Shown piece after piece: positions 1 to 41,001 of a DNA stretch of 41,001 nt. The stretch is taken from positions 1-41,001 of the forward strand of contig CAIOTH010000010.1 in the NCBI GenBank assembly GCA_903861145.1, written 5' to 3'. This DNA comes from an uncultured Bacteroidota bacterium (GTDB lineage Bacteria; Bacteroidota; Bacteroidia; Chitinophagales; LD1). Positions within the stretch are counted from its first letter, which is position 1; each line of letters opens with the position of its first letter. The notes beneath the pieces were generated by a model. The model saw nothing but the letters and a program-made list of their open reading frames with translations. It was not told where the DNA came from and did no database searches. The translations under genes were made by a program, and so were the position numbers.

Positions 1-1494
1 CATTTGCGGGAAGAACAAAACCTCCTGTATAGTCGCCTGGTTAGTCATTAGCATTGCCAAACGGTCAATACCAATGCCTATGCCCGATGTGGGAGGCATA
101 CCATGCTCAAGTGCACGCAAAAAGTCGTTATCTACAAACATGGCTTCATCGTCACCACGTTCCATTAGCTTGGCTTGCTCTTCAAAGCGGGCGCGTTGGT
201 CAAGCGGGTCGTTTAGTTCGGTGTAGGCATTGGCAATTTCTTTGCCGTTAACCATTAACTCAAAACGTTCAACTAAACCTTCTTTAGTGCGGTGTTTCTT
301 CGTAAGCGGACTTAACTCAACCGGGTAGTCAATAATAAAAGTCGGCTGTATAAAATTGCCTTCGCATTTAGCGCCAAAAATTTCATCAACCAGTTTCCCT
401 TTACCCATACTGGCATCGGTTTCAATGTGCAATTTTTTGCAAACAGTAAGCAATTCTGCCTCGCCCATTTCCGAAATATCAATACCGGTAAATTCAAGGA
501 TTGCATCGTGTATCGAAACTCGTTTAAATGGCGCCTTAAAGCTTATCACCTTATCGCCAACGGTAACTTCGGTAGTTCCGTTAGTGGCCATAGCAACTTG
601 CTCCATCATCTTTTCGGTAAAGTCCATCATCCAGAAATAATCCTTGTAGGCCACGTAAAACTCCAACACGGTAAACTCGGGGTTATGCGTACGGTCCATA
701 CCTTCATTACGGAAATTGCGGCTAAACTCATACACAAAATCAAATCCGCCTACAATCAATCTCTTCAGGTAAAGCTCATTGGCAATACGCAAATAGAAAG
801 GAACATCAAGCGCATTGTGATGCGTAATGAAAGGCCTTGCAGCTGCTCCACCCGGTATGTTTTGCAATACCGGGGTATCAACTTCCAAAGCACCGTGGGT
901 GTTCAAAAAATCGCGCATGGCGCGTATCATGTGGGTGCGCTTAATAAATGTTTCGCGTATCTGAGGATTTACAATCAGGTCAACATAACGCTGACGGAAA
1001 CGTTGTTCAGGATCTGTAAATGCATCAAAGGTTTCACCGTCTTTTTCCTTTACGACTGGCAATGGCCTAAGCGCTTTCGCCAGAAACTTAAAGTCTTTTA
1101 CACGTATGCTGGTTTCACCGGTTTTGGTAATAAACACCTCACCTTTAACGCCAACAATATCACCAATGTCCAATATGTGTTTAATTACTTTTTCGTACAT
1201 GGTTTTGTCCTCCCCGGGGCATATGTTATCAATGGCCAGGAACAACTGTATCTTACCTTTTTCATCCTGTATTTTGGCGAAGGTTATTTTGCCCTTAGGG
1301 ATTAAGCTCATTACGCGGCCGGCAATACTAACCTCCTGCAGGTTTTTTGCTGCATCATCATAAGTGCTCAATATTTGCTGTGTATTGCAGTTTACCTCGA
1401 ACATAGCTGCCGGGTAAGCTTCAATACCTAGGTCTTCCAACTGCTTTAACTTGTCGCGGCGAATAATTTCCTGTTCGCTTAAATGGTTACTCAT
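1..1494 (-). CDS. lysS: lysyl-tRNA synthetase, class II (3' end cut by window edge)
   Basis: Charges tRNA-Lys with lysine in the cytoplasm. The minus-strand frame is open for 498 codons from ATG at 1494 to the window edge. The N-terminal half is an OB-fold anticodon-binding domain. The class II catalytic core follows, with a motif 2 stretch reading FRNEGMDRTHNPEF and a motif 3 stretch reading GIGIGIDRLAM. The last visible residues, FFPQM, match the usual end of the family (FFPQMRPE), so only a few residues should be missing. It is transcribed away from the barrel gene at 1695. Family identity is very secure. Whether any C-terminal extension exists cannot be seen. Confidence 0.97.
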   Translation of the reverse strand, partial: MSNHLSEQEIIRRDKLKQLEDLGIEAYPAAMFEVNCNTQQILSTYDDAAKNLQEVSIAGRVMSLIPKGKITFAKIQDEKGKIQLFLAIDNICPGEDKTMYEKVIKHILDIGDIVGVKGEVFITKTGETSIRVKDFKFLAKALRPLPVVKEKDGETFDAFTDPEQRFRQRYVDLIVNPQIRETFIKRTHMIRAMRDFLNTHGALEVDTPVLQNIPGGAAARPFITHHNALDVPFYLRIANELYLKRLIVGGFDFVYEFSRNFRNEGMDRTHNPEFTVLEFYVAYKDYFWMMDFTEKMMEQVAMATNGTTEVTVGDKVISFKAPFKRVSIHDAILEFTGIDISEMGEAELLTVCKKLHIETDASMGKGKLVDEIFGAKCEGNFIQPTFIIDYPVELSPLTKKHRTKEGLVERFELMVNGKEIANAYTELNDPLDQRARFEEQAKLMERGDDEAMFVDNDFLRALEHGMPPTSGIGIGIDRLAMLMTNQATIQEVLFFPQM

Positions 1495-1694
1495 ACATAA
1501 ATGGTTTAGCGTGTGCGAAAATAACAGACTTTTAGAACCATGGAGGAGGAAACAGGGTCTGAAACCGCCTTTCGCGAAATGATAAATAGTTTTAAAATAT
1601 CCCGATTTGCGTGTTTTATGTGATATACAGACTGAAAAGTATTTTCTTGTAGCCTGCTGAAAGGGCGGAATTCGCCCGTAAAAACTGTTGCAGC
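1495..1694. other. divergent intergenic region lysS / barrel protein
   Basis: About 200 bases between the divergent starts of lysS and the gene at 1695. It must hold both promoters. A short inverted repeat (GGGCG, 5-base loop, CGCCC; 1663-1677) sits just upstream of the plus-strand start and would fold in that gene's leader. No other feature was recognised. Confidence 0.5.
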
Positions 1695-2525
1695 ATGCAG
1701 GCTTTTTATTTGAGATACTTAGTGATTGTTTTTTGCTCACTTGCTAGCATGGTACATTGCATGGCACAAGACAATTACGAGATACAGGTATATGGCTCTG
1801 AAACGGTGCCGAATTATTCTACCATGTTCGAACTCCATTCAAATGTTACTGTTTTTGGTCAGCGTGAAAGTGTAAACGGTGTGGTGCCCAACCAATATGC
1901 ATGGCACGAGACGGTTGAAATAACCCAAGGTATAACCCCCTGGTTCGAAATTGGTTCCTACTTATTTTTGAGTGGCAATAAGGGCGACTATTTGTTGCAC
2001 TATGTTGGCAACCACATCAGGCCGCGCTTCCGCATTCCCGAAAAATGGAATTGGCCCTTGGGTTTAAGCCTTTCAACCGAAATTGGTTATCAAAGAAGGC
2101 AGTATAGCGAAGACACCTGGACGTTGGAGATTCGCCCCATTATAGATAAGGAGTATCAAAACTTTTATGTTGCTTTTAACCCCGCCGTTGATTATTCCAT
2201 TCGGGGATTGAATCACGATGCCGGTCCACAGTTTTCGCCTGCTATAAAAATGAGTTACAAATTCGGCAATAAAGTTAAGGCCGAGGTTGGGTTTGAGTAT
2301 TACGGCAGCCTAGGCGCTTTTAAAAAGATAGACCCGCTTGCATTGCAGCAACATCAGCTGGGTCCCGTGGTCGATATCGATATTTCACCGCTTTGGGAAA
2401 TTAACGTGGGATATATGTTTGGCCTTACGCCAGCTACTGATAAAGGCATCATTAAGCTTATTTTGGGAAGGAGGGCAGATTGGAAAAAGCATCAAAAAAA
2501 AGTTGTGGACTCTAAACTCTTGTAA
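1695..2525 (+). CDS. outer-membrane beta-barrel protein, function unknown
   Basis: A 276-residue exported protein. It starts with a signal peptide (hydrophobic residues about 7-22, cleavage likely after HCMA, before QDNYE). The rest alternates aromatic and polar residues in short amphipathic strands separated by Gly/Asn/Asp turns, as in small outer-membrane barrels (EIGSYLFLSGN, GFEYYGSLGAF, NVGYMFGLTP). No catalytic motif is visible. It resembles the broad 'transporter/outer membrane' group of Bacteroidota proteins in character, but I cannot name its family. It stands alone and ends 5 bases before the convergent hydrolase gene. Confidence 0.65.
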   Translation: MQAFYLRYLVIVFCSLASMVHCMAQDNYEIQVYGSETVPNYSTMFELHSNVTVFGQRESVNGVVPNQYAWHETVEITQGITPWFEIGSYLFLSGNKGDYLLHYVGNHIRPRFRIPEKWNWPLGLSLSTEIGYQRRQYSEDTWTLEIRPIIDKEYQNFYVAFNPAVDYSIRGLNHDAGPQFSPAIKMSYKFGNKVKAEVGFEYYGSLGAFKKIDPLALQQHQLGPVVDIDISPLWEINVGYMFGLTPATDKGIIKLILGRRADWKKHQKKVVDSKLL

Positions 2526-2530
2526 CATCC

Positions 2531-3427
2531 TTAAACCATTTGCTCCTTCAAAAAATCACCGAAGCGCTTATTGGCGTTGCGGGCAGTAGGCAACACTTGC
2601 CAAAACCCCTGGAACACATGCCACATTTCAGGAAAAATATCCAAACGCACATCCACACCTACGGCTTTCGCTTTTTCAGCAAAGCGGGTTGAGTCATCCA
2701 GTAGCATTTCTTCTTCGCCCACCTGTATATAAATAGGTGGGAGCCCCTGCAAATTGGCAAAAACCGGTGAGATATATGGGCCTTTAGGATCTGCATCGCC
2801 GGTGTAATGTTTGCTCCATATAGGCATACCCTCTGCAACGAGCATAGGGTCAATATCTTTTTTGCCGAGATAGGAATTGCCGGTCATAGTGTGGTCTAGC
2901 CACGGGGAAAGTGCAATGGCACATTTGGGTAGGGGTATATTTTTATCGCGCAGGTAAAGCAGTGAGCAAACGGTTAAACCACCACCGGCAGAATCGCCGC
3001 CAAAACAGATATCGTTATGTGTGTACCCGCTTTGCAAAAGATAATGATAAGCGGTAGCGGCATCTTCAACCGCCGCGGGATATTTATCTTCCGGTGCTAA
3101 CCTGTAGTTGATCATCAGTGCCTTTATACCTGAGTGCAGGGCTAATTGTGAAACCAGCGCGCGGTGCGTGTTAATGGAGCCTGTCGCATAACCACCACCA
3201 TGAAAATACAAGAGCACTTTATTTACGTTGCATCCCGCAGGTATTATCCATTGCACCGTCATATCACCAATTTTATCCGGCGTATAGGTAAAGCCGGGTA
3301 ATGGGCCTCTGAATCTTTTGGCTAGCTGTTCAAAACCGCGGCGGGCAAGCAGAAGGTTGGTATAATCAACTCTGGCTTTGAGGGTTAAAAGCATTTTCTT
3401 AATAAGAAACGCTCGCAGTCTGGCCAT
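2531..3427 (-). CDS. alpha/beta hydrolase, hormone-sensitive-lipase type
   Basis: A serine esterase/lipase-like enzyme of 298 residues. The oxyanion-hole motif HGGGY is at residues 76-80. The nucleophile elbow GDSAGG places the catalytic Ser at about residue 146. A downstream Asp (EEEMLLDDS) and His (PEMWHVFQGF) complete the triad. This is the HGGG-type family of carboxylesterases acting on acyl esters; the substrate cannot be read. There is no signal peptide, so it is probably cytoplasmic. It is the last gene of a long minus-strand run, 37 bases after the flavin reductase-like gene, and may be co-transcribed with it. The basic, hydrophobic N-terminus (RLRAFLIKKMLLTLKAR) may lie on the membrane. 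Confidence 0.88.
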   Translation of the reverse strand: MARLRAFLIKKMLLTLKARVDYTNLLLARRGFEQLAKRFRGPLPGFTYTPDKIGDMTVQWIIPAGCNVNKVLLYFHGGGYATGSINTHRALVSQLALHSGIKALMINYRLAPEDKYPAAVEDAATAYHYLLQSGYTHNDICFGGDSAGGGLTVCSLLYLRDKNIPLPKCAIALSPWLDHTMTGNSYLGKKDIDPMLVAEGMPIWSKHYTGDADPKGPYISPVFANLQGLPPIYIQVGEEEMLLDDSTRFAEKAKAVGVDVRLDIFPEMWHVFQGFWQVLPTARNANKRFGDFLKEQMV

Positions 3428-3464
3428 GTAATTTGGTTTAAGAAATAAAAAAAGAGTTAGGTAT

Positions 3465-4388
3465 TTACGCGATTAACGATTCACGCGTCATTTCAACTAT
3501 CATCAGTATTTTAAATGCAAACCAAATATTGCCTTGTTCAATTTCCTGTTTGGCCAGCAAATGCATTTCCTTTTCAAAAGTTTCAAAGTCATTGCCGTAC
3601 TTATCAATAAGCATTTTTACCTCAGGTACAGGCCCCATTTCAAACAATTCTTTTTCCTCGGGCAGTCTTTCCGAACCGGCTATTAAAGCAATATCATTGC
3701 CCGACAAGTATTTTGATTTTCTAATCCCCTCCGGCAAATCATCAAACCCTAAACCCGGGCTATCTGCCATTCTGAACGATGGCACTTCAAAAATATTTTC
3801 TTCACTAATGCGGCACCAAAATTGTTTACTCATTCTGGCTATGTAATTCATTTTATAAGGGTCGATGCTGCCGGCATGGTCTAATACTTTTTCGTTAATG
3901 TGCATCATTACCACTTCGCAAATAATAAGGTTGCCGGCACCACCCAGCGGGCCTGTTTCAATTACCTGTTTTACAATGCACTCCATTTGCACATTGGCTT
4001 CGGCAACCCTCGGTGGTTTTACAATTTCGGAAGCCACCGGCGTTAAGCCAGACTTAGCAAACTCGTTTACCCCTTTAGGGAACATATTGGCAGCCAGGTT
4101 CATTTGGTATAGCATATCATAATGCGCAATATTTACAACGCATTCTGCAACCTCAAGCACATTATCATGCGTGTTTTTCGACTGACCGGTTCTGCCAGAC
4201 CGGGCAGGGGAAAAAATCAAGGTGGGAGGATTTGCACCGAACACATTAAAAAAACTGAAGGGAGCCAGGTTAACATTACCCGCTTTGTCAATAGTGCTTA
4301 CAAAAGCAATGGGCCGTGGAGCAACGGCACTCAATAAATACTCATGTAATTTCGGAACCGGAACTTCGCCGGGTTTAATTTTTAGCAT
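3465..4388 (-). CDS. flavin reductase-like FMN-binding protein
   Basis: A 307-residue protein with the flavin reductase-like (split-barrel FMN-binding) fold in its first ~200 residues. The diagnostic pattern is APRPIAFVSTIDKAGNVNLAPFSFFNVFGANPP in two overlapping parts, followed by SKNTHDNVLEV and an ECVVNI strand. The remaining ~100 residues are a charged tail found in long members of the group. Such enzymes either reduce flavin for a monooxygenase partner or use bound FMN themselves. The gene lies downstream of fumarylacetoacetase in the same minus-strand run, which suggests a role in aromatic compound breakdown; this is inference. Its start lies 17 bases after the small membrane protein gene. 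Confidence 0.88.
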   Translation of the reverse strand: MLKIKPGEVPVPKLHEYLLSAVAPRPIAFVSTIDKAGNVNLAPFSFFNVFGANPPTLIFSPARSGRTGQSKNTHDNVLEVAECVVNIAHYDMLYQMNLAANMFPKGVNEFAKSGLTPVASEIVKPPRVAEANVQMECIVKQVIETGPLGGAGNLIICEVVMMHINEKVLDHAGSIDPYKMNYIARMSKQFWCRISEENIFEVPSFRMADSPGLGFDDLPEGIRKSKYLSGNDIALIAGSERLPEEKELFEMGPVPEVKMLIDKYGNDFETFEKEMHLLAKQEIEQGNIWFAFKILMIVEMTRESLIA

Positions 4389-4405
4389 CGAACAAACTTA
4401 ATAAA

Positions 4406-4756
4406 CTACCCGCTAATAATAATCAAGTAAATAATGGCGGGGCCAATTACACCAATAGATAACAAACCAATGAACAGATTTCCGTATTTCAGATTTAGAT
4501 AACTTAATAGTAGTATATCAGCCAACATCATCAACACATACCAGGGAATCAGATAAATGCAAAAGTAAGTTCCCCGGCTGGGACCTTCGTCCATGGAGCC
4601 GATTATTGCAAACGCGCATAGCATGCCGGCGACTATAATTAGCCATAATAATACGGCCAGGTAGCGTTTCATGCTTTGTAAATTTTCAAACATGTTGCGT
4701 GTACGCAAGCCCCCAATGGCCAATAATAGTAGTAATACTGCCCAGTAGTATTTCAT
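4406..4756 (-). CDS. small integral membrane protein, tandem paralogue 1
   Basis: A 116-residue protein of unknown function with about four predicted membrane helices: residues ~3-16, 33-52, 67-86 and 94-113. It clearly shares ancestry with the next gene upstream (4791-5069). Both start MKYY, have an Arg-Thr/Asn-Met-Phe-Glu element after the first helix, and share the patterns WxVLMMxADILL and LIGxLSIGV. Compared with that copy it has a short insertion after the first helix. The two genes are an old tandem duplication inside the fumarylacetoacetase run. No charged catalytic residues stand out. Confidence 0.7.
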   Translation of the reverse strand: MKYYWAVLLLLLAIGGLRTRNMFENLQSMKRYLAVLLWLIIVAGMLCAFAIIGSMDEGPSRGTYFCIYLIPWYVLMMLADILLLSYLNLKYGNLFIGLLSIGVIGPAIIYLIIISG

Positions 4757-4790
4757 ATGTTATAGTCTTTAAAAACAGCAACCTAATAAA

Positions 4791-5069
4791 CTACTTGCTA
4801 AAAATAAGCATGTATGCAATAGGCGCCAGCACCCCAATAGATAGGACACCGATCAAAGCCTTTCTGAATTTGAGCGTTTTATTGGTAATCAGAAGTATAT
4901 CGGCCACCATCATTAACACAAACCACAACGCCATAAAAATGTAAAAGTAAGTTTTGGGGTTTGGAGCGGCATCATGCTCAAGCGCCATGCCCTGGTATGC
5001 TATTTCAAACATTGTTCGGGCACCGGCACCCATAATTACGAAAAGCAGAGCAATCAGGTAATATTTCAT
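4791..5069 (-). CDS. small integral membrane protein, tandem paralogue 2
   Basis: A 92-residue membrane protein with about three helices: residues 1-16, 41-62 and 70-90. It is the paralogue of 4406-4756, sharing MKYY at the start and WFVLMMVADILL and ALIGVLSIGVLAP near the end. Its ATG overlaps the stop of the lipoprotein gene by 4 bases (5066-5069), so the two are translationally coupled. Function unknown. The name rests only on hydrophobicity and the internal comparison. Confidence 0.7.
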   Translation of the reverse strand: MKYYLIALLFVIMGAGARTMFEIAYQGMALEHDAAPNPKTYFYIFMALWFVLMMVADILLITNKTLKFRKALIGVLSIGVLAPIAYMLIFSK

Positions 5070-5773
5070 GGTTTGCTATTGATTTTTTTGTGCACATCAA
5101 TTCGCACGCTATCTAAAAAGGTCGAAACAATCTTGCCATCCTTCTTTATTTCAAGCTTATAACTCAATGAATCAATGAAAGGAATGGTGTCATAACCAAC
5201 CCACGATTGCGAACCTGTTTTTTTTAAAGAAGTATCAGAAAACAGAGCGGAATATGTCGACCTGATTTTGTAAAAGGCAATATGGTTACTATCAATTATA
5301 ACTGAATGCGTAGATGGGCAAAGTACTAATAAACTATCATCCTGTTCATCGGGCCCGGCGCATAGTCCGCCCGATAACTCCATTTTATCCAGCACTTCAC
5401 CTTTGTCGTTAAAGTTTACTAGCACCAATGCTCCGTAATCATCTGCACTTATATGAACCAAAATAGGTTGAATGCTAATTGTCGAATGCAATTTTGCATA
5501 GTATTTCATACGCACCATTGTCCAACTCGTGCTATCGAAAGGATGGAAGTTACTCAATATCTTCTGCTCAATATTACTATCGACATCAAAACCTTTGTCG
5601 AGACGACTATCGATAAGTGTGTCTTCTACCATTCCGGTGTAATTCACAAACAGATATAACGAGTCCGCAAAAATGGAGGTTGATGGCCGGCCAATATGCG
5701 GGGAACGGTTTTGGCAGGCAAAAAAACCGATTGCCACTAACATGAATATTACCAGGGCTGGTCTAACGTTCAT
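5066..5773 (-). CDS. predicted lipoprotein, function unknown
   Basis: A 235-residue exported protein. The N-terminus MNVRPALVIFMLVAIGFFAC is a signal peptide ending in a lipobox-like IGFFAC with Cys at about residue 20, so it should be lipid-anchored in the periplasm or outer membrane. The mature part is beta-rich with many Asp/Ser residues and no motif I recognise. It overlaps both neighbours by 4 bases (5770-5773 with fumarylacetoacetase, 5066-5069 with the small membrane protein), which shows a compact operon. A role tied to the tyrosine-catabolic gene is possible but not shown. Confidence 0.7.
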   Translation of the reverse strand: MNVRPALVIFMLVAIGFFACQNRSPHIGRPSTSIFADSLYLFVNYTGMVEDTLIDSRLDKGFDVDSNIEQKILSNFHPFDSTSWTMVRMKYYAKLHSTISIQPILVHISADDYGALVLVNFNDKGEVLDKMELSGGLCAGPDEQDDSLLVLCPSTHSVIIDSNHIAFYKIRSTYSALFSDTSLKKTGSQSWVGYDTIPFIDSLSYKLEIKKDGKIVSTFLDSVRIDVHKKINSKP

Positions 5774-7041
5774 TTTGCCGGCAAAATTTTACCACTGCAC
5801 TCGCCAAACCCAATTCTCACACCATCTTTTTCGCAATACCCTTTTATCACTACCGTATCATTGTCCAGTATAAATCTTCTTTCAGTTCCATCAGGCATGG
5901 CAACGGGGTTTTTGCCTTGCCAACTAATCTCAAGCATGCTGCCGTAACTATCGGGTGTTGGCCCGCTGATGGTGCCGCTGGCATACAAATCGCCTACCTG
6001 TATATTACAACCGTTTACGGTGTGATGTGCTAATTGCTGGCACATGTTCCAATACATGTACTTAAAGTTACTGTTCGATACTGTTTTGCTAACGCCGTTT
6101 CCGGTAACAATATCAACCTGTAAATGCAGGTCATAATTTTTTTGTCCATCAAATTGCAGGTAAGGTAACACAGCCGGCTCCTGTTCAGGCGATTCAATTT
6201 TAAATGGCTCGAGCGCCTCCAACGTAACAATCCATGGAGATGCAATCGAACCAAAGTTTTTAGCAAGGAAAGGCCCAAGGGGCACATACTCCCATTTTTG
6301 TAAATCGCGTGCGCTCCAGTCATTAAAAAGTACCAAACCGAAAATATGATCCTCTGCTTGTTGAGTTGATACCGAACTACCCAGCTCGGTTTCTTTCGAA
6401 ACAATAAAAGCAACCTCCAGTTCAAAATCAAGCAATTTCGATGGCCCGAATGAAGGATTTTCTGCATCATCAGCTTTTGTTTGTCCCTTTGGGCGATGAA
6501 TGGGTGTGCCGGATACTACAATAGATGAAGCCCTGCCATGGTACCCCACTGGCAAATGCAGCCAGTTAGGCAGTAAAGCATTTTTAGGGTCTCGAAACAT
6601 TGTGCCAACGTTGGTAGCATGCTCTCTACTCGAATAAAAATCAGTGTAGTTAGGAACATGCACCGGCAAAAGCATTTGGGCATCGCTTTGTTTTACCAAC
6701 ACCGTTTTTTGTAATTCGGTGTTGTTTTTCATCTCAGCATTATCAATATTTAAAAGGTCAGAAAGCCTTTCGCGCACTGCATTGGTAATTGGTTTGCCAA
6801 GCGCTATAAAGTCATTCAAAGTTTTTTGCCATAAAACCTTTTTATCAAAATTGATTGAGTCTAACAAACCGGCCTTTGCCAGTGCGGAAAGGTCAAGAAT
6901 ATAATCACCAATAGCGACCCCTGCGCGCGCGCTGCGGTCATCCGTTTTAAATACTCCAAACGGAAGATTTTGAATAGGGAAGTCACTTCCGGTCTTTACC
7001 TCAATCCACGATTTTAATTTCGGATTATTTGCTCTGCTCAT
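5770..7041 (-). CDS. fahA: fumarylacetoacetase
   Basis: Hydrolyses fumarylacetoacetate to fumarate and acetoacetate, the last step of tyrosine/homogentisate catabolism. The 423 residues match the usual ~420. The family's catalytic features are all present: YTDFYSSREHATNVG with the metal-binding Asp and general-base His, LPVGYHGRAS, LDFELEVAF with paired Glu metal ligands, and FNDWSARDLQKWEY with a further Asp ligand. The C-terminal part has YASGTISGPTPDSYGSMLE. The start ATG at 7041 gives a full N-terminal SH3-like domain. It overlaps the following lipoprotein gene by 4 bases. No homogentisate dioxygenase is in the window, so the rest of the pathway must be elsewhere. Confidence 0.97.
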   Translation of the reverse strand: MSRANNPKLKSWIEVKTGSDFPIQNLPFGVFKTDDRSARAGVAIGDYILDLSALAKAGLLDSINFDKKVLWQKTLNDFIALGKPITNAVRERLSDLLNIDNAEMKNNTELQKTVLVKQSDAQMLLPVHVPNYTDFYSSREHATNVGTMFRDPKNALLPNWLHLPVGYHGRASSIVVSGTPIHRPKGQTKADDAENPSFGPSKLLDFELEVAFIVSKETELGSSVSTQQAEDHIFGLVLFNDWSARDLQKWEYVPLGPFLAKNFGSIASPWIVTLEALEPFKIESPEQEPAVLPYLQFDGQKNYDLHLQVDIVTGNGVSKTVSNSNFKYMYWNMCQQLAHHTVNGCNIQVGDLYASGTISGPTPDSYGSMLEISWQGKNPVAMPDGTERRFILDNDTVVIKGYCEKDGVRIGFGECSGKILPAK

Positions 7042-7066
7042 GTTCGATTTTTAAAAACTTTTATAA

Positions 7067-7100
7067 CTCTTTGCGCTCTCCGCGCCCTTGGCGGTAAATT
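7067..7100. repeat. short dispersed-repeat-like element (TTTGCG...GGCGGTAAATT)
   Basis: The stretch reading CTCTTTGCGCTCTCC then GCGCCCTTGGCGGTAAATT resembles the short 'TTTGCG..TTTGCGGT' repeats I recall between genes in many Bacteroidota genomes. It lies in the 68-base gap ahead of fumarylacetoacetase and has a GC content unlike its surroundings. Only one copy is in this window, so repeat status is inferred from memory. Confidence 0.35.
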
Positions 7101-7109
7101 GTAATGGAT

Positions 7110-7448
7110 TCAAATATCGAAATTCCAATCATTTTCCTTCCCCCCAAATTCGCTGCGGCTTTTTATTTTCTGAATTTGTCTTTCAATGATCATATCAGTA
7201 ATAACCGTGACAAATTGTTCAGGTGCTGTTTGTTTCAATGTTTCGTGCAACTTTCTCTCGCTTACATCTACTCTATACAAAAGCCACATTAGCTTATCCA
7301 TATTTTTCTCGGCCAGTTCTTCAATTCTTGCAATAAGCAGGTTGCGGAAAGCCTGAAACTTTTCCTCGTCGTTTTTTACAACAGGCAGTAATTGGCCATC
7401 AATTTCGAACGATTCAAAAACTTCGTGTTGTATGTCGTCTATATTCAT
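7110..7448 (-). CDS. conserved small protein, function unknown
   Basis: A 112-residue, mostly helical, highly charged cytoplasmic protein with no signal peptide. It has amphipathic helices around EEKFQAFRNLLIARIEELAEKN and KLMWLLYRVDVSERKLHETL, split by a short turn. I do not recognise a named family, though short proteins of this kind beside TIGR02757 genes are familiar from Bacteroidota. Its ATG lies 2 bases after the stop of the TIGR02757 gene, so the two are surely co-transcribed and perhaps functionally linked. Confidence 0.7.
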   Translation of the reverse strand: MNIDDIQHEVFESFEIDGQLLPVVKNDEEKFQAFRNLLIARIEELAEKNMDKLMWLLYRVDVSERKLHETLKQTAPEQFVTVITDMIIERQIQKIKSRSEFGGKENDWNFDI

Positions 7449-7450
7449 TT

Positions 7451-8263
7451 TTACTTTTTACCGAAACTTCCAATGTCGGCCTTATCCAATACCCCTATTC
7501 CAAACAAAGCAAAGTCGTATTTAACCGGGTCTTTCGCATCGAACGACTTTAAATTTTCTGTCAGTTCTAAAACAGTTTCCCAATCCGTTTGTTTTCGGGT
7601 TATCAAACCCAACTTCCGTCCTACTCTATCAACGTGAACATCCAAAGGGCATAGCAGCTGTGCGGGTTTGATTTTGTTCCAAATGCCGAAGTCCACCCCG
7701 CTTTTATCTTTTCTAACCATCCACCGCAAAAACATGTTTATTCGCTTACAGCTTGATTTTCGGACCGGCGTTGCTATATGTTTTCTAGTGCGGTGAGGAG
7801 CGTCTTCCAACGAAAAGAAGAGGTCATGAAATCCCACTAATCCATTTCCCACATGTGCATCCTTTTTGCTCAGCGTGGTATAAAAGGCATCCTCCAGGCT
7901 TTCATGTTTTTGGTAGTAGTATTTAAAAAACTCAATAAAGTAAAGCGTGTCTGTGGCGTTAAACGTACGATGCTTAAATGGCAAAAGCTTTTTCAGGTCT
8001 TTTTCCTGATGACCAAGCATAAAATCGTGCGGCGCCCCATCCATTAAATCAACCAGTTTTTTGGCGGAGGTAATGATTGATTTACGGTTACCCCACGAAA
8101 GCATCGCTGTCCAAAAAGCCATTATTTCTATGTCCTGCTTTTTTGTGAAGGAGTGAGGAATAGAAATAGGATCGGCTTCAATAAATGAGATGGCATTAAA
8201 CTCAACGTATTTCCGCTCCAGTAAGTCGTATATTTTATCGCGGTTGGCCGCTAATTTTTTCAT
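7451..8263 (-). CDS. TIGR02757 / DUF2400 family protein
   Basis: A 270-residue member of the DUF2400 (TIGR02757) family, widespread in Bacteroidota and of unproven function. Diagnostic stretches are DPISIPHSFTKKQDIEIMAF at the N-terminus, SWGNRKSII, KRINMFLRWMVRKDKSGVDFG, CPLDVHVDRVGRKLG and the C-terminal DPVKYDFALFGIGV. The helical core resembles a helix-hairpin-helix DNA-glycosylase-like fold, so a nucleic-acid role is plausible but inferred. It is the first gene of the minus-strand run and faces the repeat protein gene at 8462 across ~200 bases. Confidence 0.9.
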   Translation of the reverse strand: MKKLAANRDKIYDLLERKYVEFNAISFIEADPISIPHSFTKKQDIEIMAFWTAMLSWGNRKSIITSAKKLVDLMDGAPHDFMLGHQEKDLKKLLPFKHRTFNATDTLYFIEFFKYYYQKHESLEDAFYTTLSKKDAHVGNGLVGFHDLFFSLEDAPHRTRKHIATPVRKSSCKRINMFLRWMVRKDKSGVDFGIWNKIKPAQLLCPLDVHVDRVGRKLGLITRKQTDWETVLELTENLKSFDAKDPVKYDFALFGIGVLDKADIGSFGKK

Positions 8264-8405
8264 TTTTTCAGCCCTTTTATAGGCAAATCTCTGTTATAAA
8301 TGCGATTAATAAACATCAATCTGCTAAATCTCATTTTTAGTTTCAATAAAACAGTGTAAAATTGCCAATAATGAAAGTGTTAAAAGAATAATCTTTGGCA
8401 ATTTC

Positions 8406-8434
8406 TTGTATTATTTCACGAAATATTATCTTTA
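8406..8434 (+). promoter_or_regulatory. candidate Bacteroidota promoter (TTG-N18-TATCTTTA)
   Basis: TTG at 8406-8408 and TATCTTTA at 8427-8434 are separated by 18 bases. This is close to the Bacteroidota sigma-ABfr pattern of a -33 TTTG and a -7 TAnnTTTG. It lies 27 bases upstream of the ATG at 8462. Matches of this strength can occur by chance in AT-rich DNA. Confidence 0.4.
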
Positions 8435-8461
8435 AACAATTCTTCAACAAAACAATCGGCT

Positions 8462-9808
8462 ATGGGATCTACGACTATAAGAAATGTACTTACCGTAAGT
8501 ATAGTGATGCTAATGATTTGTACGGCTTCAGCTCAAAATAAGGAGGTTGATAAGGGTAAGGCAATACTTGCTAAAGCTATGGATCAAAAGGACCGCAGCA
8601 AGCAACAGGAAATGATTAATGAGGCAAGGGCGGATTTTCAGAAAGGCGGTTTAAAGCCACAGGAAGTTGGAGTTATTTTAGGCGATACATATTTAGATAA
8701 AGGTGATTTGGTGAATGCAGCCAATTCGTACAGCACTTCAAGCAAAGAGGATAAAAAGGCCGGGTTTAAAAAAGTGGCTGATGCTTATGTTGAAACAGCT
8801 TTTGGTGGCGATGCAAAAGCAGAAACCAAGGCTATAAACAAAGCCATGGATTATTATAAAAAAGCGGATGCTTTGAAAGAGGGTGCCCGAAATATTGGCG
8901 ACAAATACTATGCTAAAGGCGAAGAAGGATACGGAAAAGCACTTGACTATTACGTTATAGGCGGTGCCGATGTTAAGCTGGAAGAAATTGCCAAGGAATA
9001 TTTTGGTAAGGGCGACGCTAATGAGGACAAAGCTGCCGAAGTTTATTTGAGGATGAAAACACCGGAAGGCTACCAAAAGGCCGGCGATATTTATTATAAT
9101 AGGAAAGAATACGGCAAAGCGAATGATGCTTACCAGGCTGGTAGCTTAGCAGAGGGAATGAAGAAATATGCCGATTACCTGTATTCTCAAAGCAGAAATG
9201 ATGAGGCTGATAACATTTATGTGAAAATTGCTGCCATTTACGCCACTAAAAAAGACGACGGGGCTTTAGAAAAACTTGCCAACGAAAGCCAGGCAAAAGG
9301 CAGTTATGGGCTGGCCGCGCGCATATACGACAAGGCAGGGAATACTAATATGAGTGAGAAAAGCAGCGGCTACGCTTCCTTAATTGAACTTAACCTGGAT
9401 AGTGCCAGAATATTTTTTACAGATGTTAGTGACCAGGCCATGATTAAGGCTATGGATGATAACGCCAAAGGATTAAGCGCATTAAAGGATTTAGCTGATA
9501 ACCTGGATGCATTAAAAAGAGCTGCGCCTTCGGGAAACCCTATTATCGACAGTATTACCGGGGCAACATCATTATCTGCTAAGGATCAAAAGGACGAAGA
9601 GGAATATTATAAATCGATACTTGGCCAGGTAATTACCAATGTAAATGGCATTGCATCTAATTTCGGAAAGCTAACTAACCCTGAACTTAAAAAATACCTT
9701 CGGTTCAGGTTTATCCGTTATACAGCGGTAAGAAATATTTTGGAAACTCAAACCATGACGGTCAAAAAACAAAAGGCTGACATCAAAGTAAAGGATGTGA
9801 TACTTTAA
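8462..9808 (+). CDS. exported helical-repeat (TPR-like) protein, function unknown
   Basis: A 448-residue protein with a signal peptide (residues ~1-24, cleavage after TASA, before QNKEV), so it acts in the periplasm or outside. The mature part is Lys/Ala/Asp/Tyr-rich and built of degenerate ~30-residue two-helix units. Recurring patterns include GDTYLDKGD, GDKYYAKGE and GDIYYNRKEYGKANDAY, typical of tetratricopeptide/Sel1-like solenoids. The last ~100 residues (from about FRFIRYTAVRN backwards) lack the repeat. I know no named family for it. It is monocistronic, with a promoter candidate before it and a perfect terminator after it, suggesting its own regulation and fairly strong expression. 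Confidence 0.75.
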   Translation: MGSTTIRNVLTVSIVMLMICTASAQNKEVDKGKAILAKAMDQKDRSKQQEMINEARADFQKGGLKPQEVGVILGDTYLDKGDLVNAANSYSTSSKEDKKAGFKKVADAYVETAFGGDAKAETKAINKAMDYYKKADALKEGARNIGDKYYAKGEEGYGKALDYYVIGGADVKLEEIAKEYFGKGDANEDKAAEVYLRMKTPEGYQKAGDIYYNRKEYGKANDAYQAGSLAEGMKKYADYLYSQSRNDEADNIYVKIAAIYATKKDDGALEKLANESQAKGSYGLAARIYDKAGNTNMSEKSSGYASLIELNLDSARIFFTDVSDQAMIKAMDDNAKGLSALKDLADNLDALKRAAPSGNPIIDSITGATSLSAKDQKDEEEYYKSILGQVITNVNGIASNFGKLTNPELKKYLRFRFIRYTAVRNILETQTMTVKKQKADIKVKDVIL

Positions 9809-9823
9809 GCTGCTAAAGGCTAA

Positions 9824-9859
9824 AAAGAAAGGCGCGAATTTTTATTCGCGCCTTTCTTT
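9824..9859 (+). terminator. rho-independent terminator (16-bp perfect stem)
   Basis: A perfect 16-bp inverted repeat (arms 9824-9839 and 9844-9859, loop TTTT). The core is GGCGCGAAT/ATTCGCGCC, flanked by A-rich and T-rich arms that make it work on either strand. It lies 15 bases after the stop of the repeat-protein gene. Confidence 0.9.
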
Positions 9860-9924
9860 GTTATAATGATTGCAACTGTGTTAAACACCTTTCCAATTGA
9901 AATGTTATATGTATTTTTAGAGGG

Positions 9925-11595
9925 GTGAAAGGTACAAGCTTAATATTACTTTGGGCATTCGGCGTCTGCTATTGCAGTTATGGTCAGGGAAATGCATGGA
10001 TATGGATGAACGGAAGTGCCGCTGTAAATGCATCACCGGTATATGGCGCCAAGGGGGTTGCCGGAATTAATAACACACCCGGTGGCCTGTATGAGGCAAT
10101 CAACTGGATAGATACCGCAGGTGTTTTTTGGATTTTTGGTGGTGTGCCTATTGTAGGTGCAAGTGGTTCAAGCGATTTATGGAAATACGAACCTTTAACT
10201 AACATGTGGACTTGGGTGAAGGGCCCGGGGGTGTATGAGCAGGCCGGTGTTTATGGCGTAAAAGGTGTGCCCGCACCCTCCAACAACCCGGGGGGAAGAG
10301 GCTGGGGAAGTATAGCCTGGACAGACAAAAACAATGATTTATGGCTATTTGGTGGAGATGGTTTTGATATAAATGGAAACCCGGATATTTTGAATGATTT
10401 GTGGCGATATAATATCGCTTCAAATCAATGGACGTGGATGGGAGGTAGCGAGCAAAGATATGCCATCGGAAATTATGGGAGTCTTCGGCAATTCTCAGAT
10501 ACGGGGTTGCCTTCGCCGAGGATGGAGACCAATTCGGGGTGGGTGGATGACAACAATAACTTGTGGTTCTTTGGCGGAAATGGGTCAGTGCCAGTTGGCG
10601 GCGGAAATTTTGAGCAACTAGATTTTAATGATATGTGGTGTTATAATGTCGCCAACAATCAGTGGGCCTGGATGAGCGGATCTATGAATGGCACAAATAA
10701 TGGAAGTTACGGTTCAAAAGGAGTGGAGAGCCCATCTAATTTGCCTTCTCCTAGGTTTACATACACTCAATGGAAAGATGAGGCCGGATATTTTTATATA
10801 TGGGGGGGCTCTTGCAACAATGGTAACCTTAGTGACATTTGGCGCTATAATACTAATTCAAATAATTGGACCTGGATTGCTGGTGATGCATCACCCAACT
10901 CTTACGGAAATTATAGCCGACACTGCGAAGAGAATGGTGAAGTAGAACCCTTTTCACGCTTTGAAAACCGGACAGCGCCTTCATTAACCGGAGCGCATAT
11001 ATTTCCTGCTTTTGGTGGGCAAATTGCAACTCCGGATGGTGGTGGCGTTATTAATGACCTGTGGTATTTTAATACTCAAACCAACGAATGGACCTGGATA
11101 AGCGGTGATAGCACACGCAACTCAGGCGGTAATTTTGGTGCCTTGGGAGTTTCTGCTGCATCCAATATGCCTCCGGCCCGTTCAGGAAACTGCACGTGGG
11201 TTGATAGGGATAATGTAGTATGGATATTTGGTGGCCAGTATCCAACTAATGTCAATAATGCGCTTAATGATTTATGGAAATTTGTGCCGGCTAAATCATG
11301 TAAGACATGTGTTTATTGCGATTCATCACTCGCAATAAATAACCTTCATGATATAGAAAGCGACAATTTTCAACTGTTTCCAAATCCCAACAATGGGGCT
11401 TTCACACTAACTTTTCCGGATGCAGAAAACCGATCAATTGAAATAACTGATGCTCTTGGCAAGATAATTACATGCTATCAAAATAATAGCAGCGTAAAGG
11501 AGGTAGCGCTTTCCGGATTATCAAGCGGAGTATATTTTGCCCGCACAAAGCACCTGGGCAGACTTGAAATTTTAAAGTTTGTGGTTTTGAAGTAA
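9925..11595 (+). CDS. Kelch-type protein with C-terminal T9SS sorting domain
   Basis: A 556-residue predicted T9SS cargo. It has an N-terminal signal peptide (hydrophobic residues ~5-20, cleavage after CSYG). It then has about seven Kelch-like blades of ~60 residues marked by the recurring pattern NDLWxYNxxxNxWTWxxG alternating with WxFGG, which should form a beta-propeller. A Cys-containing linker (KSCKTCVYC) follows. Residues ~482-556 are a type A sorting domain starting LFPNPNNGAF and ending GVYFARTKH...KFVVLK. The start is GTG at 9925; no ATG lies upstream before the in-frame stop at 9898, and a later start would lose the signal peptide. Ligand unknown. It should be exported by the T9SS encoded downstream and fixed to or released from the surface. 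Confidence 0.88.
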   Translation: MKGTSLILLWAFGVCYCSYGQGNAWIWMNGSAAVNASPVYGAKGVAGINNTPGGLYEAINWIDTAGVFWIFGGVPIVGASGSSDLWKYEPLTNMWTWVKGPGVYEQAGVYGVKGVPAPSNNPGGRGWGSIAWTDKNNDLWLFGGDGFDINGNPDILNDLWRYNIASNQWTWMGGSEQRYAIGNYGSLRQFSDTGLPSPRMETNSGWVDDNNNLWFFGGNGSVPVGGGNFEQLDFNDMWCYNVANNQWAWMSGSMNGTNNGSYGSKGVESPSNLPSPRFTYTQWKDEAGYFYIWGGSCNNGNLSDIWRYNTNSNNWTWIAGDASPNSYGNYSRHCEENGEVEPFSRFENRTAPSLTGAHIFPAFGGQIATPDGGGVINDLWYFNTQTNEWTWISGDSTRNSGGNFGALGVSAASNMPPARSGNCTWVDRDNVVWIFGGQYPTNVNNALNDLWKFVPAKSCKTCVYCDSSLAINNLHDIESDNFQLFPNPNNGAFTLTFPDAENRSIEITDALGKIITCYQNNSSVKEVALSGLSSGVYFARTKHLGRLEILKFVVLK

Positions 11596-11617
11596 CTTAG
11601 AATAACGGCTAAGAAGA

Positions 11618-12757
11618 TTACCCTAATGCCTGTTTCAAATCATCAATCAAGTCTTCCACATCTTCAATGCCAACGCTTAGGCGCAGCAGGTTATCTACAA
11701 CACCCACCCTTTCTCTTTCTTCTTTTGGTATAGAGGCATGAGTCATAGTTGATGGATGATTTATCAGCGACTCTACTCCTCCTAACGACTCTGCAAGTGA
11801 GAATACTTTGAATGATGAAGCCAGTTTGAAAGTATCATCTAGAGATGCATTCTTTAATACAATCGATATCATTCCGCCAAAATCTTTCATTTGTTTTTTA
11901 GCTATAGCATGATTTGGATGGTCTTCAAAGCCCGGCCAGTATATTTTTTCAATGCGGGGATGTGTTTTTAGAAATTCAGCAATTTTTCTGCCATTAAAAC
12001 AGTGGCGCTCCATACGTATGTGCAGTGTTTTTATACCACGCAAAACCAAAAAGCAATCCATGGGCCCGGGGTTGGCGCCGCATGAGTTTAATATGAAGTA
12101 TAACCTTTCTTGTAATTTATCGTCGTTCATTACCAGTGCCCCCATAACCACATCGCTATGGCCACCCAGGTACTTGGTAACCGAGTGCATTACAATATCA
12201 GCACCGAGGGCTAGCGGGTTTTGCAAATAAGGTGAGGCGAAGGTATTGTCCACAGCCAGCAACAAATTATGCTTTTTGGCAATTTTAGCGCAGGCTTCAA
12301 TATCTACTATTTGCATGGTAGGATTAGTAGGCGTTTCAATCCAAATCAGCTTTGTTTTTTCATTTACGTGCTTTTCAATATTGGCGGCATCACTCATATT
12401 AATGAAGTGAAACTTAATGCCGTAGTTGGCAAATATTTTGGTAAACATGCGGTAAGAGCCGCCATATAAGTCATCGCCGGTTATCACCTCATCGCCCGGC
12501 AACAGAAGTTTTATAACAGCATCTGTGGCACCCATGCCACTGCTAAAGCAAATGGCATGTTTACCATCTTCCAAAGCGGCGATATTATGTTCAAGCGCGA
12601 CGCGCGTGGGGTTTTTACCGCGAGCATATCCGTAGCCTTTGTTCTTTCCCGGACTTTCCTGTACATAAGTAGAGGTTTGGTAAATAGGAGTCATGATAGC
12701 CCCGGTGGTTGGGTCAGGCTCTAAGCCTGCATGTATTGCTTTGGTTCCGAATTTCAT
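11618..12757 (-). CDS. metB: cystathionine gamma-synthase / gamma-lyase family PLP enzyme
   Basis: A cytoplasmic Cys/Met-metabolism PLP enzyme of 379 residues, the usual length. Visible hallmarks are YGYARGKNPTR (substrate/PLP phosphate region from the partner subunit), FSSGMGAT, ETPTNPTMQIVDI, VDNTFASPYLQNP and SVTKYLGGHSDVV, with the PLP lysine at about residue 195. The end has SLGGVESLINHPSTMTHA. The family contains synthases (O-succinyl- or O-acetylhomoserine plus cysteine) and lyases that cannot be told apart with confidence by eye. The gene symbol is therefore provisional and mccB is the alternative. It is the last gene of a minus-strand group, 44 bases after the NTF2-like gene. Confidence 0.9.
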   Translation of the reverse strand: MKFGTKAIHAGLEPDPTTGAIMTPIYQTSTYVQESPGKNKGYGYARGKNPTRVALEHNIAALEDGKHAICFSSGMGATDAVIKLLLPGDEVITGDDLYGGSYRMFTKIFANYGIKFHFINMSDAANIEKHVNEKTKLIWIETPTNPTMQIVDIEACAKIAKKHNLLLAVDNTFASPYLQNPLALGADIVMHSVTKYLGGHSDVVMGALVMNDDKLQERLYFILNSCGANPGPMDCFLVLRGIKTLHIRMERHCFNGRKIAEFLKTHPRIEKIYWPGFEDHPNHAIAKKQMKDFGGMISIVLKNASLDDTFKLASSFKVFSLAESLGGVESLINHPSTMTHASIPKEERERVGVVDNLLRLSVGIEDVEDLIDDLKQALG

Positions 12758-12801
12758 ATCGTGTCTTAAATTTTATAAGGTAAAACTAAATAAAGCGTTT
12801 A

Positions 12802-13179
12802 CTATTTCTGTGCCGCTGCTTTTAGCCAGTCAGTTCTGTCAAAATATACTTCGTTGCGGCTTATTTTACCGTTGCTCAATTCTACAATGTCCAAGCCTAA
12901 CACCTTTACCAAGGCCGCGCCAACCGGAATGTTCGCTTCCCACTTTAAAGTAAAGCCTTTAGCCGTTTCTATTATTTCCACGGCCTTCCATTTCCAATCA
13001 GGGTTATACTTCAATAGCTTTTTAAAATACGGAAGTAATTCACCATGCCCACACAGTCCTTGCTTATTCGCGGGGTCGGAATAAAAGGAATCATCGCTAT
13101 AAAAAGATAACAATAGTTCGGGCATGTTTCCTGTCCACGCATTCAACCATTGCTCACAAAACTCAGTGTAACCAATCAT
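12802..13179 (-). CDS. NTF2/SnoaL-like protein
   Basis: A ~125-residue cone-fold protein of the nuclear transport factor 2/SnoaL type. It has an N-terminal helix (FCEQWLNAWTGNMPELLLSFYSDDSFYSDP), then a curved sheet with WKAVEIIETAKGFTLKWEA and an ending with a Trp-rich VYFDRTDWL. Members act as small isomerases or ligand-binding proteins; function here is unknown. I chose the ATG at 13179 (MIGYTEF), 10 bases after the DUF1015 stop. An upstream ATG at 13215 would add 12 atypical residues and overlap that gene by 26 bases. Confidence 0.75.
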   Translation of the reverse strand: MIGYTEFCEQWLNAWTGNMPELLLSFYSDDSFYSDPANKQGLCGHGELLPYFKKLLKYNPDWKWKAVEIIETAKGFTLKWEANIPVGAALVKVLGLDIVELSNGKISRNEVYFDRTDWLKAAAQK

Positions 13180-13189
13180 AAAGAATGTT

Positions 13190-14428
13190 TTAAAATAAAT
13201 GCGAAAACAATCCATCCCTCAACTTAGGTTCAAACCAAGTTGATTTTGGCGGCATTATGTTTCCGCTATTTGCTATATCCATTAATTGCTGCAACGATAC
13301 AGGGTAAAGCGCAAAGGCAACCTTCATCTCTCCACTATCAACCCGCCTTTCCAATTCTTGCAACCCTCTTATCCCTCCAACAAAATCAATGCGTTTGTCG
13401 GTACGCGGGTCTTCAATTCCCAAAACAGGGGTTAGCAGGTTGTTCTGCAGTATCGAAATATCGAGAATGCCAATGGGGTCATTTTTGAAACTTCCTTCTT
13501 TAGGTATAAGCTCAAACCATTCGCCGTTTAAATACATACTCATTTGATGCAAGCGCGATGGCTTCTTGTTCATAGCCTTCGAAACTGAAAACTGCTCACT
13601 CACTTTTTTAAGAAAATCTTCCGTCGTATGTCCATTTAAGTCTTTCACTACTCGGTTATAATCCATAATAGCGAGTTGGTTATCGGGGAAAAGCACCGAT
13701 AGAAAGAAATTGTATTCTTCCTGTCCGGTATGCCCCGGGTTTTGCTCGCGCAATTTTTGCCCAACCTTAGCAGCCGAGGCTGTACGGTGATGTCCATCGG
13801 CTATATAGGTAAAGGGGATGCTCTTTTCAAAAACTGATATAATGTCGTCGATTTTATCAGTTGCATTAATCACCCAGACGCTATGTTGTATATTATCACT
13901 AGCGGTAAAGTCGTAAACCGGTTTTGAGTTTATAACCACATCATTGAGAATAGAATCAATCCTGTTGTTTTTGGGATAAGTCAGAAAAATTGGCCCTACA
14001 TGCGCATGCAAGGTTTGCATATGCTCAATACGGTCTTGCTCTTTTTCCGGTCGCGTCAGTTCATGCTTTTTGATTACATCGTTAAAGTAGTCGTCAATGG
14101 AGGATGAGGTTACTAAACCAATCTGCCTGCGGCCGTTCATTACCTGTGCATATATATATAGACAAGGTTGCTCATCCTGCAAAAGCACACCATCGGTTAT
14201 CATTTTATAGAAATTCTCTTTGGCCTTATCGTAAACCATTTGAGAATGCTCATCTATGTTTAAAGGGAAATCAATTTCGGCGCGGCTAACGTGAAGAAAG
14301 GAGAGGGGGTTGCCGGTGGCCATTTCTCTGGCCTCTTCAGTATTCATTACGTCATAAGGCAATGACGCCACCTGTTCTGCTAAACCTATTTTGGGACGAA
14401 CGCCTTTAAATGATTTTATAATTGCCAT
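13190..14428 (-). CDS. DUF1015 family protein
   Basis: A 412-residue DUF1015 protein, full length for the family. It starts with the typical KSFKGVRPKIGLAEQVASLPYDVMNTEEAR. It contains SFLHVSRAEID, the family's YIADGHHRTASA motif with adjacent His residues, and a C-terminal FALYPVSLQQLMDIANSGNIMPPKSTWFEPKL pattern given here in short. The His-His motif suggests a metal- or phosphate-binding role, but no activity is established. In many bacteria the family sits near serine-biosynthesis genes; none is visible here. It lies 23 bases after hemW and likely shares its transcript. Confidence 0.93.
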   Translation of the reverse strand: MAIIKSFKGVRPKIGLAEQVASLPYDVMNTEEAREMATGNPLSFLHVSRAEIDFPLNIDEHSQMVYDKAKENFYKMITDGVLLQDEQPCLYIYAQVMNGRRQIGLVTSSSIDDYFNDVIKKHELTRPEKEQDRIEHMQTLHAHVGPIFLTYPKNNRIDSILNDVVINSKPVYDFTASDNIQHSVWVINATDKIDDIISVFEKSIPFTYIADGHHRTASAAKVGQKLREQNPGHTGQEEYNFFLSVLFPDNQLAIMDYNRVVKDLNGHTTEDFLKKVSEQFSVSKAMNKKPSRLHQMSMYLNGEWFELIPKEGSFKNDPIGILDISILQNNLLTPVLGIEDPRTDKRIDFVGGIRGLQELERRVDSGEMKVAFALYPVSLQQLMDIANSGNIMPPKSTWFEPKLRDGLFSHLF

Positions 14429-14451
14429 ACTAATGTTTTAATGCGGCGAAT

Positions 14452-15588
14452 TTATAAGAATTGTTCTTCCGTTACGAATAATGAAGCCGCAATGGCATCG
14501 GCAAACAGTCTTCCCTTATTGGTAAGTGTTAAAGTGTTAGCGGTAATGGTATAGTGTGCCGGGTCAATAACGGATAAATCTTCCTTTATCCAAACCATCA
14601 CATCAGCTTCAAACTCTGCAAGGTTCAACCCCCACATTGTTCGTAGGGCGGTCATAATACGTTCATTTATCTGCTGGGCTTTGGTCAATATTTCCTCCTC
14701 TGCGGGGATTATGTCTTTCTCAATCGATTGTATATAACTCATGTTATTGGCCACATTCCACTTTCTTGCTACTTTATTATAAGAATGTGCCGAAGGGCCT
14801 AGTCCCAAATACTTTTTACCGCTCCAGTAATTGGAGTTATGAATGGCGTACTTACCCGGCTTAGCGAAATTTGAAATCTCGTATTGTTCGTACCCTGCCT
14901 TTTTCATCTCCTCCATCAAAATATTGAATTGCATTGCGGCTTGCTCTTCATTTACCGGTTTGCTTTCTCCTTGGCGTATTTTTCTTTCAAGATTGGTTTT
15001 CGGTTCAACGGTTAATGCGTATGATGAAATGTGTGGAATGCCCAAAGCAAAAGCAGTGTTGAGATTTTGAAGCCAGTGTTGGTCATTCATGGTTGGCGTT
15101 CCATAAATCAGGTCGATTGTTATGTTTTTAAAGCCCGCATCCTGCACTCTCTTTATAGATGATATGGCTTCTTCCGAATTGTGGGCGCGGTTCATATATT
15201 TCAGGTCCTCATCAAAAAACGATTGGACCCCGATAGAGAATCGGTTTAACCCCAAGCTCTGCAGCCCTTGAAATTCCTTTACTTTTTCGGCGCTCAGATC
15301 ATCTGGATTAGCTTCAAGGGTAAATTCTTTTAAATCACTTAAGTCATAATGGTCTTCCAATCGACGAACTATTGAAATTAATTCTGACCCGGATAGGAGA
15401 GAAGGAGTGCCCCCGCCAAAATATATAGTCTCAATTCGCTCCCCTTCCAGGTACCCTTTGCTCAATTCAATTTCGTGGAGTAGTGCGGAAATAAACTTGT
15501 CCTTATTTCCCGGTGAGGTGGTAAAATAGAAATTGCAATAATGGCAAGCCTGCCTGCAAAATGGTATATGAATATAGACGCCTGCCAT
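14452..15588 (-). CDS. hemW: radical SAM heme chaperone HemW
   Basis: A HemN-like radical SAM protein, now considered a heme chaperone rather than a coproporphyrinogen oxidase. With the start at 15588 it begins MAGVYIHIPFCRQACHYCNF, the canonical family opening, with CxxxCxxC cysteines at residues 11, 15 and 18 for the 4Fe-4S cluster. Further marks are YFGGGTPSLL, TLEANPDDL, RFSIGVQSF, IDLIYGTPTM and the HemN C-terminal domain (LGLGPSAHSY, RIMTALRTMWGLN). An in-frame TTG at 15660 would add 24 residues that the family lacks. It starts 72 bases from the divergent Omp85 gene and leads a minus-strand group. Confidence 0.93.
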   Translation of the reverse strand: MAGVYIHIPFCRQACHYCNFYFTTSPGNKDKFISALLHEIELSKGYLEGERIETIYFGGGTPSLLSGSELISIVRRLEDHYDLSDLKEFTLEANPDDLSAEKVKEFQGLQSLGLNRFSIGVQSFFDEDLKYMNRAHNSEEAISSIKRVQDAGFKNITIDLIYGTPTMNDQHWLQNLNTAFALGIPHISSYALTVEPKTNLERKIRQGESKPVNEEQAAMQFNILMEEMKKAGYEQYEISNFAKPGKYAIHNSNYWSGKKYLGLGPSAHSYNKVARKWNVANNMSYIQSIEKDIIPAEEEILTKAQQINERIMTALRTMWGLNLAEFEADVMVWIKEDLSVIDPAHYTITANTLTLTNKGRLFADAIAASLFVTEEQFL

Positions 15589-15660
15589 GTTTAACGTTAA
15601 ATGCTTAGGTGCGAAAGTATAATTTGAGTCGGTCTTTCCCGTTATCTTTACTTCATTCAA

Positions 15661-17430
15661 ATGCGGATAGCTCTAATTATCTTTTTAATGCTTCTTCTGA
15701 AAGTATCTTTCGGCCAGGGCAAATATTCGTTCCAGGTTATCTCATCCGACCTGCCCAAAGAGTTTTTTACGAAAGGGTTCTCTTATAAAGAGAAGCTGAA
15801 GGATTCTGTGCAAGGCGTACAGGAGAAAAGAGACTTAATTGCCAAGCTGCGCACCGCGGGTTATGCAGCCTCATCAGTCGATAGTCTTAAAGCCGATTCG
15901 ACCAAAATGATACTATATATATATGTAGGCCAGAAGGTAGACAATATCATTTTGAGAAATGGAAACGTTGACGACAAGCTGTTGAACGATGCCGGCGTAA
16001 AATATTTTGTAACGAGCGGCAGGGCCATTAAAATAACTGACGCGGAAAATGTAAAGGACAAAATATTGCAGCAATGCGAAAACACCGGTTATCCATTTGC
16101 AACCGTAAAGCTGGATAGCTTTGGTCAAAGTGGTAAAGCCTTTACAGCAAAAATATATTTAGAAAAACACGACCTTATCAGGTACGACACCATTCATATT
16201 TTGGGTAAAACGCACACTAAAAAGCCCTTTTTGAAAAGCTACCTGGGATTAAAACCCGGCAAACCGTATAACGAGGCAACGATTAAGCGCATTAACCAGC
16301 GACTTGCAGAGCTTCAGTTTTTACAAGTTATACAGCCACGTACGGTTGAGTTTTTAAACGGCAACGCAAAAGTAAATGTGTTTGTAAAAGATAAAAAGGC
16401 CAGCCAGTTTGATGCTTTGTTAGGATTGTTGCCCGGCTCATCGGGCCAAAAACTATTAATTACCGGCGATGCCAAGCTTCACTTGTTAAGCCCGTTTGGT
16501 TATGGCGAGGATTTGTATCTGCAGTGGCAAAAATTGCAACCCAAAACTCAAACCCTTGATGTGAAGGTCACTTATCCCTACTTGCTTGGTTTGCCTTTGG
16601 GCATTAGCGCCAAGTTTAATCTTTACAAGGCAGATACCTCGTATGTTGATGTTAATGGCGATTATGGTTTGCAATATCAGTTAATGGGCAGTGACTATTT
16701 GCGGGCATCGTTAAAACAGAAAATTACAATTGTAACCAATGTGGATACCTCTTACATCATTCAAAACAGAACTTTGCCGCCCAATATGGATTTGATAAGC
16801 AATGATTTTGCCTTAGAATACTTTACACAACGGTTAGACTATCGAATCAATCCAACTTCGGGATATACGCTAACTATTAACGGATCGGCAGGTGTAAGAA
16901 ATATAAAACAGAACAGTGGCATTACGCAGCTATACGATGAGGTAAGCGGAAAGTATTTTAGTTACCTGTACGACTCGATTAAATTGAAAACTCTCGAGTT
17001 TCATTTGGGCCTGACAGTAGAAAAATACTGGAAGCTTGCTGCGAGACATACCATCAAAACAAATTTCGAGGGCAAATACTTTTATGCCCCCACCATATTT
17101 CAAAACGAGAAATATCGTTTAGGTGGCGTTAACTCACTTCGTGGTTTCGACGATCAATCTATCTTTACGCCATTTTACGCCATGGGCAATATCGAATATC
17201 GTTTCCTGCTTTCTAAAAATTCATTTTTCGGTGCGTTCTTTAATGGTGCGTTGGTTCAAAATTCATTAACGCATAAGGGATTTGATTACCCTTATGGATT
17301 TGGAGTTACCGCCGCAATTGAAACTAAAGCAGGAGTGTTCGGCATTACCTATGCAATGGGTACTCAAATGGGAAATAAAATCACTTTTAACTCAGCCAAG
17401 ATTCATTTTGGCTACGTAAATTACTTTTAG
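15661..17430 (+). CDS. Omp85/BamA-family outer membrane protein
   Basis: A 589-residue protein with a signal peptide (~1-18, cleavage after SFGQ). It has an N-terminal region of POTRA-like modules (about 20-250, with TLHIL-like strands and GLKPGKPYNEATIKRINQRL) and a C-terminal 16-strand-type barrel. The barrel holds the Omp85 signature YRLGGVNSLRGFDD at about residue 492, equivalent to the conserved RGF lid-lock loop. It ends with an aromatic residue (YVNYF), as expected for outer-membrane insertion. It is shorter than BamA or TamA (usually 700 or more residues), so it is an accessory Omp85 whose role is unknown. The stop is followed directly by the DUF4271 gene with no gap, so the two are coupled. 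Confidence 0.88.
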   Translation: MRIALIIFLMLLLKVSFGQGKYSFQVISSDLPKEFFTKGFSYKEKLKDSVQGVQEKRDLIAKLRTAGYAASSVDSLKADSTKMILYIYVGQKVDNIILRNGNVDDKLLNDAGVKYFVTSGRAIKITDAENVKDKILQQCENTGYPFATVKLDSFGQSGKAFTAKIYLEKHDLIRYDTIHILGKTHTKKPFLKSYLGLKPGKPYNEATIKRINQRLAELQFLQVIQPRTVEFLNGNAKVNVFVKDKKASQFDALLGLLPGSSGQKLLITGDAKLHLLSPFGYGEDLYLQWQKLQPKTQTLDVKVTYPYLLGLPLGISAKFNLYKADTSYVDVNGDYGLQYQLMGSDYLRASLKQKITIVTNVDTSYIIQNRTLPPNMDLISNDFALEYFTQRLDYRINPTSGYTLTINGSAGVRNIKQNSGITQLYDEVSGKYFSYLYDSIKLKTLEFHLGLTVEKYWKLAARHTIKTNFEGKYFYAPTIFQNEKYRLGGVNSLRGFDDQSIFTPFYAMGNIEYRFLLSKNSFFGAFFNGALVQNSLTHKGFDYPYGFGVTAAIETKAGVFGITYAMGTQMGNKITFNSAKIHFGYVNYF

Positions 17431-18309
17431 TTGGCTGGCAAATTCTTCGCAGTATTTTTTCTTATTGTTTCGACGGCGTCCTTAAAGGCTTTTCCCGTTG
17501 ATACAACCACAATTAAAACCAATTCGGGTAATGATACTCTTAATACTGCCTTGTTGGATTCGAACCCGTTGAATAAACATGCCGGCATTGATAGTGTGCA
17601 GTCACTTCTTATTACCGGCAATAAAGTAATGGTGAATGATATTGAGCAATCAAACTCATCCGGGCGCAACGCCTTTGTGTTCCTTATACTGGTAGCTTTA
17701 CTTGGCGCGCTTACTTACCTTAAAACCGCTTTCGGAAAAGACCTGGATGATTTAATCCAATCGGTAAGTAATCAAAACTTAGCGCAACAGATTTTCAGAA
17801 CGCAGTCGAGGGAAATTTCTTTCTCAACTATAGTGCTGAATTTGAATTTTATTGTTGTGATGAGTTTGTATGTGCGATTCATTTTGGTGAAATACTTTCA
17901 CGTTTCTGCGTCCGAAAGTTTCTCTTCAATACTTTTCATGAATTTTTTATTCACATTTTTTTACCTTGGAAAGATAGCTTTATTGAAAGTGATTGGCGTA
18001 TTATTTGAAGTGAGTGATGTATGCGATGAATACATTTTTAGTTTCACTACGGTATGCAAAACATTAGGATTGGCGCTGCTCCCCGCGTTATTTATATTTT
18101 ACACAGCGCCTCAAAAATTTTTCAATTTCGTTTTTATCATCTCAATTTTAGTTTTTGTTTTTATGGTTCTGATCTTTGTATGGCGAGGGTTATCCACAGC
18201 ATACAAATTATTGTACAGAAGCGTATATCATTTTTTTATTTACGTTTGTGTTGTAGAAATATCAACGATATTTTTACTGTTTAAATTGTTAACCAAAACA
18301 ATTAATTAA
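17431..18309 (+). CDS. DUF4271 integral membrane protein
   Basis: A 292-residue DUF4271 protein, a Bacteroidota-specific membrane family usually found next to hemD, as here. It has an apparent signal peptide or first helix (1-22), an extracytoplasmic low-complexity stretch (~25-75), and about six membrane helices between ~77 and 290. These include AFVFLILVALLGALTYL, LNFIVVMSLYVRFILV and a C-terminal VVEISTIFLLFKLL. The start is TTG at 17431, directly after the stop of the Omp85 gene. The codon before it is that stop, so no upstream start exists, and a later start would lose the export signal. Function unknown. Confidence 0.85.
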   Translation: MAGKFFAVFFLIVSTASLKAFPVDTTTIKTNSGNDTLNTALLDSNPLNKHAGIDSVQSLLITGNKVMVNDIEQSNSSGRNAFVFLILVALLGALTYLKTAFGKDLDDLIQSVSNQNLAQQIFRTQSREISFSTIVLNLNFIVVMSLYVRFILVKYFHVSASESFSSILFMNFLFTFFYLGKIALLKVIGVLFEVSDVCDEYIFSFTTVCKTLGLALLPALFIFYTAPQKFFNFVFIISILVFVFMVLIFVWRGLSTAYKLLYRSVYHFFIYVCVVEISTIFLLFKLLTKTIN

Positions 18310-18311
18310 CC

Positions 18312-18401
18312 ATGGCAACAAAAAAGAAAGCTGCTCCGAAAAAAGCAGCTAAGAAAGCCGCTCCTAAAAAAGCAGCTAAGAAAGCAGCAAAAAAAAAGTA
18401 A
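18312..18401 (+). CDS. 29-residue Lys/Ala-rich leader, probably the N-terminal tail of HemD
   Basis: ATG at 18312, only 2 bases after the DUF4271 stop, opens a 29-codon frame made almost wholly of Lys, Ala and Pro (MATKKKAAPKKAAKKAA...). It ends at TAA 18399-18401. The composition is that of histone-H1-like C-terminal tails. The frame ends directly after an A9 run. In the -1 frame the same composition continues (VIKKAASKKPAAKKPIAK...) without a stop into the uroporphyrinogen-III synthase frame. It is therefore best seen as the first part of one protein split by a frameshift, either programmed or caused by a homopolymer error in the sequence. Confidence 0.6.
   Translation: MATKKKAAPKKAAKKAAPKKAAKKAAKKK
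18389..18401 (+). other. candidate -1 ribosomal frameshift site (A AAA AAG, then stop)
   Basis: Nine A residues (18389-18397) are followed by G and TAA. In the zero frame the heptamer A AAA AAG (18392-18398) is exactly the class of slippery site used in dnaX and several insertion sequences, and a stop codon follows at once. A -1 shift here continues the Lys/Ala-rich reading into hemD. A single missing A in the assembly would produce the same picture. Confidence 0.5.
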
Positions 18402-18514
18402 TTAAAAAAGCTGCATCAAAGAAACCTGCTGCCAAAAAACCGATTGCGAAAACCAAACGATTAAAAGGCAGCAAAACATCCAACAGTAGCAGTACTCTTA
18501 AAAAGAAGGCTGAT

Positions 18515-19387
18515 GTGATATCACCTGAAAAGAGTACTGCTTCTTTTTTGCCCAAGGCCCAATCCGGAAAGCCGCAAATCATCATACCTCAGCGCATCGA
18601 GCGGAATTACGCCGAGCTTATTTCTAAAGCGCCGAAAACAAAAGTCAAAAACATTTTAGTTGCCCAACCCCAACCTGAGGGGCCTAAATCTTTTTATTAC
18701 GACCTTGAACAAAAATTCAAAGTAAAATTCACCTTCGTACCGTTTGTGAAAGTGGACGGTGTACCCGGAAAGGATTTCAGGAAACAGAGAATTGTTTTGA
18801 ACGATTTTAGTGGAATCGTTTTTACAAGTCGCAATTCTATCGATCACTTTTTTCGCATTTGCGATGAGCTGCGGGTTAAGATGAGCCAGGAAACCAAATA
18901 TTTCTGCACTTCAGAAGCTATTGCTTTGTACTTGCAGAAATACACCCAATACAGAAAACGGAAAGTTTTTTTTGGTGATATGAACAATAACAAGGAGTTG
19001 CGCATGTTGCTGATGAAGCACAAAGACGCTACGCGCTTTTTGTATATCTGTGCAGAGACTAAAAAAGATGAGATACCTGCTTTTATGGCGGCCAATGGCT
19101 TTAATTACGTTGAGGGCGTGATGTATAGAACTTCACCTGTTGACTTAACCGCCATTGATCCGCATAAATTTGACATGTTAATTCTTTTTAGCCCTACTGG
19201 CATCAACGCTTTGTTTCACAACTTCGCTAAATTTAGCCAGGATAAATTGAAAATTGCGGTTTATGGCAAGATTACAGCCGATTCAGTACTTGATAAAGGT
19301 TTAACCCTCCATTTAATGGCGCCGCTCGGCAATGCACCAACCATTTTAGTGGCCCTGGATAATTACTTAAAGGAAGCGAATAAATAG
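18515..19387 (+). CDS. hemD: uroporphyrinogen-III synthase (frame continues upstream to 18389)
   Basis: Closes and inverts ring D of hydroxymethylbilane to give uroporphyrinogen III, the branch point of heme and cobalamin synthesis. The HEM4 domain spans about residues 45-285, with the Bacteroidota-type opening VKNILVAQPQPEGPKSFYYDL. Further marks are GVPGKDFRKQRI, GIVFTSRNSIDHFF, KYFCTSEAIALYLQKY, MLILFSPTGINALF and IAVYGKITADSVLDKGL. The only standard start in this frame is GTG at 18515. However, the frame is open and protein-like back to 18389, with a strongly basic sequence, so the natural product probably starts at 18312 and crosses the A9 site. hemD following DUF4271 is a known Bacteroidota order. 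Enzyme identity is good; the N-terminus is uncertain. Confidence 0.88.
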   Translation: MISPEKSTASFLPKAQSGKPQIIIPQRIERNYAELISKAPKTKVKNILVAQPQPEGPKSFYYDLEQKFKVKFTFVPFVKVDGVPGKDFRKQRIVLNDFSGIVFTSRNSIDHFFRICDELRVKMSQETKYFCTSEAIALYLQKYTQYRKRKVFFGDMNNNKELRMLLMKHKDATRFLYICAETKKDEIPAFMAANGFNYVEGVMYRTSPVDLTAIDPHKFDMLILFSPTGINALFHNFAKFSQDKLKIAVYGKITADSVLDKGLTLHLMAPLGNAPTILVALDNYLKEANK

Positions 19388-19464
19388 CTCATCGCATTTT
19401 ATCGGACTTTAGTGAAATAATTGTTGCTGAATAAAAAGGATTCAATTATTTTCATTGCCTGTTT

Positions 19465-20436
19465 ATGCGCAAAGGTTTACTAGTAATTGTTTTGTACTTC
19501 GTTTTTAAAAATGCCTGCGCTCAATCCGAGCCTCAGTTTACACAGTACATGTTTAATAGGTACCTTTTTAATTCGGCTTATGCGGGGAGTACCGGCGGTA
19601 TTGATATATCTGCATTATATCGCAATCAGTACGTTGGCCTTACAGCAAGGCCTATTGCTACTGAAGGGTTTAATGTAAATATGATGGTACCTGCTGCGAG
19701 TTCAGGTATAGGCATAACTGCAATCAATGATAATATAGGTTATCAGCGCTCTACATACCTGGCACTTAATTACGACTACCGTAAAAATTTTAGCTGGGGT
19801 AAAATGGGTATCGGCATTGGTGCGGGTATTATTCAGTCTTCTTTGAATGGTGCCGAATTGCAAGCGCCCGAGGGTAGCTATTCGCAGGGTGTGGTGAATC
19901 ATAATGACCCCAATCTGCCGAATACATTGCAAAACGGAATCGCCCCTGATTTGTCTATAGGCTTATATTTCAACAACGATAAATATTTTGCTGGCGCCTC
20001 TATCAATCATATTGCATTTGCTTCAGCGAAAATTAATGCCCCGGCTGGCAGTGTTGATCTTAATTTTGCCCGCAATCTTTTCATCATGGGTGGATATGAT
20101 ATTACGCTTACTAAAAAGCTGAAGTTTATGCCAAGCGCAATCATTAAAAGCGATTTTAAACAGGTTCAGGTTGATTTGAGTGGTACTTTCACTATTATTG
20201 ACAATATTTTAGCAGGAATTTCGTTTAGAGGATACAACAAAAATACAATTGATGCGTTGTCGTTGATTTTTGGTTTTAGATATCAGGGATTTCAATTCGT
20301 ATACTCATATGATGCCAATCTCTCTTATCTCACTAACTTCAACTCCGGCTCGCACGAATTGAGCGTTAATTACATTATAGGGTTAAAGAAAAAGGAAAAC
20401 AAGGGGTACTTTTATCACAACCCCAGGTTTGATTAG
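19465..20436 (+). CDS. porP: PorP/SprF family type IX secretion outer-membrane protein
   Basis: A 323-residue PorP/SprF-type outer-membrane beta-barrel. The signal peptide is residues ~1-19 (cleavage after ACA, before QSEPQFTQYM). The diagnostic mature start QPQFTQYMFN-RYLFNSAYAG appears here as PQFTQYMFNRYLFNSAYAGS, followed by ALYRNQYVGL and many amphipathic strands. PorP of Porphyromonas and SprF of Flavobacterium belong here; SprF-like proteins help export or anchor specific T9SS substrates. The gene lies directly upstream of gldK, the canonical porPKLMN order, so it is probably the core PorP. A 159-base gap with a promoter candidate separates it from gldK. Confidence 0.93.
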   Translation: MRKGLLVIVLYFVFKNACAQSEPQFTQYMFNRYLFNSAYAGSTGGIDISALYRNQYVGLTARPIATEGFNVNMMVPAASSGIGITAINDNIGYQRSTYLALNYDYRKNFSWGKMGIGIGAGIIQSSLNGAELQAPEGSYSQGVVNHNDPNLPNTLQNGIAPDLSIGLYFNNDKYFAGASINHIAFASAKINAPAGSVDLNFARNLFIMGGYDITLTKKLKFMPSAIIKSDFKQVQVDLSGTFTIIDNILAGISFRGYNKNTIDALSLIFGFRYQGFQFVYSYDANLSYLTNFNSGSHELSVNYIIGLKKKENKGYFYHNPRFD

Positions 20437-20525
20437 TTGATGATTCGGTTTTGTTGTATATTGCAACTTCAGAGTGTGTAAAATCGTATTTAACAATTGC
20501 ATTTTGATTTTTTTTTTGATTACTA

Positions 20526-20553
20526 TTGTAAAAACAAAAACTGATTATATTTA
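20526..20553 (+). promoter_or_regulatory. candidate promoter of gldKLMN (TTG-N17-TATATTTA)
   Basis: TTG at 20526-20528 and TATATTTA at 20546-20553, spaced by 17 bases, fit the Bacteroidota -33/-7 pattern. They lie about 43 bases upstream of the gldK ATG, after a T-rich tract. The position suits transcription of gldK onwards independent of porP. Pattern match only. Confidence 0.4.
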
Positions 20554-20595
20554 CGCTTCTTTAAAAAACAGGGGAAAACTATCAAAACCAAAAAC

Positions 20596-21861
20596 ATGAA
20601 AAACTTACATGGTCTTCTATGCAAGGCGTCTCTCGCGCTTTTGCTTTTTGCTGCCGGATGTAAAGGGGGATACAACGGCCAGCTACTTGGAGAACAGGAC
20701 CGACCGAAATGGAATCCAATAACGCCTTACGGAATGGTGTTCATTCCATCTGGTGTTTTGCACATTGGCCCAAGCGATCAGGATGTGAACAGTTCACATC
20801 AGGCTCGTGCTAAGCAAGTGTCAATTGTTGGGTTCTATATGGACGATACTGAAATTACCAATAACGAGTATCGCCAATTTATTGATTGGGTTCGCGATTC
20901 AGTTGCCCATAAGATGGGTGGCGATGTGAATACAGATGCCGATGGACATGAGTCCATAAACTGGGATAAAAAAATCGCTTGGTCAGGAAAAGGCGCTAAC
21001 GCTCAGCTTGAAGACATGTATCTTCCGGAAAATGAAAGAATTTGGGGAAGAAAGGAATTCGATCTCCGCAAGTTAAAATACGACTATCAGTGGTTTGATT
21101 ACAAAGCTGCTGCGCAAACGAAGAACAGAGGACAGGCTAGAACCAGCTTTATTCATAAAGAATCGGTTGACGTTTATCCTGATACTTTATGCTGGGTAAG
21201 AGATTTTACCTATTCTTACAACGAGCCAATGACTAGAAATTATTTCTGGCATCCTGCTTTTGATGATTATCCCGTGGTAGGTATTAATTGGCACCAGGCA
21301 AACGCATTCTGTTTTTGGAGAAGCAGGCTTTGGGAAGATTATAAAACTCCTCGTGGAGAGCCTTTGATGGATATCTTCCGCTTACCTACGGAGCATGAGT
21401 GGGAATATGCTGCACGTGGTGGCAAAAAGATGGCACCTTACCCTTGGGGCGGCCCTTACGTTAGAAACTCTAAAGGCTGTATTCTTGCCAACTTTAAACC
21501 TGGTAGAGGAAATTATCCTGAAGATGGCGGTTTCTACACCGTTCGTGCTGATGCATATTGGCCAAATGATTACGGTTTATATTGCATGGCAGGTAACGTT
21601 TCTGAATGGACATCATCTGCATTCTACGAAAACTCATACGCTTTCATTCATGACCTAAACCCTGATATCCGCTACGACGCTAAAGACTCTGAGCCTGAAG
21701 CTATGAAGCGTAAGGTTATCCGTGGTGGTTCATGGAAAGATATTGGATACTTTATTGAAACCGGTACCCGCCAATGGGAATATGCCGATACTTCAAAATC
21801 CTTTATCGGGTTTAGATGCGTAACTACTTTCTTAGGCAGAGATATTGCCGACAAGAAATAA
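20596..21861 (+). CDS. gldK: type IX secretion / gliding lipoprotein GldK (PorK)
   Basis: An outer-membrane-anchored periplasmic lipoprotein that forms the large T9SS ring with GldN. The signal peptide ends in a lipobox LLFAAGC with Cys at residue 22. The body is a formylglycine-generating-enzyme (SUMF1)-like domain: GMVFIPSGVLHIG near residue 50, FYMDDTEITNNEYRQFIDW, VVGINWHQANAFCFWRS, RLPTEHEWEYAARGG, NDYGLYCMAGNVSEWT and RKVIRGGSWKD. In GldK the SUMF1 fold is structural rather than catalytic (family knowledge). The length of 421 is normal. It opens the gldKLMN run. Confidence 0.96.
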   Translation: MKNLHGLLCKASLALLLFAAGCKGGYNGQLLGEQDRPKWNPITPYGMVFIPSGVLHIGPSDQDVNSSHQARAKQVSIVGFYMDDTEITNNEYRQFIDWVRDSVAHKMGGDVNTDADGHESINWDKKIAWSGKGANAQLEDMYLPENERIWGRKEFDLRKLKYDYQWFDYKAAAQTKNRGQARTSFIHKESVDVYPDTLCWVRDFTYSYNEPMTRNYFWHPAFDDYPVVGINWHQANAFCFWRSRLWEDYKTPRGEPLMDIFRLPTEHEWEYAARGGKKMAPYPWGGPYVRNSKGCILANFKPGRGNYPEDGGFYTVRADAYWPNDYGLYCMAGNVSEWTSSAFYENSYAFIHDLNPDIRYDAKDSEPEAMKRKVIRGGSWKDIGYFIETGTRQWEYADTSKSFIGFRCVTTFLGRDIADKK

Positions 21862-21868
21862 CACAACA

Positions 21869-21884
21869 ACACAATTAATTGTGT
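21869..21884. other. 16-bp perfect palindrome between gldK and gldL
   Basis: The sequence ACACAATT directly followed by its complement AATTGTGT lies 7 bases after the gldK stop, within the 112-base gkdK-gldL gap. It could be a weak hairpin or a dimeric regulator site. It lacks a following T-run, so it is not a typical terminator. Confidence 0.4.
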
Positions 21885-21973
21885 CTCTAATTTTTATCCC
21901 TATATTAATTCGTACGATTTTTTAAATCTGAAGCTAAACAATTCAATTATTTAACCCTTAAATTTTAAACACA

Positions 21974-22786
21974 ATGGCCCAAGGAAACAAGAGTTTTGTA
22001 GAAAAATTATTTCAAACTAAAGGTGGAAAGACAGGGATGAATTACGCGTACAGCTGGGGTGCTGCGGTGGTAATTTTAGGTGCACTTTTCAAAATCAATC
22101 ACTTTCCATATGCAAAAGAAATGCTTATCGTGGGAATGGGAACGGAAGTATTGATATTTTTCCTTTCAGGTTTCGAGCCTCAATACGAATACCATCCTGA
22201 ATATGAGTGGGAAAGAGTATATCCAGAACTAGCTGAAGATGCAGCTCCTATAGTAAAAGGTGGCAAACCTTTAACTCAACAATTAGATAAGATGTTAAGC
22301 GATGCAAAAGTTGGTCCCGATTTGATCAATAGTTTAGGTAGAGGCTTTACTTCTTTGGGTGAAAGCGTATCTAAATTGAATGACCTTACTGATGCTACTG
22401 TTGCTACTAACGAATTTTCGAAAAATGCAAAAAATGCTTCTGGTCAAATCAATAGCTTCGCACAAGCTGCTGCAACTGCAACAACCGCTGTAAACGCAAT
22501 TGGTTCGGGTGCTGAGCATACTAAAGTTTATCACGAGCAGGTTCAGGGCATGGTTAAGAATCTTTCTCAGCTTAACGCAATATACGAGCTTGAGTTACAA
22601 GACTCAAACAACCACTTAAAGGCGATGAACAAGTTCTTTGGTAACCTTAATTCGGCTGCTTCGGCTCTTTCCGAAACTGCTACTGATGCTGTTAAATACA
22701 AAGACAATTTGGTTCAATTAAACAAGAACCTTACTTCTTTGAACTCAGTGTATGGTAACATGTTATCTGCAATGAAGTCGGTGTAA
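21974..22786 (+). CDS. gldL: type IX secretion motor protein GldL (PorL)
   Basis: The inner-membrane stator-like partner of GldM in the proton-driven T9SS/gliding motor. The 270 residues begin with a cytoplasmic stretch, then two membrane helices (about 27-41 and 50-66: YSWGAAVVILGALFKI, ...MLIVGMGTEVLIFFLSGF). A Glu lies within the second helix at residue 58, matching the intramembrane acidic residue needed for proton use in this family, and there is a Lys at the end of the first. The remainder is a cytoplasmic domain with coiled-coil-like helices rich in Ala/Asn/Ser. It is the only gldL in the window, although two gldM genes are present. Confidence 0.96.
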   Translation: MAQGNKSFVEKLFQTKGGKTGMNYAYSWGAAVVILGALFKINHFPYAKEMLIVGMGTEVLIFFLSGFEPQYEYHPEYEWERVYPELAEDAAPIVKGGKPLTQQLDKMLSDAKVGPDLINSLGRGFTSLGESVSKLNDLTDATVATNEFSKNAKNASGQINSFAQAAATATTAVNAIGSGAEHTKVYHEQVQGMVKNLSQLNAIYELELQDSNNHLKAMNKFFGNLNSAASALSETATDAVKYKDNLVQLNKNLTSLNSVYGNMLSAMKSV

Positions 22787-22834
22787 TTGCTGTCTGAAAT
22801 AAATGGTTTAACCCAAAAATAGAAACTAAAGAAA

Positions 22835-24475
22835 ATGGCAGGTGGCAAATTAACCCCGCGGCAGAAGATGATTAACATGATGTACCTCGTGTTAACGGCG
22901 CTTCTTGCCCTAAACGTAACTAACGAAGTATTGAACGCCTTTCACTTAGTAAATGAAGGCCTTCAATCGTCAAATACCTCGTTAACATCTAAAAATGGTG
23001 ATATATACAGTGCATTTGAAAAACAGATGCGTGATAACCCGGCAAAAGCTAAGGATTACAACGAAAGAGCCCAGAAAGCAAGGGCATTAGCTAAAACATT
23101 GGATGATTCGCTCGCCGCCTATAAGGTAGCTGTTATTAAAGAAGCGGAAGGTGTTATTCCTCCGGGGGAAGCGGAAGAAGGCGATATTAAGCGTCGTGAC
23201 GATATTGATATCGCTACGCGTATGTTTGTTGAGGAAGGCGCCGGTGTTAAAAGAGGAAAAGGCCTTCAGAAAATGATTAATGATACTCGCAAGCAACTTC
23301 TTGATCTGGTTGATCCGGCGGATAAAGCTACTTTCAAGATCTCTCTTGACGCTCCGGACCCTAAGGCTGAGGGTGGCGAAAAGCTTGCTTGGGAATTTAA
23401 AACCTTTAATCACACTCCTGCAACAGCTGCATTGACTATTCTATCTAAATTTCAGAATGATGCTATCAGCTCTGAAGGTTCAGTTATTGAGTATTTGATT
23501 AAGAAGATCGGAGCTACTGACTTTAAATTTACTGACCTTTCGGCAAAAATTATTGCGCCTACAAGTTATGTATTGAGTGGCCAGCAGTATAAAGCCGATA
23601 TATTTTTGGCGGCCTTCAACAAAGGTACCGATCCTGAAATTTTTGAAGGTCCAATAGGCAGCTTTGTCAAAAATAAGGATGGCAGCTACGAACCAAAAGT
23701 ATTGGATACCGAACTTCCTCCGGGCTTTAGTCCAAATAAAATGAAAGCTGAAGGCGGGTTTGGTAAAAAAGAGGCTATTGGTGCAGGCGTAGGTGAGAAA
23801 ACCTATACCGGTGTGATTCGTGTTAAAGACCCGGTTACCAGTAAATACAAATTCTATCCTTTTGAAGGTAAGTACCAAACTGCTCCTAAGGCTGTGGTGG
23901 TTTCTCCAACAAAAATGAACGTGTTTTATATCGGTGTTGATAATCCGGTTGAAGTTTCGGTTCCGGGTGTTGGTCAGAATGATGTTAACGCTACCTTAAA
24001 TGGCGCTGGTACTCTTAAAAAAGATCCGGCTAATCCAGCCAGTTATATCGCAAATGTAACAGCCAGTGGAAAGTGCACTATTGATGTTAACGCCAAAATG
24101 GATGGCAAGGTGCAGGCAATGGGTAATAAGGAATTCCGTATCAAACGTATTCCGGATCCAACACCTTCTACCAATGGTGGTTTAAAAGGTGGTAGTGCAC
24201 AACCTGGTATCATGAAAGGGCAATCAGGTATTGCAGCTAAGCTTGATAACTTTGACTTTGATGCTAAATTTAAGGTGATAAGCTTTAGAATGTATTATTC
24301 GTCTAAGGGTGAAATTTATTACGACGACGCACAAGGGCCGGTATTTACAGCTAAAATGAAAGGATATATTGACAGATGCCGTGCTAAGGATATTATCATT
24401 ATTGACGACATTAAAGCAGTTGGACCCGATGGCCAGCCAAGAAAACTTGGCCAGGTAACATTTACTATTCAATAA
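22835..24475 (+). CDS. gldM: type IX secretion motor protein GldM (PorM), first copy
   Basis: The periplasm-spanning rotor-like shaft of the T9SS motor, 546 residues. It has a short cytoplasmic start with Arg9 in LTPRQKMINMM and one membrane helix (about 14-32, MYLVLTALLALNV) that packs in the GldL helix bundle. A long periplasmic part follows, with the helical D1 domain (RDDIDIATRMFVEEG) and beta-rich D2-D4 domains. The most typical parts are YTGVIRVKDP, FYPFEGKYQTAPKAVVVSPTKMNVFYIGVDNPVEVSVPG (in pieces) and IDDIKAVGPDGQPRKLG near the end. It lies 48 bases after gldL and 10 bases before gldN, clearly one transcript. Confidence 0.97.
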   Translation: MAGGKLTPRQKMINMMYLVLTALLALNVTNEVLNAFHLVNEGLQSSNTSLTSKNGDIYSAFEKQMRDNPAKAKDYNERAQKARALAKTLDDSLAAYKVAVIKEAEGVIPPGEAEEGDIKRRDDIDIATRMFVEEGAGVKRGKGLQKMINDTRKQLLDLVDPADKATFKISLDAPDPKAEGGEKLAWEFKTFNHTPATAALTILSKFQNDAISSEGSVIEYLIKKIGATDFKFTDLSAKIIAPTSYVLSGQQYKADIFLAAFNKGTDPEIFEGPIGSFVKNKDGSYEPKVLDTELPPGFSPNKMKAEGGFGKKEAIGAGVGEKTYTGVIRVKDPVTSKYKFYPFEGKYQTAPKAVVVSPTKMNVFYIGVDNPVEVSVPGVGQNDVNATLNGAGTLKKDPANPASYIANVTASGKCTIDVNAKMDGKVQAMGNKEFRIKRIPDPTPSTNGGLKGGSAQPGIMKGQSGIAAKLDNFDFDAKFKVISFRMYYSSKGEIYYDDAQGPVFTAKMKGYIDRCRAKDIIIIDDIKAVGPDGQPRKLGQVTFTIQ

Positions 24476-24485
24476 ATAAGCAGGT

Positions 24486-25316
24486 ATGTATAAGATAAGC
24501 AGGATTTTATTAGCTGTTACCCTAATGGGCGGTGCAATGCAGGTTTTTGCGCAGGAGCCCTTAGACGGCGCGTATGTGAAAACTACCACCAAGGAAAAAG
24601 AGGTGGTGCCATACGATTACGTTCGGGAAGCCGATGTATTTTGGGCAAAGCGCATTTGGAGAACTATTGACTTGAAGGAAAAAATGAACCTTCCGTTCAA
24701 ATATCCTCAACAGCCGTTAGCGCAGATTATACATAACGCGGCTAAAAACGGTGAGCTTACCGTATATGACCCGAGTGTTATTGATGCCGACCAATTTAAA
24801 AAGGTATTAACCATTGAGGACGTAAAGAAGATTGGTACAAGTGCCGATACGCTTTATCAACCCAATGCGTTAGACCCCGATAAGATTGATACGGTAATGG
24901 TTAAGAACGACTTTGCACCTGAAAAAATTTCGAAATACAGGATTAAGGAAGACTGGTTTTTTGACGAGAAGAACTCAGTTATGATAGCGCGTATTATTGG
25001 TGTTGCACCTGTAATGCCGGTTACCACTTCATCAGGTACTACAATGGAAGGTGATCTTACCATGTATTGGGTTTACTATCCTGACTTAAGACCTATTCTT
25101 GCAAAGTTTGAGGTATTCAATCCGAAGAACGATGCAGTTAGATTAAGCTGGGAAGATTTGTTTGAAGCGAGAATGTTTGAAAGCTATATCTATAAGGAGA
25201 GCAACGTTTACGACAGAAACATACAAGAGTATGCTACCGGCGTAGATGCCTTGCTTGAAAGCGATAGAGTTAAAAACGACGTTTTCATTTTTGAACACGA
25301 TCTTTGGAACTACTAG
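24486..25316 (+). CDS. gldN: type IX secretion ring protein GldN (PorN), first copy
   Basis: A periplasmic protein that forms the T9SS ring with GldK and contacts GldM. It has 276 residues with a signal peptide (1-22, cleavage after VFA, before QEP). Family marks are READVFWAKRIWRTIDLKEKMN, YDPSVIDADQFKK, KISKYRIKEDWFFDEKNS, MYWVYYPDLRPILAKFEVFNP and the conserved end MFESYIYKESNVYDRNI. The ATG lies 10 bases after the gldM stop. A strong terminator follows, so this closes the first T9SS transcript. Confidence 0.96.
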   Translation: MYKISRILLAVTLMGGAMQVFAQEPLDGAYVKTTTKEKEVVPYDYVREADVFWAKRIWRTIDLKEKMNLPFKYPQQPLAQIIHNAAKNGELTVYDPSVIDADQFKKVLTIEDVKKIGTSADTLYQPNALDPDKIDTVMVKNDFAPEKISKYRIKEDWFFDEKNSVMIARIIGVAPVMPVTTSSGTTMEGDLTMYWVYYPDLRPILAKFEVFNPKNDAVRLSWEDLFEARMFESYIYKESNVYDRNIQEYATGVDALLESDRVKNDVFIFEHDLWNY

Positions 25317-25338
25317 AAAACTACCGGTATAAGAAATC

Positions 25339-25372
25339 AAAAAGCGCCTCGATTTTTCGGGGCGCTTTTTTT
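25339..25372 (+). terminator. rho-independent terminator after gldN
   Basis: Arms AAAAAGCGCCTCG (25339-25351) and CGGGGCGCTTTTT (25358-25370) pair over 13 bp with one G-T pair. The hairpin is followed by T residues to 25372. It ends the porP-gldKLMN unit and means the second gldMN pair needs its own promoter. Confidence 0.88.
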
Positions 25373-25501
25373 ATTATCAATCCCGATTGACCTCTGGATG
25401 AAAACGGGATATCTAATTATAACGCATTTCATTCATTCAATATTTTTAGACCGCTACTTAATTTCAGATAAATTATGTAACCACTCGTTTCCCGCAATTT
25501 T

Positions 25502-25528
25502 TTGAAACCCGATTTCGTTTCGACTTTG
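25502..25528 (+). promoter_or_regulatory. weak promoter candidate before second gldM
   Basis: TTG at 25502-25504 within a T-run and CGACTTTG at 25521-25528 (ending TTTG like the -7 consensus but lacking the leading TA), with a 16-base spacer. It lies 32 bases upstream of the second gldM start. A promoter is expected here because of the preceding terminator, but the match is imperfect. Confidence 0.25.
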
Positions 25529-25560
25529 ATTGAATCTTTTCACCACTAAAATTTTCAACT

Positions 25561-27186
25561 ATGTCGAATTTAAAATTAACTCCTCGTCAAAAGATGATTA
25601 ACATGATGTACCTCGTGTTAACCGCAATACTGGCGCTCAATGTTTCTGCCGAAGTTCTCAACGCTTTCAAAACGGTAAACGATGGTATCAGCACCTCTAA
25701 CGTTTCGTTGCAATCTAAAAATGCTGATACCTATTCTATCTTAAGCAAGCAATATCAAAAGGACTCATTAAAGGCCAAAGAGGCCTTTATCAAAGCCGAT
25801 AAGGCAAAGGTGTTATCGGCTAAGCTTTATGCGCTTCTTGATCAGTATAAAGGCCAAATGATAAAGGATGCCGGCGGTATTGACAACCTAAGTGGAAAGA
25901 TTAAGCGCGATGACGATATCGATATTGCTACCCGCCTATTTGTAGAGAATAATGGCAAAGCCGGAAAAGACCTAAAGCTAAAGATTGACAGCACGCGCCT
26001 TGAGTTGCTGAACCTATTAGATGGAACCGATAGAGCAGAAGCCGAAAAATCCATGCCCCTTAAAACCGATGAAGCCGGCGATGGCAAGACCTGGGAATAC
26101 GCCAAGTTTAACTTAGTGCCTGTCGTTGCTGCAGTTACACTTTTATCGAAATATCAGAATGACCTGCTGAGTGCCGAGAGTCACATCATCGAAACCTTGT
26201 TTGGCGGCATTGACCGCGATAAACATAAAGTAGATAAGATGGCCGCGATGGTAATGTCACCCAGCAGTTTTGTTTTGCAAGGCGAACCATACAAGGCTGA
26301 CGTAATGGTTGCCGCTTACAGTTCAACGCAACATCCCGAGGTTTTCATTGGCCAATTCAATCAAAGCGTAAAGAAGGCTGAACACGGAAACTACCCTATG
26401 ATAAGTTCTACCAGCGATGCCTTGCCTTTGCTAAATCCCCAAAAGGTAGAAGTAGAAGGCGGCAGCGGCAAAATCCTGATGCCAGGTAATGCTGTAGGTA
26501 ATAAAAAATACACCGGCGTGGTTCGGGTGAAGGCACCTAACGAGGGTTATGAGTTCTATCCATTCGAGGGCGAATACCAGGTAGCGCCGAAGGTTGCAGT
26601 AGTATCACCCAAAATGATGAACGTAATGTATATCGGCCTGGATAACTCATTGGATGTGTCAGTTCCGGGCGTGGCTGCCAGCGATGTCTCAGCCGAGTTC
26701 GATGGCCAGGGCAAATTAGTCAAGAGTGCGGACGGCAATTACATTGCATTGCCCTCTAAACCCGGCCACGTTAAGATTATAGTAAAGGCCAAAGTGAATG
26801 GTCGCGATATGGTAATGGGCACTCAGGAGTTCAGGGCCAAAATCGTCCCCGACCCAATCAGCACAGTCGATGGCGCCTATGACGGCGGCAAGATTTCTAT
26901 TGCTAAAATGAAAGCCAGTCGCGCCATAATACCGAAGGTAGTCAACTTCGACTTCCAGGTACACTTTACAGTCGAGAGCTACAAAATGAGTTTCAGGTCG
27001 CATAAGGACAACAACATCAGCCTGCCCATCACCGTTACCGGACCTATTTACGATACCCAGGTAAAGGACATTATTGAACACCGGCTACAAGCCGGCGATG
27101 ATGTGTTCTTCGATGATATCATTGTGCGCGGCCCTGCCGGCGATAGGCGCAAGATTAACTCTCTGATATTCGCGGTAACACTCTAA
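25561..27186 (+). CDS. second GldM paralogue
   Basis: A second full-length GldM of 541 residues. It keeps the motor features: Arg9 in LTPRQKMINMM, one membrane helix MYLVLTAILALNV, and the D1 mark RDDDIDIATRLFVENN. It also keeps YTGVVRVKAP, YEFYPFEGEYQVAPKVAVVSP, MMNVMYIGLDNSLDVSVPG and the ending FDDIIVRGPAGDRRKIN. Outside these blocks it has diverged strongly from the copy at 22835. Synonymous codons are shifted to C-ending forms (for example Phe TTC, Asp GAC and Val GTC near the 3' end, where the first copy has TTT and GAT). No second gldL accompanies it, so it presumably works with the single GldL, or replaces GldM under some conditions; this is inference. Confidence 0.95.
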   Translation: MSNLKLTPRQKMINMMYLVLTAILALNVSAEVLNAFKTVNDGISTSNVSLQSKNADTYSILSKQYQKDSLKAKEAFIKADKAKVLSAKLYALLDQYKGQMIKDAGGIDNLSGKIKRDDDIDIATRLFVENNGKAGKDLKLKIDSTRLELLNLLDGTDRAEAEKSMPLKTDEAGDGKTWEYAKFNLVPVVAAVTLLSKYQNDLLSAESHIIETLFGGIDRDKHKVDKMAAMVMSPSSFVLQGEPYKADVMVAAYSSTQHPEVFIGQFNQSVKKAEHGNYPMISSTSDALPLLNPQKVEVEGGSGKILMPGNAVGNKKYTGVVRVKAPNEGYEFYPFEGEYQVAPKVAVVSPKMMNVMYIGLDNSLDVSVPGVAASDVSAEFDGQGKLVKSADGNYIALPSKPGHVKIIVKAKVNGRDMVMGTQEFRAKIVPDPISTVDGAYDGGKISIAKMKASRAIIPKVVNFDFQVHFTVESYKMSFRSHKDNNISLPITVTGPIYDTQVKDIIEHRLQAGDDVFFDDIIVRGPAGDRRKINSLIFAVTL

Positions 27187-27231
27187 GTCTGTATTGTCTC
27201 ATTATATTTTATCTATCTAATTAGCTAAACT

Positions 27232-28059
27232 ATGAAAGCCATAAAAGCTATAGCCCTGGTGATTGCATGGTTCCTAACCGGTTCAACTTTAATAGCCCAG
27301 GATATCGAACTATTACCCTGGCAGCAACGTGACCGCAAGGATATGAAGCCGCTGGAATACCAATACCAACGCGAAGCCGACGTATTTTGGAGCAAGAACA
27401 TCTGGCGGGTTATTGATGTCCGCCAAAAAATGAACAAGCCTTTTGCCTATCCCCAAAGGCCCCTGGTCCAAATCATTCATGAAGCCGCAATGCGGGGCGA
27501 CCTAAAAGTGTACGACCCCTCATTAGTAAATGCCGACCAATTCAAAAAGGCAATGTCGACTGCTGAGGTAGCGGCCATTGGTGTAAAGCGCGATACCAGC
27601 CTAATGGCCAATGCCGAAAACCCGGATATAGAAGAGACCGTCATTACCCACGAAGACCTGAAGTGGGAGCGTATCACCAAGTTCCGAGTACGCGAGGTAT
27701 GGTTCTTCGATACCCGCACTTCATCCATGCAGGTCCGTATTATCGGCCTGGCACCGGTGATGGAATATACCGATGCCAAGGGTGTTTACCTTGGCGACAT
27801 GGTCTTGTATTGGGTCTATTTTCCTGACCTGCGCGAGATGCTTGCCAAAGAGGAGGTCTTCAATCCTCAAAACGACTGGCAGCATTATAGTTGGGACGAC
27901 CTCTTCGCCATGCGCATGTTCGAAAGCACAATATATAAAGAAAGTAACGTATATGATAGAAACATTACCGAGTATGCTTCCGGCAAAGATGCCCTGTTAG
28001 AAAGCGACCGCATCAAACAACACATCTTCGAAACCGAACACGACATGTGGGAGTATTGA
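27232..28059 (+). CDS. second GldN paralogue
   Basis: A second full-length GldN of 275 residues with its own signal peptide (1-23, cleavage after LIA, before QDIE). Conserved blocks match the first copy: READVFWSKNIWRVIDVRQKMN, YDPSLVNADQFKK, ITKFRVREVWFFDTRTS, LYWVYFPDLREMLAKEEVFNP and MFESTIYKESNVYDRNI. Elsewhere it differs clearly, for example in the ~30 residues after the signal peptide. It lies 45 bases after the second gldM, so the pair forms a unit. Flavobacterium is known to carry a GldN paralogue (GldO), but here the whole M-N pair is duplicated. Confidence 0.95.
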   Translation: MKAIKAIALVIAWFLTGSTLIAQDIELLPWQQRDRKDMKPLEYQYQREADVFWSKNIWRVIDVRQKMNKPFAYPQRPLVQIIHEAAMRGDLKVYDPSLVNADQFKKAMSTAEVAAIGVKRDTSLMANAENPDIEETVITHEDLKWERITKFRVREVWFFDTRTSSMQVRIIGLAPVMEYTDAKGVYLGDMVLYWVYFPDLREMLAKEEVFNPQNDWQHYSWDDLFAMRMFESTIYKESNVYDRNITEYASGKDALLESDRIKQHIFETEHDMWEY

Positions 28060-28070
28060 AATGTATTTCT

Positions 28071-28105
28071 CGGCTGTTCACCTCCGGGCCTCCGTGCGAA
28101 AATTT
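28071..28105. repeat. short dispersed-repeat-like element (CTCCGTGCGAAA type)
   Basis: The gap between gldN copy 2 and uvrC contains CCTCCGGGCCTCCGTGCGAAAA, similar to short 'CTCCGTGCCTCCGTG' intergenic repeats I recall from Bacteroidota and other phyla. A single copy is present here, so the call rests on memory. Confidence 0.3.
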
Positions 28106-28106
28106 A

Positions 28107-29915
28107 TCACCCTTTCTCAGGAAGCCCCGCAAACGCCTCCGTCAACAACTTCGCCTTGCTCTCACCAACTATCTCTTTCAATTCATCATACGGCACTGCC
28201 TTCAGTTTTTTCATGCTCTTGTATTTTTTCAAAAGCAATTCAAAAGTCTTTTCGCCAATGCCATTAATATTTATCAGTTCCGAAACTAAGGATGCCTTGC
28301 TTCTCCGCTGCCGGTGATGCGTTATCCCAAACCGGTGCGCCTCATCACGCATTTGTTGTATCAACTTTAGCGACTCCGATTTTTTGTTGATATACAATGG
28401 CACCGAATCATCCGGAAAATAAATTTCCTCCAACCTCTTCGCAATACCCACAATGGGTATCTTTCCATATAACCCAAGTCCTTCAAGGCTTTTAACCGCA
28501 GCGCTTAACTGTCCTTTTCCTCCATCCACAATAATCAGGTTCGGTAAATCCGCACCTTCCTCCAACATTCGTTTATAGCGCCGGTGTATTACCTCTTCCA
28601 TCGATGCAAAATCATCCGGCCCTTCAACGGTCTTAATATTAAAATGCCGATAATCTTTTTTCGAAGGCTTGGCTTCTTTAAAAACCACGCAGGCGCTCAC
28701 CGGGTTAGTTCCCTGTATGTTCGAATTATCAAAGCACTCAATATGCCGCGGCAGTTCCGTCAACCTTAAATCCTCTTTCAGCGTTTTCATAATTCTGAAA
28801 GATGGCTTCTTCTCTTCCGGTGTCATGTTCTGCTTCACGCGCTCCTCGCGTGCATACAAGGCGTTTTTAACAGCCAGGTCTAAAAGCTTCTTTTTATCAC
28901 CGGCTTGTGGTATTGTAATTTTTATATTCTCAAACGGAAACTCAACTTCAAACGGCACAATAATTTCTGCGGCAGCCTCGCCATCACCAATCGAGTGCTC
29001 ACTAATGGCCCGTTGCAATAACTCCTCCCTCGTTTCATCAAGCACTTTCTTTACTTCAATTGCGCGTGCTTTTACTACGGTACCGTTCGCAATTTTAAGA
29101 TAGCTCATAAAAGCCGCCGTCTCATTGTCGGTATACCCGTATACATCAATATCCGTCATCTTCGGATTTACAATCGTACTCTTACTCTCGTAATTGCTCA
29201 GCAGCTCAATTTTTTGCCTAAACTCTTCCGCCAGCTCAAACTGCATGTTGGCCGCATAATCATGCATCTTGCCCTTCAGGTAATTTTTGACCGAAGCAAA
29301 ATTGCTTTTCAGTATGTTGCGTATTTGTTGAATATTCAAATCGTATTCCGCTTTCGATTGCATCGCCTCACACGGGCCCATGCAGTTTTTAATATGAAAC
29401 TCCAGGCACACCTTAAATTTTTTGGCCGCAATGTTCTTTTCAATCAGGCTTAAGTTGCAGGTGCGTAACGGAAAAATATTCTTCATCAAATCCAACACAA
29501 TCTTAGCGTTATACACGCTGGTGTAAGGCCCCAGGTACTCCGACCCATCCCGTATTATCCTCCTCGTAAAAAACACCCGGGGGAAAGGCTCATTTTTAAT
29601 GCAGATAAAAGGATAGGTCTTATCATCCTTCAGCATTACATTATATCGCGGCTGATACTTTTTAATCAGCGAGTTCTCCAGTAAAAAAGCATCCTGTTCG
29701 GTATCAACAATCACAAACTCAATGGTGCGGATATTGTAAATCATCCGCTTAATCCGGTTGCTGTGGTCGTTTTTACTAAAGTAGCTAAACACCCTTTTTT
29801 TAAGATCTTTGGCCTTACCTATATATATAATCTGGCCCTCCTCGTTCATGTATTTGTAAATACCCGGTAACGAAGGGAGCGCCTCGCGATAAGCCTTAAA
29901 TTCCTCAGTAGTCAT
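28107..29915 (-). CDS. uvrC: UvrABC system protein C
   Basis: The dual-incision endonuclease of nucleotide excision repair, 602 residues, normal length. Domains in order are a GIY-YIG nuclease (about 12-95; YKYMNEEGQIIYIGKAKDLKKR), a Cys-containing linker (CLEFHIKNCMGPC), a UVR helical hairpin that binds UvrB (~205-240), and an RNase-H-like endonuclease. The endonuclease is marked by ECFDNSNIQGTNPV, PNLIIVDGGKGQLSAA and DEAHRFGITHHRQRR. Tandem helix-hairpin-helix motifs (ININGIGEKTFELLLKKY) close the protein. It is convergent with the second gldN and divergent from the NDK-like gene at 30046. Confidence 0.97.
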   Translation of the reverse strand: MTTEEFKAYREALPSLPGIYKYMNEEGQIIYIGKAKDLKKRVFSYFSKNDHSNRIKRMIYNIRTIEFVIVDTEQDAFLLENSLIKKYQPRYNVMLKDDKTYPFICIKNEPFPRVFFTRRIIRDGSEYLGPYTSVYNAKIVLDLMKNIFPLRTCNLSLIEKNIAAKKFKVCLEFHIKNCMGPCEAMQSKAEYDLNIQQIRNILKSNFASVKNYLKGKMHDYAANMQFELAEEFRQKIELLSNYESKSTIVNPKMTDIDVYGYTDNETAAFMSYLKIANGTVVKARAIEVKKVLDETREELLQRAISEHSIGDGEAAAEIIVPFEVEFPFENIKITIPQAGDKKKLLDLAVKNALYAREERVKQNMTPEEKKPSFRIMKTLKEDLRLTELPRHIECFDNSNIQGTNPVSACVVFKEAKPSKKDYRHFNIKTVEGPDDFASMEEVIHRRYKRMLEEGADLPNLIIVDGGKGQLSAAVKSLEGLGLYGKIPIVGIAKRLEEIYFPDDSVPLYINKKSESLKLIQQMRDEAHRFGITHHRQRRSKASLVSELININGIGEKTFELLLKKYKSMKKLKAVPYDELKEIVGESKAKLLTEAFAGLPEKG

Positions 29916-30026
29916 TCCGTGCGAATTTATATCGAATTTGGGGTCTCAAAAAACCAGTTTAAGCTTGTAAATCACTAAAATGTACAACAAAAGCCATTAA
30001 ATCACCCTTTTTTAAAGTAGTTTCTC

Positions 30027-30034
30027 TATTTTTG
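30027..30034 (+). promoter_or_regulatory. perfect Bacteroidota -7 element (TATTTTTG)
   Basis: TATTTTTG matches TAnnTTTG exactly and lies 11 bases before the ATG at 30046. A T-run at 30008-30013 stands where a -33 element is expected but has no clear TTG. If used, the mRNA leader would be only a few bases long, or translation would start at the second ATG (30055). Confidence 0.4.
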
Positions 30035-30045
30035 CGCCTCAAAAA

Positions 30046-31074
30046 ATGGAAACCATGACCGCAACTGAAAAGTTTACCGATATTATTACCGCTGCCATTA
30101 AAAAGGCACAAAACGATAAAATATATTTCGAAGAGCTTTATAACAATACCGATGCTCCGGTTGGCAAAAACGAATTCTTGTTTTTCGTTAAACCCGAAAT
30201 CACCCTTCCTTCAGATTCTATCCAACTTGAAAAAATACTTGACCTCGTTCAGGATAAAATCGAAGAATTCGGTTTAACCGTTCACAACATCAAGTTGCTT
30301 TCAGCAAAATATTTGCAAGAGCATAACATCATTGCACAACACTACGGTGTTATTAATAAAATTGCCGGCAACGCCGTTGCAAACTTATCTGAGGGCGCAA
30401 AAGAAAAATTCATCCAGTTCTACGGTAAACCAATCAGCGAGTTTAAAGTTTTGGGTGGAACAGAATTTTTAGCTCAATACCCTATGTTCAACGCGCTTTC
30501 GTTAGACCTGGTTTGGCAAAATATCGAAACTAAAAAACTTGCCGGCGGCACTTACTGCGAAGTTTTGAAACTGGATAACGAAACCGTGCATTTAATTAAC
30601 GGCTTCCATGGTCGACAGTTAGAGCACTTTACCGAGCATGGCCGTAGCATTGTTGTATTCACCCTATCAGGCAACTTATCATGGGCTGATGCGCGCGGCA
30701 AGTTTATCGGCGCAACCAATCCATCAGCAGCTCATCCGGGCAGTTTAAGAAGAACCTTCTTAGATAAAAAAGCTGAACTAGGTTTATCCGAAGTTTCGCA
30801 AGGCGTTAACGGGGTGCATTTATCTGCTGGTCCGGTTGAAGCCTTGATTGAACTTTCAAGATACAACTCAAACTTCTCCGATAAGTCAAAGAGCAAAACC
30901 TTTACCGACTATTCATTCGGCAAACAACTTCAAGCAAACTTCACGCCTGCACAAGTTGAAACCATCCTCGCCAACGGCAACGTTGACGTAAACGGAAAAG
31001 CAACTTCAATCTTCGACCTTACCGAAGAAAAAGACAGCGACGAATCAATCGCCATTTTGAAGAAAGCACTGTAG
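30046..31074 (+). CDS. divergent nucleoside-diphosphate-kinase-like protein with central insertion
   Basis: A 342-residue cytoplasmic protein. It carries NDK-like landmarks in the right order but split by about 110 extra residues. FLFFVKPE (Lys49) matches the NDK opening VKPD; IEEFGLTVHNIKLLSAKYLQEHNIIAQHY matches the following helix up to the conserved Tyr. Then, after the insertion, SIVVFTLSGNLSWADARGKFIGATNPSAAHPGSLRRTF matches the NDK core (VxxLxGxxAVxxxRxxxGATNPxxAxPGTIRxxF). NGVH keeps Asn255 and the would-be phosphohistidine His258. A C-terminal ~70-residue tail is also extra. A normal NDK is ~140 residues. Whether it is an active kinase for NDPs is inference. It stands alone and has its own terminator. 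Confidence 0.6.
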   Translation: METMTATEKFTDIITAAIKKAQNDKIYFEELYNNTDAPVGKNEFLFFVKPEITLPSDSIQLEKILDLVQDKIEEFGLTVHNIKLLSAKYLQEHNIIAQHYGVINKIAGNAVANLSEGAKEKFIQFYGKPISEFKVLGGTEFLAQYPMFNALSLDLVWQNIETKKLAGGTYCEVLKLDNETVHLINGFHGRQLEHFTEHGRSIVVFTLSGNLSWADARGKFIGATNPSAAHPGSLRRTFLDKKAELGLSEVSQGVNGVHLSAGPVEALIELSRYNSNFSDKSKSKTFTDYSFGKQLQANFTPAQVETILANGNVDVNGKATSIFDLTEEKDSDESIAILKKAL

Positions 31075-31094
31075 TCAATCGCGTTAATAATATT

Positions 31095-31129
31095 GCAAGG
31101 GGTATGAATTTCAAATTCATGCCCCTTTT
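31095..31129 (+). terminator. terminator after the NDK-like gene
   Basis: AAGGGGTATGAATTT (31097-31111) pairs with AAATTCATGCCCCTT (31113-31127) with one G-T pair. The tip opens into a small loop, and TTTTG and TTTT follow. The position, 22 bases after the stop, fits a rho-independent terminator. Confidence 0.8.
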
Positions 31130-31148
31130 GTTTTCCTGATAACGTTCG

Positions 31149-31173
31149 CGTCATTGCGACGAAGCAACCCCAG
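31149..31173. repeat. CGTCATTGCGA...GAAGCAA dispersed-repeat-like element
   Basis: The sequence CGTCATTGCGACGAAGCAAC closely resembles the CGTCATTGCGAGG-type short repeat that I recall as abundant between genes in many Bacteroidota and other genomes. TTGC and GCAA halves make it partly palindromic. There is one copy in this window. Confidence 0.45.
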
Positions 31174-31200
31174 AAGGCCTATCGCAAAACACAAAAACAA

Positions 31201-31348
31201 TGTAAACTTTTGTAAACTTTTCTGTAAATTGTTATATATAAAACGCTGATTTTAAATATGATACCCGACTCAAAATGTCCAAAAAACCGGGATTTTTAAA
31301 AGTGTAAACTTTTTTAAAAATCGTTATTTATAAGTGGTTGATTATAAA
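31201..31348. repeat. imperfect direct repeat with TGTAAAC boxes
   Basis: TGTAAAC occurs at 31201-31207, 31211-31217 and 31303-31309. From the second and third boxes about 46 bases align without gaps (31211-31256 with 31303-31348) at roughly three quarters identity. They share TGTAAACTTTT, GTTAT, TATAA, TGATT and TAAA in register at a 92-base spacing. This looks like a degenerate two-copy repeat unit or a multi-site binding region. Confidence 0.5.
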
Positions 31349-31679
31349 AACTTTGAGGCCATAATGTGGCTCGTCCCACCATAAAAAAACACCTTCCTTT
31401 TATCAAACGCCCGTCTGGCGAAAATTAACCTCCCATCATTTCAAATAACAATAAATACCCTATGGCTATACAACAACTGGCACATTGCCGGGGTATAATT
31501 TAATAGTTGCCATTTCGTATTATTTTACGAAAGTAGGGAAATTGCATACCACTAAAAAGGGGTGAGGATAAATTGTCTAAAAGACAAAAGCTTCCTCGCT
31601 TTTGTGAATCATGCTTTGCCAGGATTTTTATCATGCACAAACGTCGTACTTGCTTGTATTTAAATCCGGCCTCTCAGCT

Positions 31680-31920
31680 ATTGCCGTTAAGAAAAGGATT
31701 CATGCTTAGCCGAAAGGAAAAAAACGCTGTATGAGGCTAACCGGTCGAAAACTAGTACTAGCTAAGAACCTACTGTAAACTATAGGCGCAGCAGGAGCGC
31801 CGAGTTCGTTTATTTTCCTGCGTGGAGAAGCCTTTTTAGGCAAGAGCTGAGCAGCTTTGATTTTTTGGTTCTTTTTTATCAAGAAAAAAGAACGGCAATC
31901 TTCCGGTTTGTCTATCATCG
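31680..31920. repeat. probable dispersed non-coding repeat
   Basis: The segment contains a 10-bp perfect hairpin (GTTCTTTTTT, 6-base loop, AAAAAAGAAC; 31868-31893). Translations in several frames look like the low-quality 'proteins' often annotated from repeated intergenic DNA in Bacteroidota (for example minus-strand FFLIKKNQKIKAAQLLPKK). The TTTTTGGTTCTTTTT...AAGAAC core is familiar to me from such repeats. I infer repeat status; no second copy lies in this window. Confidence 0.4.
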
Positions 31921-31967
31921 TCTGTTAACCCCGTAATCTCTGGTTGCCGTAAAAATGCAGTCGTGTG

Positions 31968-32621
31968 TTAACTCCCACCCACCCACTCCCTATAAAACTG
32001 CTCCAAATATTCCACCATAAAATCATGTCGCTTTTGCGCCAATGCCTTACCGGTCGCAGTATTCATTTTATCCTTCAACAATAACAGCTTTTCATAAAAA
32101 TGATTGATAGTAGGAGCAGAGGAGTTTTTATACTCCTCCTTGGTCATGTTTGTATTGGGCTTTATATCCGGGTCATAAAGCCCGCGGTTTTTATAACCGC
32201 CGTAATTAAATGCCCTGGCAATACCAATAGCCCCAATAGCATCTAACCTATCAGCATCCTGCACCACCATCAACTCCTTCGAAACAAACCCCCGGTCAAA
32301 ATGGCTACTCTTAAACGACATGTTTTTGATGATATTAACCACATGCACTATCACCTCGGCATTTACATCTAACGATTGTAAAAATTGCTCAGCCTTTCTC
32401 GGCCCAACCGTTTCATCTCCACCATTAAATTTCGAATCGGCTATATCATGCAAAAGCGCAGCCAACTCCACAGTCAAAGGATCGCACTCTTCCTTCACCA
32501 AAATTTCCTTCGCCGTTTTCCATACCCTGTAAATATGCCACCAATCATGCCCGCCTTCCGCATGTGCAAGCTCGTCTTTAACGTAGGCTACAGTTCGTAG
32601 TATAATTTCTTCGGTATTCAT
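31968..32621 (-). CDS. HD-domain phosphohydrolase (YpgQ/YedJ-like)
   Basis: A 217-residue metal-dependent phosphohydrolase. The HD signature is complete: HDWWHIYRVWKTA (first His), LLHDIADSKF (His-Asp pair) and DADRLDAIGAIGIARAF (last Asp). The GHDWWH and DADRLDAIGA patterns are those of the YpgQ/YedJ group, some of which hydrolyse nucleotides. The substrate here is unknown. I chose ATG at 32621 (MNTEEII). A TTG at 32642 would add 7 residues without support. It is the last gene of the SprE-PBP1A-Sel1 run, 59 bases after the Sel1 gene. Confidence 0.9.
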   Translation of the reverse strand: MNTEEIILRTVAYVKDELAHAEGGHDWWHIYRVWKTAKEILVKEECDPLTVELAALLHDIADSKFNGGDETVGPRKAEQFLQSLDVNAEVIVHVVNIIKNMSFKSSHFDRGFVSKELMVVQDADRLDAIGAIGIARAFNYGGYKNRGLYDPDIKPNTNMTKEEYKNSSAPTINHFYEKLLLLKDKMNTATGKALAQKRHDFMVEYLEQFYREWVGGS

Positions 32622-32680
32622 TTTAATTATTGTTGGGTGCAATATGCTTTGGATGGAAACTTATTTCTTAAAAGTTCCTC

Positions 32681-33301
32681 CTATAAATGATTTAAGTGCA
32701 ATTGTGCTTTTTGGAAGCCTTGTTTAAGTGCACGAAGAAAATAATATTTTGCCCAGCGATTGGATGGATTTACGCCCTTACCCTGTTCGTAAAAAAGCCC
32801 TAAGTTGCAAAGCGCCATAGGATCATTTTTGGCCGAAGCCTTCTTGTACCAATAGATAGCAAGTTTATAATTTTGTCTTACACCCTCGCCATTTGCATAA
32901 CAATAACCCAGATTTATTTGGGCCATAATATCTCCTTGTTTAGCAGATTTCAAATACCAGTAAACCGCTCTTTTCAAATTCTTGGTTACACCTTCTCCGT
33001 AGCGGTAACATTGAGCGGCATTGTATTGAGCACTTCTATTCCCTTTTTGGGAAGCCTTTAGGTACCATTTTAGGGCTTGTGGCCGATCCTTTTTAACGCC
33101 AGTGCCATCATAAAAGCAAGTGCCTAAAAAACATTGAGCATTTACATGACCTTTAATGGCCGCACCATACCATAACTCAAATATTTTTTTCCATGGCTTT
33201 CGTTTCGATTTGATATCTAGCAATAGGTCGCATCCCAAAACAAATTGATCATTTATTTCTCCCTTCAGCGATACTCGATTGGTCTTTTTAGGAAGCTGCA
33301 T
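32681..33301 (-). CDS. Sel1-repeat protein
   Basis: A 206-residue protein made mainly of four 36-residue Sel1-like repeats from about residue 50. The repeats carry the pattern AQxxLGxCYxxGxGVxxDxxxAxxWYxKAAxxG (for example ALKWYLKASQKG and AIYWYKKASAKN). Such solenoids bind other proteins. No signal peptide is visible, so it is probably cytoplasmic, unlike most Sel1 proteins of the envelope. It lies 32 bases downstream of PBP1A and is likely co-transcribed. Partner unknown. Confidence 0.88.
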   Translation of the reverse strand: MQLPKKTNRVSLKGEINDQFVLGCDLLLDIKSKRKPWKKIFELWYGAAIKGHVNAQCFLGTCFYDGTGVKKDRPQALKWYLKASQKGNRSAQYNAAQCYRYGEGVTKNLKRAVYWYLKSAKQGDIMAQINLGYCYANGEGVRQNYKLAIYWYKKASAKNDPMALCNLGLFYEQGKGVNPSNRWAKYYFLRALKQGFQKAQLHLNHL

Positions 33302-33333
33302 AAATTTGGTATTGCGATTATAGGCAAGATGAT

Positions 33334-35568
33334 CTACTCAAACTCACTCCCTTTCTCCCTGCCATTCTTCCCCTCCGAAAACTTACCGCAATCCATTTCA
33401 ATGGTCAGCTTTTCTTTAGGGGCCTCAAAGCTACGGTCAGGATTAATCTCCTGCTTAAAGTGCAGGCTATCGGTATATATTTTTTGAAAGAAATGCGCCC
33501 ATATCGGTAGCGCCGTAGTTGCCCCCTGTCCGTTCTCCATACTATGGAAACGGATATACCTATCATCGCAACCCACCCAGCTACCGGCAATCAAATCAGG
33601 CGTACACCCAATAAACCAACCATCCGAATAGCTCTGTGTAGTACCGGTCTTGCCAAAAATGTCATTCATCAAATGGAACCGGTAACGCAACCGTACTGCG
33701 GTACCACCTAGTACCACATTGCGCAATAACTCATCCATTACATAACAGGTCTGCTCATCAAGCGCCTCATTTTTATTGGCGACAAAATCCTGCAACACGT
33801 TACCGTTGCGGTCTTCAATACGGGTGAGAAAAAGCGGTTCAACATGCGTTCCCTTATTGGCATAAGTGGTGTAAGCCCCAACCATTTCTATCAGCGAAAT
33901 ATCAGCCGAACCCAAACAGATGGAAGGCTGCACCGGCACCTCACTTTTTACACCCATACTCTTAACCAAATCAACAACAGATTGCGGGCCTATTTCATGC
34001 ATCAGGTATGCAGTTACGCAGTTAACCGAGTTGGCCAATGCTTGCTTCAAACTCAGCGTGCCACCGTATTTGCTATCGCTGTTGTGCGGTGTCCAGTCCT
34101 GCAATAAATTAAAGCGCGGGTCTCCTTTTTCAAAAGTCACTAATTGGTTCGGCACTCTAAAGCACGGCGAATATCCTTTGTCGCGAATAGCCACCGTATA
34201 AACAAACGGTTTAAACGTCGAACCAATCTGCCTTTTGGTGTTGATGTTTACGTGGTCGTACTGAAAGTATTTATAGTTAACACCACCCACCCACGCACGC
34301 ACAAAACCCGATTCAGGGTCAACCGCTAAAAATCCGTTTTGCAAAATCATCCGGTGGTAACGTATCGAATCATACACCGACATCAGTGTATCCTTCTCCT
34401 CCCCAACCCCATCATAACTGAATATGCGCATCTGTATTGGCGTCTTCAGTATTTTATCTATCTCTTCTTCGCTCTTGCCCTGTGCCTTTAAATCAATATA
34501 CCGCGGGCACTTTTCATAAATGGCTTTCCACTCTACTTTAAAATCTTTCCAGGGGTCTTTGCCTTTCCAGTAAGCAAAAAACAACTTCTGCATTTCTGAC
34601 AAATGTTCCTTTTGCGCAGCCTCTGCATATCGTTGTAAGCGCGAGTCAATCGTAGTATAAATCTTTAAGCCGTCTTTGTAAATATTATACTTGCTGCCAT
34701 CCGGTTTACGATGTTGCTCACACCAATCTCTTAACCACAAACGCAGGTACTCTCTAAAGTATGGCGCCTCTCCTTCCGTCTGTGTTTCCGAATGAAAATC
34801 GAGCGCAATAGGCATCGCCCATAATGAATCGCGCTGGTGCTTATTAATAAAACTGTAATGATAAATCTGGTCGATTACTACATTTCTTCTTTGCAATGCC
34901 GCCTTCTTCCTCGTGCGCGGATTATATTCCGATGGCGCCTTTAACATGCCCACCAGCACGGCAGCTTCCTCCAGTTTTAATGAATCAACCGGTTTCCCAA
35001 AATAAACATTGGCCGCCGATTTAATGCCAAATGCATTATCGCTAAAAGGCACCGTATTAAAATACATAGCCATTATCTCTTCCTTAGTGTACGAGCGTTC
35101 CAGCTTAACTGCAATAATCCACTCCTTCAGCTTTCTGAATACCAATTGAATTTTGCTCAGCTTTTCGCGCGGAAAAAGATTTTTGGCAAGCTGCTGTGTA
35201 ACGGTACTTCCTCCCCCGCCTCCTTCATGCGCCAACACTCCTTTTATTACGCGCAGCAATGCACGCAAGTCAACACCGGTGTGCTCAAAAAACCGGATGT
35301 CCTCAGTAGCTAATAAAGCATTGCGCAGGTTGGGATTAATATTTTCGTAAGCAATGTTACTCCGGTTTTGTAAGTAGAACTTTCCAATGGTAACATTATC
35401 GGTTGAAATAACTTCAGTAGCCAGGCTGCTATTCGGATTCTCTAACTCCTCAAAGCTGGGCATGTAACCCATTTTACCTTTGGCAATTAAGTAGAAAACA
35501 AATACCAGCGAAATGATGCCTACGGTATATAAAACCCAAAAAGAAGCGTAAATTTTTTTAGATGACAT
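33334..35568 (-). CDS. penicillin-binding protein 1A (bifunctional transglycosylase/transpeptidase)
   Basis: Polymerises and cross-links peptidoglycan in the periplasm, anchored by one N-terminal membrane helix (residues ~9-29). The GT51 glycosyltransferase domain has ATEDIRFFEHTGVD with catalytic Glu89, then GGGGGSTVTQQLAKNLF and KLKEWIIAVKLER. The transpeptidase domain has SxxK at 450-453 (GSTFKPFVY), SVN at 514-516 and KTG at 640-642 (GKTGTTQSYSDGW). The 744 residues match class A PBPs of Bacteroidota. It lies 52 bases downstream of the PorW/SprE gene in the same direction, linking wall synthesis with T9SS. Equivalent symbols are ponA or mrcA. Confidence 0.95.
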   Translation of the reverse strand: MSSKKIYASFWVLYTVGIISLVFVFYLIAKGKMGYMPSFEELENPNSSLATEVISTDNVTIGKFYLQNRSNIAYENINPNLRNALLATEDIRFFEHTGVDLRALLRVIKGVLAHEGGGGGSTVTQQLAKNLFPREKLSKIQLVFRKLKEWIIAVKLERSYTKEEIMAMYFNTVPFSDNAFGIKSAANVYFGKPVDSLKLEEAAVLVGMLKAPSEYNPRTRKKAALQRRNVVIDQIYHYSFINKHQRDSLWAMPIALDFHSETQTEGEAPYFREYLRLWLRDWCEQHRKPDGSKYNIYKDGLKIYTTIDSRLQRYAEAAQKEHLSEMQKLFFAYWKGKDPWKDFKVEWKAIYEKCPRYIDLKAQGKSEEEIDKILKTPIQMRIFSYDGVGEEKDTLMSVYDSIRYHRMILQNGFLAVDPESGFVRAWVGGVNYKYFQYDHVNINTKRQIGSTFKPFVYTVAIRDKGYSPCFRVPNQLVTFEKGDPRFNLLQDWTPHNSDSKYGGTLSLKQALANSVNCVTAYLMHEIGPQSVVDLVKSMGVKSEVPVQPSICLGSADISLIEMVGAYTTYANKGTHVEPLFLTRIEDRNGNVLQDFVANKNEALDEQTCYVMDELLRNVVLGGTAVRLRYRFHLMNDIFGKTGTTQSYSDGWFIGCTPDLIAGSWVGCDDRYIRFHSMENGQGATTALPIWAHFFQKIYTDSLHFKQEINPDRSFEAPKEKLTIEMDCGKFSEGKNGREKGSEFE

Positions 35569-35620
35569 GTTCAGCTCTCAATCAAAAATAGAAATAAAAT
35601 GTAGGCAGGAAAACAAGCTC

Positions 35621-38600
35621 TTATTTCTTGTAAACACGGTTAAAGAACTTGTTAATGTAAGTATCAATATCCTTTTCTGATAAAAGGGTACTAAAGTTAA
35701 CTGTCGAAATAGCCGCTATAGCATATTGCCCCGGCTTCATATCACTAAACAACTGTCCCTGGGTAGCGATCGAATTGTAATATGCCATCACGTCCGCCTT
35801 ACTCTTAAACTGGCGTATGTTCAGCAACTTATTTTTACTGTCAATCATAACCTGCTTAACCTGCAATCTCTTATCGGCAAACTGCGTCGAGTTATAAGCA
35901 TCCACCTTCGCCGAGGTGCTCATCACCGCGCTTTGCGGTGTTGCCGGGTCCTTAATGTAAATAATAAAATAATGCACCGCCTCATCCGACCGCTTATATG
36001 GCGAAGTCGTATCTTCTGTTGCCACCGGTGGGGTAGTTACATTCGTTGTTGCACCCGGTGTAATAGCTTTTCCTGCTGTATCTTTACCGGCCACACTTGC
36101 AGTAGCTGCTGTGTCGGCCTTAAGTATACCTTTCTTAATAGCCAGTTGTTTCGCCTGCTCCATCTTTTGCAACATGGTCATTTCAGCCGTGTCAGGCCGC
36201 GCTGCATTAATAACCGGTACCGACGTCATCGACCCATACTTCGCATTCAATGAGTCCCTTGTGGTGGTATCCTTACTCAAATCAATCTGCGGCAACTTCG
36301 ATTTATTTAATAGCGATAATAAATCGGTAGCACTCTTCTTAACAGCCACATCATTCGATTTATTAATAAGGCCATTCAGTGCCTGCACATAATCGCCCAA
36401 CCTATTTTGCTTACTTAAAATCAACGCCTGTAATAATTGAAACTTGGCACTTAAAGTATTCGGCTTAAAAAGCGAGTTGCTCATTTCAATTTTATACCAC
36501 GCCGAGTCTAACCGGTTTTGGGCATAATCGTTATAAGCGCTTTCAAAATAATCATCAATGGCCTTCTCCTTCATCTTGGCCTGGTTCACATAATTAGGGT
36601 CTTTCAACACCTTCGCAATTACACTCTCCGGAAAATCTGCCAATATCATTTCCTTATACTTGGCGGCCATATCCGGCTTCTTAAGCTTCAACGCAATCAG
36701 GTAAAGGTTATAATCACTTTCAAGCTGCAACTTATGTTTCGGAAAACGCTGGTTCAACGTTTCAAACATCTCCTGTGCCTTGGAATAGGCTTCTAATCCA
36801 TCCTTGTAAATAGTACCTGCATTATAATAAGCGTCAATAAGCTTATCATTACTCTTATTCATCTTCTCTGTTGTGGTAGGTACATTCGCCAGCATCTTTT
36901 CCTCCAAAGTGCCCTTAGGCGCCTGCACACTATCCTTCTTACCAGCCGATGTATCTACCGTCGTAGCCGCCTCTTCCTCCGATGATGTAGCACTGCTCTT
37001 ATTCGCCCTCCTCCAGTCTTCTTCCAGGTTACGATTGCCCCATTTCTTCACAAAATCATTATAGCCACTTGCCCGTGTTGCCGTGTTATAAAAGTACCAA
37101 CTCGATCCACCTTGGTTTTGCGTTTGGCCGTTTTGTTGGTTAAGATTGGTATTATTAAACTGTCCCTGTTGCTTTGCTAAATCGGCAGCGGCCTTCTTAT
37201 CCGCATCTTCCTTTTCTTTTTTGGCAATGTTATTTTTTACTGCCTGCAGCAATTGGTCTTTAGGCAAAGCGGCCAGCTTTTGCAGGCTATCTTCTTCGGC
37301 AATAATGTTTAATTGCTTAACCAGGTTATCAAGTACCTTGTCGCGCTCTTCAACAGCCCTATAGCCCTTATCATTCTTGGCCATAAACCGCAGCGTCGAA
37401 TCATAATAAAACTTCGAAGGCACATAAGCCTCATCTTCATAATCCAACTCAGCAAGCTTTAAAAAAGCTATCCCCTTTTGCTCATTATCCTTCGATGCAC
37501 TAATCGAGTTGTGCAAAAACTTCCTTGCCTCCAACCGGTTATTCTCCGAAAGCGAAATAAGCGCTAACTCATAATAAACCTGGTCCCAGTAATCGCGGTA
37601 TTTACCCTGCTTAGCCATTCTTGCAAGTAGGGCGCGTATTTCTGCATTGCCACCGGCACCTCTGCCCAGTTTAGCCATTTTTAATTTGGCATAAAACTCC
37701 ATATCATAATTTGGCCTGCTATTCAACACTTCTTTAAAAGTGGCAATAGCCTTGGTACTATTACCGGTCATTTGGTAACACTGAGCCAGCACAAATAATG
37801 GCCGCACGGTCAATCTCTTTTTCTTCTTTATGTTATCTCTGGCCAGGTATTTCTCCAACGGCTCAATAGCACCGGCATAATCCTTTTTCGAAACATGGAT
37901 ATCTGCCTCCGCTAAATCCAAATCCGGGTCATAGTTTTTGTAAAAATTGTTATCGCTGCGTACATAAGTTACTATAGCCGATGCCTGGTCAAATTTGCCC
38001 TGGCGGGTATAGGTTTTAATTAACCAAACCAAAGCTTCTGAGCGGGCGGGTGTATGTATCCAAAGCGTATTTTCAGGCCTGTTATCTACCTTTTCGTAGC
38101 TTTTGGTTCCATCGGCATTTACAATAGTTTTAACCTGTGGCTTAACCGTGTTGGGTTTGGCCACAACATATTTACCCACCTTCTTCTTCAACGATTTCAT
38201 CACCTTCACGTAGTCAACCCCGTTCTTAAACTGGGTGGTAATGTATTTAAAGCTATTCGATGCCTTGTCGTATTCGCCCTTTAGATAATAAGCCTTGCCA
38301 ATAAGCAAAAAGTGGTCATCCGTCCAGTTCGAAATAGTATGCAACTGTATCGCCATCGTCGAACGCTTAATAACATCGTCCAAATCGCTCGAGTTACTGG
38401 CAAATTCCTTGGGGCTGCTATAATAAAACACAGGTATTACCGAATCGAATTTGTCCTTATGGCTGTTTTCCGATAGCGTAAAAATGCTTTTTACCTTATC
38501 GTGGGTATTAAAATAGGCATTATAGTGCGATGTAATATCCTGGTAGGCTTGCGTAGGCAGCTTGGCATGATTGGTAGTTGAACAGCCATAAACCAGCAAC

Positions 38601-38674
38601 AGCGCAACGCAAAAAGAAAATATTAATACCTTTGGCAACTTCAATTTTATCAGGGGTTTTAGGCGAACAGGCAT
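35621..38674 (-). CDS. sprE: type IX secretion lipoprotein PorW/SprE (TPR protein)
   Basis: A 1017-residue lipoprotein needed for T9SS function and gliding in relatives. Its signal peptide ends in VALLLVYGC (lipid-anchored Cys at residue 31). The typical opening follows (TNHAKLPTQAYQDITSHYNAYFN, then KVKSIFTLSENSHKDKFDSVIPVFYY, in pieces). Many tetratricopeptide units follow (HFLLIGKAYYLKGEYDKASNSF, EALVWLIKTYTRQGKFDQAS, PLFVLAQCYQMTGNSTKAIATF). A low-complexity Gln/Asn linker sits near residue 500. Further repeats and a C-terminal ~110-residue domain (EAVHYFIIYIKDP to the end) complete it. In relatives PorW connects the ring complex with other T9SS parts. It leads a minus-strand operon with PBP1A. 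Confidence 0.92.
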   Translation of the reverse strand: MPVRLKPLIKLKLPKVLIFSFCVALLLVYGCSTTNHAKLPTQAYQDITSHYNAYFNTHDKVKSIFTLSENSHKDKFDSVIPVFYYSSPKEFASNSSDLDDVIKRSTMAIQLHTISNWTDDHFLLIGKAYYLKGEYDKASNSFKYITTQFKNGVDYVKVMKSLKKKVGKYVVAKPNTVKPQVKTIVNADGTKSYEKVDNRPENTLWIHTPARSEALVWLIKTYTRQGKFDQASAIVTYVRSDNNFYKNYDPDLDLAEADIHVSKKDYAGAIEPLEKYLARDNIKKKKRLTVRPLFVLAQCYQMTGNSTKAIATFKEVLNSRPNYDMEFYAKLKMAKLGRGAGGNAEIRALLARMAKQGKYRDYWDQVYYELALISLSENNRLEARKFLHNSISASKDNEQKGIAFLKLAELDYEDEAYVPSKFYYDSTLRFMAKNDKGYRAVEERDKVLDNLVKQLNIIAEEDSLQKLAALPKDQLLQAVKNNIAKKEKEDADKKAAADLAKQQGQFNNTNLNQQNGQTQNQGGSSWYFYNTATRASGYNDFVKKWGNRNLEEDWRRANKSSATSSEEEAATTVDTSAGKKDSVQAPKGTLEEKMLANVPTTTEKMNKSNDKLIDAYYNAGTIYKDGLEAYSKAQEMFETLNQRFPKHKLQLESDYNLYLIALKLKKPDMAAKYKEMILADFPESVIAKVLKDPNYVNQAKMKEKAIDDYFESAYNDYAQNRLDSAWYKIEMSNSLFKPNTLSAKFQLLQALILSKQNRLGDYVQALNGLINKSNDVAVKKSATDLLSLLNKSKLPQIDLSKDTTTRDSLNAKYGSMTSVPVINAARPDTAEMTMLQKMEQAKQLAIKKGILKADTAATASVAGKDTAGKAITPGATTNVTTPPVATEDTTSPYKRSDEAVHYFIIYIKDPATPQSAVMSTSAKVDAYNSTQFADKRLQVKQVMIDSKNKLLNIRQFKSKADVMAYYNSIATQGQLFSDMKPGQYAIAAISTVNFSTLLSEKDIDTYINKFFNRVYKK

Positions 38675-38779
38675 TTAACACCGAAACAACAAAAATATTT
38701 CGTTTTACTTAAAATAAAAGTAGCACGATTCGGGCGGCAAAATAGGGTAAATAAGCGATATAAAGGGGTCTAAACTAAC
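38675..38779. promoter_or_regulatory. divergent promoter region sprE / M23 peptidase
   Basis: A 105-base AT-rich gap between two divergent envelope genes must contain both promoters, so a shared control site is possible. No convincing TAnnTTTG element was found by eye on either strand. Confidence 0.3.
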
Positions 38780-39652
38780 ATGGCAGAACGGGTAAAGGCA
38801 AAGCAGAATAAAAACCTGAAAAATAAGTTCAGGTTTGTCGTCCTCAACGATGAAACGTTCGAGGAGAAGTTCTCTCTTTCCCTTAGCCGTAACAACGTGT
38901 GGGTTTTTCTGGGCGTTATCAGCTTTACTCTGATTTTTTTAACAGCAGCGGCCATTATTTATACGCCGCTTAAGTACTTCATACCCGGTTTTGGCGATTA
39001 CAATTACCGTGGTCAAATATTACAACTGCAGTTTAAAACCGATTCACTGCAGGATGCACTGGATGCCAGGTCTTTATGGTTAGAAGACATAGCCAACGTA
39101 GCCAGTGGTAATATTGATACCACTCGTCCTAAAGCAAATACTCACAAAATTGATAAAGCCAGTATTAAGCTCAACGATGTAAATTCCGAAGATCAGGAAC
39201 TTCGCAAACAGGTTGAGGATGAGGACAATTATTCACTTAGTTACGGGGCCGGGCAAAACGGAGGAACCGTTGATGAGGTAAAGCAAATGCACCTGATGGA
39301 CCCTGTTGAGGGCTATGTTACCGACGAATACGACAAACAAAAGGAGCATTATGGCATTGATATAGCCGCCAAAGTAGATGCCCCGGTTAAAGCGGTTTTA
39401 GATGGCAAAGTCATTTCGGCCACATATACCCTCGAAACCGGCTATGTTATTGAAATTCAGCATGCTAACAACCTGGTTTCCATGTATAAGCATAACTCAA
39501 AGCTGCTTAAAAAGCCCGGAAGTTTCGTTAAAGCGGGCGAAGTAATTGCTTTTGTTGGCAGTACCGGCGAGCTCTCAACCGGCCCCCACCTCCATTTCGA
39601 ACTTTGGCACGAGGGCCGCTCTTTGAATCCTAAGGATTATATCGTATTTTAG
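38780..39652 (+). CDS. membrane-anchored M23 (LytM) peptidase
   Basis: A 290-residue cell-wall endopeptidase, cutting peptide cross-links or acting as an activator. The cytoplasmic basic start (MAERVKAKQNKNLKNKF) precedes one membrane helix (~41-61). A short helical periplasmic linker then leads to a LytM domain (~175-285). The zinc ligands and catalytic residues are present: His190 and Asp194 in HYGIDIA, His238 in MYKHNS, and His270/His272 in GPHLHFE. It should therefore be active. It is divergent from sprE and lies 40 bases before the bactofilin gene, the order M23-bactofilin being common for shape-related genes. Confidence 0.94.
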   Translation: MAERVKAKQNKNLKNKFRFVVLNDETFEEKFSLSLSRNNVWVFLGVISFTLIFLTAAAIIYTPLKYFIPGFGDYNYRGQILQLQFKTDSLQDALDARSLWLEDIANVASGNIDTTRPKANTHKIDKASIKLNDVNSEDQELRKQVEDEDNYSLSYGAGQNGGTVDEVKQMHLMDPVEGYVTDEYDKQKEHYGIDIAAKVDAPVKAVLDGKVISATYTLETGYVIEIQHANNLVSMYKHNSKLLKKPGSFVKAGEVIAFVGSTGELSTGPHLHFELWHEGRSLNPKDYIVF

Positions 39653-39692
39653 GCGCCCGATTTATTCTATAACCCCTTAAAACTTACGACCT

Positions 39693-40115
39693 ATGTTCGG
39701 AAAAAATAAAGAGGAAGAAGCATCAGCGGCACTGCGTGTAATGAACCAGTTTGGTCAGGGCACAACTATTAACGGCGACGTAAGCACCGAAGGCGATGTG
39801 CGTATTGATGGTAAGGTAGTAGGTAATGTAACCTCAAAATCTAAAACGGTGGTTGGTGCCACGGGCATAATTGAGGGCGATATACTTTGCCAAAACGCCT
39901 ATATAGATGGCCGCGTAAATGGCAATATAGAAGTAACTGATTTGCTTATACTTAGCAAAACTGCCTTGGTTGTAGGTAATATCAAAATCAAAAAGTTAGT
40001 GGTTGAAGAAGGCGCCAAGTTTACGGGTAACTGTATCATGGGCCTAAGTGTTGCGTGCACCGAAAACGAGGAAAAACCTGTTGCCCGCCCTAAATACGCG
40101 CAAACAGCCGTTTAA
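39693..40115 (+). CDS. bactofilin (polymer-forming cytoskeletal protein)
   Basis: A 140-residue bactofilin. The central ~95 residues form a right-handed beta-helix built from short hydrophobic rungs (TTINGDVSTEGDVRIDGKVVGNV, GIIEGDILCQNAYIDGRVNGNI, ALVVGNIKIKKLVVEEGAKFTGNCIMG, in pieces). These are flanked by unstructured ends, including a Pro-rich C-terminus (RPKYAQTAV). Bactofilins polymerise without nucleotide and position wall enzymes, often an M23 peptidase encoded next door, as here. Probably co-transcribed with the peptidase. Confidence 0.94.
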   Translation: MFGKNKEEEASAALRVMNQFGQGTTINGDVSTEGDVRIDGKVVGNVTSKSKTVVGATGIIEGDILCQNAYIDGRVNGNIEVTDLLILSKTALVVGNIKIKKLVVEEGAKFTGNCIMGLSVACTENEEKPVARPKYAQTAV

Positions 40116-40151
40116 TAAGTTTTGAAACCCTAGTTTTGCTATAAAATTTGA

Positions 40152-40179
40152 GCCAGTGTTACATACATTGGCTTTTTTT
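40152..40179 (+). terminator. rho-independent terminator after bactofilin
   Basis: GCCAGTG (40152-40158) pairs with CATTGGC (40166-40172) with one G-T pair, has a 7-base loop and is followed by seven T residues. It separates bactofilin from the AtpZ gene. Confidence 0.78.
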
Positions 40180-40214
40180 ATTATAGCTTAACTAAATTTA
40201 AGACAACAAGATTT

Positions 40215-40436
40215 ATGAAGGAAGAAAACCCCATAAAAAAAAAGCCCAATAACGATTACCTCCGCTACTCCGGCCTTGGTTTTCAACTAGCCGCAACTAT
40301 TGGCGTGGGTGTATTTATCGGTGTCGAACTCGATAAATGGCTTAAAACTTCAAAGCCATGGTTTACTATTGGCTGTAGTTTACTATTCCTGGTAGTTGGC
40401 TTTTATGCAGCGTTTAAAGATTTGCTGAAAAAGTAG
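40215..40436 (+). CDS. AtpZ/AtpI-family small membrane protein
   Basis: A 73-residue protein with a basic cytoplasmic start (KEENPIKKKPNNDYLRYSGLG) and two membrane helices (~26-43 and 50-68). Between them is the conserved GVELDKWLKTSKPWF, the pattern of the AtpZ/AtpI family linked with F1Fo ATP synthase assembly or cation supply. In Bacteroidota this gene commonly lies just before atpB. Here the next gene is on the other strand, so it is cut off from any atp operon in this window. It ends 3 bases before the convergent neighbour. Confidence 0.88.
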   Translation: MKEENPIKKKPNNDYLRYSGLGFQLAATIGVGVFIGVELDKWLKTSKPWFTIGCSLLFLVVGFYAAFKDLLKK

Positions 40437-40439
40437 TTT

Positions 40440-40712
40440 TTACCCCTGCGGCACATGCGCATCCTCAGGCAATTGGTGCTTCGGCAACCTGCTACTTTCC
40501 CCATCCGATGCATCTCCGTACTTGGCGTCATGCTCTGCATTCTTTTGCGACCTTTTATTGGCTATCACATGCTCTTCGTTCAGCGTTTTTTCGCGCAAAT
40601 CTTCCTCGCTTGGTTTGTGTTTAATATTCCTTTTGCTTTCATCCGAGCGCACGTCTTTAATATTTAATTCGGTGTTATCCGAAGCCATATTTTCGGTTCT
40701 TTGCTTATCCAT
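40440..40712 (-). CDS. small, charged, probably disordered protein, function unknown
   Basis: A 90-residue hydrophilic protein rich in Glu, Asp, Lys, Ser and Asn, with hardly any hydrophobic residues (DNTELNIKDVRSDESKRN, EDLREKTLNEEHVIANKRS). It has no signal peptide or membrane helix and is predicted to be unfolded. I do not recognise the family. Small stress-related hydrophilic proteins look like this, but that is a guess. The frame fills the space exactly up to the convergent AtpZ stop, and its composition is that of a real protein rather than chance. Confidence 0.55.
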   Translation of the reverse strand: MDKQRTENMASDNTELNIKDVRSDESKRNIKHKPSEEDLREKTLNEEHVIANKRSQKNAEHDAKYGDASDGESSRLPKHQLPEDAHVPQG

Positions 40713-40935
40713 AACAGTTGTTTATGCTAAAACAACAATCAACGTGCCATTATAGTTTGAACAGAGGTTATTCGACCCCAGGACATATTGTCGAACAAAA
40801 AAACTTTTCTCTTAATAAAACAGGCTCACCTTAAAGGTTGGTAAGCGGCTTTGGTTTCCCCTTTAGGGGACGGAAGGGGCTGACTGTTCGGTATTAGTCT
40901 AAATACTTAATACTTGCTACTAAATACTCAAACTA
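40713..40935. other. intergenic region with a TCCCC/GGGGA hairpin
   Basis: About 220 bases without a gene. A perfect 5-bp inverted repeat (TCCCC-TTTA-GGGGA, 40857-40870) lies in a GC-richer stretch that continues CGGAAGGGGCT and resembles a short dispersed intergenic repeat. The remainder is AT-rich and should hold the promoter of the small charged protein and the end signal of the gene entering from the right edge. Confidence 0.4.
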
Positions 40936-41001
40936 CTAAGCCTCAAAATCCATTTCCTTAATAGCACTTACAAAGTCAAAGCGCTCCAACAAACCGGTAT
41001 C
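40936..41001 (-). CDS. 3' end of an unidentified gene (cut by window edge)
   Basis: The minus strand from the right edge reads 21 codons, DTGLLERFDFVSAIKEMDFEA, then TAG at 40936-40938. The codon use and amphipathic helix-like pattern look like the true C-terminus of a protein. It is too short to assign a family. Confidence 0.55.
   Translation of the reverse strand, partial: DTGLLERFDFVSAIKEMDFEA

Follow-up and report, generated by a model that had tools for sequence, protein, structure and literature searches.

A conserved slip site and a covarying RNA hairpin suggest programmed −1 recoding of a tailed HEM4-like gene in Bacteroidota

Introduction

In E. coli dnaX, a −1 frameshift at the heptamer A AAA AAG yields two products from one start; a stop codon follows soon past the shift in the −1 frame, and a hairpin lies close behind the heptamer. 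To our knowledge, conserved and gene-specific recoding is uncommon in cellular bacterial genes. Where motif efficiencies were compared in E. coli with stimulators present, A_AAA_AAG was described as one of the most efficient motifs, and it was also noted that a downstream stimulatory element is not always found in prokaryotic frameshift cases (PMC4066793). Ribosomes have further been described to slide on iterated or consecutive AAA codons (PMC4363877). Among the passages that we compared, the nearest cellular precedent for the gene described below is chlD of the Mg/Co-chelatase, in which −1 recoding occurs at AT-rich slippery sites and which has homologs fused in one frame; those passages mention downstream stimulatory structures and give no distances for them (PMC3711429, PMC9227772).

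Three other systems are also relevant. Nine A's can join two reading frames by transcriptional slippage, as in certain genes with 9A runs and in IS elements (PMC1088944, in the part consulted). In phage T7 gene 10, a terminator that lies far downstream of the shift site (>200 nt) is involved in frameshifting, by an effect that the consulted part of the source describes as still to be explained (PMC5009743). Lastly, Lys/Ala/Pro-rich domains of low complexity, such as the histone-H1-like KPAA domains of Pseudomonas AlgP and PhaF, are attached to other domains; they are reported to bind DNA, and AlgP localises to polyphosphate granules (PMC9239181, in part).

Here we analyze one gene in a window of 41,001 nucleotides, that is, the whole stretch of contig sequence presented above. 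Like dnaX, the gene carries the heptamer A AAA AAG; in contrast to dnaX, its early stop is in frame 0, its hairpin is remote from the run, and the shifted product would be an enzyme-like protein. It resembles chlD in being a cellular gene with one-frame fusion homologs, but it encodes a different protein, and its pre-shift product would be a histone-like peptide. It differs from the 9A slippage genes in that it is cellular, that a conserved, covarying hairpin follows the run, and that the frame relation is always −1, and from T7 gene 10 in that the latter is a phage gene with a more distant 3' element. The likeness to AlgP and PhaF is one of composition only: the basic domain sits at the opposite end of the protein, and no recoding is described for them in the part of PMC9239181 compared. 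Among the matches listed in our searches of the open-access literature on hemD/uroporphyrinogen and recoding, there was no report of recoding or of basic tails in this gene, and neither 'hemD' nor 'uroporphyrinogen' was found in PMC3711429 or in the part of PMC5009743 that was consulted.

Results

A preliminary description of the window had reported a hemD-like gene split at a run of A's, and our reading of the letters confirmed this layout and its coordinates (Table 1). The run consists of exactly nine A's and closes a 29-codon Lys/Ala (K/A) ORF, whose ATG stands two bases past the stop codon of DUF4271 (18307–18309). The sequence encoding a HEM4 domain follows in the −1 frame relative to this ORF; its reading frame is already open immediately 5' of the run and stays so through 19387. 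The only start candidates of that frame 5' of the HEM4 match are GTG at 18515 and TTG at 18548. The earlier statement that the frame contains no ATG at all is correct 5' of the domain, but an ATG occurs at 18881 within it. Similarly, the heptamer A AAA AAG is indeed present in the window, but it is merely one form of the site, as other loci have A AAA AAA. Two more homopolymer runs were seen in the window: a T10 run at 20508–20517, between PorP and GldK, and a second A9 run at 40235–40243, near the window end.

Table 1. Features of the recoded locus and its surroundings (window positions).
Feature	Position	Strand	Evidence or remark
DUF4271 gene, conserved upstream neighbour	17431–18309	+	PF14093, E 4e-19
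Putative Bacteroidota-type −7 promoter motif TACGTTTG (TAnnTTTG)	18241–18248	+	in 3' end of DUF4271 gene
Lys/Ala (histone-H1-like) ORF, 29 codons, frame 0, start MATK	18312–18401	+	24–102 aa in 27/27 family loci
A9 slippery run, 0-frame GCA AAA AAA AAG TAA, heptamer A AAA AAG	18389–18397	+	A9/A10 in 27/27 loci
0-frame stop TAA of K/A ORF	18399–18401	+	read from sequence
−1 frame linker, tail to HEM4 domain	18398–18558	+	0 stops over 27 loci; pN/pS
Covarying RNA hairpin (outer arms 18488–18499 and 18530–18541, inner helix 18508–18525)	18488–18541	+	covariation; fold z −3.0
T-rich stretch, terminator-like, directly 3' of hairpin	18542–18549	+	T counts across f1 loci
HEM4-fold domain, HemD-like paralog, probably not heme-pathway HemD	18559–19387	+	PF02602, E 3.2e-26; family-wide, mostly without hemC
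T9SS genes PorP/SprF, GldK, GldL, GldM, GldN, second GldM and GldN	19465–28059	+	NCBIfam TIGR03519, TIGR03525, TIGR03513, TIGR03517, TIGR03523

We label the window's own family f1 and other families f4, f15 and so on, with g for genus, L for locus and G for genome. A search with the HEM4 part of the gene detected it in 59 of 60 relatives; it was present in all 30 genomes of f1 and in 387 of the 396 genomes of the order. Counts for f1 rest on 27 loci, the window's own included. Three of the 30 loci were excluded: L007 for an N in the slip site, L012 for a contig end that cuts it, and L034 as a member of another family. The named family relatives are MAGs with different isolate names. The preliminary description had proposed that the N-termini of relatives be compared, and this comparison showed that the whole arrangement is kept in 27 of 27 loci. 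In each, a K/A ORF that begins with the shared start sequence ATGGCAAC ends at a run of nine A's (23 loci) or ten (L009, L010, L011 and L024), the 0-frame stop lies 0–5 nt past the run, and HEM4 is at −1. The 0-frame ORF always ended in A AAA AAG, A AAA AAA or A AAA AAT, that is, in a site of the type X_XXY_YYZ, and every run had the at least nine A's associated with transcriptional slippage. Site and open −1 frame were thus conserved across diverged species, some of them as little as 63% identical to the window in HEM4. Outside the 27-locus count, L074 also has an A9 run where the HEM4 frame opens.

The position of the run exceeds what chance would give. The second-longest run of A's within the K/A ORFs was no longer than 7 in the 27 loci, and when codons were shuffled, a run of at least nine A's within 9 nt of the stop was obtained in 2.3 of 27 loci, compared with 27 of 27 observed. 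Between the run and the domain, the HEM4 frame contained no stop in 1730 codons over the 27 loci, whereas the other two frames contained 124 and 182. Values of pN/pS, computed on 21 of the 27 loci, were lowest for the HEM4 frame on both sides of the hairpin, but clearly so only after it: the linker value was 0.70 before the hairpin (other frames 0.89 and 0.81), indicating weak coding constraint, and 0.45 after it. Upstream, a promoter-like TAnnTTTG lies 70–72 nt 5' of the K/A ATG in 25 of 27 loci; the exceptions, L021 and L028, have just 51 and 62 nt of sequence upstream of the ATG. We take this consensus to be the −7 promoter motif of Bacteroidota.

Between the run and the HEM4 core, all 27 loci contained an uninterrupted stem of 10–16 bp (G-U allowed) that closes a loop of 30–45 nt. 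The stem begins 21–34 nt from the A-run in genera g2–g4 and 63–96 nt from it in g1. In alignment A1, 99.3% of cells in the 12 pairs of the outer helix were paired, and slid versions of the helix paired in 18–72%. Because a script had first located the stems on which these alignment windows were centred, there is some circularity in the paired fraction, but none in the covariation of the letters. Six of the 12 outer pairs were compensatory, with changes on both sides, and cells changed on both sides numbered 28 vs 6.8 in shuffles (0 of 500 shuffles as high). The inner helix was weaker, with 88.4% paired and one of six pairs compensatory. In the 21 of 27 loci used for this purpose, synonymous divergence was 0.073 in the hairpin vs 0.70 in the HEM4 core.

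A covariance model of the hairpin gave a strong match (E 8e-10 or better) in all 30 f1 genomes, each time on the contig and at the position of the gene studied here; G004 contained a second copy of the hairpin at a contig end. No match of comparable strength was found, under stricter filters, in the other 366 of the 396 genomes of the order; weak matches in G063, G138, G200 and G234 (E 0.0036–0.018) were attributed to chance, given 396 genomes, and there were further weak ones. Rfam gave no match to the hairpin at gathering score, and a match below it on the opposite strand (E 0.12) was taken as chance. A possible pseudoknot, in which the loop sequence GATGT would pair with an ACATC located 5' of the stem, was rejected, as it occurs in most g1 loci only and is lost in L018, L021 and elsewhere.

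A second lineage with the −1 arrangement was found in family f4. Four of its five loci, all in genus g7, have a K/A/P ORF, an A9 run with A AAA AAA at the end of the 0 frame, and HEM4 in the −1 frame, and all four have a stem 26 nt from the run. The covariance model, trained on f1 and not on f4, matched this stem in L104 (E 3.7e-5, 16 kb) and L105 (E 3.6e-4); the match in L103 was weak (E 0.11), the sole match in L102 was off the stem, and whole-genome searches with their stricter filters did not report the f4 stem. The fold z was −5.3 in L103; the values of +1.1 and −0.75 for L102 and L104 come from windows that lay on the wrong strand and cut the hairpin, respectively. As a control, the best stem of each locus within a fixed window (at most 260 nt) was compared with 20 shuffles. 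The stem exceeded all 20 in 19 of the 21 f1 loci in which the window extended to it and in four of four f4 loci, but in only one of 15 in-frame and none of 19 untailed loci. The exceptions were L008 and L032, whose stems failed to beat all shuffles, and the in-frame L080, which did so slightly (22.0 vs 21.0); 200-nt windows of L026–L031 fell short of the stem. The hairpin thus accompanies the −1 arrangement in both families.

The preliminary description had asked whether close relatives carry the tail, and the answer was divided. Basic tails are fused in frame in 15 loci of other families: f15, f19, part of f3 and f18, the single g47 locus of f4 (L106), L079 and L080. These tails consist of Lys/Ala/Ser/Pro/Thr, and apart from L106 some 42–207 codons separate the start from the HEM4 match. 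In Saprospiraceae relatives and several other families, however, HEM4 starts near the domain, mostly with ATG, and has no basic tail. The sixth f4 genome gave no match in the gene search. Because relatives fuse the same parts in frame, a shift in f1 and f4 would join what those relatives simply fuse. In f15 (L086–L090) the in-frame tails seem to start at GTG, as there is no ATG before the HEM4 match in the five loci. In L079 the tailed gene adjoins an ORF that resembles the RNase P protein, and not T9SS genes.

A tree was built from 65 HEM4 proteins of 68 rows, leaving out L007, L012 and L062 (the tail of L062 is the same as that of L098). Its well-supported branches require that the shifted state changed twice, whether it was gained on both occasions or gained once and lost once. 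Family f1 was placed beside the in-frame f15 and the mixed f3 with weak support (82/41), and the position of L106 next to f4 depends on a very long branch, which the program flagged.

Profile matches, to PF02602 and to the HemD structure PDB 3p9z (E 1e-4), assign the encoded protein to the HEM4 fold. The gene fell far below the cut-off of the NCBIfam equivalog, as did a second HEM4 gene of the same genome. On contig C46 (L128, 479–2487), a hemA fragment, hemC and this second gene follow one another without interruption. Without hemC, uroporphyrinogen-III synthase has no substrate. Although the window's own genome has hemC, only nine of the 30 f1 genomes do (6 of 22 good ones), and the other 21, which gave no hemC match, all keep the gene of this study. 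Across the order, hemC was found in 59 of 119 genomes. A second HEM4 gene was present in ten of the 30 f1 genomes, namely the nine with hemC and G008. The preliminary description had called the gene HemD, a heme enzyme. Because it is kept in genomes that lack a match to hemC, which makes the substrate of HemD, and because the heme-pathway copy of this genome is the one beside hemC, the gene is probably a non-heme, HEM4-fold paralog with DUF4271 as its constant neighbor. The scatter of hemC across f1 reflects patchy loss of heme synthesis. In G011 (C61, 18030–18627) the hemC match is split into two parts that differ in frame and are separated by four bases; either a broken frame or faulty assembly may account for this.

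DUF4271 lies upstream in 26 of 29 f1 loci, and the other three (L012, L021 and L028) have too little upstream sequence to show it (156, 479 and 565 nt). A PorP match was found downstream in 8 of 29, with several others short or possibly missed by the search, and the downstream ORF in L104 and L106 was taken for GldK by eye. We rejected the idea that the gene is generally the leader of a T9SS operon, since PorP follows in just those eight loci and L010, L013, L017, L026 and L030 show other genes. Within the window, GldM and GldN occur twice in tandem (22835–28059; TIGR03517 and TIGR03523, two proteins each).

Discussion

We consider it likely that this gene is expressed by programmed −1 recoding, probably ribosomal, which would give two products, the K/A peptide on its own and a HEM4-like protein that carries it as a tail. 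Such a pair of products had been suggested in the preliminary description, and the conservation of the site, the in-frame fusions elsewhere and the covarying RNA in the overlap support it strongly. A single message would carry the short Lys/Ala ORF followed by the HEM4-fold protein in the −1 frame. Most ribosomes would stop right past the A9/A10 run and release the basic peptide, and a fraction would shift to −1 on the run, either because tRNA-Lys re-pairs on the heptamer (A AAA AAG, A AAA AAA) or because they slide on poly-A. The shifted ribosomes would then produce a HEM4-like protein whose N-terminal tail is the basic peptide. The hairpin, which always lies between the shift site and the HEM4 core, would most likely stay folded behind stopping ribosomes and block transcription or internal initiation; we favor a role in which shifted ribosomes open it, such that only the tailed form is made. 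It is not a classical stimulator, because at 21–96 nt downstream of the run it is too far away and its distance is too variable.

Other explanations were weighed against the same data. The preliminary description had offered a sequencing or assembly error in the homopolymer as the simple alternative. The genome is a draft of 174 contigs, and we presume nine A's to be error-prone in some technologies; because different assemblies repeat the same arrangement in 27 loci, even where HEM4 is no more than 63% identical to the window, error is excluded and its chance is negligible. We also judge it very unlikely that there are two overlapping but separate genes, in which the K/A peptide stops and HEM4 starts independently in the linker. 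Possible starts do exist: f4 has an ATG directly 5' of the HEM4 core, from which an untailed start is possible in that family; five of the six g4 loci L026–L031 have a linker ATG; and the GTG at 18515, which the preliminary description had named, could be annotated as a start in the window. Yet no start candidate is conserved family-wide. GTG recurs at this position in L032 and other g1 loci, but the codon is GAG in L026–L031 and L033 and GCG in L018, eight loci in all, and L018 and L024 have no ATG, GTG or TTG anywhere 5' of the HEM4 match. Nor would chance be expected to hold the −1 frame open to the A-run in every one of the 27 loci when the other two frames together contain 306 stops, and separate genes sit poorly with the tails that other families fuse in frame. 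Transcriptional slippage is the main rival, and we consider it unlikely, though far less so than separate genes. RNA polymerase would add one A (or drop two) on A9/A10, leaving the ribosome itself unshifted. In keeping with this, it is the run that is conserved rather than the strict heptamer (A9 mostly, and A10 in four loci), and nine A's is a length at which selection against slippage was seen in a large proportion of the studied genomes, with IS elements making use of slippage (PMC1088944, in the part consulted). However, slippage would feed all three frames, yet the 27 f1 and four f4 loci are all at −1, and a hairpin transcribed after the run would have no obvious role in it. We favor a ribosomal shift because of this constant direction and the downstream hairpin, noting that the direction carries modest weight with just two independent lineages.

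A further possibility, compatible with ribosomal recoding, concerns the hairpin. It might be an intrinsic terminator of the K/A message that the shifted ribosome antiterminates, which would amount to attenuation of HEM4 and, in loci where they adjoin it, of T9SS genes; we regard this as a tentative idea, a little less doubtful than slippage. A strong stem followed by a T-rich stretch is seen in most f1 loci: in 24 of 27, the first 10 nt past the stem include 5–8 T's. Codons after the stem are skewed in the same direction: Ser is TCT in 23 of 25 cases and Phe is TTT in 22 of 23, compared with 77 of 369 and 318 of 518 in the HEM4 core, although the loci counted share ancestry, so that they are not independent, and TCT takes part in the pairing at the stem's base. 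Conversely, the loop is long for a terminator, the T tract is poor in L023–L025 (3–4 T's) and absent in f4, and a terminator scan, which permits loops of 3–8 only, did not report the hairpin. Less likely again is a message gated as a whole by frameshifting, in which, with the hairpin as barrier, the HEM4-like protein (and perhaps the adjoining T9SS genes here) would be expressed only after a shift. If this were true, the state of Lys-tRNA or the K/A peptide would set downstream expression, and the gene would exemplify leader-peptide control by choice of frame and not by stalling.

The tail itself could plausibly tether the HEM4 protein to nucleic acid or polyphosphate, judging from the basic domains to which it is similar in composition. 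Further K/A-rich ORFs exist in the same genome (L002, L003 and L004): one of 46 aa that stands alone, one with an acidic end, and one that forms the tail of a SWIB domain.

Taken together, the conservation of slip site and RNA hairpin across the family suggests a genuine genetic switch rather than an error in the sequence. The covarying hairpin, without a match in Rfam at gathering score, is an element new here and is tied to the recoded gene. Our results also suggest that many genomes of Bacteroidota have, next to DUF4271, a HEM4 gene other than the hemD of heme synthesis, in which case the label hemD would be misleading. Further recoded genes, annotated as broken or late-starting, may lie concealed wherever a short Lys/Ala ORF runs out in poly-A ahead of a −1 frame. 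In the two families with the shifted arrangement, recoding would provide an enzyme-like protein with a histone-like tail, a fusion of the same kind as their relatives make in frame.
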